NCBI RefSeq assembly: GCF_014192285.1
Contig: NZ_JACHXQ010000001.1
Span: 620,001 to 684,000 of the forward strand
Reading direction: 5' to 3'
DNA length: 64,000 nucleotides
DNA from: Halomonas fontilapidosi
GTDB taxonomy: Bacteria > Pseudomonadota > Gammaproteobacteria > Pseudomonadales > Halomonadaceae
Every line of letters starts with the position of its first letter. Position 1 is the stretch's first letter. A program made the translations under genes and the position numbers. This document shows, one piece after another, positions 1 through 64,000 of the stretch. The notes beneath the pieces were generated by a model that made no database searches, had not been told where the DNA came from, and saw nothing but the letters and a program-made list of their open reading frames with translations.

Positions 1-1
1 T

Positions 2-871
2 CCCGGCGAGATGAACCTGACCTCCATGAACGGCGAGCGGCGGCTGCGGCTGTCCGAACGCTTCATGGACCCTCCCGGCATCGCCAGGCCGGATTGCCTG
101 ATCGCCGCCGACATGGCCAACGCCCTCAAGCAGCGCTTCGAGGCGGCAGGCAACGCGGCGATGGCCGAGCGTTTCGCCGGGTTCGACTGGACGACCGAGG
201 AGGACGCCTTCAACGACGGGTTCCGCATGGCCCATGAGAAGGAGATCGACAGCCAGGGCGGGCCGACGGGACACCTGGCCACCTACGAGCGCCTGTCCGA
301 GGCCGGCAACAACGGCGTCCAGCTGCCCATCAAGGCGTACAAGGACGGCAAGCTGATCGGCACCGAGATGCTGTATACCGACAGCAGGTTCGATACCGAG
401 GATGGCAGGGCACACTTCCAGCCGTCGCCCTGGAACGGGCTTCCCGAGGTGGTTCAGCAGCAGAAGGAGAGGTTCGACTTCTGGATCAACAACGGTCGTA
501 CCAATCATATCTGGCAGTCTGCCTATCATGATCAGCACCTGGCCTTCCGCAAGGGCCGCTACCCCATGGCCCCGGTCGAGATCCACCCGCAGGATGCCGA
601 GGCGCTGGGGATCGCCAACGGCGATATTGTCGAGGTCTACAATGACTACGGCGCGACCATGGCCATGGCCTATCTGGAACCCGACCTGAACCGGGGGCAG
701 GTCTTCATGATGTTCGGCTATCCCAATGGGGTTCAGGGTGACGTGGTCAGCGAATGGACGGACCGCAACATCATCCCCTACTACAAGGGGGCCTGGGCCA
801 ACCTTCGCCGCATCGGCTCCAACCCCGCCTACCTGCGAGACGTCTCGTTCAAGCGTCGGCGCTATTCCTGA
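2..871 (+). CDS. aioA: Arsenite oxidase large (molybdopterin) subunit, 3' part only
   Basis: The reading frame is open at the left edge of the window, so only the C-terminal ~290 residues of a protein usually ~820-850 residues long are present. AioA is the periplasmic molybdenum catalytic subunit that oxidises arsenite to arsenate, paired with a Rieske subunit AioB that would lie outside the window. The visible part includes the C-terminal molybdopterin-dinucleotide-binding domain: stretches such as [26 protein letters not shown] and [15 protein letters not shown] are typical of AioA rather than of the reductase-like ArxA/ArrA group. The gene ends with TGA and converges on the ars operon. The internal ATG at 11 is not a real start. 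Assignment is by recognition of family sequence, without a search. Confidence 0.88.
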
Positions 872-955
872 GACATGACGCCGATTGCGGATCTGGCGCA
901 GCATGGGCGAGTGAGGTTACCAATTCTCCCTCGTTCATACTGAATGACTGCCATA

Positions 956-1309
956 TCAGCACATGGTCAATCGCCGCTCCGGCCGATTCCCCATGCTGGC
1001 GAGACGGTTCTGCAGCAGGGCCAGACGCTCAGCCTGGCCCTGCTGAGCGGCCTTCAGGATATCCTCTATCCAGTTGGGCAGTGCCGGCGCCAGGCAATAG
1101 TAGACCCACTGACCATCACGACGGTCGCTCAGCAGGCCGCAGTTGCGCAGCTGGGCCAGGTGACGCGACACCTTTGGCTGGGACTCCTCCAAGGCGTGGG
1201 TCATCTCGCAGACGCACAACTCCTGCTCGCAGCGAATCAGCAACGTGAGCGTCAGACGCGTCTCGTCACCCAGGCACTTAAAAAGTCTTGGGGGGTCGAG
1301 CTGAATCAA
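956..1309 (-). CDS. arsR: ArsR/SmtB-family arsenic-responsive repressor
   Basis: A 117-residue winged-helix repressor. FKCLGDETRLTL opens the DNA-binding domain, and Cys32/Cys34 in ELCVCEM match the As(III)-binding CxC of classical ArsR; the recognition helix is SQPKVSRHLAQL. Arsenite binding is known to release such proteins from operator DNA. The chosen start is a TTG preceded at normal distance by GAGG (about 1318-1321 on this strand); an ATG slightly upstream is in another frame and hits a stop. It is the last gene of the arsC-GAPDH-arsJ-arsR unit, so it would control its own operon through the palindrome at 4181-4202 (inference). The start codon is the least certain part. Confidence 0.9.
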   Translation of the reverse strand: MIQLDPPRLFKCLGDETRLTLTLLIRCEQELCVCEMTHALEESQPKVSRHLAQLRNCGLLSDRRDGQWVYYCLAPALPNWIEDILKAAQQGQAERLALLQNRLASMGNRPERRLTMC

Positions 1310-1406
1310 GCGATATACCTCATAGAAACCAAGGGGGTCATTCTACGTCACCGTCCGCTGCTCCGACAGCAACCCCTGCCCAAGCCGGGTACTGTGTCAT
1401 ACCATG

Positions 1407-2654
1407 TCACGCCGCCTCACGTGGCAATGCCAGGGCCATCAGCGCACTGGCCGCCACCAGGGCAGACGAGATCCACAGGCAGGCGGCAAGGCCATGGACC
1501 TGGTAGACCCAGCCGGAGAGCAGCGTGCCCAGCAGGCGACCCATGGCGTTGGCCATGTAGTAGAAGCCCACGTCCATGGAAACGCCGTCGGCGCGGGCGT
1601 AGTGGACGATCAGGTAGCTGTGCCAGCTGGAGTTGACGGCGAACAGCACGCCGAAGGCCAGCAGCCCTGCTACCAGCCAGCCCACTTCGGCCAGGGGCAG
1701 CAGGGCCAGCAGTGCCGGCAGGCCGGCCAGCAGCAAGGCCCAGAAGGCCGTGACCCCACGCGCCCCGCCCTTGACCAGGCCGGTAAGGCGCGGTGCCTGG
1801 GTCTGCACGCCGCCGTAGCCGATCACCCAAATGGCCAGCAGCCCCCCTACCGTCCAGTGGCTCCAGCCGTGCTGGTCATAGAGAAACACCGGCAAGGCGA
1901 CCACGAACCAGACGTCCCGGGAGGCGAAGAGGCAGAGCCGCGCTGCCGAAAGCACGTTGATGGCCTTTGAGGAGGAGAACACCTCGGTGAACTTGGGCTT
2001 GCGCTTCTGGCGTCCCAGGTGGGCCTTGAGGCGCACCAGCGACAGGGCGAGCACGCCCACCAGCATCACCGCCATGGCGATGACGGCGCCACGAAAGCCG
2101 ATCAAGGTCAGCAGCAGCCCGCCCAGGAAGAAGCCGGCGCCCTTCAGCGCGTTCTTGGAACCGGTGAGGATCGCTACCCAGCGGTAGAGGGCGCTGCCGG
2201 CGCTGGGGCTGTCCTTGGGCACCAGCACCTTGACCGCACTCTTGGCGCTCATCTTGTTGAGGTCCTTGGCGATCCCCGAGAGCGCCTGGGCGGCCATCAC
2301 CCAGGGCACGGTCAGCGCCGTGGCGGGCACCATCAGCATGGCCAGCGCCACGATCTGCAACCCGAGCCCGAGGTTCATGGTGCGGTTGAGCCCCAGGCGG
2401 GCCCCCAGCCACCCCCCTACCAGGTTGGTAACCACGCCGAAGGCCTCGTAGAAGAGGAACAGCAGCGCCACTTCCAGGGGCGAGTAGCCCAGCTGGTGGA
2501 AGTGCAGCACCACCAGCATGCGCAGGGCGCCATCGGTGAGGGTGAAGGCCCAGTAGTTGCCGGTGATCAGCAGGTACTGGCGCACCTCAAAGGGCAAGGC
2601 CCGCAGGCGAACGGCAAGCGAGTTTCCATCAACCACGACCCACCTGCATCTCAT
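1407..2654 (-). CDS. arsJ: ArsJ, organoarsenical (1-arseno-3-phosphoglycerate) efflux MFS transporter
   Basis: A 415-residue major facilitator with about 12 hydrophobic segments, recognisable as ArsJ from its N-terminal region ([20 protein letters not shown]) and from its partner gene. ArsJ is known to export 1-arseno-3-phosphoglycerate, the unstable product made when GAPDH uses arsenate in place of phosphate; the compound hydrolyses outside, so the pair acts as an arsenate efflux route. It directly follows the GAPDH gene and its 5' end overlaps that gene by 26 bp, implying coupled translation. A GTG a few codons downstream is an alternative start, since the first ~10 residues are not typical of the family. 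Confidence 0.92.
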
Positions 2655-3702
2655 CTACCTGCTCCCGCCCTACCTTCCCTAGGCCCACCTTCAGGGCCAG
2701 TTCCGCGGTGCGGTTGGCATAGCCCCACTCGTTGTCGTACCAGGCGTAGAGTTTGAGCTGGGTACCGTTGACCACCATGGTCGAGAGGGCATCGATGATC
2801 GAACTGCGCGGGTCGGTGCGGTAGTCGATGGAGACCAGCGGGCGCTCCTCATAGCCTAGGATGCCGGCAAGCGAACCCTCGGCGGCGGCCTCGAGCGCCG
2901 CGTTGATCTCTTCCACCGTCACCTCGCGCTCGAGCTCGAAGACCATGTCGGTCAGCGAGGCGTTGGCCAGCGGCACGCGCACGGCGTGACCGTTCAGCTT
3001 GCCCTCGAGTTCCGGGAAGATGGCGGTGATCGCCTTGGCCGAGCCGGTGGTGGTGGGGATCAGGCTCATGCCGCAGGCGCGCGAACGACGCAGATCCGGC
3101 TTTTGTGGAGAGCTCGGGGCGTCGAGGATCGTCTGGGTGTTGGTGATGTCGTGCACCGTGGTCATCGAGCCGTGGCGAATACCGTAGGTCTCGTGGATCA
3201 CCTTGACCACCGGCGCCAGGCAGTTGGTGGTACAGCTCGCCGCGGTGACGATGCGATGCATCGCCGGATCATAGAGGTCGTCATTGACGCCCACCACCAC
3301 ATTGAGCACGCCCTCCTCCTTCACCGGTGCACTCACTACCACCCGCTCGACGCCCTGGTCGAGATAGGCCTGAAGCGCTGCCGTGGTCTTCATCTTGCCG
3401 GAGCACTCGATGGCGACCTGGCAGCCAGACCAGTCGCTATCGCCCAGCGCCTTGTGGGCACTGAAGGCGATACGACGACCGTCGATCAGGATGGCCTCTT
3501 CCTCAGCCTGGATGCCCTGTCCCGGCGACCACTGGCCGTGCACCGAGTCGAACTCGAGCAGGTGGGCGAAGGTGGCGGCGTCGCCGCCCGGGTCATTGAT
3601 GCGCACCAGTTCCACCTCGCCCGCCGCCACGCGGGGCCAGAGGCTTCGCACTACCAGGCGGCCAATGCGCCCAAAGCCATTAATGCCGAGTCGTAGGGTC
3701 AT
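2629..3702 (-). CDS. ArsJ-associated glyceraldehyde-3-phosphate dehydrogenase
   Basis: A 357-residue GAPDH with N-terminal NAD-binding motif INGFGRIGR, active-site Cys in [11 protein letters not shown] and C-terminal [11 protein letters not shown]. Its position between arsC and arsJ marks it as the arsenic-dedicated paralogue that forms 1-arseno-3-phosphoglycerate from glyceraldehyde-3-phosphate and arsenate for export by ArsJ, rather than the glycolytic enzyme. That role is known for this gene pair in other proteobacteria; here it is inferred from context. The start ATG sits 39 bp after the arsC stop. The C-terminus carries a short tail that overlaps the beginning of arsJ. Confidence 0.93.
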
Positions 3703-3741
3703 GTTGCTCTCCTGATAAACAATGAACGCCGGAAGACAGCC

Positions 3742-4164
3742 TCAGGCATTGCCGTCTCTCGTCTTGATCTGCAACCACAGCGACAGACGGCGACGAATCT
3801 CCTGCAACGCCTGTTCATAGGCGTCCTCGCGGCCGATCAGACGCGGATCGCGAATATCCCAGTAGAGATGCTCGTCGCTTTCGCCCTGCCAGTCGCGACA
3901 GGATTGCTGTGCCTTGTCGCACAGCACAATAACGGCATTGAAGTGTTGGCCCGTGAAGTCATCCAGCGACTTGCTGGCCAAGCCCTCGGTGGAAATCCCC
4001 TGCTTCTTCAATGCCGCCAGGGTCATCGCAGCGGGTTCATCCGGCTCGCTGCCCGCGCTGTAGGCCTCGAAGGTGTCGCCTGCCAGGTAGCGCAACAGCG
4101 CCTCCCCCATCAGCGAGCGAGCGGAATTGGCATTGCACAGGAAGAGCACACGCTGTTTGGTCAT
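3742..4164 (-). CDS. arsC: Arsenate reductase, thioredoxin-coupled LMW-phosphatase type
   Basis: A 140-residue cytosolic enzyme that reduces arsenate to arsenite. Counting from the ATG at 4164, the P-loop is Cys10-x5-Arg16 (CNANSAR) and the redox relay cysteines fall at 82 and 89 (LCDKAQQSC), the same numbering as the plasmid pI258 ArsC that uses thioredoxin. The frame is open 11 codons further upstream, but those would run into the operator palindrome, and GGGAG lies just before the 4164 ATG, so I chose the shorter form. It is the first gene of the ars operon. Having both a reductase and an arsenite oxidase in one locus means the cell can convert arsenic either way. Confidence 0.93.
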   Translation of the reverse strand: MTKQRVLFLCNANSARSLMGEALLRYLAGDTFEAYSAGSEPDEPAAMTLAALKKQGISTEGLASKSLDDFTGQHFNAVIVLCDKAQQSCRDWQGESDEHLYWDIRDPRLIGREDAYEQALQEIRRRLSLWLQIKTRDGNA

Positions 4165-4180
4165 GTGGGGAGCTCCCGAA

Positions 4181-4202
4181 TATATATGGAATATCATATA
4201 TA
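4181..4202 (-). promoter_or_regulatory. Perfect inverted repeat, probable ArsR operator of the arsC operon
   Basis: TATATATG, a 6-bp spacer GAATAT, then CATATATA: an 8-bp perfect dyad centred about 27 bp upstream of the arsC start, in an AT-rich patch within very GC-rich DNA. ArsR-family repressors bind AT-rich dyads of this size overlapping the promoter. The assignment to ArsR is inference from position; the dyad itself is plain in the sequence. Confidence 0.7.
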
Positions 4203-4249
4203 ACAGCGCCAGATGTCAATTCCATGACGGCGATCGCGGGAGGAAGCGA

Positions 4250-5452
4250 TCAGGAGGCGAGCAGGATACCCGACACGGCCAGCAGCCCGACCACGGCCCA
4301 GGCGGGCGTTTGCCAGCGCACCAGCAGCAGAAAGCCAGCCACGGCCAGGGCGAACGTCTCGGGCCCGAGGATTGCCCCGGTCCAGACCGGGTCATAGAGT
4401 GCGACACCCAGAATACCCACCACGGCGGCATTGGCGCCGCGCATCACCGACTGGGCAGCGGCCCAGTGGCGAACGCTATTCCAGAACGGCAGCACGGCCA
4501 CCAGCAGCAGCAGCCCCGGCATGAAGATCGCGACGAGCGCCATGGCGGCCCCAGTCAGCCCGCTCGGTCCGATACCCAGCACGCTGCCGAGATAGGCGGC
4601 GAAGGTGAACAGCGGCCCGGGCACCGCCTGAGCGGCCCCGTAACCGGCCAGGAAGACATCCGACGAGACCCAGCCCGACTGCACCACTTCAGCCTCGAGC
4701 AGCGGCAGCACCACGTGCCCGCCGCCGAACACCAGGGCACCGGCCCGATAGAAGGCATCCAGCAGGTCGAGGGTCGGCGAGGCGGTCGCGAGTGCCAGCA
4801 GCGGCAGTCCCGCCAGCAGGGACAGGAAGGCAAGCAGGGCGACGCCGCCGGCCCGATGGGAAACGGGCAGCGATAGCGTCGCCGGCTGCGCCGCATCACC
4901 GTTGGCGCGGCATAGCGCCAGGCCGGCCAGCACCCCCGTCAGGATTGCCACTACCTGGCCAAGCGGGCCACCTACCAGCACCACGATGAAGACCGCGGCC
5001 AGAGCGATACCGGCGCGACGACGATCCGGACACAGCCCCTTGGCCATCCCCCATACGGCCTGCGCCACGATAGCGACCGCCGCCACCTTGAGGCCGCGGA
5101 CCAAGCCCTCCACAACGGGCCCCTCGAACAGGCTCGCACCCAGCGCGAAGGCCACCAGCAGCAGCGCCGAGGGAAGGGTAAAGGCCAGCCAGGCCAGCGC
5201 CGCGCCCCCCGGACCGGCCCGCAGCATGCCCAGCGCAAACCCCACCTGACTGCTGGCCGGCCCGGGGAGGAACTGGCAGAGCGCCACCAGGTCGCCATAG
5301 TCGCGCTCGCCGAGCCACTGCCGACGCGTTACGAACTCGTGGCGGAAGTAGCCCAGGTGCGCGACGGGGCCGCCAAAGGAGGTCAGGCCCAGCAGCAGGA
5401 AGGCCAGAAAGACCTCCTGATAGCGGCCCCGATCGCCTGACGGGAGACTCAT
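4250..5452 (-). CDS. chrA: ChrA-type chromate efflux transporter
   Basis: A 400-residue inner-membrane protein with two tandem CHR domains. The first has TSFGGPVAHLGYF and QFLPGPASSQVG; the second repeats the pattern as GALVFGGGHVVLPLLEAE and QAVPGPLFTFAAYLG. Long CHR proteins of this layout extrude chromate. The frame extends upstream, but that part is Arg/Pro-rich and non-membrane, so I start at MSLPSGDRG. It begins 46 bp after the pstB stop, with a small GC-rich hairpin (GCGTGG/CCACGC, 5481-5498) between them and no obvious separate promoter, so it may be read through from the pst operon. It ends upstream of the ars operator. Confidence 0.9.
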   Translation of the reverse strand: MSLPSGDRGRYQEVFLAFLLLGLTSFGGPVAHLGYFRHEFVTRRQWLGERDYGDLVALCQFLPGPASSQVGFALGMLRAGPGGAALAWLAFTLPSALLLVAFALGASLFEGPVVEGLVRGLKVAAVAIVAQAVWGMAKGLCPDRRRAGIALAAVFIVVLVGGPLGQVVAILTGVLAGLALCRANGDAAQPATLSLPVSHRAGGVALLAFLSLLAGLPLLALATASPTLDLLDAFYRAGALVFGGGHVVLPLLEAEVVQSGWVSSDVFLAGYGAAQAVPGPLFTFAAYLGSVLGIGPSGLTGAAMALVAIFMPGLLLLVAVLPFWNSVRHWAAAQSVMRGANAAVVGILGVALYDPVWTGAILGPETFALAVAGFLLLVRWQTPAWAVVGLLAVSGILLAS

Positions 5453-5498
5453 GGCCGGATACTGCTTCGCCGGCCGGAGCGCGTGGGCGCGGCCACGC

Positions 5499-6359
5499 TC
5501 AGCCGTAGCGGCCGGTGATGTAGTCTTCGGCCTTCTTGGTGGCCGGGTTGGCGAACATCGTTCTGGTGTCGTTGTACTCGATGATCTCGCCAAGGTGGAA
5601 GAAGGCCGTATAGTCGGCCACTCGCGCCGCCTGCTGCATGTTGTGGGTCACGGTGATGATGGTGAACTGCTGCTTGAGCTTGTCCATCAGGTCCTCGATG
5701 GTCGCCGTGGAGATCGGGTCCAGCGCCGAGGTGGGCTCGTCCATCAGGATCACGTCGGGCTGCACGGCGATAGCGCGGGCGATGCACAGGCGCTGCTGCT
5801 GGCCGCCGGAAAGCGAGGTGCCCGGCTGCTGCAGCTTATCCTTGACCTCCTCCCACAGGCCGGCGTCGCGCAGTGCCTTTTCCACCAGTTCGTCCTGATC
5901 GGCCTTGCGGCTCACCAGGTCGTGCATGCGCGGCGCATAGACGACATTGTCGTAGATCGACTTGGGAAAGGGATTGGGCTTCTGGAAGACCATGCCCACC
6001 CGGCGACGCAGGGCCACCTCATCCATCTTGGCGGCATTGACGTCGAGGCCGTCCATCTCCACCAGCCCCTCGAGACGCACGTTGGGAATCAGGTCGTTCA
6101 TGCGATTCAGGCAGCGCAGGAAGGTGGACTTGCCACAGCCCGAAGGCCCGATCAGGGCCGTGATGTTCTTCTGGTAGACATCGATGTTGATGTTCTTCAA
6201 CGCCTGGCTCTGGCCGTACCAGAGGTTGAGGTCGCGGACGCGAATGCTCAGCTCATGGTGAGCATCGGCATTGCGGGTTACCGGCTGGCCAGCTTCGGGA
6301 CGGGAGCTTTGGTGAGGTGACATCGGCGCGGTACTCCGCTCGGCAACATGAATGTTCAT
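5499..6359 (-). CDS. pstB: Phosphate ABC transporter ATP-binding protein PstB
   Basis: A 286-residue ATPase that powers high-affinity phosphate import at the cytoplasmic face of PstC/PstA. Walker A is GPSGCGKST, signature LSGGQQQRL, Walker B VILMDEP, and the switch His is in ITVTHNMQ. The first ~30 residues form a polar leader before the ABC core, longer than in E. coli PstB; the internal Met13 is an alternative start. It is the last pst gene and lies 28 bp after pstA. The usual next gene, phoU, is not present here; chrA follows instead. Confidence 0.97.
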
Positions 6360-6387
6360 CTAGGGATATCCTGTAACGTAGCGTGGC

Positions 6388-7554
6388 TTACCAGCGGCGC
6401 TCGAACTTCTTGCGCAGGATGACGGCGGTGGCATTGAGGAAGATCAGGATCGTCAGCAGCACAAGGATCCCCCCCGCGGTCTTCTCGACGAAGGCCTGCT
6501 CCGGCTCGCCCGCCCAGGTGAAGATCTGGGCCGGCAGCACGGTGGCCGCCTGGGTGAAGGAGGCGGTAGCGTCGGGGATGAAGGCCACCATGCCGACGAT
6601 GATCAGCGGGGCGGTTTCCCCCATGGCCTGGGCCAGGCCGATGATCGAACCGGTCATGATGCCGGGCATGGCCAGCGGCAGCACGTGATCTCGCACCACC
6701 TGCCAGCGCGAGCAACCGACCCCGAAGGCGGCGTGGCGAATCGAGTCCGGCACGCTGCGCAGCGCCGTGCGGGTGGCGATGATGACCACCGGCAGAGTCA
6801 TCAGCGCCAGCGTCATGCCGCCGACCAGCGGGGAGGAGCGCGGCACCCCGAAGAAGTTGATGAAGATGGCCAGGCCCAGCAAACCAAACAGGATCGATGG
6901 AATCGCCGCCAGGTTGTTGATATTGATCTCGATGATCTGGGTCAGGCGGTTGTCCGGGGCGAACTCCTCCAGGTAGACCGCCGTCATCACGCCGATCGGG
7001 AAGGCGATAGCCAGCGTCACCAGCATGGTCATCACCGTACCCACGGCGGCGGAGAGAATCCCGGAGGCTTCCGGCATCTTCGAGTCGCCGCTGGTAAAGA
7101 AGGTGGTGTTGAACTTGAGCGCCGCCCGGCCCTGCTCCACCAGGGTATCGACGGTGGCCTGCTGGGCGTCACTTAGCTTGTTCCGATGCCCCTTGAGATA
7201 CTGGTCTACCTCGCTGTCGGCCAGCACCCAGCGGGTCTCGCTGGTGCCCAGCAGCTCTGGATTGTCGCGCATGCGCACCGGGATCAAGCGCTCGAAGGTC
7301 CGGCTCACCAGGCGAGACACCTCGGGATCCAGGGCGGCACGCCCCATGCGTTGGGCATCGTCATTGTAGTCGATCTCCACCTGGATCTGCGCCTGCTGGA
7401 AGGCCGGCAGGCCCTTGGACAGCATGTCGGCGAAGAACAGCACCAGGAACAGGCCGGCCAGCCCCAGGGCCCCCATGGAGATCCACTTCAGCCGCGACGA
7501 CCGGCGATGGCGGCGGCGTAGTTGGGCGCTGATGGCGTCGAAGGATTGACTCAT
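6388..7554 (-). CDS. pstA: Phosphate ABC transporter permease PstA
   Basis: A 388-residue inner-membrane permease of the PstSCAB phosphate importer. One N-terminal membrane segment is followed by a polar, probably periplasmic region of about 130 residues, then the transport core with the coupling loop around HAAFGVGCSRWQVVRDHVLP. The extended periplasmic insert makes it longer than E. coli PstA (296 residues); such long forms are common in Pseudomonas and relatives. It starts 18 bp after the pstC stop, so the two are co-translated or nearly so. Confidence 0.95.
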   Translation of the reverse strand: MSQSFDAISAQLRRRHRRSSRLKWISMGALGLAGLFLVLFFADMLSKGLPAFQQAQIQVEIDYNDDAQRMGRAALDPEVSRLVSRTFERLIPVRMRDNPELLGTSETRWVLADSEVDQYLKGHRNKLSDAQQATVDTLVEQGRAALKFNTTFFTSGDSKMPEASGILSAAVGTVMTMLVTLAIAFPIGVMTAVYLEEFAPDNRLTQIIEININNLAAIPSILFGLLGLAIFINFFGVPRSSPLVGGMTLALMTLPVVIIATRTALRSVPDSIRHAAFGVGCSRWQVVRDHVLPLAMPGIMTGSIIGLAQAMGETAPLIIVGMVAFIPDATASFTQAATVLPAQIFTWAGEPEQAFVEKTAGGILVLLTILIFLNATAVILRKKFERRW

Positions 7555-7572
7555 CTCGGCGTTTCCTCGGCG

Positions 7573-8829
7573 TTACAGGTTATTGACGCGATACTTCTCG
7601 CGGAAGCGACGGATCATCAGCACCGACACCAGGTTCAGGCTGAGGGTGACGGCGAACAGCACCAGACCCAGGGCGAAGGCGGAGAGCGTCTCGGCACTCT
7701 CGAACTCCAGGTCGCCGGTCAGCGCCGCGACGATGCGCACCGTTACCGTGGTCATGTCTTCCAGCGGATTGGCGGTGAGGTTGGGCCGCATGCCCGCCGC
7801 CATCACCACGATCATGGTCTCGCCCAGCGCCCGGGAGACCGCCAGCAGCGAGGCGGAGATGATGCCCGGCAGGGCCGCGGGAATGACCACGTCGCGGATG
7901 GTCTCGCCCTTGGTCATGCCCAGCGCCAGGGAGCCCTGTCGCATGCTGTCCGGGACCGCATTGATTACGTCGTCGGAGAGCGAGGAGATGAAGGGGATGA
8001 TCATGATGCCCATGACCACGCCGGGCGCCACGGCATTGTTGAAGGAGGCGTCCAGGCCTAAAAAGCCGGCCAGGTCGACGATCAACGGCGCCACCGTGAT
8101 GGCGGCGAAGAAGCCGTAGACCACGGTGGGAATGCCGGCCAGCACCTCGAGGGTCGGCTTGGCCAGGGTGCGTACCCGCTTGGGAGCGAACTCCGCCATG
8201 TAGATGGCCGAGAGCAGGCCCACCGGGATCGCGACCAGCATGGCGATAGCGGTGATCATGAAGGTGCCGGCGAACAGCGGCACCGAACCGAACTGGGCGG
8301 CGGCGCCACCCTCGTCGGCCCGTCCGGCAGCGGCCAGGAAGCTGGCGCCAGGGTTCCAGACGGTTCCGGTGATGAAGTCCCAGAAACTGTGCATCTGGAA
8401 GAAGCGCAGCGCTTCGAAGACGATGGAGAAGAGAATCCCGAAGGTGGTGAAGATCGAGATCAGCGCTGCGGTCACCAGGATCCAGCGAATCACCCGCTCG
8501 ATGGCCTGGCGGGCGTGGAAGTCGGGCTTCACCTGGCTCATGCCCACCATCAGGCCGATAGCGGCGACGACCAAGCTACCGGCCAGCAGGTAAAAGGTGG
8601 GAATGTCCGCGCCCAGCAGCAGCATCAGGAAGGCCCCGACGGCGCCCACGGTAATCGCCGGGCCGGCAGTGGCGAGCACGGCGAACCAGGCGTACTGGTC
8701 GGGCTGAGCGTACATGGACGCGCCGGTTTCGCGCACTCGCGCGGCCTTGGCACGTCCCAGGAAGAAGGCTATCAGACCCAGCAGCAGCAGAACGCCGCTG
8801 AACATGGCGAGGAGTTGATTGGTCTGCAT
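7573..8829 (-). CDS. pstC: Phosphate ABC transporter permease PstC
   Basis: A 418-residue permease that pairs with PstA. The conserved core contains ALGMTKGETIRDVVIPAALP, the loop contacting PstB, and PTVVYGFFAA, both characteristic of PstC. Extra N-terminal membrane segments (residues ~8-25 and ~50-95) make it longer than the 319-residue E. coli protein. It is separated from pstS by 104 bp containing a perfect GC-rich hairpin, suggesting that permease expression is set lower than that of the binding protein. Confidence 0.95.
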   Translation of the reverse strand: MQTNQLLAMFSGVLLLLGLIAFFLGRAKAARVRETGASMYAQPDQYAWFAVLATAGPAITVGAVGAFLMLLLGADIPTFYLLAGSLVVAAIGLMVGMSQVKPDFHARQAIERVIRWILVTAALISIFTTFGILFSIVFEALRFFQMHSFWDFITGTVWNPGASFLAAAGRADEGGAAAQFGSVPLFAGTFMITAIAMLVAIPVGLLSAIYMAEFAPKRVRTLAKPTLEVLAGIPTVVYGFFAAITVAPLIVDLAGFLGLDASFNNAVAPGVVMGIMIIPFISSLSDDVINAVPDSMRQGSLALGMTKGETIRDVVIPAALPGIISASLLAVSRALGETMIVVMAAGMRPNLTANPLEDMTTVTVRIVAALTGDLEFESAETLSAFALGLVLFAVTLSLNLVSVLMIRRFREKYRVNNL

Positions 8830-8880
8830 AGGTCTCTCTCGGTGGATTACGACGGCAGCATGCCTGCCGGAAAGCGCGTC

Positions 8881-8905
8881 GGCCGGCAGCCGTGGGCTGC
8901 CGGCC
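8881..8905 (-). terminator. Intercistronic hairpin between pstS and pstC
   Basis: A perfect 11-bp GC-rich stem (GGCCGGCAGCC and its complement) with a 3-nt loop. On the transcribed strand no run of T follows, so it is unlikely to be a full terminator; it more probably protects the pstS message from 3' degradation or attenuates read-through into pstC. Function is inferred; the structure is direct. Confidence 0.65.
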
Positions 8906-8933
8906 GGATCGGGCGTCCCTGCCCCACAGGCGA

Positions 8934-9947
8934 TTACTTGAGGTCGCTGACCTCGAGCTCAGCCCGGTTCTCGACCTTTTCACGGGTCTGCTCACGCTCG
9001 GCTTCCGGCAGCGGGATCAGGCCCAGGTCACCCAGGTAGCCGCCCTCGCCGATCATGGTCTCGGAGACGAACATGTCGACATAGTCGTACAGCGGCGGCA
9101 CGGCCTCGGCGTGCTGGTTCTTGACGTAGAACCACAGCGAGCGAGCAATCGGGTAGTCGCCGGCACTGATCGCCTCGGGCTCCGGCGCCACGCCATCGAT
9201 CGCTGTACCGACCAGGGCATCGGGGTTCTCGACCAGGAAGGAGTAGCCGAAGATACCGAAGGCCTCGGTGTCCTCTTGCAGGCGCTGGACAATCAGGTTG
9301 TCGTTCTCGCCAGCATCGATGTAGGCGCCGTCGGCGCGAATCTGGGTATAGGCCTCACCACCGTAGGCCTCCATTTCTTCTGACGGCACTTCCATGGCGA
9401 GCTCTTCGAAGGCGTCGCGGGTACCGGAGGTGCTGGGCGGGCCGTAGATGGAGATCTCGCGATCCGGCAGGGAGGCGTCGATCTCGCTCCAGTTGATGTA
9501 GGGGTTGTCGACCAGCTCGCCATCGACCGGCACCTTGGCGGCCACGGCCAGGAACAGCTGCTCGAGCGTCAGCTCGATAGCGTCGTTGGTGCTGGACTGG
9601 GCGAAGACGATACCGTCGGAACCGATCTTGACCTCGGTGACGTCGGTCACGCCGTTCTCGATGCAGCGCTCCAGCTCGGAGACCTTGATGCGGCGAGAGG
9701 CGTTGGTGATGTCCGGAGTGCCCTCGCCCACGCCGTTACAGAACAGTCGGATGCCGCCGCCGGAACCGGTGGACTCGATGACCGGCGTCGGATACTCGGT
9801 CACCGCGCCGAACTCCTCGGTGACGTAGCTCGCGAACGGGTAGACGGTGCTGGAGCCGACGATGCGGATCTGGTCGCGAGCGTGGGCCACGGTGGCCACG
9901 CCCATGACGGCGGCAGCAATGGCAGTGGTCTTGAGGATGCGATTCAT
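8934..9947 (-). CDS. pstS: Phosphate-binding periplasmic protein PstS
   Basis: A 337-residue binding protein that delivers phosphate to PstCAB. Residues 1-23 form a signal peptide ending VAHARD, and the phosphate-binding loops RIVGSSTVYPF and STGSGGG are visible. The ATG at 9947 has AGGAG seven bases upstream; the frame extends to 10007 but the extra residues do not look like a secretory leader. It belongs to the longer PstS group found with enlarged PstC/PstA in pseudomonads. Two Pho boxes lie 62-168 bp upstream. Some PstS proteins discriminate phosphate from arsenate strongly, which matters given the neighbouring ars genes, but that cannot be read from sequence alone. Confidence 0.95.
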   Translation of the reverse strand: MNRILKTTAIAAAVMGVATVAHARDQIRIVGSSTVYPFASYVTEEFGAVTEYPTPVIESTGSGGGIRLFCNGVGEGTPDITNASRRIKVSELERCIENGVTDVTEVKIGSDGIVFAQSSTNDAIELTLEQLFLAVAAKVPVDGELVDNPYINWSEIDASLPDREISIYGPPSTSGTRDAFEELAMEVPSEEMEAYGGEAYTQIRADGAYIDAGENDNLIVQRLQEDTEAFGIFGYSFLVENPDALVGTAIDGVAPEPEAISAGDYPIARSLWFYVKNQHAEAVPPLYDYVDMFVSETMIGEGGYLGDLGLIPLPEAEREQTREKVENRAELEVSDLK

Positions 9948-10008
9948 GGAGCGATCTCCTGATTGGGACAGTATGCAACCTTCGCGAGTGACACCTTGCA
10001 CCAGCAAG

Positions 10009-10026
10009 ATGACAAACTGATGACAT
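10009..10026 (-). promoter_or_regulatory. Pho box (promoter-proximal) upstream of pstS
   Basis: On the minus strand: ATGTCAT, 4 bp, TTGTCAT. The two 7-bp units repeat with the 11-bp period of the PhoB consensus (CTGTCAT-N4-CTGTCAT) and match 12 of 14 positions. It lies 62-79 bp upstream of the pstS start. PhoB binding under phosphate starvation is the expected role. Confidence 0.75.
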
Positions 10027-10097
10027 ATACGTCACCTCAGCGTCATCTTTACCGGGGACAAGAAGCCCCCCTGCGGGTCACACACTGACGCAAGGAA

Positions 10098-10115
10098 ATG
10101 ACAGCATCATGACAC
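10098..10115 (-). promoter_or_regulatory. Pho box (distal) upstream of pstS
   Basis: On the minus strand: GTGTCAT, 4 bp, CTGTCAT, with 11-bp periodicity and 13 of 14 consensus positions. It lies 151-168 bp upstream of pstS and 46 bp beyond the end of the preceding exporter gene. With the proximal box it gives a two-site PhoB-controlled promoter region. Confidence 0.78.
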
Positions 10116-10161
10116 GCTCACGTCCAGGAACGCTGTTGACGACGGGAAAGCAGGGAGACCA

Positions 10162-11394
10162 TCACCGCTTGCGCGATGTCGCCGCCGGCGTTTCGGGCAA
10201 GGCGGTGCGCCCGGCCAGCACCCGGATGCCGAGGTTGGCCAGCAGTGACGCCCCCAGCATGGTGCCCACCATCGGCCAGGCGCTATCCACCTCGAAGGCA
10301 CCCACCAGTACCCCGGCCAAGGCGCCGCTGGAGAACTGCAGGCTGCCTTGCAGGGCCGCGGCCGTGGCGCTCATGTGATGAAAGCGGTCGAGCAGTGAGG
10401 TAATGGCGTTGGGGGCAATCAGGCCGATGGTGCCAGCGAACAGCATGATCAGCGGCACCATGGTGGCGAGCGACGCCAGGCCGGTGATCACCATCAGCGC
10501 CAGTCCGATGCCGGCGGCCAGCTGGATCGCCAGCCCCAGGCGCAGGTTCTGCAGCGGCGTGCGCCACCTCAGCAGACGAATGTTGAGGCGGTTGGCGGCG
10601 ACCATGGCGACCACGTTGACGCCGAATACCAGCGGATAGAGGGATGGCGTCAGGCCGAAGTGCTCGAGATAGAGAAACGGCGAGGCGGTAACGAAGGCAA
10701 ACAGCCCGGCGAACGACATCGAGGCCGCGGCAATGAAGCCCATGGCCCGACGGTCGCCAAGCACGCTGGCGTAATTGGCCAACACCCTGGACGGCGTTGC
10801 CGCCGACTCACCGGGCGCTCGCGTTTCCGGCAGGCGGGTGCCCAGCAGCCACATCAGGAAACCTGCATAGACCGCCAGGAACACGAAGATCAGCCACCAG
10901 TCGGCAAGATAGAGCAGGCCACTGCCGACGACCGGGGCCACCAGCGGCGCCATCAGCATAATGATGGCCATGGTCGACATGACCTTGGCAGCTTCACGCC
11001 CGTGAAAACAGTCGCGCACGATGGCCGCCGAATTGACCACGGTCGCGCCACCGCCCAGCGCCTGCACGAATCGCCAGCTCAACAGCTCGCCAAGCGAGTC
11101 CACCGTGGTGATCACCAGACTGGCCAGCAGGAAGACCACCAGGCCGCCGAGCAGCACCGGCTTGCGCCCGACGCGGTCGGACACCGGGCCGAACACCAGC
11201 TGACCCAGGGCAAAACCGGCCAGGAAGGTAGAAAGCGACAGCTCGGTGTGGTGGATGCTCGCACCGATGTGCCCGGCAATCGCCGCCATGGCCGGCAGGT
11301 AGGCATCGATGGCAAAGGGCGCCAGAGCCGTGTTGGCGGCCACCAGCAGCGCTACGCGTCGTGCGTTGAGGGTCAAGGCGCCTCCCGGCATCAC
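10162..11394 (-). CDS. Bcr/CflA-family multidrug MFS exporter
   Basis: A ~410-residue, 12-segment major facilitator. The N-terminal signature ALAPFAIDAYLPAM and the loop 2-3 motif GPVSDRVGRKPVLLGG are typical of the Bcr/CflA drug:H+ antiporter subfamily (bicyclomycin, chloramphenicol and similar compounds). Substrate cannot be predicted. The gene is transcribed away from transaldolase with a shared 116-bp promoter region, and towards pstS, whose promoter starts right after this stop. Two consecutive Met codons make the exact start uncertain by one residue. Confidence 0.88.
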   Translation of the reverse strand: MMPGGALTLNARRVALLVAANTALAPFAIDAYLPAMAAIAGHIGASIHHTELSLSTFLAGFALGQLVFGPVSDRVGRKPVLLGGLVVFLLASLVITTVDSLGELLSWRFVQALGGGATVVNSAAIVRDCFHGREAAKVMSTMAIIMLMAPLVAPVVGSGLLYLADWWLIFVFLAVYAGFLMWLLGTRLPETRAPGESAATPSRVLANYASVLGDRRAMGFIAAASMSFAGLFAFVTASPFLYLEHFGLTPSLYPLVFGVNVVAMVAANRLNIRLLRWRTPLQNLRLGLAIQLAAGIGLALMVITGLASLATMVPLIMLFAGTIGLIAPNAITSLLDRFHHMSATAAALQGSLQFSSGALAGVLVGAFEVDSAWPMVGTMLGASLLANLGIRVLAGRTALPETPAATSRKR

Positions 11395-11510
11395 GCGACA
11401 AAAGATAGAGGGCTAATGATACCCGAAACGGCGGCGCCCTGCCTCGGCCGTCTATATTCGGTCTCTGCGCCTTGCTAGAGTGGCCCCCATGACAACCGGA
11501 GGGATCCCGC

Positions 11511-12449
11511 ATGGCAGATGATCTGCTTTCACAACTCAAGACGATGACCACCGTGGTCGCCGACACCGGTGACCTCGACACCATTCGCCGCTTCTCGCCG
11601 ACCGATGCCACGACCAACCCGTCGCTGATCCTGCAGGCGGCCCAGCACGAATCGCGCCGTGCACGGCTGGCCGAGATCGCCCGCCAGGCCACCGACATCG
11701 ACGATGCCCTGGACGCGGTGGCCGTGGAGATCGGCAGCGAAGTCAGCGCGCTGATACCGGGCTACGTCTCGACCGAGGTCAGCGCGCGTCTCTCCTTCGA
11801 TACCGACGCCACCCTGGCACGGGCACGCTCTCTGATCAGCCGCTACGCGCAGCATGGCGTGGGTGCCGAGCGTATCCTGATCAAGGTCGCCGCCACCTGG
11901 GAAGGCATCCGTGCCGCCCGTATCCTCGAGCGCGAAGGGATTCGTACCAACCTCACCCTGCTGTTCAGCTTTGCCCAGGCCCGGGCCTGCGCCGATGCCG
12001 GCGTCACTCTGGTCTCGCCCTTTGTCGGTCGAATACTGGACTGGCACAAGGCCCAGCAACCCGATGCCGACTTCAGTGGCGACCGCGACCCGGGCGTGCA
12101 GTCCGTCAAGCGCATCTATGAACACTTGAAGGGGCATGGCTACAGCACCATCGTGATGGGCGCGAGCTTCCGCAATGCCGGCGAGATCATTGCCCTGGCC
12201 GGCTGTGACCGCCTGACCATCTCGCCCAAGCTGCTGGAAGAACTGGCCGAGACCCGCGGTACGCTGGAGCGCCGGCTGATGCCGCTGGATGCCGAGACTC
12301 GCACCCCGGAACCCCAGGACGAGGCCGAGTTCCGCTGGGAGATGAATCAGGACGCCATGGCTACCGAAAAGCTGGCGGAGGGGATTCGCAAATTCATGGA
12401 CGACCAGCGCAAGCTGGAGGCGCTGCTGAGCGAGCTGAGGAAAAGCTGA
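11511..12449 (+). CDS. tal: Transaldolase
   Basis: A 312-residue class I transaldolase of the non-oxidative pentose phosphate pathway, moving a dihydroxyacetone unit between sedoheptulose-7-P and glyceraldehyde-3-P. The Schiff-base lysine is Lys125 in [12 protein letters not shown]; the N-terminal [13 protein letters not shown] and the later GRILDWHK are hallmark segments. Length matches E. coli TalB (317). In Pseudomonas the tal gene is also found next to the STAS/PP2C regulator pair and vacJ, so this arrangement is an old synteny block, although tal lies on the opposite strand from its neighbours here. Confidence 0.96.
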
Positions 12450-12475
12450 ACGGCAGGAGGTCGTCGAGGCCCGGG

Positions 12476-12991
12476 TCAGTTACCGTGCGAGGCGGTCTGC
12501 TGGGCCTCGAGCATCTCGACCAGCGGCTGAAACTCCTCGCGGTTATGCTCGTTGAGGCGCATCAGGATACGGTGCGCCTCGAGAACCCGTTGGCGGGTTT
12601 CCTCGACGTCGGTGGGTATCTCGGGAAGGTCGCAGAGCTCACAGGTCTCGGTGATCGGTGTCTCCACCAGGGTGAAGATACGCGAGAACCCCATGACGTC
12701 CAGCATTCGCCGAACATCCGGGTTGTCGGCGATAATGGTCGGTCGCTCGGTGACGCGGCCCTGCACCGCCATGGCCACCTTGGCGAGGAAACCCAGCGCG
12801 GTGGAATCCACGTTGGTGGTGTCGCGCAGGTCGATGATCAGCGTCTCGAGGCCCGGGGTCTCGGCCAGCTGACGAGCCTGTTGGTCCAGCGTGGCACACA
12901 ATGTGAGGCGCACATCCCCGCACAGTTTGAGGACGAATACCCCGGAATCGAACGCCGCCTTGATGCGGCCTTCATGGTTTATCATTGCCAA
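12476..12991 (-). CDS. STAS-domain anti-sigma factor antagonist (RssC-like)
   Basis: A 171-residue cytoplasmic protein. Residues ~15-115 form a STAS domain, with the phosphorylatable serine expected in NVDSTALGFLAK; the C-terminal ~50 residues are a helical extension. By analogy with partner-switching pairs, the neighbouring PP2C protein would dephosphorylate this serine, changing its hold on an anti-sigma kinase. Its 5' end overlaps the PP2C gene by 20 bp, so the two are co-translated. The equivalent pair in Pseudomonas lies beside tal and vacJ as here. No kinase gene is visible in the window. Confidence 0.85.
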   Translation of the reverse strand: MAMINHEGRIKAAFDSGVFVLKLCGDVRLTLCATLDQQARQLAETPGLETLIIDLRDTTNVDSTALGFLAKVAMAVQGRVTERPTIIADNPDVRRMLDVMGFSRIFTLVETPITETCELCDLPEIPTDVEETRQRVLEAHRILMRLNEHNREEFQPLVEMLEAQQTASHGN

Positions 12992-14186
12992 ATCCGCTCA
13001 ACATCATGATCGTCAGGTCGTCCGGCAGTTCCTCGTGCCCTGGCGCGCCCTTGGCGACACTTTCATCATCGTCTGCCAAGGCGCCCAGTGCAAGGCTGCC
13101 ACGTAGGTCCTCCAGCGTCTCGCTGGCCAGGACCCGCTGCTCGAGTTCCCTGAGCCGTAGATCAAGCGTATCGCCCGGTAGACACTCCAATATGCCATCC
13201 GAACACAGCCACAACCGGAAGTTCTCCGGCAGTGCACAACCCAGCTGGGGATAGTCGACCCCCGGAAATAGGCCGACCGGCATCCCCTCGCCCGGCAGCG
13301 GCGTTATCTCACCGTCCGCCACCAGCAGCGGCATGGGCAGCTGAGCGCCCAGCGAATAGTGGAGATAGCGCCGCTCATGGTCAATGACCCCGACGAACAG
13401 GGTCGCATGCTTGCCGATGCCGGCATCCAGCAATTCGCGGTTGATCGCCGCCAGCCAGCGCGGCGCCAGGGCCTCGGGGTGCTCACCGTTCCACTCGTGC
13501 TGCCAGTGATTGGAGAGATACTTCAGCAGTACGGTAACGAAGGCCGAGGACGCGCCGTGGCCCGAGACGTCGGCAAAGTAGAACAGGCTGTAGCGCGCAT
13601 TGAAGGCCTGGAAATCGAGAAAATCGCCCGACAGGTAGAGCGAGGGTGCCAGCCAGTAGTCGAAGTCGACGTCATTCAGGAGCTGCGGTCTCGACGGCAG
13701 CAGCTTGCGCTGGATCTGTCCACCGGCCTGCTGATCGAGACGCAGCATCGCCAGGTGGGTCTCGAGACTCTCGTTGAGCTCTTCCAGGTTCTCGTTCAGC
13801 TGAGCCAGGCGGGCACGGTCATGTTCACGCTCCGCGGCCAGCAGATGCACGTCGATGGCCTTGCCGATCATGCGCCGCAGCAAGGAGCCATGGCGCAACG
13901 GGTCGATGATGTAGTCCACCAGACCGGCATCAACCGCACGCAGCAGGTCAGCATCCTCACGCTCATCGCTGACCACCAGGGTCGGCAGACGCTCGGCAAG
14001 CCGAGTCCATTCGCCGCTGGGCACCGCTCGCGCGTGGGCCACGATGAGCGCGGTTTCCGAGGGAAGTTCCTCGATGTCGTCGGCGGCATATACCGCCAGG
14101 CCGTCGCGGGCGATGGTCTCGGCCAGGGCATCGCGCTCCGGCCCGGGCACGTCGATCACCCCGATCAGTTGCTTGGCTGGTGACAT
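12972..14186 (-). CDS. RssB-like regulator: degenerate receiver + PP2C/SpoIIE phosphatase
   Basis: A 404-residue protein with three parts: a receiver-like domain (1-115), a coiled-coil linker (118-155) and a PP2C/SpoIIE-type phosphatase domain (165-400) with metal-ligand Asp in YLSGDFLDF and FADVSGHGASSAF and a late Asp in LPDDLTIMML. The receiver lacks canonical residues: the position of the phospho-acceptor Asp reads IVAHARAV and the conserved Lys position reads YIIDPL. It is therefore probably a pseudo-receiver controlled by something other than phosphorylation. It is the natural phosphatase for the overlapping STAS protein. In Pseudomonas the equivalent is annotated as an RssB-type response regulator. 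Confidence 0.85.
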   Translation of the reverse strand: MSPAKQLIGVIDVPGPERDALAETIARDGLAVYAADDIEELPSETALIVAHARAVPSGEWTRLAERLPTLVVSDEREDADLLRAVDAGLVDYIIDPLRHGSLLRRMIGKAIDVHLLAAEREHDRARLAQLNENLEELNESLETHLAMLRLDQQAGGQIQRKLLPSRPQLLNDVDFDYWLAPSLYLSGDFLDFQAFNARYSLFYFADVSGHGASSAFVTVLLKYLSNHWQHEWNGEHPEALAPRWLAAINRELLDAGIGKHATLFVGVIDHERRYLHYSLGAQLPMPLLVADGEITPLPGEGMPVGLFPGVDYPQLGCALPENFRLWLCSDGILECLPGDTLDLRLRELEQRVLASETLEDLRGSLALGALADDDESVAKGAPGHEELPDDLTIMMLSGFGNDKP

Positions 14187-14198
14187 GCGGTCATGGCC

Positions 14199-14966
14199 TC
14201 ATTCGGCGAAGGCGTCATCGAAGTCCGCTTCATCGAAGTCGAACGCCTCGTCGACGAAGGGATCTTCCCCCTGTTCGCCATCGCTGACCTCGAAGCGGCG
14301 CTGCTGCAACCAGATATCGCGAATGAAGCTGTAGCGGTCACCGCGGATCATCTCCTCCCGGTCAAGCAGGCCAGCGCGCGTATCGATGACCCGCAGGGCG
14401 GTGAGACCCATCCGCACCTCGTCATCGTCCACGTAGGTGGTCGGATAGGTATACATGTCTGCCGGAAGGCCGCCGGTATCGCGCAGCGTACTCGGACCGA
14501 GCAGCGGCAGTATCAGGTAGCGCGAATCCTCCCATCCCCAGACAGCGAGCGTCTGGCCGAAGTCCTCCTCGCGGCCGGTGATCTCCAGCTGCGTGGCAAC
14601 GTCGAACAGGCCACCGAGGCCAATGGTGGTGTTGATCAGGAAGCGACCGGTGGCGATGCCGGCATTGCCGCCCTTGCCCTGCAGCAGGCTGTTGAGTGCC
14701 GTCCGCGGCTCCCCCAGGTTATAGAAGAAATTGCCTACGCCTCTCTCGACGGGATCAGGGGTAATGAAACGGTAGCCGCGCGCCGCCGGCTTCAGCGCAT
14801 AGCGGTCGATCACGTCGTTGAAGGCGAACACCTTGCGATTGAAGCCCTCCCAGGGGTCGTCGGGATGTCGCTCCTGGCGCTCGCCAGTGGTGGCACACCC
14901 CGCGGTGATCCCCAGCAGAAGGACCAGCGCTACCCGCCCCGCCCACTTCATCGGACACAGTTTCAT
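14199..14966 (-). CDS. mlaA: MlaA/VacJ outer-membrane lipoprotein (phospholipid retrograde transport)
   Basis: An outer-membrane lipoprotein that removes phospholipid from the outer leaflet and passes it to the Mla transport path. A hydrophobic leader ends in the lipobox GITAGC; the VacJ core begins DPWEGFNRKVFAFND and includes YLILPLLGPSTLRDTGG. The acidic C-terminus (EAFDFDEADFDDAFAE) is unusually Asp/Glu-rich. I start at MKLCPMKWAG; an ATG at 15008 would overlap the stop of the preceding KAS III gene but would give an overlong leader. The other mla genes (mlaBCDEF) are not nearby, which is normal. Confidence 0.93.
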   Translation of the reverse strand: MKLCPMKWAGRVALVLLLGITAGCATTGERQERHPDDPWEGFNRKVFAFNDVIDRYALKPAARGYRFITPDPVERGVGNFFYNLGEPRTALNSLLQGKGGNAGIATGRFLINTTIGLGGLFDVATQLEITGREEDFGQTLAVWGWEDSRYLILPLLGPSTLRDTGGLPADMYTYPTTYVDDDEVRMGLTALRVIDTRAGLLDREEMIRGDRYSFIRDIWLQQRRFEVSDGEQGEDPFVDEAFDFDEADFDDAFAE

Positions 14967-15004
14967 CGGCTTGCTCGCCTCCCGGCAATTCCCTGTCATG
15001 ACAC

Positions 15005-16126
15005 TCATTGGCGACGCACCACTACGCTGCCGGCACTGTATCCCGCGCCGAAGGAACAGACCACCCCGAGCGCGCCGCTCGGCAGGTCGTCCCGGTAGAG
15101 ATGAAACGCGATGATCGAGCCCGCCGAGCTGGTGTTGGCATAGCGGTCGAGGATGATCGGTGCCTGCCCGGGGATCGGCTCATGGCCCAGCACGCGACGG
15201 GCGATGAGGTCGTTCATGTGGCGATTGGCCTGGTGCAGCCAGAGCCGCGACAGGTCGTCACCCGAGAGCTCGAGGCTCGCCAGGTGATCGGTGATCAGTG
15301 CCGCCACCAGCGGGCAGACCTCCTTGAAGACTCGCCGGCCTTCCTGGACGAAGAGCTTGTCGACGGCCAGAGGATCACTGTCGGTGACCCGATTGAGGAA
15401 ACCGGCGTTGTTGCGGATGGCGTTGGAGAAGCGCGTCACCAGACGCGTGCCGAGCACCTCGAAGCGCTCGGCGGCCGTCGCCACCGTCTCGCTCTCCAGG
15501 ACGATGGCGGTACAGGCGTCGCCGAAGATGAAGTGGCTATCGCGATCCCGGAAGTTGAGGTGCGCCGAGCAGATTTCCGGGTCGACCACCAGCGCGCGCT
15601 TGACGCTGCCGGCGCGGATGGCGTTGGCGGCGGTCTCGATGGCGAAGGTCGCCGAGCTGCAGGCGACGTTCATGTCGAAGGCATAGCCGCCCGCGCCCAG
15701 CGCGTCCTGTAGCTCCGCTGCAACGGCCGGATAGGGCCGTTCCAGGTTGGAGCAGGCGACGATGACCAGCTCGATATCGCCGGCTTCGACCCCCGCCGCC
15801 TCGAGGGCATCGCGCGCGGCGGACAGGCCCATCTCGCACTGGAGTGAGGGTGCGTCATTGTCACGCTCCGGCAGCCTCGGGCGCATCCGTGTGGGGTCAA
15901 GGATACCCTCGGCGTCGAGCACGAAGCGACTGTGGATGCCCGAGGACTTGACGATGAACTCGCTGCTGGAGTGCGCCAACGGCTCGCGCTCGCCGGCGGC
16001 GATGGCCTCGGCATGGCGCTCATTCTCTGCGTCCACCCAGGCATTGAACGAGGCCACCAGGGCCGCATTGTCAATGGCGTGCGGCGGGGTGAAGAGCCCC
16101 GTCCCGGTGATCAGCACTTGGCTCAT
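15005..16126 (-). CDS. Beta-ketoacyl-ACP synthase III-like enzyme (PA3286-type)
   Basis: A 373-residue condensing enzyme. The catalytic triad is visible: Cys in NVACSSATF, His in [10 protein letters not shown] and Asn in YANTSSAGS. It is longer than FabH (317) because of an insertion after the first strand, and resembles the Pseudomonas KAS III-like group that condenses medium-chain acyl-CoA with malonyl-ACP to feed beta-oxidation intermediates into fatty acid synthesis (known for that group, inferred here). The ATG overlaps the hrpA stop (ATGA) and has AGGGAG upstream, so its translation is coupled to hrpA. A mlaA lipid-transport gene follows. Confidence 0.85.
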
Positions 16127-19100
16127 GCTTTTCTCCCTGTGAGTTCTGTCCAGCGCTTCTCGAGGCGCTTGGTGGAGACCGGGAACTTGGTGCCCAACTG
16201 CTGGGCGAAGAGCGAGACTCGCAGCTCCTCGATCCACCAGCCGAACTCCACCAGTGCCGGGTCCTCCACGTTACCGCGACGTTCGCTCTCGCGGCGCGCG
16301 GTCAGTCGGGCCTCGAAATCCTGGACTTCCTGCATGTGCATCTGATCGCGCATACGCTCGCGCGGCGCCTTCTCCAGGCGGATCAGCGCCGCCTCCATGT
16401 AGCGGGGATACTCCTCGAGCCACTCCCCGGCCGCGCTGACGAAACCGGGCTGCACCAGCCGCTGCATCTGGGCCTTGAGGTCACTGTAGACCAGCGCCAG
16501 GGCCAGGTTTAGCTGCCCCTTGAGCGCCTTGGTCACGGCCAGGTGGCCCTTGAGGGCCTGTTCCAGGGTGGTCACCAGGGCCTCGGCCCGAGGCAGCAGC
16601 GCATCGCCTTGTGCCGCGAGACGCTGTTCCAGCGCCGCCTGCGAGCGCGGCAGTGGGTCGCTGGCCATGACCTGGCGAAACACCGCGCAAACCACATCCT
16701 CGATGAGCTGACGCTTGCTGCCCACCTTGGCGAACAGCAGCGCACAGGTATCGAGCCCCTTGAGCCGCTCGATGCCTCGCACCTGATCAGGCAACTGCTC
16801 CATGGCGGCCCTTGTCACGCCCCGGCGATGCGCCTCGCGAGCCTTGTCGGGATGGTCGAAGAGTTCGACCCGAAACGCGTCCTTGGCGGGCACCAGGGCC
16901 GGATAGGCTTCCACCCGAATTCCGGCCTGAGTGGTGACCCGCGACTCGGGCAGGGGTGTCTCGGGCAGGGCCTCGAGCTCGCTTTCGCTGCTGGCCTGCG
17001 CGGCCAGGGCACGGGCGCCCTCCCCCGCAGCCGCCTCGAAGCGACGCTCCAATTCGCGCGCGTCGCGCCCCTGGCCCAGGGTCCGCCCCTGGTGGTCGAC
17101 CACCCGCAGGTTCATCACCAGGTGCGGCTCCAGCTGGTCGGTACGCCAGTCATCGGGGTGGAGGCGAACGCCGGTCTTGCGGCGCAGAAACTCGCCCAGC
17201 GCCTCGGTGAGCGGGACGTCATCCGGGCTCATGGCCTCCAGGGCAGCGTCTACCCAATCAGGGATTGGCACCACCTGGCGGCGCACCGCCTTGGGCAGCG
17301 ATTTCATCAGCGCGATGCACTTCTCGCGCAGCAGACCGGGTACCAGCCACTCGAGCCGCGCCAGGGGCAACTGGGGCAGCATGGCCGCCGGCACGGTGAG
17401 GGTCACGCCGTCGTCAGCGGCCCCGGGTTCAAAATGGTAGCTGAGCGGGTAGCGCACGCCCCCGAGCATCAGTTCATCGGGATAATCGGCCTCGGTGACC
17501 TCCCCTGCCTCGCGCGCCAGCAGGGCCGCACGATCAAACTTCAGGATGTCGGGGTTGTCGCGTTCGGCCTTGCGCCGCCAGGCCTCGAAGCCCTTGCCAT
17601 TGACGATGTCCTCGGGGATGCGCTCTTCATAGAACGCGAACAGCGTCTCCTCGTCGACCAGGATATCGCGCTTGCGAGCACGATCTTCCAGGTCCTCGAC
17701 CTCTTCCACCAGGGCCCGATTATGGGCGAAAAACGCCCCCTTGGTTCGGAACTCGCCCTCCACCAGCGCCCGGCGGATAAAGAGCTCCCGGGACTCCTGT
17801 GGGGCGATGGGGCCATAGTGGACCTTGCGGCCGGTGACGATGGGCAGACCGAAGAGCGTGACCTGCTCGGTGGCGACCACCTGGGCGCGCTTCATTTCCC
17901 AGTGCGGCTCGGCATAGGAGCGCTTGACCAGATGGCCGGCCAGCGGCTCGATCCACTGGGGCTCGATTCGGGCCACGGTGCGCGCGAAGAGCCTGCTGGT
18001 CTCGACCAACTCGAAGGCCATCAGCCACTTGGGCGATTTCTTGGCCAGCCCCGAGCCTGGATGGATCAGGAACTTGCGGTTGCGTGCCCCCAGATACTCG
18101 CGATTCTCGGTGAGAAGGCCCAGATGCGAGAGCAGCCCGGTGAGCAGCGCCTTGTGCAGCGCCACGGCGCTTTCTCGACGGGCTTCGCGACGGACCTTGT
18201 CGTCCCTTTCCTGGTCATCGGCGACAGCACGCGGGGCGGGCGGCGGCACCTCGATGTCCATGTCGCGCAGCAGCTGGCGCAGCTGGCGGAAGGTGTCGTG
18301 CCACTCACGCAGACGCAGATAGTTGAGGTAGTGATCCTTGCACCAGCGCCGCAGCCGGTTACCGGAGAGTTCCTCACGGGCCGCCTCGAAGCCATGCCAG
18401 AGATTGAGCAGTGCCACGAAGTCCGAATCGGGGTCCTGCCAGCGGCGATGCGCCTGGTCGGCGGCCTGGCGCTTGTCGGCCGGCCGGTCTCGGGGATCCT
18501 GCACCGCCAGGCCGGCGACCACGATCAGCACATCGCGCAATCCGCCCTGCTCGGCGCCGGCCAGCACCATGCGCGCCAGGCGCGGGTCGATGGGCAACCG
18601 CGCCAGCTTGCGCCCCAGTGGGGTCAGGCGATTGCTGGCATCCACCGCGCCCAGCTCGAAGAGCAGCCGGAAGCCATCAATGACGAAGCGCGAATCCGGC
18701 GGGTCGACGAAGGGGAAGGCCTCGATATCACCGAGTTTCAGCGACAGCATCGAGAGGATCACCGAGGCGAGGTTGGTACGGCGGATCTCGGGGTCGGTGA
18801 ACTCGGGCCGGGCGAGGAAGTCCTCCTCGTCGTAGAGGCGGATGCAGACCCCCTCCGCGATACGCCCGCAGCGCCCCTTGCGCTGGTTGGCGCTGGCCTG
18901 GCTGACCGGCTCCACCGGCAGGCGCTGGATCTTGGCCTTGTAGCTGTAGCGGCTGAGCCGCACCAGGCCCGGGTCGATGACGTAGCGGATGCCCGGCACG
19001 GTGAGCGAGGTCTCCGCCACGTTGGTGGAAAGCACGATGCGCCGCCCCGCATGGGACGCGAAGACACGGTTCTGCTCGGCATTGGAGAGCCGCGCGTAGA

Positions 19101-20154
19101 GCGGCAGGATCTCGGTGCCCTTGAGATCGGCGCGCCGCAGGGTGTCGGCAGTCTCGCGGATCTCGCGCTCGCCGGGAAGGAACACCAGGATATCGCGCGG
19201 GCCATGGAACCAGCGCCTGTCCCGCTCGACCCGCTCGATCTCTTCCACGGCGTGCAGGATGCCTTCCTGCAGGGTACGGTCCTCTTCCTCGTCGTCATCG
19301 CGCACCAGCGGCCGGTAGCGCACCTCCACCGGGTAGGTGCGCCCCGAGACCTCCACCACCGGCGCCGGCTGGACCTGCCCCGTCTCATCGTGGCGCCCGA
19401 AGTGCTCGGCGAAGCGGGTCACGTCGATGGTCGCCGAGGTGATGATCACCTTGAGATCGGGACGCCGCGCGGTGAGGCGCTTGAGGTAGCCGAGCAGGAA
19501 GTCGATGTTGAGGCTGCGCTCGTGGGCCTCATCGATGATGATCGCCTCGTAGCGCATCAGGTCCGGGTCGTGACGGGTCTCGGCGAGCAGGATGCCATCG
19601 GTCATCAGCTTGACCAGGGTGCTGTCGCTGCTCTGGTCGGTGAAGCGCACCTGGTAACCCACCTGCTCGCCCAGCGGCACCTGAAGTTCCTCGGCGAGGC
19701 GACTGGCCACCGAGCGGGCCGCCAGGCGACGCGGCTGGGTATGGCCAATCAGCCCGCGGCGCCCCAGGCCCAGCTCCAGGCAGAGCTTGGGCAACTGGGT
19801 CGTCTTGCCCGAACCGGTCTCGCCGGCCACGACCACCAACTGGTGCTCGCGCAGGGCCTCGAGAATGTCCTCACGACGTTCCGCCACCGGCAACGCCTCG
19901 GGGTACTCAAGGGCCACCGGCTGCGCCCGGCGATGCGCCACCTGCTGCCGCGAACGCTCGAGCGCACGCCGCACCTCGGCAAGGCCACGGTCCACGGGCT
20001 TGCCCTCCCTGAGGCGACGGCGCAGTCCGCGCAGGCGCTTGTCCAGGGTGGGGACATCGCGCCGCAGGGCATCAGCGAGGTCGCGGGTCAGGGCATCGAG
20101 TTCTGCAGCCTCTTGGGCCTTCGTGGCAGGGGCCTGGCGGGTCTCGGTGGTCAC
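16123..20154 (-). CDS. hrpA: ATP-dependent RNA helicase HrpA (DEAH box)
   Basis: A 1343-residue DEAH-box helicase, close in size to E. coli HrpA (1300). Motif I is GETGSGKTTQ, motif II DEAH (IIIDEAHERSLNIDF), motif III SAT, motif VI QRKGRCGR. The C-terminal half has the HrpA-type extension. In E. coli HrpA resolves ribosomes stalled or collided on mRNA. Its long high-GC frame produces an equally long antisense open frame that I regard as a shadow. It is followed without a gap by the KAS III gene. Confidence 0.96.
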   Translation of the reverse strand: MTTETRQAPATKAQEAAELDALTRDLADALRRDVPTLDKRLRGLRRRLREGKPVDRGLAEVRRALERSRQQVAHRRAQPVALEYPEALPVAERREDILEALREHQLVVVAGETGSGKTTQLPKLCLELGLGRRGLIGHTQPRRLAARSVASRLAEELQVPLGEQVGYQVRFTDQSSDSTLVKLMTDGILLAETRHDPDLMRYEAIIIDEAHERSLNIDFLLGYLKRLTARRPDLKVIITSATIDVTRFAEHFGRHDETGQVQPAPVVEVSGRTYPVEVRYRPLVRDDDEEEDRTLQEGILHAVEEIERVERDRRWFHGPRDILVFLPGEREIRETADTLRRADLKGTEILPLYARLSNAEQNRVFASHAGRRIVLSTNVAETSLTVPGIRYVIDPGLVRLSRYSYKAKIQRLPVEPVSQASANQRKGRCGRIAEGVCIRLYDEEDFLARPEFTDPEIRRTNLASVILSMLSLKLGDIEAFPFVDPPDSRFVIDGFRLLFELGAVDASNRLTPLGRKLARLPIDPRLARMVLAGAEQGGLRDVLIVVAGLAVQDPRDRPADKRQAADQAHRRWQDPDSDFVALLNLWHGFEAAREELSGNRLRRWCKDHYLNYLRLREWHDTFRQLRQLLRDMDIEVPPPAPRAVADDQERDDKVRREARRESAVALHKALLTGLLSHLGLLTENREYLGARNRKFLIHPGSGLAKKSPKWLMAFELVETSRLFARTVARIEPQWIEPLAGHLVKRSYAEPHWEMKRAQVVATEQVTLFGLPIVTGRKVHYGPIAPQESRELFIRRALVEGEFRTKGAFFAHNRALVEEVEDLEDRARKRDILVDEETLFAFYEERIPEDIVNGKGFEAWRRKAERDNPDILKFDRAALLAREAGEVTEADYPDELMLGGVRYPLSYHFEPGAADDGVTLTVPAAMLPQLPLARLEWLVPGLLREKCIALMKSLPKAVRRQVVPIPDWVDAALEAMSPDDVPLTEALGEFLRRKTGVRLHPDDWRTDQLEPHLVMNLRVVDHQGRTLGQGRDARELERRFEAAAGEGARALAAQASSESELEALPETPLPESRVTTQAGIRVEAYPALVPAKDAFRVELFDHPDKAREAHRRGVTRAAMEQLPDQVRGIERLKGLDTCALLFAKVGSKRQLIEDVVCAVFRQVMASDPLPRSQAALEQRLAAQGDALLPRAEALVTTLEQALKGHLAVTKALKGQLNLALALVYSDLKAQMQRLVQPGFVSAAGEWLEEYPRYMEAALIRLEKAPRERMRDQMHMQEVQDFEARLTARRESERRGNVEDPALVEFGWWIEELRVSLFAQQLGTKFPVSTKRLEKRWTELTGRKA

Positions 20155-20187
20155 GTTCGCTACGATCGTCTCCGTGTCTCATTCATT

Positions 20188-20222
20188 AAAAAAAGCAACC
20201 CGCCCGGGACATCCGGGGCGGG
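20188..20222 (-). terminator. Rho-independent terminator downstream of fadD
   Basis: On the minus strand a stem of CCCGCCC and GGGCGGG, extended by two more pairs after one mismatch, closes on a 4-nt loop and is followed by TTGC and a run of seven T. It lies ~140 bp after the fadD stop and just upstream of hrpA, separating the two transcripts. Confidence 0.8.
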
Positions 20223-20360
20223 CAGCATATTGTAACGCCGAGGTCACGGCGGCGCCTAATCGCGACCATCAAGCGTGGCTATCGAATGGCTAGAAAGACG
20301 CTATCGCGTGCCCAAGGGGCGCCGGCGATAACAGCGCCCCGGCCCACCCGGCTAACGTCA

Positions 20361-22037
20361 TCACGCTTCGGCATTGTCCGTCGCCTCGTCTCTCAGCTGA
20401 CGACGCAGCACTTTCCCAACGTTGGTCTTGGGCAACTCGTCGCGAAACTCCACGAACCTCGGCACCTTGTAGCCGGAGAGGTCCTTCTTGCACCAGGCGC
20501 GCAGCGTCTCGGCATCGAGGCGCTCGTCCCTGGCAACGACAAACAGCATGATCGCCTCGCCGCTGGTCTCGTCGGGCACGCCGACGGCCGCCGACTCGAT
20601 CACGCCCGGATGGGCCGCCACCACGTCCTCGATCTCGTTGGGGTAGACGTTGAAGCCGGAGACCAGAATCATGTCCTTCTTGCGGTCAACGATGCGGATA
20701 TAGCCATCCGACTGAAGCACGGCGATATCCCCCGTGTGGAACCAGCCCTGGTCGTCGATCGACTGTGACGTCTCGTCGTCGCGATTCCAGTAGCCCTTCA
20801 TCACCTGAGGGCCTCTCACGTAAAGTTCACCGGCGACGTTGAACGCCGCGTCCTGGCCATCGGCATCCACCACCTTGACCTCGGTCCCCGCCACGGGCTT
20901 GCCGATGGTGCCGAGCTGGATCGCATCCACGGGATTGAAGCTGACGATGGGCGATGTCTCGGTCAGGCCATAGCCCTCGGCCACCGGACAGCCGGTGACC
21001 TCTTCCCAGCGCTGGGCCGCGGCACGGGTCAGGGCCATGCCACCGGAGATCGTCAGATGCAGCCGGGAGAAATCGAGGCGGCGGAAATCCTCGCGGTTGC
21101 ACAGGGCGTTGAAGAGGGTGTTGAGCCCGATGAAGCCGGTGAAGGAGATCCCCTTGAGGGTCTTGACGAAGTCATCCAGGTCACGGGGGTTGGTGATCAG
21201 TACCGAGTGATTGCCGGTCTCCATCATGAACAGGCAGTTCACCGTGAAGGTGTAGATATGGTAGACGGGCAGCGGGGCGATGATGGTCTCGGCCCCGTCG
21301 CTGAGTGCCGGGCCAATGGCCTGGCGAGCCTGGAGCATATTGGCCACCAGGTTACGATGGGTCAGCATGGCCCCCTTGGGCAGCCCCGTGGTGCCACCCG
21401 TATACTGCAGCGCCGCGATATCATCCGGCTCGCGCGTCACCTCCCTGTGGCGGCGGCCCGCGCCTGCCTGGAGAGCCTGGCGAAATGGCGTGGCGCCGGG
21501 CAACGAATAGGCTGGCACCATCTTCTTGACGTACTTGACCACGGCATTGATCAACTGACGTTTGGGAAAGCCATGCAGGTCCCCCAGCTCGGTCACTACC
21601 ACATGCTGGATATCGGTGCGCTCGAGAACCCGTTCGAGCTTGTCGGCCATGTTGGCCAGGATAACGATGGCGCGGACGCCAGAATCCTTGAACTGGTGGG
21701 CCATCTCGCGTTCGGTGTAGAGCGGGTTGGTATTGACCACCACCAGTCCGGCTCGCAGCGCACCGAACACAGCCACCGGAAACTGCAGCACGTTGGGCAG
21801 CTGAATGGCGATGCGGTCGCCCTCCTGCAGCGTTGTCTCCTGCTGTAGCCAGGCGGCGAAATCGCCGGAGAGACGGTCGAGCTCGGCATAGCTCAGCACG
21901 CGCCCCATGCAGCTGAACGCCGGTTTGTCGGCAAAGCGCGACACGGAGGAGTGGAAGATCTCCATTACCGAGGCGTAGTCGTCGAGTCCCTCCAGGGGCT
22001 GTCCGGTCAGGATAGCGGGCTTGGCGTTCTCGCTCAT
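20361..22037 (-). CDS. fadD: Long-chain fatty acid-CoA ligase
   Basis: A 558-residue adenylate-forming enzyme that activates imported fatty acids to acyl-CoA at the inner face of the membrane. The ATP/AMP motif YTGGTTGLPKGAML and the FACS motif around GWFHTGDIAVLQSDGYI are intact, as is the C-terminal catalytic Lys region LPKTNVGKVLRR. The ATG at 22037 has GGAGA upstream; the open frame continues 18 codons further but looks non-coding. A GAAAC-N4-GTTTT half-conserved palindrome ~95 bp upstream resembles a PsrA site, which would make expression fatty-acid-responsive (inference). Confidence 0.94.
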   Translation of the reverse strand: MSENAKPAILTGQPLEGLDDYASVMEIFHSSVSRFADKPAFSCMGRVLSYAELDRLSGDFAAWLQQETTLQEGDRIAIQLPNVLQFPVAVFGALRAGLVVVNTNPLYTEREMAHQFKDSGVRAIVILANMADKLERVLERTDIQHVVVTELGDLHGFPKRQLINAVVKYVKKMVPAYSLPGATPFRQALQAGAGRRHREVTREPDDIAALQYTGGTTGLPKGAMLTHRNLVANMLQARQAIGPALSDGAETIIAPLPVYHIYTFTVNCLFMMETGNHSVLITNPRDLDDFVKTLKGISFTGFIGLNTLFNALCNREDFRRLDFSRLHLTISGGMALTRAAAQRWEEVTGCPVAEGYGLTETSPIVSFNPVDAIQLGTIGKPVAGTEVKVVDADGQDAAFNVAGELYVRGPQVMKGYWNRDDETSQSIDDQGWFHTGDIAVLQSDGYIRIVDRKKDMILVSGFNVYPNEIEDVVAAHPGVIESAAVGVPDETSGEAIMLFVVARDERLDAETLRAWCKKDLSGYKVPRFVEFRDELPKTNVGKVLRRQLRDEATDNAEA

Positions 22038-22131
22038 GGGCAGTCTCCATGCTGTAGCTGATATGATCAGCGGACTTGTTGTTCTATGCACTACCTTATA
22101 CCAGCGGCACCACGACGTGAAACAGCCGATT

Positions 22132-22145
22132 GAAACTTACGTTTT
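22132..22145 (-). promoter_or_regulatory. Possible PsrA/FadR-type operator upstream of fadD
   Basis: GAAAC, 4 bp (TTAC), GTTTT. PsrA of pseudomonads recognises G/CAAAC-N2-4-GTTTG/C, so nine of ten arm positions fit. It overlaps the last codons of the upstream amidotransferase gene. One such site can arise by chance; position upstream of fadD is the only other support. Confidence 0.35.
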
Positions 22146-22925
22146 AAACCGAGCTCTTATCACGCCGCCCTGCCAGACCAGTAGCTCGCCCGGCACCATG
22201 CGCACCCACTCCTCGTTGTCGGTCAGCGGCTCGGTGGCAATCACCGAGACCACATCATCGGCCGTGGTGTGCTCGGCAAAGTTCACCGTCAGCTCGGCAT
22301 CCGAGAGACTGGCTCGGCCAAAGGGCGCCCGTCGAGTGATGTGCGCCAGCTTGGTGGAACAGAAGGTGTAGAGGTAATCGCCGTCGGCCAGCAACAGGTT
22401 GAAGACGCCCAGGCCTCGCAGCCGCTCACATAGCTCATGAAGAAGCTGCCAGAGGGCGTGACGCCGGGCGTCATCCTGTGGTGGCTCCGGAAAGGCACGC
22501 CGCAACTCGCCAAGCAGCCAGCAGAAGGCATGCTCACTGTCGGTGCTTCCCACCGGGCGGTAGAAGGAGTGCGACAACGCCTGCCAGTCAGCAAGTTGGC
22601 CGTTGTGAGCATAGCACCACGGCTGCCCCCACATTTCGCGAACAAAAGGGTGGGTATTGGCCAGGCGTACCTGCCCGACATTGGCCTGCCGAATATGGCT
22701 GATAACGATGTTGGACTTGATCGGGTAGTCGCAGATCAGCCGGGCAATGGGCGAATGCACCGACGGATGGGGATCACGGAAGTCACGGTAGCCGCCCTCC
22801 TCGTAGAACGCGATGCCCCAGCCATCGCGATGTGGCCCGGTGCCCCCGCCACGGTGCAGGAAGCCGGTGAAGCTGAAGCAGATGTCGGTCGGCACATTGG
22901 CGCTCATGCCAAGCAGTTCACACAT
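22137..22925 (-). CDS. Class II glutamine amidotransferase (YafJ family)
   Basis: A 262-residue Ntn-hydrolase. Cys2 directly after Met is the expected nucleophile (MCELLGMSANVPTD), and GPHRDGWGIAFYE plus YAHNGQLADW are conserved family segments. YafJ-type proteins contain only the glutaminase half of enzymes such as GlxB/PurF, and their acceptor is unknown. The start overlaps the end of the VWA-protein gene by 8 bp, so translation of the pair is coupled; whether they cooperate is not known. Confidence 0.87.
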   Translation of the reverse strand: MCELLGMSANVPTDICFSFTGFLHRGGGTGPHRDGWGIAFYEEGGYRDFRDPHPSVHSPIARLICDYPIKSNIVISHIRQANVGQVRLANTHPFVREMWGQPWCYAHNGQLADWQALSHSFYRPVGSTDSEHAFCWLLGELRRAFPEPPQDDARRHALWQLLHELCERLRGLGVFNLLLADGDYLYTFCSTKLAHITRRAPFGRASLSDAELTVNFAEHTTADDVVSVIATEPLTDNEEWVRMVPGELLVWQGGVIRARFKT

Positions 22926-24765
22926 GCGGTTCCTCCCGGCGCACAGGGTGTCGCGCGCGGCGACGACGCAACAAGAAGCTGATCACCAGGCATAGCGCCA
23001 CGATCAGCGCCACCGCGGCCCACAGTCGCGGGTCTCGGTGATGCGCCTGCCACAGCCGCTGCAGGCCCGGGACGCCTGCCTGCCAGAGACCAACCGCCTT
23101 CTCGGGCAGGCGATTGGCCCAGGCGACGAAGCGGTCGGCCATGGTGTCGGCGGCAGGCCGCGAGGCAGCGCCTTGCTCGCCGCCCTCGAAACGCTCGGTA
23201 CCAAGGGTCCGCCCAGGCGCGTCTGCCAGGTCGATGCCGACACGTCCGTCGGGATTGAGTATCAGGCGGGGCAGGGACAACTCGCGCGTCTCGCCCTGCT
23301 GCTCGATAACGGCCGTCAACAGTAGTGGCTGACTCTGCCCCTCGTCGAGTTCGGGCAGGGCGATAACCCAGCGCGAGGCGCCGACGGCGCGGGCCTCGAG
23401 ACGCTCTCCCTGCAGTTCGCCATGAATCGTGGTGTTGTCATGACTCAGCCGAGGATGTTCGGCGGCCAGTACCACGCGGCCCTGCCGGGGGCGATATACC
23501 GCGCCGATGGCCGGCAGCACGTTGACCGCCTGCACCCGCTGACGCTGGAACCCCGGCCCCTCGGCCCGGAATACCAGGCGCGCATTGCCGGTGAGCGCCG
23601 GCGCCGGCAGGCGACCACGATAACGCCCCGCCTCGGGCTGCAAGCTAATCCGCGACTGAATATCGCCCTCGGCATCCTGCAGCGAGACCGACAGGGAGGG
23701 GGCCTGCTTTTCCGCGTCGAGGGGATCGCCGTCGCGCTCCACCCAGGCCTCGACGGGCACCTCGAAGCCCAGGTAGAGCGTGGTCGGTAGCTCGGCGGTG
23801 CGCAGGTGGAGCGAGGAGGCAACATTGATGCGACTGCCCTCGCCCACCGGCCCTTCCAGTCGCCACTCGCCGATCTGGGGATCGGGCACCCGGATCAGGT
23901 CAAAGCGCGGATCCACCTGCCAGCGAATGGCGCCTGGCGCCTCATTGGCCCGATAGCGCGTGCCGTCGGGGGCGATCAGGGTCAGGGGCGTATCCTCGGG
24001 CTGATGGAAAACCAGCGCCGAGAACGTCTCGACGGCGTCGTCGATGACGAAGCGCCCCTCCTCGAGAGGAACCTGGTCGGCCGGAAAGATCCGCTCAACA
24101 ATGTCGAGAAAGGCGCCCAGCAGTCCTTCCGGGTTTTCGGCGAGTGACGCCAGGCCGCCGGTGGACTGGGCCAGCCGCTCCACCAAGGCCAGGTCGGCCT
24201 GGCCGGAGAAGGCGATGGCATGGATGGTCACACCCCGGTCGGCCAGGTCGGTCGCCAGCTCGTCCAGGAGTCGACGACGCGAGGCCTCATCGACCTCCGG
24301 CTTACTCCCTTGGGCGGGGGACAGGTCGATCATGCCATCGGTAAGCAGTACCAGATGCCGCCAGCCGTTGGCATCCGCCCTTGCCGCCTCACGCAGGGCC
24401 GCCTCGATATCGGTGTACTGCTGGTAATCCTGCAGGGCCGGCGGCAGGGCCAGGGCCCGTTCGAGCCAGGCCGCATCCACCTCGCCCAGCGGCAGAGGAT
24501 TATCGACTGTCTCACCGAAGGTCCAGATGCCCGCCGTGGCGCCATTGGGTAACAGCGCCACCAGCATCTCCAGGGCGCTGAGCGCCAGTCGCTCGGGATC
24601 GTTGTCCTTCATGCTGCCAGAGACATCCACCACCACCCGGACGTCCGGGTGCTCCTCCCAGTCGACCTGAGCCGGCGCCAGGCTTGCCCACAGCCACAGG
24701 GCACAGCCCAGCGTGAGCATGCAGATCAGTCGACCGCAGGGCCCTGGCATGCCATTCCCGCCCAT
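22918..24765 (-). CDS. Secreted, membrane-anchored von Willebrand factor A (VWA) protein
   Basis: About 615 residues: signal peptide (~1-33, ending APAQ), VWA domain (~40-235) with an intact MIDAS (DVSGSMKDND, Thr in QYTDIE, Asp in LLTDGMIDLS), a long beta-rich region and a C-terminal transmembrane segment (~580-600) followed by an Arg-rich tail. This is the layout of a periplasmic adhesion or scaffold protein held in the inner membrane. AAGGAG spaced 5 bp before the ATG at 24765 overlaps the stop of the preceding gene; one codon earlier is a TTG. I do not recognise a specific function. It forms a unit with the small membrane protein before it and YafJ after it. Confidence 0.8.
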   Translation of the reverse strand: MGGNGMPGPCGRLICMLTLGCALWLWASLAPAQVDWEEHPDVRVVVDVSGSMKDNDPERLALSALEMLVALLPNGATAGIWTFGETVDNPLPLGEVDAAWLERALALPPALQDYQQYTDIEAALREAARADANGWRHLVLLTDGMIDLSPAQGSKPEVDEASRRRLLDELATDLADRGVTIHAIAFSGQADLALVERLAQSTGGLASLAENPEGLLGAFLDIVERIFPADQVPLEEGRFVIDDAVETFSALVFHQPEDTPLTLIAPDGTRYRANEAPGAIRWQVDPRFDLIRVPDPQIGEWRLEGPVGEGSRINVASSLHLRTAELPTTLYLGFEVPVEAWVERDGDPLDAEKQAPSLSVSLQDAEGDIQSRISLQPEAGRYRGRLPAPALTGNARLVFRAEGPGFQRQRVQAVNVLPAIGAVYRPRQGRVVLAAEHPRLSHDNTTIHGELQGERLEARAVGASRWVIALPELDEGQSQPLLLTAVIEQQGETRELSLPRLILNPDGRVGIDLADAPGRTLGTERFEGGEQGAASRPAADTMADRFVAWANRLPEKAVGLWQAGVPGLQRLWQAHHRDPRLWAAVALIVALCLVISFLLRRRRARHPVRREEPHV

Positions 24766-24774
24766 CAAGGCTCC

Positions 24775-25221
24775 TTAGCCGATCATCGGCTCCTGGCGCT
24801 CGCCTCGACCACCGCGGCGACGGTTGGCGGGCGCCTCGTCGGCCATGTCCACGTAGGCATCATCATCGAGGGTGTCGCGATGGCGGCCACGCCACCACAG
24901 CAGCAGCCCCACCAGGACACCCACTCCGGCGCCCACGGCGACCAGCGAGGCCGCCGAGACGAACGAGGCACCGTTGCCCTCGAGAAAGGCCACGGCCGCC
25001 ACCACCACCGCGGGGGCGAAGCCGGTATAGAACTCACCCTCCTCGAGCAGCGGCAGGCGGAAATGGGCCGGCGCCCACATCACACCGGCCACCAGCCAGG
25101 TGACCACCAGCCGCGGCAAGCGCGCCAGGAAGGCCAGCCCGAGATAGCCAGTTAACAGCACCACCAGCGACAACACGCCATAGACAAGCCATAGTAGGGA
25201 CATTGAATCCGAAATCAGCAT
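24775..25221 (-). CDS. Small inner-membrane protein of unknown function
   Basis: About 148 residues from MLISDSMSLLWL, with three to four hydrophobic segments (roughly 10-30, 40-55, 68-85, 90-112) and a polar, Arg/Asp-rich C-terminus (DDDAYVDMADEAPANRRRGG). The frame extends far upstream but the extra part is Arg/His-rich and non-coding in character. MSLLWLVYG, six codons later, is an alternative start. It is the first gene of a minus-strand unit with the VWA protein, whose ribosome-binding site it contains in its stop region. I do not recognise the family; a membrane partner for the VWA protein is a guess. Confidence 0.65.
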   Translation of the reverse strand: MLISDSMSLLWLVYGVLSLVVLLTGYLGLAFLARLPRLVVTWLVAGVMWAPAHFRLPLLEEGEFYTGFAPAVVVAAVAFLEGNGASFVSAASLVAVGAGVGVLVGLLLWWRGRHRDTLDDDAYVDMADEAPANRRRGGRGERQEPMIG

Positions 25222-25292
25222 CACGACCTCGCGACCAGTGCGTCGATGACGCACGTTCTTGAAAATACACTGAGTATGGTACATCTCGCGCA

Positions 25293-27461
25293 ATGAAAGC
25301 ACAGCCGCCACGTGACCAGGCCCCCGAGACGCCTGCCGATGACCCCGTATACCGCTTCCGGGATGTCGATGACCCAGCATGGCACTGGCTGGAGAACCGC
25401 GATGACCCAACGGTCAGCGACTTCCTCAAAGCCGCCAACGAAGAGTCGCGTTGCTGGTTCTCGCCCCTCGACGATCTGGTCGAGCGCCTCTACCACGGCC
25501 ACCTGGCTCGCCGCGAACTGGCCGTCCACGGGCTGAGGACACCGCTGGACCACTACACGGTGTGGAGCGTGACGGCGGTGGATGCCGACTACCCGGTCTG
25601 GTGGCGCCACCCCAATGGCGACGCCGATGCCGCGGAGTGCTTCCTCGACCTGCAGGCCAGGGCCCGCGAGCATGACTTTCTCGAGGTAGGCGACATGGCG
25701 CTGTCCCCGGACGAGGCCTGGCTGGCCTGGACCGAGGACACTCGCGGCGACGAGACCTACACCCTCTACCTCAAGCACCTGCCCGACGGTGCGCCCGAGG
25801 TGCTGCTCGAGGAGATCGGCCCCGAAATCGGCTGGGCCGAGGACAACACCACCCTGCTCTTCACCCGCTACGACGCCACCCAGCGCCCGGAGAGCATCTG
25901 GCGCCTGCCGCTGGCGACCGGTAAGGCCGATGAGCCGGCCCTGGTGCTGCGCGAGGAGGATCCGCAGTTCTGGCTGGGCATGGGCAAGACGCGCTCCCGC
26001 GAGTGGCTCGTGCTGGAGAGCGCCTCCAAGGACACCAGCGAGAGCTACCTGATACCCGCTCGGGCGCCAGCCACGGCGCCGCGCTGCTTCCGCCCCAGGG
26101 AAAACGGGGTGGAATATGCGCTGGACCACCGCCCCGGCCACTTCTATGTGTTGCACAACCGGGAGGCCACCCACTTCCAGCTCGATGTGCTGGCCGAGCA
26201 GCAGCTGGGCGAATCCGACCCCGCCACCCACTGGCAGCCGCTGATCGCCCACCGCGACGATGACACTCTGGAAGGCGTCGACGCCTTCGAATGGGGGCTG
26301 GTGATCACCGAACGCGACCATCACGAGGCTCAGGTGCATCTGCGCGTCCTCGAGCTGGATACCGACCACGCCATCACCCGCGACGAACGCCTGCCACTGC
26401 CGGAGCTGCCCTGCAGCCTGGCACTGGGTGATGCGCCCCACTTCGATACCCGCTGCCTGCGGCTGCGCGAGGAGTCGTTCATCCTGCCGGTGTCCTGGCT
26501 CGAGCATGACCTCGATAGTGGCCAGCGACGCCTGCTCAAGCAGCAGCCGATCCATGGCGACCTGCAGCCGGAACAGCTGGTCTGTGAACGTCTCTGGGCG
26601 ACCTCCCACGATGGCGAACGCGTCCCCGTCTCGGTGGTGATGCGCGCCGACCTGGCCGGCCACCCGTTGCCTACCCTGCTCTATGGCTACGGCGCCTACG
26701 GCGAAGTGCTCGACCCCTGGTTCTCGGTGGCCCGGCTGGAACTGCTGGCGCGCGGCGCCGCTTTTGCCGTGGCGCACGTGCGCGGCGGCGGCGATCGTGG
26801 CGAGCCCTGGTACCTGGCCGGCAAGCTCGAGCACAAGGCGAACAGCTTCCACGACTTCCTCGCCGCCCGCGACGCCCTGGTCGAGAAAGGCTTCAGCGAC
26901 GGCGAGCGCATTGCGGCCTACGGCGCCAGTGCCGGGGGGCTGCTGGTCAGCGCGAGCCTCAACCTGGCCCCGGAAGCCTTCTGCGCCGCGGTCCTCGACG
27001 TCCCCTTCGTCGACGTGCTGCGCACCATGGAGAACCCCGACCTGCCACTTACCACCGCAGAGTACACCGAATGGGGCGACCCCCGCGAGCCCGAGGCACG
27101 ACGCCGCATCGGCAACTACTCACCGCTGGACAACCTCTCGGCACAACCCTGGCCGGCGGTCTTCCTGCAGGGCAGCTGGCACGACACCCGGGTGCCTTAC
27201 TGGGAACCCGCAAAGCTCTATGCTCGCCTCAGGGAGCTGGACCGTAACCCGGGGGGTGAGGACCCATCGTCGACAGACCGCCCAGCGGAGGGCCGCCCCG
27301 CGGCGGATCGCCGCCCCGCGGAGGGCCGCCCCATCCTCCTACGGACCGATATGGCCGCCGGCCACGGTGGGGCCTCGGGACGCTTCAAGGCCTGGCACGA
27401 CAACGCCCGCCAGGATGCCTTCCTTCTCTGGGCACTGGGGCTCGAGGGCCGGGACGCCTGA
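25293..27461 (+). CDS. ptrB: S9 family oligopeptidase (protease II / prolyl oligopeptidase)
   Basis: A 722-residue serine peptidase with an N-terminal beta-propeller and a C-terminal alpha/beta-hydrolase domain. Catalytic Ser is in YGASAGGLL, Asp in WHDTRVPYWEP and His in AAGHGGASG, a complete triad in the expected order. The oxyanion region GYGAYGEVLDPWFS and HVRGGGDRGEPWY are typical of oligopeptidase B, which cleaves short peptides after basic residues in the cytoplasm. It is ~35 residues longer than usual; about 24 come from a repetitive insertion between the catalytic Asp and His (see repeat at 27285). Divergent from the membrane-protein gene with only 71 bp between starts. Confidence 0.9.
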   Translation: MKAQPPRDQAPETPADDPVYRFRDVDDPAWHWLENRDDPTVSDFLKAANEESRCWFSPLDDLVERLYHGHLARRELAVHGLRTPLDHYTVWSVTAVDADYPVWWRHPNGDADAAECFLDLQARAREHDFLEVGDMALSPDEAWLAWTEDTRGDETYTLYLKHLPDGAPEVLLEEIGPEIGWAEDNTTLLFTRYDATQRPESIWRLPLATGKADEPALVLREEDPQFWLGMGKTRSREWLVLESASKDTSESYLIPARAPATAPRCFRPRENGVEYALDHRPGHFYVLHNREATHFQLDVLAEQQLGESDPATHWQPLIAHRDDDTLEGVDAFEWGLVITERDHHEAQVHLRVLELDTDHAITRDERLPLPELPCSLALGDAPHFDTRCLRLREESFILPVSWLEHDLDSGQRRLLKQQPIHGDLQPEQLVCERLWATSHDGERVPVSVVMRADLAGHPLPTLLYGYGAYGEVLDPWFSVARLELLARGAAFAVAHVRGGGDRGEPWYLAGKLEHKANSFHDFLAARDALVEKGFSDGERIAAYGASAGGLLVSASLNLAPEAFCAAVLDVPFVDVLRTMENPDLPLTTAEYTEWGDPREPEARRRIGNYSPLDNLSAQPWPAVFLQGSWHDTRVPYWEPAKLYARLRELDRNPGGEDPSSTDRPAEGRPAADRRPAEGRPILLRTDMAAGHGGASGRFKAWHDNARQDAFLLWALGLEGRDA
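27285..27332 (+). repeat. Short tandem repeat inside the oligopeptidase gene
   Basis: Two exact 15-bp copies of GCGGAGGGCCGCCCC (27285-27299 and 27318-27332) flank a degenerate middle copy. They encode the in-frame stretch PAEGRPAADRRPAEGRP, a low-complexity insertion in an otherwise conserved loop. Repeat expansion by slippage is the simplest origin. Confidence 0.8.
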
Positions 27462-27477
27462 TCCTGATGTCTAGGTC

Positions 27478-27509
27478 GCAAGGGACCCGGCCGAGGCCGG
27501 GTCCCTTGC
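27478..27509. terminator. Long perfect hairpin between convergent genes
   Basis: A 14-bp perfect stem (GCAAGGGACCCGGC and its complement) with a 4-nt loop, directly after the oligopeptidase stop and before the end of the oppositely transcribed repeat-protein gene. No T-run follows on either strand, but stem strength and position suggest a bidirectional transcription stop or 3'-end protector. Confidence 0.65.
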
Positions 27510-27532
27510 ATACCGATCAGGCTGCAGTGGCG

Positions 27533-27748
27533 TCAGCTGCCACCGCCGGCACCACCACCGGCGCCACCCCCGGCACCGCCACCGGCACCGCCACCGGCAC
27601 CACCGCCAGAGCCGCCGCCGGAACCGCCGCCGGAACCGCCGCCGGAACCGCCGCCGGAACCACCACCGGAGCCGCCGCCGGAACCGCCACCAGAACCACC
27701 GCCGGAGCCGCCACCCGAGCCGCCGCCGGAACCGCCACCCCCACCACC
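27533..27748 (-). repeat. 12-bp tandem repeat encoding GGGS/GGGA units
   Basis: About 17 near-identical 12-bp units. The unit changes from a serine-coding to an alanine-coding version near the 3' end, which suggests expansion of two founder units in turn. It is prone to length change by slippage in steps of four residues without loss of frame. Confidence 0.9.
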
Positions 27749-28318
27749 GGAATGAATCAGGCCGTTGTCACCACTGCCATCGTCGGTGCCGTCATCCGTG
27801 CCATCATCGCTGCCGTCATCGGTGCCGTCGTCGGTGCCGTCATCGGTGCCGTCATCGGTGCCGTCATCGGTGCCGTCGTCGGTGCCGTCATCGGTGCCGT
27901 CATCGGTGCCGTCGTCGGTGCCGTCGTCGGTGCCGTCGTCGGTGCCGTCGTCCGTGCCAACATCGGTACCATCGTCCGTGCCGCCACTCGTATCGTCGTC
28001 GGCGCCGCCATCGCTGGCGGCCAGCACGACGTCACTTCCGTCGCGTGCGCTGGACAGGGCCGTTCCCCGGTCTCCGGCGCTCGGCGGGTAGAGCAGCAGC
28101 AGCTGTTCGGGGCTTTGCCGCGTCGGCAGCCATGACTGCAGCTGCGCCATCTCCTGGTCGTCGAGTACCCGGCCCTCGTTCATGAGGTCGTTGAACATCG
28201 CCGCCATTTCGTCGTCGCTGAGAGTCTGTCCACTCCACGAGGACGACTGCGCCGCCACACCGGAAGAGGCCAGGGCACCCATCGCCAAGGCAAGCGCTAA
28301 CTTCCTGAAACCTTTCAT
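27533..28318 (-). CDS. Secreted DDGT/GGGS-repeat protein of unknown function
   Basis: A 261-residue protein. Residues 1-23 are a signal peptide (ALALAMGALASSGVAAQ). Residues ~24-100 are ordinary sequence with a helix-like acidic segment (LSDDEMAAMFNDLMNEGR). Residues ~104-183 are about 17 tetrapeptides, mostly DDGT, and residues ~190-261 are GGGS units passing into GGGA units up to the last residue. The Asp-rich part could bind Ca2+ or stay soluble in salt; the Gly-rich part should be unstructured. The start has a clean context after a 226-bp upstream gap. The same DNA read on the other strand gives a long AVIGAV-type frame, but signal peptide, start and direction favour this strand. I do not recognise a family. 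Confidence 0.72.
   Translation of the reverse strand: MKGFRKLALALAMGALASSGVAAQSSSWSGQTLSDDEMAAMFNDLMNEGRVLDDQEMAQLQSWLPTRQSPEQLLLLYPPSAGDRGTALSSARDGSDVVLAASDGGADDDTSGGTDDGTDVGTDDGTDDGTDDGTDDGTDDGTDDGTDDGTDDGTDDGTDDGTDDGTDDGSDDGTDDGTDDGSGDNGLIHSGGGGGGSGGGSGGGSGGGSGGGSGGGSGGGSGGGSGGGSGGGSGGGSGGGAGGGAGGGAGGGAGGGAGGGS
27772..27976 (-). repeat. 12-bp tandem repeat encoding DDGT units
   Basis: About 17 units of the 12-bp pattern (plus strand GCCGTCATCGGT or GCCGTCGTCGGT). Third-base differences (GAT/GAC for Asp) keep the protein repeat while the DNA varies, which suggests selection on the peptide rather than purely recent slippage. Confidence 0.9.
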
Positions 28319-28544
28319 GATGCATCCCCTCGTCGTTATCCCATGCCCCCCGGACGTGACACGCCATGCTCACGTCCACGCTGGACAACAAACTGTTACA
28401 CACAGCAAAGCATCGTCCTCGCCGGTGATCGGCGCCATAGGACGAAGCCATGAAACAAGGGGCGCTGGGGTATGAGCGTGGACGCCTACCGCGTATGAGG
28501 CGTCTCAGGCATGGAGCGGAGGGCGCCCCGATGCAGGGCGTGGA

Positions 28545-28994
28545 TCAGGCATCGATGGGGAGGATGGCGATGATGTGCTCCTCGAGCTCCTCCTCGGGCA
28601 CCTCGCGCTGCGAGACGGCGAAGCTGCGAACGCTGATGCCCTTGCGGTGCATGCGTTCCGGCCCGCCGGCGATGAGCGGGTGCCAGGCGGCCAGCTTGCG
28701 CCCTTCCGCCACTCGCCGATAGGCGCAGGATTTCGGCAGCCAGCGGAAATCGTCGATACGCTTGGGGGTCAGCTGCGTACAGTCGGGCACCCTCGCGAAG
28801 CGATGGGCATAGTCACTGCAGCGACAGCTGTCAATATCCAGCAGCTCGCAGGCGACGTTGAGCACCGCCAGGTCGCCGGACTCCTCGTCCTGAAACTTGA
28901 GCAGACAGCACTGGCCACACCCGTCGCAGAGCGCCTCCCACTCCTCGCCGGTGAGCTCCTCGAGGTCGAAGCGCTCCCAGAATCGTTCTCTCAT
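28545..28994 (-). CDS. ycgN: YcgN-family cysteine-cluster protein (UPF0260)
   Basis: A 149-residue cytoplasmic protein. The cysteine pattern CDGCGQCC near residue 23 together with later SCRCSDY and PDC/SCAYR cysteines is typical of the zinc/iron-chelating YkgJ/YcgN group. Biochemical role is unknown. It is the last gene of the dnaX-ybaB-recR-rnd-ycgL-ycgN run and follows ycgL after 71 bp, as ycgN and ycgL are also neighbours in E. coli. About 40 bp beyond its stop lies a weak 7-bp hairpin (28481-28504) with no T-run. Confidence 0.92.
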   Translation of the reverse strand: MRERFWERFDLEELTGEEWEALCDGCGQCCLLKFQDEESGDLAVLNVACELLDIDSCRCSDYAHRFARVPDCTQLTPKRIDDFRWLPKSCAYRRVAEGRKLAAWHPLIAGGPERMHRKGISVRSFAVSQREVPEEELEEHIIAILPIDA

Positions 28995-29065
28995 CGTGGC
29001 TCGCCCCCCTGGGATTCGCCTTTCACTACGCCTCAGTTGGCTACAGGGTCAGACCTGTATTCCTT

Positions 29066-29377
29066 TTAGTAACGTGCCTCGGTCGGCGTGCGGTAGAGGT
29101 CCAGCAGATAGTCCTCCTTGGCCGGCGGCATCTGCAGGTAGTAGCCCTTGTCGCGGATGGCGGCCATGACGTCCTTGGCCCTGGCTCGCCCCAGCGTCCG
29201 CTCGGGGGTGAGAATCAGCGTCATGGCGGGCAGCGGCCTGCCGAACTGCTCGAGCAGCGCCTCGGGCACCTCCTCGAGGCCCTGGCGCTTGTCGACGTAG
29301 AGATACATCTGCTCCTTGCGCGCGCTCTTGAAGACCTGGCAGAGCAGCTTGTCACCCCGCATGCGATCATCGCTCAT
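29066..29377 (-). CDS. ycgL: YcgL domain protein
   Basis: A 103-residue small protein. CQVFKSARKEQMYLYVDK at the start and GYYLQMPPAKEDYL near the end identify the YcgL domain, whose role is unknown. Its ATG overlaps the rnd stop as ATGA, so the two are translated together. This tight pairing with RNase D recurs in many gammaproteobacteria and hints at an RNA-related task (inference). Confidence 0.93.
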   Translation of the reverse strand: MSDDRMRGDKLLCQVFKSARKEQMYLYVDKRQGLEEVPEALLEQFGRPLPAMTLILTPERTLGRARAKDVMAAIRDKGYYLQMPPAKEDYLLDLYRTPTEARY

Positions 29378-30501
29378 CGGGATATCTCCTCGAGGGCCGC
29401 CGACAGGCCTGCATTCAGCCGCTCGCCGCGCCAGCCCCCGGGCAGCGGCAACGGCTGGCCCGTGAGATCGGCGCCCACCAGGGCCTCCAGGTCACGCCGC
29501 TTGAGCAGCACCTCGGGTGCCACGCCGAGGGCGTCGGCATCGGCATTCACCACCTTCTTCAGCGCCTTGAGGCGCTGCTTGAACTCGGGGGCCATCGGCG
29601 AGAGCGGCACCGTCGGCAGTTCGCTCTCATCGACGTGTTGGGCCTCGCGCACCAGCCGCAGCAACTCGTCGCCCTCGCGCTTGATCAGCGGCGACTTGAG
29701 GCCCTCGACGCGGGCCAGTTCAAAGCGGTTCTCCGGCAGTTGCTCGGCAATGGCGTAGAGCAGCCGGTCCGGCACCAGCCATCCGCGTGGCACATCGCGG
29801 CGCCGAGCCTCGCCCTCGCGCCACTGGGTCAGACGCCGGTAGGCTTCCACCTGACGCGGCGCGAGCCGCCACAGCTGGCGATGGCGCAGATACCACTGGC
29901 CATCGGCAGCGTCGCTGCGGGCCGAGAGCGCCACCAGGTCTGCACAGTCCGCTTCAAGCCAGGCGCGACGCCCCTGGCGCTCCAGCGCCTCGCACTGGCG
30001 CCGCCACACCTCCAGCAGGTAGACCACGTCAAGGGCGGCGTAGAGCTGCTGTGTCTCGCTGAGCGGGCGCTTGAGCCAGTCGGAACGGGTCTCGTCCTTG
30101 GGCAGGGTCTCGCCGACCCAGGTCTCCACCAGCCTCTGGTAGCCCATGGAGGGCACCTCACTAAGCAGCGCCTGGGCGATCTGGGTATCTACCAGCGGCG
30201 CAACCGGCACGCCGGCCCAGTGCGCGAAGACCTCAAGGTCCTCGCTGGAAGCATGCAGCAGCTTGAGCGGTCCCGACGACAAAAGCCGCCGGAAATCCGC
30301 GGTGCAGGCCACCTCCAGGGGATCCACCAGGAAGGCGGGACCGCCCGCCGTGAACTGGATCAGCGCCGGCACCGGGTGGAAGGTGCTCTCGCGAAAGAAC
30401 TCGGTGTCCAGCGCGATCACGTCGGCCGACGCCACCTCGGCGCAGGCGGCATCGAGGGCCTCGGGGGTATCGATCCAGTGAATCTCGGGGGTCAGGGGCA
30501 T
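29374..30501 (-). CDS. rnd: Ribonuclease D
   Basis: A 375-residue 3'-5' exoribonuclease for tRNA and small stable RNA maturation. DEDD-family acidic residues are visible in VIALDTEFFRE, VDTQIAQAL and YAALDVVYLLEV, followed by two HRDC-like helical domains. I chose ATG 30501 (MPLTPEIHWID); a GTG at 30531 overlaps the recR stop and is also possible. It sits between recR and ycgL in one operon. Confidence 0.94.
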   Translation of the reverse strand: MPLTPEIHWIDTPEALDAACAEVASADVIALDTEFFRESTFHPVPALIQFTAGGPAFLVDPLEVACTADFRRLLSSGPLKLLHASSEDLEVFAHWAGVPVAPLVDTQIAQALLSEVPSMGYQRLVETWVGETLPKDETRSDWLKRPLSETQQLYAALDVVYLLEVWRRQCEALERQGRRAWLEADCADLVALSARSDAADGQWYLRHRQLWRLAPRQVEAYRRLTQWREGEARRRDVPRGWLVPDRLLYAIAEQLPENRFELARVEGLKSPLIKREGDELLRLVREAQHVDESELPTVPLSPMAPEFKQRLKALKKVVNADADALGVAPEVLLKRRDLEALVGADLTGQPLPLPGGWRGERLNAGLSAALEEISR

Positions 30502-30527
30502 GCAGGATTCCGGCAGGGAAAAGGGGA

Positions 30528-31133
30528 TCACTCGCCCCGGAAGGGCAGGCGACCATTGAAGGCGCGGCTCAGGGTGCCACCGTCGACGTACTCGAGCTCA
30601 CCGCCCATGGGTACGCCATAGGCCAGCCGCGAGAGCGTCACGCCGAGGGGCGAAAGCTGGGCGGCGATATAATGGGCGGTTGCCTCGCCCTCCACAGTGG
30701 GATTGGTGGCGAGCACCACCTCCTCCACGCCACCCTCGGCGACGCGGGCCTCGAGCTGATCGAGGCCGATGTCCTCGGGGCCGATACCGTCGAGCGGCGA
30801 GAGGTGGCCATGCAGTACAAAGTAGCGGCCGCGATAGCCGCCGGCCTCCTCGATGGCCAGCTGGTCGGCGGGCGACTCCACCACACAGAGCAGATCGTCA
30901 TCGCGCCGCGAGCTGGTGCAGAGTCGACAGACCTCTTCCTCGGTGAGGGTTCGACAGCGTCGGCAGTAGCCGACCTGCTCCAGCGCCACACCCAGCGCCT
31001 CGACCAGGCGTCGACCGCCGTCGCGGTCGCGCTCGAGCAGGTGCATGGCCATACGCTGCGCCGTCTTGGGCCCCACACCCGGCAGCACGCGCAGCGTCTC
31101 CATCAGTCTCTCGACCAGCGGGGAAAAGCTCAT
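30528..31133 (-). CDS. recR: Recombination mediator RecR
   Basis: A 201-residue protein that with RecO/RecF loads RecA on gapped DNA. The N-terminal helix-hairpin-helix ([19 protein letters not shown]), the C4 zinc finger ([16 protein letters not shown]) and the Toprim domain ([15 protein letters not shown]) are in order. The open frame extends 40 codons upstream with Arg/Pro-rich noise; [10 protein letters not shown] is the family start. It follows ybaB by 22 bp, the standard dnaX-ybaB-recR order. Confidence 0.97.
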
Positions 31134-31155
31134 CGGCGATCTATCTCGACGTCGA

Positions 31156-31482
31156 TCAGAAGGGCATCTGGAAGCCCGGCGGCAAGTTGAGGCCGGCCGT
31201 GGCCTCCTCCATCTTGGCCTTGGAACTGGCCTCGACCTTGCGCACGGCATCATTCACGGCGGCGGCCAGCAGATCCTCGAGCAGTTCCTTGTCCTCTTCC
31301 ATGACGCTGGGGTCGATATCGACCTTGCTCACGTCATGGCGTCCGTTCATGGTCACCTTGATCATGCCGGCCCCGGCTTCGCCCTGGACTTCGGCCTTGG
31401 CGACCTCCTCCTGGACACGCTGCATCTTCTCCTGCATCTCCTGGGCCTGCTTCATCAGATTGCCCATTCCACCTTTCATCAT
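31156..31482 (-). CDS. ybaB: YbaB/EbfC nucleoid-associated protein
   Basis: A 108-residue DNA-binding protein with the family segment [14 protein letters not shown] at the N-terminus and [17 protein letters not shown] in the core. It forms small dimers that coat DNA. The first two codons are both Met. It sits between dnaX and recR, which is the near-universal order in gammaproteobacteria. Confidence 0.96.
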
Positions 31483-31528
31483 GGCGGATTCCTCTCATGG
31501 TTGATGTGATCGACAGCCGCGGCGCAAT

Positions 31529-33538
31529 TCAACCGCGTGCCTCGGCGTCGGCCGGCTTGACCGTGGATTCGATCAGGCGCGCACCGAAAGCCTGCTGCAA
31601 CTTCTGTATGTGGGGGTCACGACTCAGGGCTTCAATCGCCTCGGCATGTCGCTGAGCGGCCAGGCGATCGGCCTGCTGCTTGGGGGTCTCGACTCCTGAG
31701 GGCAGCGGGCCCGACTCCATGGCCAGGAGGCGCTCGACCCCGATGGCCGCCAGCGCCTCGCGCATGCGGGTGACATGGACCTCGGCCTGCATCGCCTCCT
31801 GGGAGGGGTCGAGCCGCAGCGTCAGTCGTTCGCCGTCGTCGGCCTCGACAACGCAGTGGGCGGCCAGGTTACGCGTCAACCCCCCGAGCCCCAGCGAATC
31901 GAAGCAGGCCAGCCAGTCGGCGTGGCTGAAGCCCTCTGCCGCGACGGGCGCAGGAGCGGTCGGCGCTTCAGCGGTCTCCTCTTGCGTCGCTTGTGATTCT
32001 GTCACCGACGGGTCCGACAGCGCCGAGGCGTCAGGCAGGGAGGCCTCTGCCGGCCCGGCCGCGGGCTCGTCCACCGGCGAGACAGGAGAAGAGGCCTGCG
32101 GAGCTTTCGCATGCGGTTCTTCCTGCTCGATCCAGGGGGGCGGCTCGTCATTCGACCACGCGGGCATGTCGGCCTCAGCGGCCGACGCCACGGGCTCGGG
32201 TGACGGGCCAGCCGTCGCGGCTGAATCGGGGGCCTGCGAGGGCTCGGGGGTGAGCTGGGCGGGCGCGGGTGACGAGCCCGCCTGGATGGCCTGCCCACCT
32301 TCTGATGCCTGCTCCTGGCGAGCCGGCCCAGCCTGAGAGGGCGCACTGCCGCTCGGCGCCGTGCCGCCCGACCCGGCGCCGTCGGGCTCACCCTGGCCAC
32401 GCAGGGGCAGCGGCGTCTGCGCAGGACGCGGCACGCCCTGGGGGCGAAACGCCAGCATGCGCAGCAGGGTCATCTCCAGGGCGCTGCGCAGGTCCGGGGC
32501 GTGCGCCATGTCGCCACGGCCCTGGATGCCGATCTGGTAGTAGAGCTGAATGTCCTCGGCGGTAAAGCGCGCCGCCAGGGCGAGCAGCGCGTCGCGATCG
32601 CCGTGGCCGTTATCCACGGCATCGGGCACCATCTGGGCGATGGCCAGGCGGTGCAGCACCCCGGTGACGTCGTTCAGCACCGCGGCGAAGTCCGGCCCCT
32701 GCTCGGCCAGGGCGGCGACCTCGGCGAGCAGCCGAGCGGCATCCACCGTGGCCAGGGCCTCGATCAGTGCGAGCACGTGACGATGATCGAGGGTACCGAG
32801 CATCGCGGCGACGTCGGCATGCTGCACCGCTCCTTGGCCGAAGGCAATTGCCTGGTCGGTGAGGCTCATGGCATCGCGCATGGACCCCTCGGCCGCCTTG
32901 CCCAGCAGCCACAGCGCACTCTCCTCGAAGGACACCCCTTCGACCTCGAGCACCTTGGCCAGGTGGCCGACGATGCGCTCGGGCGGCATGTGCTTGAGGG
33001 TGAACTGCAGACAGCGCGACAGCACGGTGGGCGGCAGTTTCTGCGGGTCAGTGGTCGCCAGCAGGAACTTCACATGGGGTGGCGGCTCTTCCAGGGTCTT
33101 CAACAGCGCGTTGAAGCTGCTGGTGGAGAGCATATGCACCTCATCGATGAGGTAGACCTTGTAGCGCCCCTGCGTCGGCGCGTATTGCACGTTGTCGAGC
33201 AGTTCGCGGGTATCCTCGACCTTGGTGCGTGAGGCCGCATCGACCTCGATCAAGTCGACAAATCGCCCCTCGTCGATGGAACGGCAGCTGTCGCACTCGC
33301 CGCAAGGGGACGAGGTCACGCCCTCGTCGCCCTTGCCGTTACGGGTGCAGTTCAGGCACTTGGCCAGAATGCGCGCCAGGGTGGTCTTGCCCACGCCGCG
33401 CGTGCCGGTGAACAGGTAGGCATGATGCAGACGCCCCTGATCGAGGGCATTGACCAGCGCGCGCTGGACATGCTCCTGGCCCACCAGTTCGTGGAAGGTA
33501 CGCGGTCGCCACTTGCGGGCCAGAACCTGATAGCTCAT
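31529..33538 (-). CDS. dnaX: DNA polymerase III subunit gamma/tau
   Basis: A 669-residue clamp-loader ATPase starting MSYQVLARKWRPRTF. Walker A is GTRGVGKTT, a four-Cys zinc module begins CLNCTR, and Walker B is YLIDEVHML. Residues ~390-530 are a Pro/Ala/Glu/Ser-rich linker leading to the tau domain that binds DnaB and the polymerase core. I found no A-rich slippery heptamer such as the one that makes E. coli gamma, so probably only full-length tau is made (inference). The upstream 31 codons of open frame are rejected. Confidence 0.96.
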   Translation of the reverse strand: MSYQVLARKWRPRTFHELVGQEHVQRALVNALDQGRLHHAYLFTGTRGVGKTTLARILAKCLNCTRNGKGDEGVTSSPCGECDSCRSIDEGRFVDLIEVDAASRTKVEDTRELLDNVQYAPTQGRYKVYLIDEVHMLSTSSFNALLKTLEEPPPHVKFLLATTDPQKLPPTVLSRCLQFTLKHMPPERIVGHLAKVLEVEGVSFEESALWLLGKAAEGSMRDAMSLTDQAIAFGQGAVQHADVAAMLGTLDHRHVLALIEALATVDAARLLAEVAALAEQGPDFAAVLNDVTGVLHRLAIAQMVPDAVDNGHGDRDALLALAARFTAEDIQLYYQIGIQGRGDMAHAPDLRSALEMTLLRMLAFRPQGVPRPAQTPLPLRGQGEPDGAGSGGTAPSGSAPSQAGPARQEQASEGGQAIQAGSSPAPAQLTPEPSQAPDSAATAGPSPEPVASAAEADMPAWSNDEPPPWIEQEEPHAKAPQASSPVSPVDEPAAGPAEASLPDASALSDPSVTESQATQEETAEAPTAPAPVAAEGFSHADWLACFDSLGLGGLTRNLAAHCVVEADDGERLTLRLDPSQEAMQAEVHVTRMREALAAIGVERLLAMESGPLPSGVETPKQQADRLAAQRHAEAIEALSRDPHIQKLQQAFGARLIESTVKPADAEARG

Positions 33539-33683
33539 GCAGCGCGGAATCCTTGCGGTGAAGCGAACAGCAGCGGTGGAATTGACGAACGCCGGGGGCA
33601 TGCGATGACGCGGCCCGATGTCCGACAGCAAGGCACCATTCTAGCGACCGGGAAGCGCTGCGGGAAGCAACGCCCGATGGTCG

Positions 33684-34595
33684 TCACCCCGGATATTCCC
33701 GCAAGAGATCGCGACCGTAACCCCGGATGAAGTCCAACGCCCGGGCATGCTTCCAGTCGTCGCGATAGACCAGGCCGAAACTGAAGTCGATCTCGGGCGT
33801 GAAAGGCAGCATCGACACCCCGTCTTGCGGGGAAAGCTGGTCGGTGGCGGTGATCGGGTTCATCACGCTGATACCGACACCACTGGCCACCAGGGCGGTG
33901 ATGGCGCCGATATTGGCTTCGGTCTTGCCGGCAATATGAATGCCGTGCGTGGCGGTCAGGTTGAGCAGCGGATCGGCGCCGACATTGGGCTGATTGCTGA
34001 TCACCAGATACTGGTCCTTGAGATCTTCGATGGTCACCGCGCTCCGGGCTGCCAGGGGGTGGCTCCCGGGCACCAGGCAGCGGGCCTGGGTCGTCAGCCA
34101 TGCCTCGACGCGCAGCACGCGCGAGGTGACCGGCAGTGTCACGAAGCCGATATCGGCATGGCCCGACTCTACCTCCCGCAGCACATCATGACTCGACATC
34201 ATGTCGAAGCTGATGCTGAACCCACGATTGTCCTCGAGCAGTGCGGCCACCAGACGCGGCACGAAGCCGAAGGCCAGGCCCGGAATCGCCGCAATCCGCA
34301 GCCGCGAGGTACCAAACTCCTTGAGGGCCAGCACGCTGTGGCGCAGTTCATCGATATTGCCCATCAGACGCAAGATCTCCTCATAGAGCTCGCGCGCTTC
34401 GGGGGTCGCCACCAGCCGGTTCTTCTCACGCAGAAACAGTTCGAGTCCCAGGTTCTGCTCCAGCTGGGCCAGAGACCGGCTGACCCCCGACTGGGTGATG
34501 CCCAGCGTCCTGGCCGCCTGCGAGGCGCTGCCGGCCTCGAACAGGGTCTTGAAGATCGCCAGCGCCTTGAGCGAGTGGATATTGACGTCTGCCAT
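33684..34595 (-). CDS. LysR-type transcriptional regulator of the adjacent catabolic operon
   Basis: A 303-residue LTTR with N-terminal helix-turn-helix (GSASQAARTLGITQSGVSRSLAQLE) cut here to its role: residues ~18-50 bind DNA, and residues ~90-300 form the ligand-binding part. It is divergent from the aminotransferase gene, with a 106-bp AT-rich shared region, the classical layout for an LTTR that senses a substrate of the operon beside it. The inducer is not predictable; if the pathway reading is right it would be a beta-amino acid or its keto product. Confidence 0.9.
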   Translation of the reverse strand: MADVNIHSLKALAIFKTLFEAGSASQAARTLGITQSGVSRSLAQLEQNLGLELFLREKNRLVATPEARELYEEILRLMGNIDELRHSVLALKEFGTSRLRIAAIPGLAFGFVPRLVAALLEDNRGFSISFDMMSSHDVLREVESGHADIGFVTLPVTSRVLRVEAWLTTQARCLVPGSHPLAARSAVTIEDLKDQYLVISNQPNVGADPLLNLTATHGIHIAGKTEANIGAITALVASGVGISVMNPITATDQLSPQDGVSMLPFTPEIDFSFGLVYRDDWKHARALDFIRGYGRDLLREYPG

Positions 34596-34623
34596 GAGTA
34601 AAAATCATCGTGTTCGGTAAAAA

Positions 34624-34645
34624 GATCATATATTGAAATATTTTG
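34624..34645. promoter_or_regulatory. AT-rich dyad in the LysR/aminotransferase divergent region
   Basis: ATATT-GA-AATAT (34630-34641) sits in an AT-rich patch within the divergent region, about 60 bp before the aminotransferase start. LTTR boxes are AT-rich T-N11-A dyads, so this is a plausible regulator site and promoter core, but the exact box is uncertain. Confidence 0.4.
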
Positions 34646-34701
34646 CTGTCGCTACCTAGACTGTTGCTATCCGAACCACATAACGACAACGGATCGACAA
34701 G

Positions 34702-36075
34702 ATGACGGCTTCTCCCCTGTTCTACCAGGCTGGCCCCCCGATGCCGGAAGTCAGCCACGGCCACGGTGTCTTCCTGTGGGACATCCACGGCAAGGAGTAC
34801 CTCGATGGCTGCTCCGGGGCCATTTCCTGCAACCTCGGCCATGGCCGCCAGGACATCCGGGACGCCATGCTGGCACAGCTGGACCGCGTCGCCTTCACCT
34901 ACCGCACCCAGTTCGAGAACGCCCCGGCCATGGCGCTGGCCCAGCAGCTGGTCGAGATCACCGAGGGTGACTTCGAGAAGATCTTCTTCGTCTCCAGTGG
35001 CTCTGAAGCCGTCGAATCGGCCCTCAAGCTGGCCCGACAGTACGTCGTCGCCCGCGGCGAGTCGCAGCGCCGCCACTTCGTCTCGCTGCGCCCCTCCTAT
35101 CACGGCAGCACGCTGGGCGCGCTGGGCGTCACCGGCTACCAGCCGCTGGAAGGCCCCTTCACCGCCATTACTCCCGGCTCCATCAAGGTGCCGGGGCCGG
35201 ACTTCTATCGTCAAAGCGACGGCGATCGCGATCTCCACATCCAGCGTGTGCTCGACGAAACACGCGCGGCAATCGACGCGGCCGGCGGCGACACCATCAT
35301 CGCCATCGTGCTCGAGCCGGTGGGCGGCGCCAGCACTGGGGCGCGACTGGTCGACAAGAGCTACCTGGAGGGACTTCGGCGTCTGTGCGACGAGATCGGC
35401 TGTCTGCTCATCTTCGATGAGGTACTGAGTGGCGTGGGTCGAACGGGCAGCTGGTTCGCCTACCAGCAGTGGGGCGTGACCCCGGACCTGCTCACCACCG
35501 CCAAGGGGCTGGGCGCCGGCTATTATCCGGTGGGTGCGCTGCTGTGCCGTGAGCAGATCGTCGCGACAGTCATGGCCGGCGGTGGCTTCCAGCATGGCCA
35601 CACCTATGCCGGCAATCCCCTGGCCTGTGCCACTGCCCTGGCCACCCTGCGTGCCATCCAGCACGAGGGCCTGCTGGACAACGTCAGGGCCCGTGGCCAG
35701 CAGCTCCAACAGGGCCTGCAAGCGCTGCAGAACCGCTACCCCTGGATCGGCGATGTGCGCGGCCTGGGCCTGCTGTGGGGCGTCGAGCTGGTCATGGATC
35801 CCGTCGAGAAAACGCCCTTCCCTGCCGAGGCCAATCTCTTCGCCCGCATCACGGCGCTGGCCAAGAAGGAAGGCCTGCTGATCTATCCCCGCCGCTCTCT
35901 CAACGGCCTGGCCGGCGATCATTTCCTGGTCAGTCCGCCCTTTACCATCAGCGAAAGCGAGACCCTGCTGCTGCTCGAGCGACTCGGCATCGCCCTGAGC
36001 CGCCTCGACAGCGAGGTGGTATCGCCGCTGCTCAAGCAGCACAGCGCTGCCACCGCCCACGGCACCACAGGCTGA
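34702..36075 (+). CDS. Class III (omega-type) PLP aminotransferase
   Basis: A 457-residue fold-type I aminotransferase of the GabT/OAT group. The PLP lysine is in LTTAKGLGAGYYP, preceded by LIFDEVLSGVGRTG; SSGSEAVESALKLARQY near residue 100 binds the cofactor phosphate. Class III enzymes move amino groups away from the alpha position, which suits a beta- or omega-amino acid substrate. It starts the operon with CoA transferase, deacylase, thiolase and an amino-acid transporter, so the product is probably a 3-oxoacid passed on to the CoA transferase (inference). Family assignment is firm; substrate is not known. Confidence 0.9.
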   Translation: MTASPLFYQAGPPMPEVSHGHGVFLWDIHGKEYLDGCSGAISCNLGHGRQDIRDAMLAQLDRVAFTYRTQFENAPAMALAQQLVEITEGDFEKIFFVSSGSEAVESALKLARQYVVARGESQRRHFVSLRPSYHGSTLGALGVTGYQPLEGPFTAITPGSIKVPGPDFYRQSDGDRDLHIQRVLDETRAAIDAAGGDTIIAIVLEPVGGASTGARLVDKSYLEGLRRLCDEIGCLLIFDEVLSGVGRTGSWFAYQQWGVTPDLLTTAKGLGAGYYPVGALLCREQIVATVMAGGGFQHGHTYAGNPLACATALATLRAIQHEGLLDNVRARGQQLQQGLQALQNRYPWIGDVRGLGLLWGVELVMDPVEKTPFPAEANLFARITALAKKEGLLIYPRRSLNGLAGDHFLVSPPFTISESETLLLLERLGIALSRLDSEVVSPLLKQHSAATAHGTTG

Positions 36076-36081
36076 GACCCC

Positions 36082-36783
36082 ATGACGCTGCTCAACCACA
36101 AACACTCGACGATCGAGGCAGCCATCGCCAGCATTCCGCATGGCGCCGTGATCATGGTCGGCGGCTTCGGCTCGCCGGGCACCCCCTTCGCCCTGCTCGA
36201 CGAGCTGCTGGCCCAGGGCCAGACCGGCCTGACCCTGATCAAGAACGATGCCAATGAACCCGATATCGGCATCGGCCGGCTGATCCGCGCCGGTCGTGTC
36301 GACCGGCTGCTGACCTCGCATATCGGCCTCAACCGGATCGCCATCGAGGAGATGAACCAGGGCCGGCTGGCCGTGGAGATGTACCCCCAGGGCCTGCTCG
36401 CCGAGAAGATCCGCTGTGCCGGTGCCGGCCATTACGGTTTCCTCACCGATATCGGCCTGGACACCGAGATCGCCGCGGGTCGCCGCGAGATCGAGTGCGA
36501 TGGCCGGACCTGGGCGATCGAGCCGGCCATCCGGGCCGACATCGCCCTGGTTCACGCCGACCTGGCCGATGCCTACGGCAATCTCGTCTACCGCGGCACC
36601 GCCATCAACTTCAACCCGCTGATGGCCATGGCAGCCGACCGGACCATCGCCCAGGCCTTCGAGATCCGCTACCCCGGGAGCCTGATACCGGAAGCCATCC
36701 ACACCCCCTGCGCCTTCGTCAGCCAGGTGGTGCAGGTCGACCCGGTCACCAGCGAACAGGGGAGGCGCGCCCATGCCATCTGA
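36082..36783 (+). CDS. 3-oxoacid CoA-transferase, subunit A
   Basis: A 233-residue subunit with the family-I CoA-transferase glycine motif GGFGSPGTP and a conserved core ending AYGNLVYRGTAINFNP. With subunit B it moves CoA from an acyl-CoA to a free 3-oxoacid. It resembles AtoD/PcaI-type proteins in size. It begins 6 bp after the aminotransferase and overlaps subunit B by 11 bp. Confidence 0.9.
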   Translation: MTLLNHKHSTIEAAIASIPHGAVIMVGGFGSPGTPFALLDELLAQGQTGLTLIKNDANEPDIGIGRLIRAGRVDRLLTSHIGLNRIAIEEMNQGRLAVEMYPQGLLAEKIRCAGAGHYGFLTDIGLDTEIAAGRREIECDGRTWAIEPAIRADIALVHADLADAYGNLVYRGTAINFNPLMAMAADRTIAQAFEIRYPGSLIPEAIHTPCAFVSQVVQVDPVTSEQGRRAHAI

Positions 36784-37426
36784 TCAGGAGAGGATTCTCG
36801 CTCGCGCCGCCCGGGAAGTGGTCGCCGGCCAGATCGTCAACCTCGGCATCGGCCTGCCCACCCGACTGTTTCACTACCTGCCCGAGGACATGGAGGTGCT
36901 GATCCATTCGGAGAACGGCGTGCTGGGCTGCCAACCCCTAGCCTCGGGCCGCGAAGCCGACCTCGAGATGATCGATTCGGGCGGGGCCTATATCGGCACC
37001 CGCCCGGGGGCCAGCGTATTCGACAGCGCACTGTCCTTCGCCATGATCCGGCGCAGCCGGGTGGATATCACCTTCATGGGTGCCTTCGAGGTCGACCAGG
37101 CGGGCAACCTGGCCAACTGGAAGATTCCCGGCAAGTTCTCCCCGGGGATCGGCGGGGCCATGGAGCTGGCCCAGAAGGTCGACACCCTGGTGGTGCTCTG
37201 CTCGCACAACGACAAGCACGGCAACCCCAAGATCCTGCGGCACTGTCGGCTGCCGCTGACGGCGCCGCGCTGCGTGTCGCGGATCATCACCGAGAAGGCC
37301 GTGATGCAGGTGACCGCTGCCGGGCTCGAGGTGATCGATATCGCCGAGGGGCTGGAGGTGGCGGCGCTGCGCGCGGCCACCGAGGCCGAGCTGATCATCG
37401 ACGAGTCACGATTGGGGAGGTTCTGA
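36773..37426 (+). CDS. 3-oxoacid CoA-transferase, subunit B
   Basis: A 217-residue subunit with the catalytic glutamate in the SENG motif (IHSENGVLG) and the conserved GGAMELAQKVDTLVV. It forms the active heteromer with subunit A. Its first codons overlap the end of subunit A and its stop touches the next ATG (TGATG), so expression is tightly coupled. Substrate by family could be acetoacetate, 3-oxoadipate or another 3-oxoacid; the neighbours favour one with a nitrogen-bearing chain. Confidence 0.9.
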   Translation: MPSDQERILARAAREVVAGQIVNLGIGLPTRLFHYLPEDMEVLIHSENGVLGCQPLASGREADLEMIDSGGAYIGTRPGASVFDSALSFAMIRRSRVDITFMGAFEVDQAGNLANWKIPGKFSPGIGGAMELAQKVDTLVVLCSHNDKHGNPKILRHCRLPLTAPRCVSRIITEKAVMQVTAAGLEVIDIAEGLEVAALRAATEAELIIDESRLGRF

Positions 37427-38709
37427 TGTTCGACGCCAAGGAACAACGCATCCTCGAGCGCTGTGAGGCACTGATGGCGCCGGCCCTGGAACTCACCCGG
37501 GACCTCGTCCGCGACTACAGCGTGCTGGGCCAGGAACAGGATGCCCTGACCACCATGGAGCGCTGGTTCTCGCGCCTGGACCTGCCGACGGAGCGTGTAC
37601 CGCTGGATGCCCCGGGCTTCGCCGACCATCCGCAGCGTGCGCCGACCGAATGGTCGAGCGCGGGCCGCTACAACCTGGTCTCACGACTCAACGCCGGAGC
37701 CGATGGCCCCCACCTGGTGCTCAACGGCCATCTGGACGTGGTGCCCGCCGAACCCACCGACATGTGGACACGCCCCCCCTGGGAGCCCTGGGAGCAGGAC
37801 GGTTGGCTCTTTGGTCGCGGCGCCGGCGACATGAAGGCCGGCATCGCCGCCATGGTCATGGCGGTGCAGGCCGTGCGCGAGGCCGGCGTGGCGATCGACT
37901 TCCCGCTGACGCTGCAGACCGTGATCGAGGAGGAGTGCACCGGCAATGGTGCCCTGGCCTGCCTCCATCAGGGCTACAGCGGAGACTTCGTGCTGATACC
38001 CGAACCCTTCGGGGCACAGATCTACAGCGGCCAGGTGGGCGTGCTGTGGTTCCGGATGCGCATCGACGGGGTGCCGGCGCATGTGCTGGACACCCGCGCC
38101 GGCAGTAACGCCATCGAGGTCCTGCAGGACTATCTGCCCGCCTTCAAGGCGCTGGAGAAGGAGATCAATGCCCTGCCCCGCCCCGCGCCCTATGCCGCGC
38201 TGGACCATCCCTTCAACCTGAGCATCGGCAAGATCGAGGGCGGCAACTGGGCCTCCAGCGTACCGGCCCACGCGATCCTGGAGGGACGCGTCGGCTTCCC
38301 GCCAGGCATGGCGCCAGATGAGATCATGGCCCGCGTGCGCCAGGTTATCGCCGAGCACCATGCCAGTCTCGATGACGGCAGCCCGGCCCCCTCCGTCGCG
38401 TTCCATGGTTTTCGCTCCGAAGGCCACCTGGTCGACCTGGAGACACCGGCGATCCGCCTGCTGACGCGCTGTCACGAGGACCTGATCGGCACGCCGCCAG
38501 ACTACTACCTTTCAACCTGTACCACCGACCTGCGGGCCTTCCATGTCGCGGGCGGCATCAACGGTACCTGCTATGGCCCGGTCGCCCAGCGCATCCATGG
38601 CGTCGACGAGTGCGTCGAGATCGATTCCATCCGCCGGGTGATAGCCACCTACGCCCTCTTCATTCATCGCTGGGCTCGCCTCACCGGACTCCAGGGAGAC
38701 GACGCATGA
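37426..38709 (+). CDS. M20-family ArgE/DapE-type deacylase
   Basis: A 427-residue zinc amidohydrolase. Metal and catalytic residues are seen in GHLDVVP, GAGDMKAGI and IEEECTGNG, with the late His in GPVAQRIHGVDE. Enzymes of this family remove acetyl, succinyl or formyl groups from amino acids. In this operon it could deacetylate the imported substrate or, as in the beta-lysine pathway described for a Pseudomonas, the 4-acetamidobutyryl product (inference). It overlaps the next gene by ATGA. Confidence 0.88.
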   Translation: MFDAKEQRILERCEALMAPALELTRDLVRDYSVLGQEQDALTTMERWFSRLDLPTERVPLDAPGFADHPQRAPTEWSSAGRYNLVSRLNAGADGPHLVLNGHLDVVPAEPTDMWTRPPWEPWEQDGWLFGRGAGDMKAGIAAMVMAVQAVREAGVAIDFPLTLQTVIEEECTGNGALACLHQGYSGDFVLIPEPFGAQIYSGQVGVLWFRMRIDGVPAHVLDTRAGSNAIEVLQDYLPAFKALEKEINALPRPAPYAALDHPFNLSIGKIEGGNWASSVPAHAILEGRVGFPPGMAPDEIMARVRQVIAEHHASLDDGSPAPSVAFHGFRSEGHLVDLETPAIRLLTRCHEDLIGTPPDYYLSTCTTDLRAFHVAGGINGTCYGPVAQRIHGVDECVEIDSIRRVIATYALFIHRWARLTGLQGDDA

Positions 38710-39884
38710 ACGATGCCTATCTGGTCGACTATGCCCGCACCGCCTTCACCCGCGCCCATCCTCGCAAGCCGGAGGTCGACGCCTGGTCGGGCCAGCGTGG
38801 CGACGTCCTGCTGGGTCAGGTCATCGACGCCCTGCTGGAGCGAACTCGCCTCGAAGGGGGCACCATCGAGGATCTTAGCGTCGGCTGCGCGCTGCCGGTC
38901 AAGGAGCAGTGGAGTTTCGGCGGACGCTATCCCCAGTGGCTCTCGCGGCTGAGCCTGAACTGTGCCTCGCGCCAAATCGACCAGCAGTGCGGCTCGAGCC
39001 TGGCCGCGCTGCGCGGGACGGTCCGTGAGATCCAGGCCGGCACCGTTCAGGCCGGCCTGGCGGGCGGTTTCGAGAACATGTCGCGTGTGCCGATGGGCCC
39101 GGCCCTGTTCCAGGAAGGCATCCTGACCGTGCCGGACGCACTGCAAGGGGCCGAGGATCTCGACCTGGGCGTGGCCATGAACATGGGCCTGACCGCCGAG
39201 CGGCTGGCCAGCGAGAGCGGCATCTCCCGCGAGGCCATGGATGCCTTCGCCCTGCGCTCCCATCAGCGTGCCGCCCAGGCCGAGCAGGCCGGCTGGTTCG
39301 ACGGCGAACGCCTGGCACTGGCCAACCCGGCCGGCGAGGTGGTCGCGCGCGATGCCAACATCCGTGCCGACACCAGCCTCGAACGTCTGGCAGGTCTCGC
39401 CCCGGCCTTTCTCGAGGCAGGGAGAGTCACCGCCGGCAACAGCTCTCCGCTTACCTCGGGCGCCGGCGCGGCACTGGTCATGGCCGAATCCGCCATGGCC
39501 CGGCACGGCCTCTCGCCCCTGGCCAGGGTCGTCGAGGTGGTCGACTGCGGCGTTGCGCCGGAGCGCATGGGGGCAGGCGCGGCGGCCGCCATTGAAAGAG
39601 CTCTGAGAGTGACCGGCCTGAGAATCGAGGATATCGAGGCCTGGGAGATCAACGAGGCCTTCAGTGCGGTACCGCTCTATGCCATGCAGGCCCTGGGCCT
39701 CGACGCCGAGCAGGTGAATGTGTTCGGCGGCGCACTGGCACTCGGCCACCCCCTGGGGGCGACCGGTATCCGCCTGACCGGCACTCTGGCGCGCATTCTG
39801 CACGCCCAGAACAAGCATTACGGCTGTGCGGCCGCCTGCATCGGTGGCGGCCAGGGCATCGCCGTGATCCTCGAGCGCGTATGA
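38706..39884 (+). CDS. Thiolase (acetyl-CoA C-acyltransferase)
   Basis: A 392-residue thiolase starting MNDAYLVDYARTAFTR; the open frame extends 32 codons upstream into the deacylase gene and is rejected. Nucleophilic Cys is in IDQQCGSSLAAL, with GHPLGATG and CIGGGQG carrying the His and second Cys. In a CoA-transferase operon it would cleave the 3-oxoacyl-CoA to acetyl-CoA and a shortened acyl-CoA. It is clearly different from the other thiolase at 44223. Confidence 0.92.
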   Translation: MNDAYLVDYARTAFTRAHPRKPEVDAWSGQRGDVLLGQVIDALLERTRLEGGTIEDLSVGCALPVKEQWSFGGRYPQWLSRLSLNCASRQIDQQCGSSLAALRGTVREIQAGTVQAGLAGGFENMSRVPMGPALFQEGILTVPDALQGAEDLDLGVAMNMGLTAERLASESGISREAMDAFALRSHQRAAQAEQAGWFDGERLALANPAGEVVARDANIRADTSLERLAGLAPAFLEAGRVTAGNSSPLTSGAGAALVMAESAMARHGLSPLARVVEVVDCGVAPERMGAGAAAAIERALRVTGLRIEDIEAWEINEAFSAVPLYAMQALGLDAEQVNVFGGALALGHPLGATGIRLTGTLARILHAQNKHYGCAAACIGGGQGIAVILERV

Positions 39885-39970
39885 CAGGTGCCTCTGGCAC
39901 CGGCTCGTTTCCAATATCCAGGTAGACAAACAGGAGGTGACCTCCCCTGCAAGCCGCGCGATGCACTCCC

Positions 39971-39987
39971 TGACGCCCCCGGCGTCA
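39971..39987 (+). terminator. Small hairpin upstream of the binding-protein gene
   Basis: TGACGCC, CCC, GGCGTCA: a perfect 7-bp stem with a 3-nt loop in the 151-bp gap between thiolase and binding-protein genes. The same gap also has GGTGCC/GGCACC (about 39887-39901) and GGAGGT/ACCTCC dyads. No T-run follows; it may set the ratio of enzyme and transporter messages. Confidence 0.45.
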
Positions 39988-40035
39988 CGATCGACAGACC
40001 ACCACCACCATCACCAACAACAAGCAGGCACTGAC

Positions 40036-40839
40036 ATGACAATGCACAAGAAACCCTTTGTTCGTCCCCTCATCGGCACCCTGGCACTGCTCGGCGCTGT
40101 CACCCTCGCCACCCTGCCGGCCCAGGCCCGAGACCTCCCGGCGATCCAGGAGGATGTCTTCCAGGTCGCCAATTCCGGCGCCTATCCGCCCTTCAGCTAC
40201 GTGGATACCGCCGGCAACCTGGTCGGTTTCGATGTGGATATCGCCGAGGCGCTGGCGGACAGGATGGGCGTCGAGGTCAATATCCAGACATCGCCCTGGA
40301 ACGGCATCGTCGCCGCCCTGGCAGGCGGCCGTTTCGACGCCTGCATCTGCAGCATGAGCGCCACCGATGAACGCCGAAAGGCCGTTGACTTTACCGACCC
40401 CTACTACCGCTCGGGACTCTCCATCTGGGTGCGCGAAGAGACCGACGATGTCAGCAGCATCGCGGACTTCGAAGGCAAGCGCGTGGGCTCGACACTCGGC
40501 GAGACCGGCAATCAGTGGGCCACCGAAAAGGCCGAGGGCAGGTGGCGCAACCAGACCTTCCAGGGCCTGCCCGACATGCTCAATGCCCTCACTACCGGTC
40601 GCATCGACGTCATGGTCGCCGACGATATTCCCGTCTATGTCGCGCTGAACGAGGAAGATATCGACATCAAGCAGGTAGATGTGGGCGACTTGCCGCGCTT
40701 CCCGGCCGCCATCGCCCTTCAGAAAGGCTCCCCGCAGCTGAAGGAGGCACTCAACACGGCGCTGGCCGAGATTCGGGCGGACGGCACCTACCAGCAGATC
40801 GTCGACAAGTGGATCGGCCCAGGGGTCGAATTCAACTGA
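40036..40839 (+). CDS. Polar amino-acid ABC transporter, periplasmic binding protein
   Basis: A ~267-residue family-3 solute-binding protein. MTMHKKPFVRPL starts a signal peptide that ends near LPAQARD. The ligand core has NSGAYPPFSYVD, GFDVDIAEALADRMG and SATDERRKAVDFTDPYY, the Arg and Asp that hold the alpha-amino acid group in LAO/HisJ-like proteins. The frame upstream contains a His-rich run and is not a leader. It is followed by a strong GNRA-loop hairpin, two permeases and an ATPase. Confidence 0.92.
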   Translation: MTMHKKPFVRPLIGTLALLGAVTLATLPAQARDLPAIQEDVFQVANSGAYPPFSYVDTAGNLVGFDVDIAEALADRMGVEVNIQTSPWNGIVAALAGGRFDACICSMSATDERRKAVDFTDPYYRSGLSIWVREETDDVSSIADFEGKRVGSTLGETGNQWATEKAEGRWRNQTFQGLPDMLNALTTGRIDVMVADDIPVYVALNEEDIDIKQVDVGDLPRFPAAIALQKGSPQLKEALNTALAEIRADGTYQQIVDKWIGPGVEFN

Positions 40840-40852
40840 TGGGATCGACACG

Positions 40853-40870
40853 GCAGGGCGAAAGCCCTGC
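40853..40870 (+). terminator. GAAA-tetraloop hairpin after the binding-protein gene
   Basis: GCAGGGC, GAAA, GCCCTGC: a perfect 7-bp stem closed by a GNRA loop, 13 bp after the stop codon. There is no T-run, so it is best read as a 3'-protective element keeping the binding-protein message in excess over the permeases, as in the pstS-pstC gap. Confidence 0.65.
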
Positions 40871-40916
40871 TGCTGCCCACCCTTCCTGACAACACAACAA
40901 CAGGAAAGAAGGGATC

Positions 40917-41573
40917 ATGGACTTCAATCTGATGATCGAGATCGCGCCGCTACTGGTACAGGCGGCCTGGGTGACGGTGGACATCTCCGCGCGCGCCCTG
41001 TTCTTCGGTTTCTTTATCGCCTCGGCGCTGGTGGTGCTGCGCACCTCGCGAATCCGGCCCGTGCGCTGGCTGTCCCGCGCCTATATCAGCGTGGTGCGCG
41101 GCACGCCCTATTTCGTGCAGCTGCTGCTGATCTTCTACGGGGGGCCCGCCATCGGCCTGCGCCTGGACCCCTTCACCTGCGGGGTGGTGGTGGGCGCCTT
41201 CAACATCGGGGCCTACATGAGCGAAGCCATTCGTGGCGCCATCGAGTCGGTGGACAGTGGCCAGAACGAGGCCTCGCGCTCACTGGGCTTCGGCCGTCTG
41301 ACTACCCTGCAATACATCATCCTGCCCCAGGCCGCCGGTCTCATGATCCGCTCAGTGGGTGTGCTGGCGATCATTCTGGTCAAGAACTCCTCGCTGGTAT
41401 CGATCATCTCGGTGGTCGAGTTGACCTACCAGGCCCAGCGACTGATCGGCTCCACCTACAAGCCCCTGGAAGTCTTCACGCTTAGCGCCCTGATGTACAT
41501 CGTCATCATCTACGCGGTCATGGGCATCGTGGAGTTCCTCTATCGCCGGGCCACGCGTTACACCTTCCTGTAA
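40917..41573 (+). CDS. Polar amino-acid ABC transporter permease 1
   Basis: A 218-residue HisMQ-type permease with five hydrophobic segments. The EAA coupling loop is EASRSLGFGRLTTLQYIILP; GTPYFVQLLLIFYGGP marks the polar amino-acid group. It pairs with the next permease to form the channel. RBS AAAGAAGGG precedes the ATG. Confidence 0.92.
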   Translation: MDFNLMIEIAPLLVQAAWVTVDISARALFFGFFIASALVVLRTSRIRPVRWLSRAYISVVRGTPYFVQLLLIFYGGPAIGLRLDPFTCGVVVGAFNIGAYMSEAIRGAIESVDSGQNEASRSLGFGRLTTLQYIILPQAAGLMIRSVGVLAIILVKNSSLVSIISVVELTYQAQRLIGSTYKPLEVFTLSALMYIVIIYAVMGIVEFLYRRATRYTFL

Positions 41574-41618
41574 CCCTTACCGGGCGCCTTACCGGGCCAC
41601 AACAACCAGGATAGCCCC

Positions 41619-42272
41619 ATGGAATTCGACTTCAGCCCCGTTATTGACTACTTGCCCGTACTGCTGCAAGGCGTCGGCGTCACCTTGCTGATCGGCGTGG
41701 CCGTCGCCGTGATGTCGGTGGTTGGCGGCCAGATCGTGGCGGTCATCACGCTGTATACCCGCAAGATGGTGAACTGGCCACTGCGCTTCTTCATCTGGCT
41801 GTTCATGACCACACCGCTGCTGCTGCAGCTCTATTTCCTGTATTTCGGCATTGGCGAGTGGATACTCATACCGGCGATCGTGGTAGGTGTGCTGGGCCTG
41901 GGCTTTCACTACATGGCCTACAACGCCGACATCTTCATCGCCACCATCAAGTCCGTGTCGAGTGGCCAGTATGAGGCATCACGCTCGCTGGGTTTCGGGC
42001 ATCTGGCCACGCTGTTCTATGTGGTTCTCCCCCAGGCGTTCAATCGCGCACTGCCCCAGCTGAGCAACAACATGATCATCATGGTCAAGGATATCTCGGT
42101 GCTCTCGGCCATCGGCATCGGCGAGATGGTCTACGTCTCGCAGTACGCCATCAGCGTGACCTTCCGCCCTTTTGAGTTCTACATCACCATCACCGTTATC
42201 TACTACCTGATCAACCTGATGATGGAAGCCGGCCAGACGTGGATCGAACGTCGTGCCGCCTACCGCAGCTAA
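41619..42272 (+). CDS. Polar amino-acid ABC transporter permease 2
   Basis: A 217-residue partner permease with the EAA loop EASRSLGFGHLATLFYVVLP and the family segment TTPLLLQLYFLYFGIG. It begins 45 bp after the first permease and ends 12 bp before the ATPase gene. Confidence 0.92.
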   Translation: MEFDFSPVIDYLPVLLQGVGVTLLIGVAVAVMSVVGGQIVAVITLYTRKMVNWPLRFFIWLFMTTPLLLQLYFLYFGIGEWILIPAIVVGVLGLGFHYMAYNADIFIATIKSVSSGQYEASRSLGFGHLATLFYVVLPQAFNRALPQLSNNMIIMVKDISVLSAIGIGEMVYVSQYAISVTFRPFEFYITITVIYYLINLMMEAGQTWIERRAAYRS

Positions 42273-42284
42273 CGAGGACGTCAC

Positions 42285-43064
42285 ATGACACAGACAACCG
42301 AGACCCCGATGGTCGAGCTCAAGGGCGTCAAGAAACGCTTCGGCGACCTGGAAGTGCTCAAGGGTATCGATCTTAGAGTCGACCGCGGCAGGATCATCTC
42401 CATCATCGGGCCGTCGGGTTCGGGCAAGAGCACCCTGTTGCGCTCCGTCAACAACCTGGAAGTGATCGACGAGGGGCAAATTCTGCTGGATGGCGTGCAG
42501 GTCAATCGTCCCGACCTGAAGGGACTCGCCTTCGAGAAGCACATCAACCATATCCGCCAGAACATGGGCATGGTGTTTCAGCACTTCAATCTGTTTCCCC
42601 ACCTCTCGACACTCGAAAACGTGACGCTGGCCCCCCGAAAGCTCAAGGGAGTAAGCACCAGTATCGCCCGGGAACTGGGCATGGAGCTGCTCGAGCGTGT
42701 GGGACTGGCGGACAAGGCACAGGTCTACCCGAGCGCCCTCTCGGGTGGCCAGAAACAGCGGGTGGCCATCGCCCGGGCGCTGGCCATGCAACCCAAGGTC
42801 ATGCTCTTCGATGAGGCCACCTCGGCCCTCGACCCCGAGTTGGTCGAAGAGGTCAACCGCGTCATGAAGGGACTGGCCGAGGAGCATATGACCATGCTGA
42901 TCGTTACCCACGAGATGGCGTTCGCGCGCGACGTTTCCGACTGGGCGATGTTCATGGATGGCGGCGTGGTGGTCGAGGCCAATACCCCTGAGCACCTTTT
43001 CAGTCATCCCGATCAGGAACGCACCCAACACTTCCTGCGCAAGCACCTGGGCACACAGGGCTGA
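42285..43064 (+). CDS. Polar amino-acid ABC transporter ATP-binding protein
   Basis: A 259-residue GlnQ/HisP-type ATPase. Walker [11 protein letters not shown]-loop [12 protein letters not shown], signature [14 protein letters not shown], Walker [15 protein letters not shown]. It closes the catabolic/transport operon; a 12-bp GC-rich hairpin follows 8 bp after its stop. Confidence 0.95.
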
Positions 43065-43071
43065 ACAAGAC

Positions 43072-43107
43072 CGCGGTTCGACGGCCACGAAGCGTCGTCG
43101 AACCGCG
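43072..43107 (+). terminator. Hairpin at the end of the catabolic/transport operon
   Basis: CGCGGTTCGACG, a 12-nt loop, and the exact complement CGTCGAACCGCG. It starts 8 bp after the ATPase stop. No T-run follows, so termination may be partial or Rho-assisted. Confidence 0.6.
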
Positions 43108-43216
43108 TACGCCGGGCCGTTCACACGCAACGTGCTGCGTCAGGACCGGCATACCTAGGCGGTCTCGGGTGTGACGCCTGGCATCACGTGCACCCCCGCT
43201 GTGACGTCGATGGGAT

Positions 43217-43933
43217 TCAGGCTTCCAGCGCCTGGCGTTCGAGCGCCTGCCTGATGCCGTCATCCAGCCCCAGTGCGCCACCCAGCTGGTCGAGCCAGGC
43301 CCGTTCCATGGGGTTCTGGTCGTCGATCACCGCCACGCTGACCAGATACATCTCGCGCGCCGCCTGGGGAGAGTCCGCCTGCCGAGCCAGCGCCTGGGCA
43401 TCCAGCGGGGCCTCGAGCTGGCGCTGGACCCAGTCGTGCAGTTCGGCATCCGCGCCCAGGTCGTCGATCTGCTCGGTGATCAGGGCACGTTCGCGGTCAT
43501 CGATATGGCCATCGGCCCGCGCCGCCATGATCACCGCCTGCAGCAGCTCCAGGCTGCGCTGCTCCCGCGCATCGCCTTCCAGCTGCTCCATGGCATGCCC
43601 CTCCCGAGCGGTGTCGGCCTGGGCATCGCCGCGGGAGTTCTGCCAGGCCTTCCAGGCCAGCATGCCGACGCCGGCAATGGCCCCGTACTTGATGGCCTTG
43701 CCGCCCAGCTTGCGGCCGCGCTTGGAGCCAACCAGCAGCCCCAGGGCACCACCGCCGAGCAGGCTCTTCATGTCGACCCCGCTGCCCTTTCCCGCCTCTC
43801 GGCCGCCGCCGAGCTGCGAGGAGAGGCTATCGATCATCCCCTGGACATCCAGGCCGCCGCCCGGTGCGCCGCTACCCTGGCGGCCACCGCCGGCCTGCTT
43901 CATGATCTGGTCGAGAATACGGCTTGCATTCAT
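43217..43933 (-). CDS. TerB/DUF533-family protein (YebE-like)
   Basis: About 238 residues from MNASRILDQIMKQAGG. A Gly-rich N-terminus (repeated GGG) leads to a short hydrophobic stretch (ALGLLVGSKRGRKLGG...AIAGVGMLAWKAW) and a helical acidic C-terminal TerB-like domain with AVIMAARADGHIDDRERALI. YebE-type proteins respond to envelope stress; the function is not established. The frame extends 25 codons upstream from a GTG but AGCGAAACACC before this ATG and the conserved MNxxxILxQ start favour the shorter form. It is convergent with the transporter operon. Confidence 0.85.
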   Translation of the reverse strand: MNASRILDQIMKQAGGGRQGSGAPGGGLDVQGMIDSLSSQLGGGREAGKGSGVDMKSLLGGGALGLLVGSKRGRKLGGKAIKYGAIAGVGMLAWKAWQNSRGDAQADTAREGHAMEQLEGDAREQRSLELLQAVIMAARADGHIDDRERALITEQIDDLGADAELHDWVQRQLEAPLDAQALARQADSPQAAREMYLVSVAVIDDQNPMERAWLDQLGGALGLDDGIRQALERQALEA

Positions 43934-44165
43934 GGTGTTTCGCTCCCGGTGAGAGGCAGGAAGGGGGCCAGTGGGCATCGCTAAGCGTTCAGGTAACGAG
44001 ATTAGCACCCCTCGTTACGCGCCAGGAAGCAGCAGGAGGTACCAGGCGTAACCCGTGATACCGATACGGTATGGCCCGTGACGGGCTTGAATGGCGCAGG
44101 AGTAGCGAGAGATAGGCGGGGGGATCAGCTCTTGGGGGGAAGGTCACGTCGCTAAATCCCGCGTG

Positions 44166-44198
44166 AAAAGCTGGCCTGCTCACTCAGCAGGCCAACTT
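44166..44198 (-). terminator. Terminator after the 44223 thiolase gene
   Basis: GGCCTGCT and AGCAGGCC form an 8-bp stem with a 5-nt loop, extended by further pairs at the base; on the minus strand it is followed by a run of four T. It starts about 25 bp after the thiolase stop. Confidence 0.7.
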
Positions 44199-44222
44199 CG
44201 CGACGCCGGTGAAATGTCCGGG

Positions 44223-45407
44223 TTAGACACGTTCGAAAATGGTCGCGATACCCTGACCACCGCCGATACACATGGTGACCAGTGCGTAGCGACCCTGAAT
44301 GCGCTCCAACTCGTACAATGCCTTGGTCGCGATGAAGGCACCGGAACAGCCCACTGGGTGCCCCAGTGCAATGGCGCCACCGTTGGGGTTGGTCTTGGAC
44401 ATGTCCAGCCCGAGCCCCTTGGATACAGCCAGAGCCTGGGCGGCAAAAGCTTCGTTGGATTCGATGACGTCCATTTGATCAAGTGTCAGGCCAGCACGCT
44501 CCAGCGCTCGCTTGGTAGCCGGAATCGGGCCTTCGCCCATGATGTGGTTAGGCACTCCGGCAACCGCGTAGGAGACCAGGCGAGCCAGCGGCTTGTAGCC
44601 ATCCTTCTCGGCCGCTTCAGCACTACCCAGAACCAGCATTGCCGCACCATCGTTGATACCCGATGCGTTACCCGCTGTGACGGTACCCTCCTTTTTGAAT
44701 GCCGGGCGCATCTTGGCGAGGCCTTCCAGGGTGGTATCGGCTTTACAATGTTCGTCAGTGTCAAAAACGGTTTCACCCTTACGGCTCTTCAAGGTGATAG
44801 GCACGATCTGAGACTTGAAACGGCCTTCTTCAATGGCGACGGCCGCACGTCGCTGAGACTCGACCGCAAAGGCGTCTTGTTCCTCGCGACTCAGTTCCCA
44901 CTTTTCAGCCAGGTTCTCAGCCGTGATGCCCATGTGACCCTCACCGAAGGGGTCGGTGAGCACGGCAACCATGGAATCAACCATCCCCGTGTCGCCCATT
45001 CGAGCACCGGAACGCATTGCCGGAGCAAAATAGGTGCCCCGTGACATGACTTCGACGCCCCCGCCAACACCGTAATCGCAATCGCCCAGCATGATGGCCT
45101 GGGCGGTAGAAACGACGCCCTGAAGGCCGGAACTGCACAGACGGTTGACCGCCATCGCCACGGAATCCATCGGCAAACCGGCCTGGATAGAGGCAACGCG
45201 GGCTACGTATGCGTAGCGTGAGTCAGTCGGAACACAGTTCCCGACAGTCACGTAGTTGATTTTTTGAGGATCTACGTTTGACCGGCCAACGGCCTCTTTC
45301 ATGACGGTTCCTGCAAGTTCTGCCGGTTCCATCTGGCTCAAAGAACCGCCGAAAGTCCCGATTGCTGAGCGTGCCGCGCTTAGTACATAGACGTCGCGAT
45401 TTGCCAT
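44223..45407 (-). CDS. Acetyl-CoA C-acetyltransferase (PhaA/BktB-type thiolase)
   Basis: A 394-residue biosynthetic-type thiolase: Cys in [24 protein letters not shown] and MCIGGGQG carry the catalytic residues. It would condense two acetyl-CoA to acetoacetyl-CoA, as for polyhydroxyalkanoate synthesis, or run in reverse. It stands alone, with AGGGGTGAT before the ATG and its own terminator. Base composition is visibly less GC-rich than the flanking genes and it borders a decayed integrase, which suggests acquisition or movement of this segment (inference). Confidence 0.92.
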
Positions 45408-45745
45408 GTATCACCCCTTTAGATTACATCAGTCAACGCTAAGTTTTTTACCGCGGCCCATCGTGCCCGGATTGGTGACTATGGCGCCGGTATCTATTGG
45501 GCTAAACGGTAACGTTAGAGTCGTCGTGTCGGTATGTTCCCGCGCCTGCCACGCAGTGCTCTGATCTTGTACAGCGCAAATGCCATCGTATTCTTTCGCA
45601 AAAGTACCTAGATAGATGATTTACCGCTATTGGACTTTCCGGGGGGGCGGGGGCTCAATATTCAAGGATGGGGTCCACTTCAGCCGTGGCGTCCCCTATC
45701 TACAGAGTCCCGGATGATCAAATCACCTACAAAAGTTGCCCCCTG
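45408..45745. other. Intergenic region with no recognised gene
   Basis: About 340 bp upstream of the thiolase gene, lower in GC than the surroundings, with several T- and A-rich patches. It presumably carries the thiolase promoter. No open frame, RNA structure or repeat that I can support was seen. Confidence 0.6.
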
Positions 45746-46021
45746 CTAGCCGCCAGGGAGCTTCTTCAGCCATTCATCCGGGAGCAGGTTCATGGACATC
45801 AGGCTGGATAACCACGCGACCACGATATCGAAGATCCAGGCAGGGAGGTGCCGACATTGGCGCGGCAGGATGGCTTCTCGCTTGTTTCGGGTCGGGAGGG
45901 ATCGACGTATCTCACGCCTATCGACTACGGGCCGTAAAGGGGAAGGAATCGTCAGGCGAAAGTGGTATACGCCATAGGGAGTTCGAATCACGGGGGCAGG
46001 TTCAGGGTCATTGTGTATCAC
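45746..46021 (-). pseudogene. Remnant of a tyrosine-recombinase (integrase) gene, N-terminus only
   Basis: The 91-residue frame starts with GVYHFRLTIPSPLRP and RREIRRSLPTRNKREA, a pattern I associate with the N-terminal domain of phage-type integrases (YxFRxxVPxxLR...GRxEIRRSLxTxxxREA). After about residue 50 the sequence stops looking like an integrase and no core or catalytic Tyr domain is present anywhere near. It is best read as a truncated, decayed gene. It begins 70 bp beyond the 3' end of ffs on the same strand, as integrases often do next to an RNA-gene attachment site. The identification rests on ~40 residues. Confidence 0.55.
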
Positions 46022-46091
46022 CAGATCGTATCTGTCACGAAAATGGCGGCAACAAACCCTTCAAAATCAATCATATGGCCGAAATGGAGGC

Positions 46092-46195
46092 GGCCCCGAC
46101 AGCCACATCCCGGCACACGCGACCACCACTACCGTTGCTCCCTTCCGGGCCTGGCGGGGTTTGCGGTTTAGCGTTGCGGGAGGACCGACGGGGCC
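46092..46195 (-). ncRNA. ffs: 4.5S signal recognition particle RNA
   Basis: The minus strand folds as bacterial SRP RNA: 5' GGCCCCG pairs with 3' CGGGGCC, CCTCCCGCAACGC is near-identical to the E. coli 4.5S 5' arm, and the apical domain reads CAGGCCCGGAAGGGAGCA with the invariant GGAA tetraloop and the Ffh-binding internal loops; GTGTGCCGGGATGTGGCTG matches the 3' arm. Length by pairing is ~104 nt (E. coli 114). Ends are set from the terminal helix and may be off by a few bases. It binds Ffh to target membrane proteins during translation and should be essential. It is transcribed away from the ATP-grasp gene. Confidence 0.95.
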
Positions 46196-46399
46196 ACCAC
46201 GGCAGGATGCTCGAGGCATCGCTCGCCCGATAGCGCTATATGCCGTCATCGAGCGAGCTGCACTATATCAATGCCCGGCCTCGGCCACAAGGGGCGACGC
46301 GGGTAACCCGGTTGGCCGCAGGCGCAGGGATGAGGAAGCGGCGTCGCTCGTGTATGGTATGCCAGTCATTTCCGCCACTGCCTATCACGGAGGCGCACC

Positions 46400-47623
46400 A
46401 TGAAGAAGGATCCGAACAAGGGCTACATTGCCCTGTTGGGCTGGAGCCTGAACGCTATCGAAGCCGCCGAGAACTTCGATCGACGCTATGTCGTGGTCGC
46501 CCCGGATTGGGCGGAAGAGTACTGTCAAAAGCACGATATCCCCTATGTGCCGTGGAACTTCGAGCGTCTCAATGACCGCTCGATGGAGATTGCCGAGACC
46601 CTCAAGGAAAAAGGCGTCGACGTGGCCATTCCGATGTTCGAGGAGACCGTGGAATGGGCGGGTGCCATCAACTCGGTGCTGCTCGACAATCCGCGCCTCT
46701 ACGGTCAATCCTTGCTGCTGCGCGACAAGGCACTGATGAAGCGCCGCGCCCAGCTGGGCGGCATCCGCGTCGGCATCTTCGAGGAGGCCCACGACAAGGA
46801 GGACGTCGTGCGTTTTCTCAAGCGGGTCAACCAGACCCTGCTCAAGCTCGATGGTGACCCCAACGACCCGATCCACCTCAAGGCGTTCGACAAGGCCGGT
46901 TGCCTGGGCCATCGGGTCATCCGCACGCCGGACGAGGTCGATACCATCCCCGAGGAGGAGTTTCCGGTGCTGATGGAATCGCACCTGGATGGCTGGGAAT
47001 TCGCCGTGGAGGCCTGGATCCACAACGGCAAGATCGTCTTCCTGAATATTTCCGAATACGTGACGCTGGGCTACTCGGTCTTCGTGCCGGCCTCGCCGGA
47101 GCTCGAGAAGTACCGCCCCCAGATCACCGCCCAGATCGAGAAGCTGATCAAGACCTTTGACATCGAGTTCGGCCTGATCCACCCCGAATACTTCGTCACC
47201 AACGACGGCGAGATGTACTTCGGCGAGGTGGCCTACCGCCCGCCGGGCTTCAAGGTCTTCGAACTGCTCGAGAGGGTCTACGGTTTCAATGCCTACCAGG
47301 CCTCGATGCTGGTCTTCGATCCCAAGTCCACGCATGACGAGGTCGAGGCCTTCTTCCCCAAGGAGGTGGTGGACGCCGATGGCTTCGCCGGCTGCTTCGG
47401 GGTCTATCCGCGCCGTCGCGTGGTCAGCAAGCTGGAGATTCCCGAGGAGGTCGAAGACGACCCCTACTTCGAGTCCCACGAGCTGACGCCGCCCATGGAG
47501 GAGACCGTCACCAAGCGGACTGCCTTCGGCACCCACTGGGGCCTGATCTACTTCAAGGGCGACGAGTCGGCGCGCATGAAGGAACTGCTCAAGCACATGG
47601 AAGAGCTTGATTTCTATGTCTGA
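46400..47623 (+). CDS. ATP-grasp domain ligase of unknown substrate
   Basis: A 407-residue cytoplasmic protein. The N-terminal ~110 residues form the pre-ATP-grasp Rossmann-like part (GYIALLGWSLNAIEAAENF), followed by the ATP-grasp fold with metal-ligand acidic residues in FPVLMESHLDGWEFAVEAW and DGEMYFGEVAYRPPGFK. Such enzymes join a carboxylate to an amine or similar group through an acyl-phosphate. GGAGG precedes the ATG. It is followed after 46 bp by a putative papain-fold protein and appears to form a two-gene unit with it. I cannot name the substrate; a peptide- or amino-acid-ligating role is suggested by the partner (inference). Confidence 0.8.
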   Translation: MKKDPNKGYIALLGWSLNAIEAAENFDRRYVVVAPDWAEEYCQKHDIPYVPWNFERLNDRSMEIAETLKEKGVDVAIPMFEETVEWAGAINSVLLDNPRLYGQSLLLRDKALMKRRAQLGGIRVGIFEEAHDKEDVVRFLKRVNQTLLKLDGDPNDPIHLKAFDKAGCLGHRVIRTPDEVDTIPEEEFPVLMESHLDGWEFAVEAWIHNGKIVFLNISEYVTLGYSVFVPASPELEKYRPQITAQIEKLIKTFDIEFGLIHPEYFVTNDGEMYFGEVAYRPPGFKVFELLERVYGFNAYQASMLVFDPKSTHDEVEAFFPKEVVDADGFAGCFGVYPRRRVVSKLEIPEEVEDDPYFESHELTPPMEETVTKRTAFGTHWGLIYFKGDESARMKELLKHMEELDFYV

Positions 47624-47669
47624 TACAGGCGTCATGGATTTTATGACAGCCTGACGACAAGGAGTCGGC

Positions 47670-49706
47670 GTGACTACGCCTCGAGATATGCAAGACGCCA
47701 GTACACCGCAACAGGCCAGCGACAAGCTCGCTGGCCTGCTCAAGAAACTGGATGACGCCATCAAACTGCTGGCAGAGGCGCCCGAGTTTGCCAAGCCGGG
47801 CAAGCTGCCCCGGGTTCTCGATACCGCCCGGCGGATCATGCTGCAGGAGGGCGGCTGCGAGGCCATCGAGCAGCGGGCCCGCAAACTGGAGGAGGCCGGG
47901 GTCTTTCGCGGTTCCGACTGGCAGACCCCCCAGTACCTGGTGCCCTCCCTGACCACCCATTCGCTCAAGAGCGCCAACGCCGACATCGTGGTGATCGAGG
48001 CGATCAGCGAATTGCGGATCCTCGCGGTGGCCAAGGGGGACTACCTGCATCCCCTGCTCTCCGAGGAGCAGGCCCACCATTACCTGACCCAGGTGATGGC
48101 GCTCAATCTCTGGCTGCTGTTCGGCGCCCCCACCGAGGCGGAACGCGAGACCCAGGGGCGACTGGCGCAGATTCCCCGCTACCTGTTCCAGCACCTGGCC
48201 GAGCGCATCGGCTACGAGCACGTGATCGACCGATTGATCACCGAAATCTGGCGGATCCTGCAGCAGCGGCCGATCCAGGTGGATACGATCAAGCAGATGA
48301 TCACCCAGATCGCTATCTGCCAGGCCAATCCGGAGATCGACCTGGGGGCCAGAGGCCAGGGGGCGGACCGTCTGGTCAGCTCGCTGTACGGTCCCACGCA
48401 CGCGTGCCGCGAGGATCCCGGCATCGAAACCTACCGCGAGCGCCTCTCGAGCATGGACAGCGGCGCCCTGCAGTACGAGGCGACCGGCTTCGCCCGGGCC
48501 ATGCATGACACCAGCCTGGTCTCGCCCTACCACGCCGTGCTGCTGCGTCACCTGCTCGATCACAGCGACCACCTGCTCGCCGAGGCCATGGGACTGTCGT
48601 CGACCGGACGCGACTGCCTGCTCTGCTATCGCGAGCTGGTGCACGCGCTGATCCGCGGGGCGGTCTACCCGACCACGCCCCAGGCGATCTATGGGCTGGC
48701 GCTGATGCTCGAGCGCGGCATCCTCTATCAGCCCCCGGTGGCCCCGGCCATGTGGCGCCAGCTGGGGCTCAGGCTATCGGACTGGTCCGAGGCGCGACTC
48801 AACCTGGCCTTCGGTGACAGTGCCTCGCCGCGCGCCCGGCTGCTGGAAGGGGTGCTGTGCATGCTCGGCCTGCCGCTGGGCGTGGGACAAGGCAACAACC
48901 CGACCTGCCAGTCCGCCCGCGCCCTGTCCATGTGGGCCTACAACGACCCCGACTACCTGTTGCAGATGGTCACCTGGGCCGCGCGTGACGACGAGATCAT
49001 CATGCACTTCGAGGGCAATCCCCTCTCCTCCATGGCCAGCCTCTCCGGCGTCGCCAAGGAGTTACCGATAGATCTCGATCCGGTCTCCTTGCTGGTGGTG
49101 CCGCACCTGGATCGCATCTATGCCGAGATGGGACGACGCTGTCTCGATCGCGAAGGCGACCCGCATCGCTGGGTCAATCCGGAATTTCACGGCTGGTGGT
49201 CGGGCCGCGGCTTTCGCATCAACGTCGATGTAACCACCGGCAAGCTGCACGAGCTGGACGACTTCCTGCGCCATTTCTATGCCAGCTACCACCCTTATTA
49301 CAACGGCAACCAGCCGCTGATTCACCCCCAGCCAGCCGGCATCGCGGTGACCGACAGCGCGGCTCGTTTTATCGGCTGGCACGCCATTACGCTGCTGCGC
49401 GTCACGCTCGATCCCAGCGATACCATGCGCGTTTACTTCTACAACCCCAACAATGACAGCGGTCAGGACTGGGGGGATGGTATCGAGGTCAGCACCGCCG
49501 GCAATGGCGAGCGCTTCGGCGAGTCCTCACTGCCCTTCGAGCAGTTCGCCTCGCGCCTCTACATCTTCCACTACGACCCGCTGGAACGCGGCGAACTGGC
49601 CAAGATCACCCAGGAGGAGCTCGATCGGGTAACCGGCTATATCTACCGCAGCTGGGGGGCCGACCGGATTCCTCCTGGGGAGCTGCAGGCCGACGAGGGG
49701 CCGTAA
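47670..49706 (+). CDS. Conserved 678-residue protein with papain-like Gln/Cys/His/Asn pattern
   Basis: No signal peptide or membrane segment, so cytoplasmic. Residues 1-380 are mainly helical. Cys413 lies in GQGNNPTCQSARALSMW, with Gln407 six residues before it; His571 is in RFIGWHAITLLRV; Asn592 follows in VYFYNPNNDSGQDWG. Papain has Gln19, Cys25, His159 and Asn175, so order, Gln-Cys spacing and the HA[IV] and hydrophobic-strand-then-Asn context all agree. I infer a C-terminal papain-like amidase, peptidase or transglutaminase-like domain. The start is GTG with AAGGAG upstream. I do not recognise a named family. Pairing with an ATP-grasp ligase suggests a build-and-cleave system for an amide or isopeptide bond. 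Confidence 0.7.
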   Translation: MTTPRDMQDASTPQQASDKLAGLLKKLDDAIKLLAEAPEFAKPGKLPRVLDTARRIMLQEGGCEAIEQRARKLEEAGVFRGSDWQTPQYLVPSLTTHSLKSANADIVVIEAISELRILAVAKGDYLHPLLSEEQAHHYLTQVMALNLWLLFGAPTEAERETQGRLAQIPRYLFQHLAERIGYEHVIDRLITEIWRILQQRPIQVDTIKQMITQIAICQANPEIDLGARGQGADRLVSSLYGPTHACREDPGIETYRERLSSMDSGALQYEATGFARAMHDTSLVSPYHAVLLRHLLDHSDHLLAEAMGLSSTGRDCLLCYRELVHALIRGAVYPTTPQAIYGLALMLERGILYQPPVAPAMWRQLGLRLSDWSEARLNLAFGDSASPRARLLEGVLCMLGLPLGVGQGNNPTCQSARALSMWAYNDPDYLLQMVTWAARDDEIIMHFEGNPLSSMASLSGVAKELPIDLDPVSLLVVPHLDRIYAEMGRRCLDREGDPHRWVNPEFHGWWSGRGFRINVDVTTGKLHELDDFLRHFYASYHPYYNGNQPLIHPQPAGIAVTDSAARFIGWHAITLLRVTLDPSDTMRVYFYNPNNDSGQDWGDGIEVSTAGNGERFGESSLPFEQFASRLYIFHYDPLERGELAKITQEELDRVTGYIYRSWGADRIPPGELQADEGP

Positions 49707-49723
49707 GGCCCCCTCCTGCGGCC

Positions 49724-50488
49724 ATGCAGCGCCTCGACCAGCTACTCCTCTCCCAGGGCCTGGCCCGTTCACGGACCCGCGCCCAGCGGTTGATCCGCCA
49801 CGGACGGGTCCGGCTGGCCGATGGCGGCATGCCGCTGAAGAAACCCGGCGAGAAGTTTCCCGAGGCGACGCGCCTGACGGTGGACGAGGATCCCGAGGAG
49901 CGCTATGTGTCCCGGGCAGGCCTCAAGCTGGAGGCGCTGATCGAGACCCTCGGTCTGACGCTCGCGGGCCGCCTGGTGCTCGACGTCGGCCAGTCCACCG
50001 GCGGCTTCACCGACTGCGCCCTGCGCTTTGGGGCCCGCCATGTGATCGGCGTGGAGGTCGGCCATGATCAGCTCGACCCCTCGCTGCGCAACGATCCCCG
50101 CGTCACCTGCCTCGAGGGACTCAACGCGCGCACCATGACCGGCGAGCCGCGGCTGAGAGCCGCCTTCGATGCGCTGGGGGCGACGGGCCCGGACCTGGCC
50201 GTAATGGATGTCTCCTTCATCTCCCAGACGCTGATACTGCCCGACCTCGCCGACCTGCTGCCGTCGGGGGGCGAGCTGCTGAGCCTGGTCAAGCCACAAT
50301 TCGAGCTCGGGCCGGGCGGCGTCAACGCGCGCGGTCTGGTGGCCGACCCCGAGCGCTATGCCGAGGTAGAGACCCGGTTGCGCGAATGCTGTACCGGGCT
50401 CGGCGTCGAGATCCTGCATTGGCAGCCGAGCCCTTTGCTGGGCGGTGACGGCAACCGCGAGTTCCTGCTCCACGCTATCAAGCGCTGA
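49724..50488 (+). CDS. tlyA: TlyA-family rRNA 2'-O-methyltransferase / hemolysin A-like
   Basis: A 254-residue protein with an N-terminal S4 RNA-binding domain (QRLDQLLLSQGLARSRTRAQRLI) and an FtsJ-like SAM domain (LVLDVGQSTGGFTDCALRFG, AVMDVSFIS, LVKPQFE). The catalytic K-D-K-E tetrad is compatible with those segments. TlyA methylates cytidines of 16S and/or 23S rRNA and determines capreomycin sensitivity in mycobacteria. It begins 17 bp after the putative papain-like gene, so it may be co-transcribed with it. Confidence 0.92.
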   Translation: MQRLDQLLLSQGLARSRTRAQRLIRHGRVRLADGGMPLKKPGEKFPEATRLTVDEDPEERYVSRAGLKLEALIETLGLTLAGRLVLDVGQSTGGFTDCALRFGARHVIGVEVGHDQLDPSLRNDPRVTCLEGLNARTMTGEPRLRAAFDALGATGPDLAVMDVSFISQTLILPDLADLLPSGGELLSLVKPQFELGPGGVNARGLVADPERYAEVETRLRECCTGLGVEILHWQPSPLLGGDGNREFLLHAIKR

Positions 50489-50530
50489 CGGCGTTACGCC
50501 TCTTGGCGAGCGTCCTGTGCCAGCCCTTAC

Positions 50531-53500
50531 TCAACGCCCGGCATCGCCGTCACCGCCATCGAGATCGCCCGGATCCCCACCGGCGCCGGGTGGCGGATGC
50601 TCGGCAGGCACCGACGAACCGGTAGCGATATGCTGGACCCTTGCCGTCTCGCCGCCGGCGCGGTGCAACCAGACATCAAGCTGATTGAAGGCGATGTCGA
50701 TGCCGTGCTCGGCGAACAGCTCACCCACCCGGCAGTTGATCTCGTCGGTGGCAAAGAGACGATCGCCGAGGCTGTTGACGAAGATGCGCAGCTCGAAGTC
50801 CAGCGTGCTCTCGCCATAGCTCATGAAGAAGACCTGGGGCTCGGGATCCGCCAGCACCCGCGCATTCTCGTCGGCGGCCTGTCTCAGCAGGCGATGCACC
50901 AGGCGATGATCCGAGCCGTAGGCAACACCGTAGCTCAGCACGACCCGCGTGACCGTGTCGGAGAGCGACCAGTTGATCAACTGATCGGTGATGAAGGTCT
51001 TGTTGGGAATGATGATCTCCTTGCGGTCGAAATCAGTCACCGTGGTGGCGCGAATGCGGATCTTGCTTACCGTGCCGGTGAGGTTGCCCAGGGTGATGGT
51101 GTCGCCGATGCGCACCGGCCGCTCGAAAAGGATGATCAACCCCGAGACGAAATTGGCAAAGATTTCCTGCAGGCCAAAGCCCAGCCCTACACCCAGCGCC
51201 GCGACCAGCCACTGCAGTTTGCTCCAGGAAACCCCCAGGGTCCCCAGCGCGGTCACCACGCCCCCGCCGACAATGGCGTAGGCGAGCAGCGAGCTAATGG
51301 CATAGGCACTGCCCTGCTTGAGCTCCAGGCGGGACAGCACGCTCACCTCGAGCAGACCCGGCAGGTTGCGTGCCATCATCAGGGTCAGCACCACCACCAG
51401 CAGGGCGGTGATGATATCGGCCACCGAGACCATGCTCGCCACCGCCTCGGCCGCCTGGCCCTCCCCCGGCTCGATGAGGGTGACCTGTTCCAGATAGCTG
51501 AAGACGGAGAGCAGGTCGGACCACACCAGGTAGAGCACCAGAATGAAGCCGATCAGCAGGATCAGCTTGGAGAGGCGCAGCGACTGCTGGTTGACCTGCT
51601 CCATGTCCAGCGGTGGCTCCTCGACCACCTCGAGGCTACCCTCGGCGCCCTCCTGTGCCTGGGCACGCCGCCGCGCCAAGGCGCGGCGATAGGCCAGACG
51701 GCGTGCCGCCACCGCCAGCCCACGAATCACCGTGGCTTCCACCAGGACCCAAAGCCCGAGCAGATAAAGCGTGATCACGAAGCGCCCCAGCAGGCTGAGT
51801 GCCGTGTATTCGTAGCCATAGATAATCAATCCGGCCAGCACCAGGGGCACCAGCGCAATGACCAGGCCGATGATCAGCCGGAATAGCTTGACCCCGAAGA
51901 AGGGCACATGGGCCAGGATCAGCTTGCTCATCACCAGGCTCATGGCCAGCAGGCCACTCAGCAGCAGGACCAGGCCCAGCGGGCGTTGATTCAAGGCGAT
52001 CGCCGCATCCCGGGCCAGCGGGCCGATCAACAGCACCGGCACCAGGGCCACGCCCAGCCACATCAGCCAACGGCGCAGAGCCGCCGCATAGCTGGGAGGC
52101 CAGTAGAAGTGTCGGGTCGCCACCCCACCCTGAAACAGCAGGTTGCGCGCCCAGGCAATCACGGCCCAGGCCAGGGCCAGATGAAGCAGCGCATGGCCGA
52201 TGCCGCGGGTCATCCCTTCGGCGCCCATCAGCAGTGCCAGACCGAGGGCCAGCACACACAGCGGGCCGGGCAGGGCCAGCAGGGCATTGAGTGCCACCGC
52301 CTGCGGCGTGTGTCCCTGGGAATCCCGCTTGAGCAGGCCGACCTCCTGATGCAGGCGTGCCAGGTGCTCGCGGATCCGCCGTTGACCGGCCAGCAGCCCC
52401 AGCGCCACCAGCAGCACCGGCAGGCCGAACAGGGCCCGGGCATTCGGCGGCCGCCAGTTCGTCGGCAATATCGTTCGCCACTCCCCCTCGCGCCACTCCA
52501 TGGCGAGGTTCTCGGGCAGATGGTTGAGCCAGGCCAGTCCGACGGGACGGGTATTGGGAATCCAGAACAGCTGCTCGTCGATGGTGGCGCGCAGCTCCTG
52601 GCTGGTAGCCAGAAGCTGCTGCTGGTTGAGCTGCAGGTCAATGGCTGCACTGAGCATCTCGCCATAGGCCTGTTCCAGCTGGTCAACCAGCTCACGACGG
52701 GCCTGGTAGAGCGCGAGCAGAGAATCGATCAGGGCAGGAGATGCCTGGGCGTCGGCCTCCTCGATCCGCTGCCGCGCCAGCTGCTCGCCCTCGCGCAACT
52801 GATCACGCTGTCGACCCAGCTCGAACTGCTTGAGACGCAGGTCGGCGATCTCGTCCTGCAGGCCTCGTCGCGCCTCCACCCGCGGCAACATCTGACGCTG
52901 CTCACGCAGGATTCTCGCCAGCAGTATGCTGCCGCGGATGGCGTCGATCTGTTCGTTGAGGCTGCGCTGCAGCTGACGAACCCGGTCGAACTGGCGACGC
53001 ACCTCGAGCCCCTCCCGAACCAGACGATTGGCCCGGTCGGTGGCGCGCAGCAGCTCCAGACTCATGGTGCGGTTGATCTCCCGGGCCCTGCGCACGACGG
53101 GATGACCGATTACCCCGCCTGCCTCGTCGCTTACCGCCTCGGCGATGGCCTGTTCGGACTCCTCGCGACGGCGTCGATCGATGATCCCCTGAAGCGTGGT
53201 CAGACGGGCCTCCTGGCTGGCGACCTGGCGCTCCAGCAGGTCGCGGTGCTCCTGGTCCAGCTCCCTCAGGCGGGTGTTGGTGGCCAGTTCACGCTGGTGA
53301 AGCTGCAGGGTCTGCTCCGCCAGCTCGCGTTCGATGCGCAGTTGCCAGCGCCGGGGGTCATCCTCGGCAACCTGACCGGCCGCCAGCTCCTCCAGCTGGC
53401 GGCGATTCTCGTCGGCCCGCTGCATTGCCTCACCGATGGCCTGCTGTGCTCGCTCCGGCAGGGTCTGGGCACTCAGCAGCCGAGCCGAGACCTCGGCGAG

Positions 53501-53992
53501 GCGATCCTGAAAGCCCGATAGCGCCTCCTGGGCCTCCTTGCGGCGCTCTTCCAGCGCCTCGAGGGAGAGCGCCTCCAACTCGTCAAGGCTCTCCTCCTGG
53601 TCGGTCTGCTGCATGTCGCGAAGCTCGCGTTGCAGACGCTTGAGCTCCTGAGGCGCCTCCTGAACGCGCGTCTCGAGGCGTGACAACTGCTCCCTGACCG
53701 CGGTCAGACGCTGAGCGGCGTCGAGGGCAGCGTTCAGTGCGTCGATGTCTCGCTGTGCACCCTCGCTGGGCGTCTCGCCCTCGGCCGGCTTGCGCTCGTC
53801 CAGTCGAGACTCGATCTCCTCGCGTGACGGCAACTTAGGAGACAACGACGCCTCCGATGCACTCTCCTGAGCCAACGTGGGTGGCGCGACCACCAGCCAG
53901 CTCAGCGCGCTCAGCAGCACGCTCAGCAACAACGGAAAGAGGAGGCGCCGCGAGGCAATGCTCAAGCGACAAAGATGTACAGCGACATTCAA
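50531..53992 (-). CDS. mscK: MscK/KefA-type large mechanosensitive channel
   Basis: A 1153-residue inner-membrane protein. A signal-like segment (~15-42) is followed by a long periplasmic coiled-coil region (to about residue 500, rich in Glu/Gln/Arg/Leu), ~11 membrane segments and a C-terminal MscS domain with WLVAALGVGLGFGLQEIFAN (pore helix) and ERPVRIGDTITLGN (beta domain). It opens on hypo-osmotic shock and, for MscK, in response to external K+. This fits a salt-adapted organism. It is divergent from pldA across a 146-bp gap. Confidence 0.93.
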   Translation of the reverse strand: MNVAVHLCRLSIASRRLLFPLLLSVLLSALSWLVVAPPTLAQESASEASLSPKLPSREEIESRLDERKPAEGETPSEGAQRDIDALNAALDAAQRLTAVREQLSRLETRVQEAPQELKRLQRELRDMQQTDQEESLDELEALSLEALEERRKEAQEALSGFQDRLAEVSARLLSAQTLPERAQQAIGEAMQRADENRRQLEELAAGQVAEDDPRRWQLRIERELAEQTLQLHQRELATNTRLRELDQEHRDLLERQVASQEARLTTLQGIIDRRRREESEQAIAEAVSDEAGGVIGHPVVRRAREINRTMSLELLRATDRANRLVREGLEVRRQFDRVRQLQRSLNEQIDAIRGSILLARILREQRQMLPRVEARRGLQDEIADLRLKQFELGRQRDQLREGEQLARQRIEEADAQASPALIDSLLALYQARRELVDQLEQAYGEMLSAAIDLQLNQQQLLATSQELRATIDEQLFWIPNTRPVGLAWLNHLPENLAMEWREGEWRTILPTNWRPPNARALFGLPVLLVALGLLAGQRRIREHLARLHQEVGLLKRDSQGHTPQAVALNALLALPGPLCVLALGLALLMGAEGMTRGIGHALLHLALAWAVIAWARNLLFQGGVATRHFYWPPSYAAALRRWLMWLGVALVPVLLIGPLARDAAIALNQRPLGLVLLLSGLLAMSLVMSKLILAHVPFFGVKLFRLIIGLVIALVPLVLAGLIIYGYEYTALSLLGRFVITLYLLGLWVLVEATVIRGLAVAARRLAYRRALARRRAQAQEGAEGSLEVVEEPPLDMEQVNQQSLRLSKLILLIGFILVLYLVWSDLLSVFSYLEQVTLIEPGEGQAAEAVASMVSVADIITALLVVVLTLMMARNLPGLLEVSVLSRLELKQGSAYAISSLLAYAIVGGGVVTALGTLGVSWSKLQWLVAALGVGLGFGLQEIFANFVSGLIILFERPVRIGDTITLGNLTGTVSKIRIRATTVTDFDRKEIIIPNKTFITDQLINWSLSDTVTRVVLSYGVAYGSDHRLVHRLLRQAADENARVLADPEPQVFFMSYGESTLDFELRIFVNSLGDRLFATDEINCRVGELFAEHGIDIAFNQLDVWLHRAGGETARVQHIATGSSVPAEHPPPGAGGDPGDLDGGDGDAGR

Positions 53993-54138
53993 GGGACAGC
54001 CTCGGTTATGATGAACCCGTGGAGGATTCTCGACCCGCCGAGCCGGCGTGGCAATGCTGACATGTTGCTCGAGGCAGCGTCGGTTTGCCGAACCGAGGCG
54101 TTTGAGACGATATTTCGACCTTTAACAGGTACCCGATC

Positions 54139-55212
54139 ATGATGTCTGCTCGATTTTCACTGCTGTCTGCCGCCCTGATGCTGGCCGTTCTGAACGCTGA
54201 CGCTTCGGCCGCCGAGCCGATGAGCCAGGCCGAGCGGAAGGCCATCGAGTCCCGCATCGCCGACCTGAAGGAGGAGATGAGTGCCTTGCAGCGACAATTG
54301 GCCGATGCCGACGGCGAGCGCCCTCAGGATGCCGCTCTCAGCGAGACAATCCCCGCACAGCAACTGACCGACGCGGTGGATGAGCGACGCCAGCTTGAGC
54401 GCGAATCGGCACAGAACCCCTTCGCTATTACCACCCATCGGCGTAACTACTGGTTCCCACTGAGCTACAACGCCAGCCCGAACAACGAAGCCTTCCAGAA
54501 CGTCAGCGAGCGTGACGCACTCGACCGGGCAGAAATGAAGTTCCAGTTCAGCGCCAAGTTCAACCTGGTGGAGGACCTGTTCGGCGACTATGGCGGCGAT
54601 CTGCATTTCGCCTATACCCAGCGCAGCTGGTGGCAGGCCTTCAACACGGATGCCTCATCGCCCTTTCGCGAGACCAACTACGAACCGGAAGTCTTCCTCG
54701 ACTTCGAGAACCACATGTCACTGCTGGGCTGGACCAACACCAACAATCGCCTGGCCTTAAACCACCACTCCAACGGCCGCTCCGACCCGCTGTCACGCAG
54801 CTGGAACCGACTGATCCTCGAGTCGACCCTGGTCAACGATGACTGGGCGCTGATCCTGGCGCCCCACTGGCGCATCCCCGAGTCGAAGGAGGACGATGAC
54901 AACCCTGACATCCACAAGTATCTGGGTTACGGCGACATTACCCTGGCCCATCGCTTCAACGGCGACAACGAGCTCAGCCTGATGCTGCGTGGCTATCCCA
55001 GCGACGGCAACATGGGGACCCAGGTGGACTACTCCGTGCCCCTTTTTGGTAGCATTCGTGGCCACCTGCAGTACTACTACGGATACGGCGAGAGCCTGAT
55101 CGACTACGACGAGCGCAGCCATCGCCTGAGCCTGGGATTCAGCCTCAACCCACTGTTTCCGGGCGCAGTCTGGAGTGCCAACCCTGACCCAATTCAAGGC
55201 CAAGTGCATTGA
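54139..55212 (+). CDS. pldA: Outer membrane phospholipase A (OMPLA)
   Basis: A 357-residue outer-membrane beta-barrel enzyme that hydrolyses phospholipids when they reach the outer leaflet. The active-site stretch NHHSNGRSDPLSRSWNRL carries the catalytic His and Ser and the Asn, exactly in family order. Residues 1-24 are a signal peptide, and residues ~30-62 form a heptad-rich coiled coil (ERKAIESRIADLKEEMSALQ), which with the linker makes the protein ~70 residues longer than E. coli PldA (289). Two adjacent Met codons start it. Its role complements MlaA in keeping the outer leaflet free of phospholipid. Confidence 0.92.
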   Translation: MMSARFSLLSAALMLAVLNADASAAEPMSQAERKAIESRIADLKEEMSALQRQLADADGERPQDAALSETIPAQQLTDAVDERRQLERESAQNPFAITTHRRNYWFPLSYNASPNNEAFQNVSERDALDRAEMKFQFSAKFNLVEDLFGDYGGDLHFAYTQRSWWQAFNTDASSPFRETNYEPEVFLDFENHMSLLGWTNTNNRLALNHHSNGRSDPLSRSWNRLILESTLVNDDWALILAPHWRIPESKEDDDNPDIHKYLGYGDITLAHRFNGDNELSLMLRGYPSDGNMGTQVDYSVPLFGSIRGHLQYYYGYGESLIDYDERSHRLSLGFSLNPLFPGAVWSANPDPIQGQVH

Positions 55213-55269
55213 AGTCACCTCGCTGACTGCTATGCTGAGCGTGTCATTCACCGTCACAGGAAGACCCCG

Positions 55270-55602
55270 ATGGCCAGTCATGCCCCCCGCACCAGCGAAT
55301 CTACCCAGCAGCTCAAGGAAGACCTGCACAATCTCAGCCAGACCGTCGAGGAACTGGTCAACGCGACCGCCGATGACTCCCGCAGCAACATCAAGGAGCT
55401 GCGAGACCGCGCCGAGAAGCGCCTGAAGGATACCCGCGAGCGCCTGGAGGCCCGCGGAGAACGCATCTATGGCGAAGCCCGCGACAACGTCACCCAGCAA
55501 GCCGATGCCTGCGACCGCTATGTCCATGACAACCCCTGGACCAGCATCGGCATCGGCGCCGCGGTCGGGGTGGTCGTCGGCATGCTCATCGGGCGTCGCT
55601 GA
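55270..55602 (+). CDS. ElaB/YqjD/DUF883-family membrane-anchored protein
   Basis: A 110-residue protein: long amphipathic helical region with coiled-coil character, then a C-terminal transmembrane segment (HDNPWTSIGIGAAVGVVVGM) ending LIGRR. This is the layout of E. coli YqjD/ElaB, which tether ribosomes to the inner membrane in stationary phase. The next gene starts on its stop codon (TGATG), so the pair is coupled, as yqjD-yqjE in E. coli. Confidence 0.9.
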   Translation: MASHAPRTSESTQQLKEDLHNLSQTVEELVNATADDSRSNIKELRDRAEKRLKDTRERLEARGERIYGEARDNVTQQADACDRYVHDNPWTSIGIGAAVGVVVGMLIGRR

Positions 55603-55997
55603 TGTCGGCGAGCCAAGGACCGGCTCAACGGCTGTTCGCGGCCGGCAAGCGGCTGCTCGGCAGCCTGCTTGCCATCGGCGAGACGCGCCTGCGCCTCGCC
55701 GTGCTCGAACTCGAAGAAGAGCGTGCGCGACTGGTCGGCCTGTTGATGCTCGCCGGGCTGAGCCTGATCCTGCTGATGCTGGGCATCGGCGTGCTGACAA
55801 CCCTGGTGATCGTCGCCTTCTGGGAGACACACCGCCTGACGGCTATTGGCTTGAGCGCTCTGGTGCTGTTGAGCAGCGGCATCCTGCTCGCCCTGAGAGT
55901 GATGCACCTGGCCCGCCGCCGCACCCTGCTGGCCGGCACCCTGCGCCACCTGGCGAGCGACCGCGATCTGGTGGAGGCGTCTCGTGAATCGCACTGA
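55602..55997 (+). CDS. YqjE/phage-holin-like membrane protein
   Basis: A 131-residue protein with two adjacent membrane segments (LVGLLMLAGLSLILLMLGIG and LTAIGLSALVLLSSGILLAL) after an amphipathic N-terminal helix. It belongs to the YqjE family labelled 'holin superfamily' in databases; nothing around it suggests a prophage. It is the middle gene of the yqjDEK-like trio. Confidence 0.87.
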   Translation: MSASQGPAQRLFAAGKRLLGSLLAIGETRLRLAVLELEEERARLVGLLMLAGLSLILLMLGIGVLTTLVIVAFWETHRLTAIGLSALVLLSSGILLALRVMHLARRRTLLAGTLRHLASDRDLVEASRESH

Positions 55998-56262
55998 GCG
56001 CCGGGCCCGCAAAGCCGAGCTCGAACACGCTATCGAGCAGCAGCGCATCGACCTGCTGGTCGCCGCCAGCCGCTGGCGGTCGGAGAGCCGCTCCATCGAC
56101 CGGGGGTGGAAGTTCCTGATGCGCTACAAGGTCCCGCTGATGGCCGTGGGCGGCGTGCTGCTCTACCGGGGCGCACGACGCCCCGGCGGCGTGTCGCGCC
56201 TGGCAGGCCGCCTGGCGACCGGCGCACTGCTCGTCAAGCGGGCTCGAGTCTTGTTGCGTTGA
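55984..56262 (+). CDS. YqjK-like small basic protein
   Basis: A 92-residue Arg-rich protein with one weak hydrophobic segment (LMAVGGVLLYRGAR). It starts with GTG and overlaps the preceding gene by 14 bp. Position after yqjD/yqjE homologues suggests the YqjK slot; sequence similarity is too weak for certainty. Function is unknown. Confidence 0.7.
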   Translation: MNRTERRARKAELEHAIEQQRIDLLVAASRWRSESRSIDRGWKFLMRYKVPLMAVGGVLLYRGARRPGGVSRLAGRLATGALLVKRARVLLR

Positions 56263-56334
56263 TCGGGGTAGCCTGACCCGTGGGCCACCCCGCTACATCA
56301 CCTGGCGGCTGTCACTGCCCGGAGGAATCCTGCC

Positions 56335-56790
56335 ATGTCCCTTGCCATCACGCTGCATATACTGGCCGCCACGATCTGGGTCGGTGGCATGTTCTTCGCC
56401 TGGATGATCCTGCGGCCGGTGGCCGTTGACCTGCTCGAGCCTCCCCAGCGCCTGACCCTCTGGTATCACGCCTTCCAGCGCTTCTTTCCCTGGGTCTGGG
56501 CCGCCGTGATCGTGCTGCTGGTGACAGGACTGTGGATGCTTTTCGGCGTGTTTGGCGGCATGGGCGGCGCCGGCCTCCACGTCCACCTGATGCTGGTGTC
56601 GGGGCTGGCGATGATGGCGCTCTTCCTGCACATCTGGTTCGCGCCCTACCCGCGACTGGGCAAGGCCATCGCCGCCGAGAACTGGTCCGCGGGGGGAAAG
56701 CAGCTGGGGCAGATCCGCCGACTGATCGGAATCAATCTGATTCTCGGGCTGGCCACCGTGGCGGTGGCTTCCGCGGGTCGCTATCTCTGA
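56335..56790 (+). CDS. CopD-like small membrane protein
   Basis: A 151-residue protein with four membrane segments and conserved His residues at helix positions (ITLHILAATIWVGGMFFAW, LHVHLMLVSGL). This fits the CopD/DUF4149-like superfamily, in which His pairs may bind copper or haem. No other copper gene is nearby. The gene has its own RBS (GGAGGAA) about 70 bp after the yqjK-like gene. Confidence 0.8.
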   Translation: MSLAITLHILAATIWVGGMFFAWMILRPVAVDLLEPPQRLTLWYHAFQRFFPWVWAAVIVLLVTGLWMLFGVFGGMGGAGLHVHLMLVSGLAMMALFLHIWFAPYPRLGKAIAAENWSAGGKQLGQIRRLIGINLILGLATVAVASAGRYL

Positions 56791-56847
56791 CCGCACTCCC
56801 CGCTCGCCCCGTAACACGGCGCAAAAGCCAGGGTTAAAAAGCCAAGG

Positions 56848-58023
56848 CTAGAGCGCATTGCCGCAGGCCACACCGGACGCCCAGGCCCACTGGAAATTGT
56901 GGCCGCCAAGCTCCCCCGTGACGTCCAGCACCTCACCGATAAAGCGCAGTTGCTGCAGCCCCTGGACCGAAAAGTCCTTCGATGAAATCGCTGAGGTATC
57001 CACGCCCCCCATGGTCACCTCGGCAGTCCGCCAGCCTTCCGTGCCGGCGGGCTTGACCTGCCAGGCCTTGAGGCTTTCGGTCCAGGCCTCAAAGTGGGCA
57101 TTAGCGTATTCGGCAAGCACCCTGTCGTCGCCTTGCCACTCGACCAGCGCCTGAGCCAGGCGCTTCGGCAGCCGCTCCCCCAGCCAGGTGGAAAACCGAC
57201 GCTTGGGCGTCGCGCGTCGGGCACGACACAGCGCCTCGAAGGCATCGAGGCCCGGCAACAGGTCGATAGAGAGGGTGTCGCCGGGCTGCCAGACACTGGA
57301 GATCTGCAGCATGGCCGGCCCCGAGAGCCCGCGATGGGTGAAGAGCAGGGGCTCTCGGTAGGTTCTCTCGCGACAGGTTACCGCTACCTCGCAGCTGACC
57401 CCGGCCAGTGCCTCGGCCCGCGCCTTCCACTGGGAGGTCAGGGTGAAGGGCACCAGCGCGGCCCGCGTCTCGGTGATCGCCAGCCCGAACTGCCGAGCGA
57501 TATCGTAGCCAAACCCGCTGGCCCCCATGGTGGGAATCGACAGTCCTCCGGTGGCCACCACCAGAGCCCCGCAGTCGATGCCCCCCAGCGATGTCGCCAG
57601 CCGCATGCCCTCCCCGCGCCGCTCGACGCCCTCGACGACGGTCTTCAGGCGCACCTCCACCCCTGCCCAGTCACACTCGGTGAGCAATACCCGCAGGATC
57701 TCCTTCGAGGAGTCGGCGCAAAACAGCTGGCCCGGCGTCTTTTCCACGTACTCAACCCCGTGGCGCTCCACCAGTTCGACGAAGTGCTCGGGGCGATAGC
57801 GCTTGAGCGCAGAGATGCAGAAGGCAGGATTCTCGGAATAGAAGTTCGCCGGCCCCGACGCCAGATGGGTAAAGTTGCAGCGCCCGCCGCCGGACATCAG
57901 GATCTTCTTGCCCGCCTTGTTGGCATGGTCGACCACCAGCACCCGCCGGCCCGCATAGCCGGCCGTCAGGGCACACATCAGGCCGGCGGCGCCGGCACCG
58001 ATCACCACCACATCGTAAGTCAC
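56848..58023 (-). CDS. YhiN/HI0933-family flavoprotein (BaiN-like)
   Basis: A 391-residue FAD-dependent oxidoreductase. The dinucleotide fold is VVIGAGAAGLMCALTAG, followed by the family hallmark KILMSGGGRCNFTH and a late FAD loop GELGGHNFQWAWASG. Starts with GTG. Physiological reaction is unknown for most members; related BaiN acts on bile acids in gut bacteria. It is divergent from the RND adaptor and convergent with the CopD-like gene. Confidence 0.92.
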   Translation of the reverse strand: MTYDVVVIGAGAAGLMCALTAGYAGRRVLVVDHANKAGKKILMSGGGRCNFTHLASGPANFYSENPAFCISALKRYRPEHFVELVERHGVEYVEKTPGQLFCADSSKEILRVLLTECDWAGVEVRLKTVVEGVERRGEGMRLATSLGGIDCGALVVATGGLSIPTMGASGFGYDIARQFGLAITETRAALVPFTLTSQWKARAEALAGVSCEVAVTCRERTYREPLLFTHRGLSGPAMLQISSVWQPGDTLSIDLLPGLDAFEALCRARRATPKRRFSTWLGERLPKRLAQALVEWQGDDRVLAEYANAHFEAWTESLKAWQVKPAGTEGWRTAEVTMGGVDTSAISSKDFSVQGLQQLRFIGEVLDVTGELGGHNFQWAWASGVACGNAL

Positions 58024-58134
58024 GATCTTGCTCCCCCGCGCCGCATCGATCCTGGCGGCGCATTCTAGCAGCCCCTGGATGCCTCGCCGAGCGGCGTCGC
58101 GAGATCAGCGATCCGCCTGGCCGATTCCCTATTC

Positions 58135-58153
58135 CTGTACATGTCTTGTACAG
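58135..58153. promoter_or_regulatory. Palindromic operator-like site upstream of the RND efflux genes
   Basis: CTGTACA, 5 bp (TGTCT), TGTACAG: a perfect 7-bp inverted repeat 120 bp before the adaptor start. Dyads of TGTACA type are bound by TetR-family repressors of efflux operons, but no regulator gene is in the window. It is not a standard LexA box, since CTGT and ACAG are 11 and not 8 bp apart. Confidence 0.55.
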
Positions 58154-58274
58154 TTACGCTTATGGGGAACGCTTCTACATTGTTGTCACACTCTTTCCGC
58201 TATGGCGGGTTAGGCTTCAGGAAAGCCTGACACACCGGGCGACTGCCCGCTCACCGAGACGATCGACCACACCC

Positions 58275-59366
58275 ATGACTGCATCGCGACCCCGCCTACT
58301 CCTGCTGCTCGGCCTGGCAGCCTTGCTGTGTTCATCTCCGCTGGCCGCCCAGCAGCCCACGGCGGTGATCGCCGCCCGCGCCGGCCTGGTGGCCTGGTCC
58401 GACCCCCTCGAGGCCCTGGGCACCCTGCACGCCGACGAGAGCGTGACGCTCTCGGCTACCGTCACCGACACCATCCGCGAGCTGAACTTCCGCGATGGCG
58501 ACAGCGTGGAGGCCAACCAGCTGCTGGTGCGCCTGGCCGATGATGAAGCCCAGGCCGACCTGCGGGCCGCCCAGGCGCTGCGTGACGAGCGCCGCAATGC
58601 GGTCAACCGCCTGGCGCAGCTGCAGAATCGCAACCTGGCGCCACGGGCCGACGTGGAGGATGCCCGGGCGCGGCTGCGCCAGGCCGAGGCAGAGATCCAG
58701 GCGCTGGAGGCCAGGCTGGCCGACTACCGCATCCGGGCCCCCTTCGACGGCGTGGTGGGCTTTCGCAATGTCAGCGTGGGTGCCCTCGTCTCGCCGGGTA
58801 CGGAGCTTGTCACCCTGGACAAGCTGGACATCATGAAGCTCGACTTCACCTTGCCCGAGCTCGCCCTGGGCGAGCTCTCCCCCGGGCTGCCGCTCACCGC
58901 CACCAGCGCGGCCTATCCCGACGCGACCTTCGACGGGGAAGTCGCCACCATCGGCGCCCGGGTCGACCCGGTAAGCCGCAGCGTCACAGTGCGCGCCGAG
59001 CTCGACAATCCTGATCACCGCCTGCGCCCCGGCATGCTGATGCGCGTGGTGGTCAAGCGCGCCCCACGCGAAGCCCTGGTGATTCCGGAGTCGGCGCTGA
59101 TCCCCCAGGGGGAGCGCCAGTTCGTGTTGGTACTGGACGAAACGGACCAGTATCGGGTCGAGCGACGCCAATTGATGATCGGTGCCCGCCGTGAGGGCGA
59201 GGTGGAAGTGCTTGACGGGCTCGAGGCCGATGAGCTGGTGGTCGCCCACGGCACCGAGCGCGTCCGCGATGGCCAGCCGACTCGCCTGCTGGGCGTCCTT
59301 GACGACGACACCAGCGTTCCCGAGCTGCTGCGCCGCGGGCGTGACGCGGCGGAGGACAACGGCTGA
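58275..59366 (+). CDS. RND efflux periplasmic adaptor (membrane fusion protein)
   Basis: A 363-residue adaptor that links the inner-membrane pump to an outer-membrane channel. The signal peptide ends near SSPLAAQQ; there follow the lipoyl half-motifs (around FRDGDSVEANQLLVRLAD and YRIRAPFDGVVGFRNVSVG), a short coiled-coil hairpin and a beta-barrel domain. I chose the ATG at 58275; the frame runs 43 codons upstream into non-coding sequence containing the palindrome. The stop overlaps the pump start (TGATG). No outer-membrane factor gene is in the window. Confidence 0.9.
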   Translation: MTASRPRLLLLLGLAALLCSSPLAAQQPTAVIAARAGLVAWSDPLEALGTLHADESVTLSATVTDTIRELNFRDGDSVEANQLLVRLADDEAQADLRAAQALRDERRNAVNRLAQLQNRNLAPRADVEDARARLRQAEAEIQALEARLADYRIRAPFDGVVGFRNVSVGALVSPGTELVTLDKLDIMKLDFTLPELALGELSPGLPLTATSAAYPDATFDGEVATIGARVDPVSRSVTVRAELDNPDHRLRPGMLMRVVVKRAPREALVIPESALIPQGERQFVLVLDETDQYRVERRQLMIGARREGEVEVLDGLEADELVVAHGTERVRDGQPTRLLGVLDDDTSVPELLRRGRDAAEDNG

Positions 59367-62300
59367 TGCGCCTCTCCGACGTTTCCGTCCAGCGCCCGGT
59401 GCTGGCGGTGGTACTGGCGGCGCTGATCGTGGCCTTCGGGCTTCTCGCCCTGCAGCGCCTGCCGCTGCAGGAGTACCCCTCCATCGACCCGCCGGTGGTC
59501 GGCATCGACACCCGCTATCCCGGCGCCTCGGCCAGCGTGGTCGAGACCCGTATCACCCAGGTACTGGAGGACCGCATCTCCGGCGTCTCCGGCATCGAGG
59601 TGATCTCCTCCTCCAGCCAGGACGGCCGCTCAAGCATCAACGTCGAATTCGGCCTGGACATGGACATCGATGCCGCGGCCAACGACATCCGCGACCGCAT
59701 CTCGGGCTCCCTGGACAACCTGCCCGAAGAGGCCGAGCCGCCGGAGGTACAGAAGGCCGACTCCAGCTCCGACGTGGTGATCTGGCTCTCGCTCTCCGGC
59801 GAGGGATTCTCCATGGCCGAGCTCACCGACTATGCCAACCGCTTTCTGGTCGACCGTTTCTCGGTACTGCCCGGTGTCTCCCAGGTCAGGATCGGCGGGG
59901 GGCGCGAGTACGCCATGCGGGTGTGGCTGGATGCCGATGCCCTGGCCGCCCGAGACCTGACCGTCGGCGACGTGGCGGACACCCTGCGCAGCGAGAACGT
60001 GGAACTGCCCGGCGGGGCCATCGAGTCAAGGGATCGACAGTTCATTGTGCGCCTGCCACGCAACTTCGCCACTCCGGCGGATTTCCGCGGCCTGGTGCTC
60101 GACCAGGGCAGTGACGGCTACCTGGTGCGCCTGGGCGATGTGGCGCGGGTGGAAATCGGTGCCGTGGAGGAGCGCACCATCTTCCGCGGCAACGGCACGC
60201 CGATGGTGGGGCTGGGCATGATGAAGCAGTCAACCGCCAACGTGCTGGAGATCTCCAAGGGGGTCAAGGCCGAGATGGCGCGCGTGCAGGCCGGCCTGCC
60301 GGACGGCATGTCGCTGTCGCTGAACTTCGACTCCTCGGTGTTCGTTTCCGGCGCCATTTCCCAGGTGGTGCAGACCCTGTTCATCGCCATGGGCCTGGTG
60401 GTGGTGGCGATCTTCCTGTTCCTCGGCAACCTGCGCACCACGCTGATCCCGGCGGTCACGGTCCCCATCGCACTGATCGGCACCTTCGCCGCCCTGGCCG
60501 TGATGGGCTTCACCATCAACCTGCTGACCCTGCTGGCGCTGGTACTGGCCATCGGGCTGATCGTCGACGACGCCATCGTGGTGCTGGAGAATATCCACCG
60601 ACGCATGCACGACCACGGCGAGACCCCGCTGGTCGCTGCCTTCCGCGGCACCCGCCAGATCGCCTTCGCGGTCATCGCCACCACCCTGGTGCTGATCGCG
60701 GTGTTCGTGCCGTTGAGCTTCCTGCAGGGCGACATCGGCCGGCTGTTCTCGGAATTCGCCCTGACGCTGGCCTCGGCGGTGGCCCTCTCCAGCCTGCTGG
60801 CGCTGACCCTGACGCCGATGATGGCCTCCAAGATCCTCAAGGCCGACATGCACGAGGGGCGCCTGGCTCACGGCGTACAGTGGGTGCTGGAGCACTCGCG
60901 CTGCGTCTATGGTCGGCTGCTCGAGCGAGTGCTCAAGTTGCGCCTGCTGGTGCTGGCCCTGTTCCTCGGCATCATCGGCGGCATGTTATGGCTGAACGGC
61001 GAGTTGCCCAACGAATACACCCCCCGTGAGGATCGCGGCAACTTCTGGGTGCTGGTCAACGGCCCACCCGGCGCCACCTACGACTACATGCTCGATTACA
61101 TGGACGAGATCGAGGCGCGGCTGCTGCCCATGGTGGACGACGGAGAGATCGAGCGGGTGGTGGTCCGCGCGCCACGCGGCTGGGGCAATATCGAGAATTT
61201 CAACAGCGGCTTCGTGATCGTCAATCTGGCCGACTGGGGCAGCCGTCGTTCGGCCTGGGCGATCATGGACGAGATTCGCCAGACGCTCAGCGACCTGCCC
61301 GGCGTGCGTGCCTTTCCGGTGATGCGCCAGGGCTTCGGGTCCAGCGTCGAGAAGCCCGTGCAGTTCGTGCTGGGGGGCGGCACCTATGAGCAGCTGGCCG
61401 AGTGGCGCGACACCCTGATGGCACACATCCGCGACGACAATCCGCGGCTGACCGGCCTGGACAGCGACTACGAGGAGAACCAGCCCCAGCTTCGCGTGGA
61501 TATCGACTACACCCGCGCCGCTGCCCTGGGCGTCACCATCACGGAGATCGGCCGCACCCTGGAAACCCTGCTGGGTGGGCGCAGCGTGACGCGTTACGTG
61601 GACGACGGCGAAGAGTACGACGTGATTCTCGAGGGCGAGCCCGGTGCCCGCCCCAGCCCCTCCGCCCTGGAGAATATCCGGGTGCGCTCGCAGCGCAGCG
61701 GCGAGCTGATTCCTCTGGGCAACCTGGTAACCCTCACCGACTTCGCCGGGCCCAGTACGCTCAATCGCTTCAACCGCATCCGCGCCGTCACCCTGCAGGC
61801 CGACCTGGAAAGCGGCTATCCGCTCGGCGAGGCATTGGCGTACCTGGAGGCTACGGTTGACGAAATCCTGCCTCCCGAGGCCCAGACCGACCTCAAGGGG
61901 GCCTCCCGGGACTACCAGGAAGCCAGCGGGGCCACCGCTTTCCTGCTGGGGCTGGGCATCCTGGTGGTGTTCCTGGTGCTGGCCGGACAGTTCGAGAGCT
62001 TCGTGCACCCCTTCGTGATCATGCTCACCGTGCCCCTGGCCATCTGCGGTGCCCTGCTGGGGCTCTACCTCACCGGCCAGTCGCTGAATATCTACAGCCA
62101 GGTGGGGCTGGTGATGCTGGTGGGGCTCGCCGCCAAGAACGGCATCCTGATCGTGGAGTTCGCCAACCAGCTGCGCGACCAGGGCGTGGCCTTCCACGAG
62201 GCCCTGGTCGAGGCCGCCGTGACCCGCCTGCGCCCCATCGTGATGACCGCGGTGACCACCATGGCAGGCGCCGTCCCGCTGATCGTCTCCAGCGGCGCCG

Positions 62301-62479
62301 GCGCCGAGACCCGGCTGGTGATCGGCACCGTGATCCTCTGCGGCCTGGCGGCGGCCACCCTCTTCACGCTCTTCGTGGTGCCGGTGGCCTACGACCTGCT
62401 GGCGCGGCGCACCGGCTCACCGGGCGACGTGGCCCGACGCCTGGAGCGGGAGATGGGTGAGACGCCCGCCGGCTATTGA
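59366..62479 (+). CDS. RND efflux pump inner-membrane permease (HAE1 type)
   Basis: A 1037-residue AcrB-class H+ antiporter with 12 membrane segments and two large periplasmic loops. The start MRLSDVSVQRPVLAVVLAAL is standard; proton-relay Asp pair in LAIGLIVDDAIVVLENI; GNRA-like loop GGAIESRDRQF and the C-terminal MLVGLAAKNGILIVEFAN are conserved. It probably exports hydrophobic or amphipathic drugs; substrates cannot be read from sequence. A perfect 12-bp terminator hairpin follows. Confidence 0.93.
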   Translation: MRLSDVSVQRPVLAVVLAALIVAFGLLALQRLPLQEYPSIDPPVVGIDTRYPGASASVVETRITQVLEDRISGVSGIEVISSSSQDGRSSINVEFGLDMDIDAAANDIRDRISGSLDNLPEEAEPPEVQKADSSSDVVIWLSLSGEGFSMAELTDYANRFLVDRFSVLPGVSQVRIGGGREYAMRVWLDADALAARDLTVGDVADTLRSENVELPGGAIESRDRQFIVRLPRNFATPADFRGLVLDQGSDGYLVRLGDVARVEIGAVEERTIFRGNGTPMVGLGMMKQSTANVLEISKGVKAEMARVQAGLPDGMSLSLNFDSSVFVSGAISQVVQTLFIAMGLVVVAIFLFLGNLRTTLIPAVTVPIALIGTFAALAVMGFTINLLTLLALVLAIGLIVDDAIVVLENIHRRMHDHGETPLVAAFRGTRQIAFAVIATTLVLIAVFVPLSFLQGDIGRLFSEFALTLASAVALSSLLALTLTPMMASKILKADMHEGRLAHGVQWVLEHSRCVYGRLLERVLKLRLLVLALFLGIIGGMLWLNGELPNEYTPREDRGNFWVLVNGPPGATYDYMLDYMDEIEARLLPMVDDGEIERVVVRAPRGWGNIENFNSGFVIVNLADWGSRRSAWAIMDEIRQTLSDLPGVRAFPVMRQGFGSSVEKPVQFVLGGGTYEQLAEWRDTLMAHIRDDNPRLTGLDSDYEENQPQLRVDIDYTRAAALGVTITEIGRTLETLLGGRSVTRYVDDGEEYDVILEGEPGARPSPSALENIRVRSQRSGELIPLGNLVTLTDFAGPSTLNRFNRIRAVTLQADLESGYPLGEALAYLEATVDEILPPEAQTDLKGASRDYQEASGATAFLLGLGILVVFLVLAGQFESFVHPFVIMLTVPLAICGALLGLYLTGQSLNIYSQVGLVMLVGLAAKNGILIVEFANQLRDQGVAFHEALVEAAVTRLRPIVMTAVTTMAGAVPLIVSSGAGAETRLVIGTVILCGLAAATLFTLFVVPVAYDLLARRTGSPGDVARRLEREMGETPAGY

Positions 62480-62500
62480 ACCGGTAAGCGCCAAAACGAC

Positions 62501-62526
62501 AAAGGCCACCCCGCGGGGTGGCCTTT
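62501..62526. terminator. Bidirectional terminator between RND pump and DUF3617 gene
   Basis: AAAGGCCACCCC, GC, and the exact complement. The A/T ends give a short T-run on each strand, so it should stop both the pump transcript and the convergent DUF3617 transcript. Confidence 0.85.
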
Positions 62527-62549
62527 GTCGATGGCGACGGGACGATGCG

Positions 62550-62975
62550 TCAGCATTCGCCGAGACGCCGCCCCTCCATGCGCGTGATCATGTTGATCTC
62601 GCCTGCGGCCGAGTCGACCAGGATGTCGACGTTGCCCTCGACGCGATCGCCGAGGAAGTCCATGCGGCCGACGATATTGGCCTCTCCGCCCTCGGCCCGG
62701 CAGACCATGCGGTAGTCCAGGCCGTCGACCGTGACCTCGTGCTCGAGCAGCTCGCAGCCCTGCTCCTCCTCGATGAAGCTGAACTCTTCGTCGTCAATAT
62801 CGCCCTGGGCGATGCACTCCTGATGGGTCTCGGTCTGGTCGGGGATCGGCAGGTCACTGCGCACGGAGGTGGTGCTGATGAACTCCCACTGGCCCGGCTC
62901 GATGTTCGGGGACTCGGCAACGGCCGCCAGCGGCAGCGCCATCAGCAGGCCGGCAAGAAGGGGACGGAACGACAT
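62550..62975 (-). CDS. Periplasmic DUF3617 protein
   Basis: A 141-residue exported protein: signal peptide to VAES, then IEPGQWEFISTT, the family start motif, and four cysteines (QECIAQ, GCELLE, MVCRAE, LGEC) that could form two disulphides. The domain has no established function. ATG 62975 has AGGGAGAG upstream; the longer frame is rejected. It faces the RND operon terminator. Confidence 0.85.
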   Translation of the reverse strand: MSFRPLLAGLLMALPLAAVAESPNIEPGQWEFISTTSVRSDLPIPDQTETHQECIAQGDIDDEEFSFIEEEQGCELLEHEVTVDGLDYRMVCRAEGGEANIVGRMDFLGDRVEGNVDILVDSAAGEINMITRMEGRRLGEC

Positions 62976-63137
62976 GCGGGAACTCTCCCTGATGATGGAT
63001 GGTATGCCACGCCCTCGGCATGAGGCCCAGCATAGCCCAATCGACGCCCGTCCCCCAATGCGGCCCCGGTCGGGACAGGCGATGGCGGGAGTCCAGTACC
63101 CCAAGTCGAGGCGGAAGCTGCCGACGGTCGAGTCGCC

Positions 63138-63698
63138 TCACAGCATCTGCGGCAGGAACTGGCCGCGCCGGTCGATGATCTTGCCGGCGACCATGAAGAC
63201 ACCGTCACCCGTGTAGTGCAGCGTTTCGGGATAGGCGGGCGTCGCCCGGGCACGAGCCGCCACCACCTCCCAGATGAAGAAGTCATGGCGGTCGACCAGG
63301 CTGTCATCGACGAGCCGGCACTCGAAGTGGGCATGGCACTCCTCGATCAGGGGCACCTCCACGGCTGTCGCTTGCGACGCGGTCAGGCCGAAATGGTTGA
63401 ACTTGTCGAGCTCGGCGCCGCTACTGTTGCCGATGCCGATCACCTCATCGATCAAGGCCGTGGTCGGCAAGTTGATGACGCACTGCCCGCTCCGGCGCAC
63501 CAGCTCGAAGCTGTGATTGCCGGAGGAGATGACGCAGCCGACCAGGGAAGGCGAGAAAGCCATTACGGTGTGCCAGCCCAGGGTCATGATGTTGGATTCG
63601 CCCTGCCAGGCCGAGGAGACCAGCACAATGGGGCCAGGCTCGAGATAGCGGCGCACCCGCTCCAGCGGCATGGCAAGCATCTCGACATCGTCACGCAT
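63138..63698 (-). CDS. Flavin reductase family protein (FMN-binding split barrel)
   Basis: A 186-residue protein with the flavin-reductase-like fold: PIVLVSSAWQGESNIMTLGWH and SFELVRRSGQCVINLP are typical family segments, and the C-terminal half carries CHAHFECRLVDD. Members bind FMN and supply reduced flavin to monooxygenases or act as oxygen-independent oxidoreductases. No monooxygenase partner is in the window. The 162 bp between its stop and the DUF3617 start show nothing notable. Confidence 0.85.
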   Translation of the reverse strand: MRDDVEMLAMPLERVRRYLEPGPIVLVSSAWQGESNIMTLGWHTVMAFSPSLVGCVISSGNHSFELVRRSGQCVINLPTTALIDEVIGIGNSSGAELDKFNHFGLTASQATAVEVPLIEECHAHFECRLVDDSLVDRHDFFIWEVVAARARATPAYPETLHYTGDGVFMVAGKIIDRRGQFLPQML

Positions 63699-64000
63699 CG
63701 GTTTCTCCCCTCGAAGTGGAAACGAAAGCTGAGGCCCCGGTGCCCTTTTCCGCAGCCCTCCCCCGCTATAGTGCTACAGTCTGGCCACCATGGGACGCCC
63801 CTGCCAGCGACAGCCGCTTGCGCTGGATGACCGTCACGTCCTGCTGCGCAACCTGGGCGATGGCCTGACCCCAGATCGGCGAACTCGCGCGCTATCACCG
63901 CGTCGCTGTCGTCACCGGCCGCGCCTGATTCTGCCCCAGGCACCTTCCTCTCCAGCCTCGCCGGACAGGACAAGGGCATTGCACGACACGCCTTTAGCTG
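63699..64000. other. Right-edge region without a supported gene
   Basis: Contains the upstream region of the flavin reductase gene. A plus-strand frame from ATG 63790 stays open to the edge, but it is Arg/Pro-rich and looks like a shadow. On the minus strand a stretch ending at 63766 reads WGQAIAQVAQQDVTVIQRKR and GASHGGQTVAL, which looks protein-like but is cut off upstream by stops, so it may be the decayed or frameshifted 3' end of a gene lying to the right. Confidence 0.4.

Follow-up and report, generated by a model that had tools for sequence, protein, structure and literature searches.

What does a predicted ATP-grasp ligase do beside a protein that carries the catalytic residues of papain? 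The question is raised by two genes in the window, that is, the whole 64,000-nucleotide stretch of Halomonas fontilapidosi DNA analysed here, for which a preliminary description had proposed the making and breaking of an amide or isopeptide bond. Both open reading frames (ORFs) that it had claimed, of 407 and 678 residues and 46 bp apart, were found where it had placed them (Table 1), and each is preceded by a Shine-Dalgarno-like sequence read by eye: GGAGG at 46389-46393 ahead of the ATP-grasp gene, and AAGGAG ahead of the papain-fold gene. Some homologues of the papain-fold protein are annotated with a length of 672 residues, which is compatible with a start at codon 7. The same genome holds a second pair, the papain-fold protein of which is 53% and the ATP-grasp protein 80% identical.

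Table 1. Features of the locus, with positions counted from the first letter of the window.
Feature	Position	Strand	Description
ATP-grasp ligase gene	46400..47623	+	ORF of 407 aa; closest solved relatives are L-amino-acid ligases
Intergenic gap	47624..47669	+	46 bp; contains AAGGAG at 47659-47664
Papain-fold protein gene	47670..49706	+	ORF of 678 aa; helical N-terminal part and predicted papain-fold domain
Gln407 codon	48888..48890	+	Predicted oxyanion-hole residue; 318/318 distinct homologues
Cys413 codon	48906..48908	+	Predicted nucleophile; first residue of helix 413-425; 318/318 distinct homologues
His571 codon	49380..49382	+	On strand 569-580; 318/318 distinct homologues
Asn592 codon	49443..49445	+	Directly after strand 586-591; 318/318 distinct homologues

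The papain-fold protein

The 678-residue protein has no sequence match in Pfam, NCBIfam, PADLOC or the PDB, and 59 aligned homologues gave only weak and scattered matches to Pfam (best E 0.0079); the family to which it belongs comprises at least 2,528 homologous proteins. The preliminary description had pointed to a Gln, a Cys, a His and an Asn in papain order, with papain's Gln-Cys spacing of six, and these four residues proved to be invariant among homologues with identity down to 43%: in all 318 distinct core sequences, in all 169 that are left once sequences at least 95% alike are removed, and in 382 of 382 homologues of at least 600 residues, a set from which shorter fragments are excluded and in which some genes are counted twice. 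Homologues devoid of Cys413 or His571, which had been named as grounds for abandoning the idea, were not encountered among the 318. Such invariance makes the arrangement more than a chance motif.

An AlphaFold2 model of the protein (pLDDT 83.9, pTM 0.81) places a helical N-terminal part at about residues 13-400 and a predicted papain-fold domain at about residues 374-637, for which papain-clan enzymes (calpain and staphopain) are the best structural matches. The predicted catalytic residues take up papain-type places in this model, with the Cys heading a helix, the His on a strand and the Asn after the next strand. The fold search that had been suggested as a check ranked papain-clan enzymes first; the papain fold as a whole is a tentative prediction.

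The ATP-grasp protein

Pfam recognizes ATP-grasp_4 (PF13535) in the 407-residue protein by a narrow pass (28.2 bits against a cut-off of 27), and the same family is matched by 20 of 20 close homologues (E<=0.01). Its nearest solved ATP-grasp relatives in a PDB sequence search are the L-amino-acid ligases 4wd3, which we take to be RizA, and BL00235 (3vot), with which it has an E-x-x-x-R motif in common in the alignment, although the similarity is low (E 5e-5 and 0.48, respectively); we know of no papain-fold partner of L-amino-acid ligases. Residues K110, E204, E263, E276 and R280, presumably ligands of ATP or metal by analogy, are present in every one of the 221 distinct homologues, which are at least 75% alike throughout, so that this invariance is less telling. 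The predicted model of the ATP-grasp protein has a pLDDT of 44.8, too low to show the fold.

Pairing of the two genes

Across 398 genomes, the papain gene is present in 11 and the ATP-grasp gene in the same 11 (Fisher p ~1e-21, with shared ancestry ignored), and all 13 of the genomes that carry the papain gene in a class sample of 369 also carry the ATP-grasp gene. At 72 of 80 named loci the ATP-grasp gene lies directly upstream of the papain gene, and this adjacency spans genera whose neighbourhoods otherwise differ. The genomes of the eight loci that have no adjacent ligase all encode a full-length ATP-grasp protein elsewhere (79-81% identity), and four of these loci also have short ATP-grasp pieces, whose coordinates put them just upstream of the papain gene. 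Among 134 adjacent loci of a redundant set, 109 have the tandem ligase-papain order (with a gap of 14-346 bp, median 50), nine the order papain-ligase, 11 are divergent and five convergent, and this variation in gene order indicates that the link has been kept through rearrangement. Co-occurrence in other genomes had been put forward earlier as a check on the proposed pair, and it holds in all three of these comparisons: in Halomonas and related bacteria it is near-obligate, with the two genes usually side by side.

Near-obligate pairing suits consecutive steps equally well as opposing steps, and the two proteins could accordingly form a biosynthetic pair, in which the ATP-grasp enzyme would make an acyl or peptidyl intermediate that the papain-fold enzyme, as a transamidase, would transfer in the same direction. 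Transglutaminases and acyltransferases exist among papain-fold thiol enzymes (PMC10318531, in its available part), and although the invariant Gln, Cys, His and Asn with papain spacing (318/318) and the best structural matches with calpain and staphopain are typical of hydrolases, both are compatible with transfer; on balance we consider such a pair unlikely. A far smaller probability goes to a regulatory protease that would cleave or control the ATP-grasp enzyme or another protein, the two enzymes having no bond in common. The large helical part and the calpain-like catalytic domain of the model would suit such a role, and papain-family matches exceed ligase copies in two of the three Marinobacter genomes in which both were looked for (5:2 in G070 and 4:2 in G174, against 3:3 in G138), but it would leave unexplained that the ligase was never found without the papain gene in the 398 genomes, and that a subfamily of deacetylases tracks the pair.

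A likely deacetylase as probable third partner

This distinct subfamily of HDAC-like deacetylases is a new finding and likely the third partner of the ligase-papain pair. Its gene is found beside the pair, at loci outside the window, in four of 12 GTDB families and in one MAG, being next to it at the loci L093 (119 bp), L120 (3 bp), L155 (10 bp) and L159 (61 bp), and sitting between the ligase and papain genes at L161. The subfamily is present in nine of 11 pair-carrying genomes (at least 549 bits) versus none of 387 others (at most 257.1 bits), in 22 of the 25 genomes of a second set (at least 334 bits; two genomes are common to the first set) and, within Marinobacter, in 42 of 53 papain-positive versus none of eight papain-negative genomes (Fisher p 2.6e-5). 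The pair occurs without the HDAC-like gene; the HDAC-like gene never occurs without the pair in the genomes checked. Pfam's Hist_deacetyl is matched at L120, L217 and L161, and the protein has the His-His, Asp-His-Asp and (E)GGY motifs of classical Zn-dependent deacylases (their meaning is given in the available part of PMC11532494), the catalytic residues (two His, Asp-His-Asp, EGGY) being retained in all 25 distinct homologues (26 aligned).

A deacetylase would also have its place in a polyamine cycle of the glutathionylspermidine style, in which the ligase would load putrescine or spermidine with a glutamyl or peptidyl group, the amidase would free it, and the HDAC-like enzyme would deacetylate polyamines. 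On spermidine, a cycle of ligase and cysteine amidase is already known from GspSA (PMC6272389, in its available part), and the PDB relatives of the third gene include HDAC10 (162 bits), which deacetylates polyamines. Two Marinobacter genomes, G138 (L122) and G174 (L115), moreover have the gene of a papain paralogue after potFGHI, with scores of 415 and 420 bits for PotF, 542 for PotG, 443 for PotH and 434 for PotI, all of them below the NCBIfam equivalog cut-off, PotG exceeding the potA subfamily cut-off; these neighbours match solved polyamine transport proteins (421 bits), and in a Saccharospirillum MAG (L100) the whole pair comes after an ABC operon that matches PotD weakly (91 bits against a cut-off of 582). 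However, PotH or PotI is at most 1.5 kb away in only six of 22 genomes with orthologues of the papain paralogue, so that the polyamine-transporter neighbourhood looks like that of one clade, and there is no polyamine gene among the scanned neighbours of the window pair. For the HDAC-like protein itself, neither of the polyamine enzymes scores highest: HDAC6 (388 bits, in two stretches), HDAC15 (233) and HdaH (214) all rank above HDAC10 and acetylpolyamine aminohydrolase (117), and among PDB relatives it is not closest to the acetylpolyamine amidohydrolases (cluster 4, bacterial polyamine deacetylases). Bacterial polyamine deacetylases fall in another cluster according to the available part of PMC11532494, some cluster-1 sub-clusters nonetheless being annotated as ApaH (section 6 of that source). 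Taken together, a polyamine cycle seems to us improbable.

Proposed cycle and its significance

The reading that we favour, and regard as just about probable, is a cytoplasmic cycle in which ligase and amidase make and cut one and the same amide bond, the HDAC-like deacetylase being a likely third member. A predicted ligase and a predicted papain-like cutter, usually joined by a likely deacetylase, would together form a set that likely adds an amide-linked group to a target and removes it. The ATP-grasp enzyme would activate a carboxylate as an acyl phosphate, that of an amino acid or short peptide because of its L-amino-acid-ligase relatives, and would then join the activated acyl group to an amine. 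The papain-fold enzyme would cut the group off again by means of Cys413, His571 and Asn592, Gln407 lining the oxyanion hole, while its large helical part may be a docking platform for the target, and the deacetylase may work on the same target or product, at an amine or a lysine. Proteins and amine metabolites are both conceivable as targets, a protein or peptide being slightly more likely because of the helical platform and a third gene that resembles lysine deacetylases.

Tubulin tyrosine ligase (TTL) is an ATP-grasp enzyme, and a bolder, rather unlikely version of the proposed cycle would be the bacterial equivalent of the tubulin code, in which the ATP-grasp enzyme puts an amino acid or peptide as a tag on a cytoplasmic protein, the papain-fold enzyme, docking through its helical part, erases the tag, and a dedicated, pair-dependent, HDAC6-like deacetylase clears lysine acyl groups from that same protein; if true, bacteria would have a reversible system of protein tagging built from three enzymes.

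The papain-fold member in the window is without a domain name in Pfam, NCBIfam and PADLOC, and its partner bears a generic ATP-grasp label only. Tying this papain-fold family to an ATP-grasp ligase and a deacetylase subfamily makes a single testable module of three genes that had been poorly annotated. For a protein target, the module would amount to a reversible modification new to bacteria; for a polyamine or other amine, it would mean that the glutathionylspermidine cycle had been solved independently a second time. In a literature search of titles and abstract openings we found neither the pair nor the trio described, nor a three-enzyme protein-tagging system of this sort; an amidoligase survey published by Iyer and colleagues in 2009, which lay outside that search, may already mention a related operon.

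Comparison with known systems

Like the system proposed here, GspSA couples ATP-dependent amide synthesis to its reversal by a cysteine amidase (PMC6272389, in its available part), but both activities reside in a single fusion protein that has a CHAP amidase and a synthetase domain of its own, whereas two separate proteins are found here, both devoid of the CHAP and GSP-synthetase Pfam domains at E<=0.1. The papain-type residue set and the large helical part further set the present protein apart from GspSA. RimK and RimB, an ATP-grasp glutamate ligase and a protease that strips the added residues off a protein (PMC11957791 and PMC12239564, in their available parts), offer a second likeness. 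RimB, however, is a retropepsin-like aspartic protease and the present partner is papain-like; the ligase matches ATP-grasp_4 only, resembling L-amino-acid ligases with no match to the RimK family, and its partner has no Pfam match, which places the pair outside RimK/RimB. The Rlo operon of Pseudomonas aeruginosa likewise has an ATP-grasp protein together with a protease and a transglutaminase-fold protein, but its proteases are secreted aspartic enzymes and its transglutaminase is an inactive membrane protein, and a papain-fold hydrolase of the present kind goes unmentioned in the available part of the source (PMC12239564). The tubulin code draws on other ATP-grasp and peptidase families and is an analogy of logic only; that logic, as far as the available source text goes, is one in which tubulin tyrosine ligase, vasohibin, a papain-like cysteine peptidase (PMC10318531) that undoes its work, and HDAC6 all act on one target.

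The gene pair in the window

As the preliminary description had read this stretch, an ATP-grasp ligase gene and, 46 bp further on, the gene of a 678-residue protein lie in tandem, and both are borne out as open reading frames. The 407-residue product of the first scores above the Pfam cut-off for ATP-grasp_4 by a small margin, and its nearest solved relatives are L-amino-acid ligases (PDB 4wd3, E 5e-5). The second protein, for which a papain fold is predicted, has at least 2,528 homologues by sequence search and no sequence match in Pfam, NCBIfam, PADLOC, or the PDB. The closest homologues belong to Halomonas.

Coordinates of the pair, its neighbors, and related genes of the same genome (G000; the window is G000:C1:620001-684000)
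Feature	Position	Strand	Remark
91-aa ORF	window 45746-46021	-	Pfam match to DUF6538
ATP-grasp gene	window 46400-47623	+	ORF, 407 aa
Papain-fold protein gene	window 47670-49706	+	ORF, 678 aa
S4/FtsJ methyltransferase gene	window 49724-50488	+	starts 18 bases after the end of the papain gene
MscS-type channel gene	window 50531-53992		near the pair
Second, diverged pair (L114, L002)	G000:C1:591478-594832		~76 kb upstream of the window pair
HDAC-like gene	G000:C2:496301-497380		unlinked to the pair

Conservation and co-occurrence

The two-gene system is real and conserved. The pair had been proposed to make and break an amide bond, and invariance of Cys413, His571, and Asn592 in homologues, together with co-occurrence of the two genes across genomes, had been named as checks on that proposal; both are affirmed. 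The papain-fold alignment comprises 382 sequences, all of at least 600 aa after shorter fragments were dropped, and the ATP-grasp alignment 238 sequences of at least 380 aa; both contain some genes twice, leaving 318 and 221 sequences, respectively, that are distinct by core region. Gln407, Cys413, His571, and Asn592 are invariant in all 318, and also in all 169 that are left once sequences at least 95% alike are removed, the most distant being 43% identical. K110, E204, E263, E276, and R280 of the ATP-grasp protein are invariant in 221/221 sequences, all of which are at least 75% alike.

The papain gene occurs in 11 of 398 Pseudomonadota genomes and the ATP-grasp gene in the identical 11, and in a class sample of 369 genomes all 13 that carry the papain gene carry its partner as well. 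A scan of public genomes returned at least 585 relatives, and in the best 80 loci, from which gene context was taken, the ATP-grasp gene lies directly upstream of the papain gene in 72, including loci from Marinobacter, Alcanivorax, Haliea, Guyparkeria, Marinimicrobium, and Saccharospirillum, where most other neighbors differ. The remaining eight have a full-length ATP-grasp copy (79-81% identical) elsewhere in the genome, and four of these, from the Vreelandella group (L079, L073, L077, L084), have short ATP-grasp pieces, by coordinates, just upstream of the papain gene. Gene order varies: at 134 adjacent loci, a redundant set, 109 are ligase-papain, 9 papain-ligase, 11 divergent, and 5 convergent, and in one genome (G670) the two genes are 57 kb apart. 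In the second pair of the present genome the papain gene precedes its partner and is itself directly preceded by an alpha/beta hydrolase gene (Hydrolase_4). Among 61 Marinobacter genomes searched, 53 are papain-positive, with up to five papain-family matches per genome (all five full-length in G070, two pieces only in G798), and some of these multiplied genes have no adjacent ATP-grasp gene.

A third partner and the polyamine alternative

Clustering of neighbor genes across distant lineages picked out a distinct subfamily of HDAC-like deacetylases (Pfam Hist_deacetyl), which is a new third partner of the pair. Its gene adjoins the pair at a distance of 119 bp in L093, 3 bp in L120 (convergent), 10 bp in L155, and 61 bp in L159; in L161 it sits between the two genes. 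Linked loci come from four of the 12 GTDB families with the pair and with context read (f7, f227, f242, f253), plus a MAG that has no family assignment. Nine of the 11 genomes with the pair have a match to this subfamily of 549 bits or more, and no score among the remaining 387 of the same 398 exceeds 257.1 bits. A search of a second set of 25 genomes, two of which (G815, G816) are confirmed for the ATP-grasp gene only, found it at 334 bits or more in 22, the exceptions being G548 plus G395 and G016, the last two of which are also the misses among the 11. In Marinobacter it is present in 42 of 53 papain-positive and none of eight papain-negative genomes (Fisher p 2.6e-5, a value that ignores shared ancestry and includes two negatives less than 85% complete). 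Across the genomes searched, the pair occurs without the deacetylase, but no genome showed the deacetylase in the absence of the pair; this pattern suggests that the deacetylase acts on a product of the pair. Its catalytic residues are kept in 25/25 distinct sequences, and among PDB entries it matches HDAC6 (388 bits, over two stretches), HDAC15 (233), and HdaH (214), with HDAC10 (162) and acetylpolyamine aminohydrolase (117) lower. Separately, five of the 80 loci (L044, L054, L055, L068, L087) have, some kb upstream of the pair, another gene of the HDAC family that shares 35-39% identity with the third partner.

The first rival reading ties the module to polyamines, and draws on one Marinobacter clade in which a papain paralogue follows a potFGHI-like putrescine transporter operon (genome G138, L122:4941-10867; genome G174, L115:8283-14458), as well as on a Saccharospirillum MAG in which an ABC operon that includes a weak PotD-like match precedes the pair. 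Only 6 of 22 genomes with orthologues of that Marinobacter paralogue, however, have PotH or PotI within 1.5 kb, and the HDAC-like gene is not of the kind tied to bacterial polyamine deacetylation in PMC11532494, an argument tempered by the cluster-1 sub-clusters annotated as ApaH that the same paper notes.

Other neighbors

MscS-type channel genes (275-279 aa) recur beside the pair, at distances of 30-126 bp, in L094:2712-3536, L099:10087-10917, and L104:5816-6652, and Halomonadaceae loci of the same cluster have one within ~2 kb on the opposite strand; this recurrence could point to osmotic stress. The methyltransferase neighbor is kept mainly in Halomonadaceae. DUF6538 forms the N-terminal part of some integrases, and the 91-aa ORF is perhaps an integrase remnant; no tRNA genes were found within the 64-kb window. 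Patatin-like phospholipase genes lie within a few kb of the pair, or of a lone ATP-grasp gene, in Guyparkeria and GTDB family f250 (L151-L153, L105, L111, L214, L215, L218).

Proposed mechanism and comparison with known systems

In the make-and-break scheme extended to three partners, the ATP-grasp enzyme would couple a carboxylate, once activated, to an amine, the papain-fold enzyme would then cut that amide, and the deacetylase would have as its substrate an acylated amine or lysine on the same target. The whole scheme is inferred from families, residues, and co-distribution, and its chemistry is plausible. GspSA and RimK/RimB, as described in PMC6272389 and PMC11957791, respectively, share this make-and-break logic but carry it out by means of different protein families, and on the tests made neither protein was placed in either system. 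Among the papers listed by searches of the open literature, whose reach stops short of the 2009 amidoligase survey, none describes this gene set in its title or abstract opening, and as far as these searches reach the two-gene system is undescribed. Eukaryotes possess a trio of tubulin tyrosine ligase, vasohibin, and HDAC6, to which the set of ligase, predicted papain-fold protein, and HDAC-like deacetylase would bear a striking analogy.
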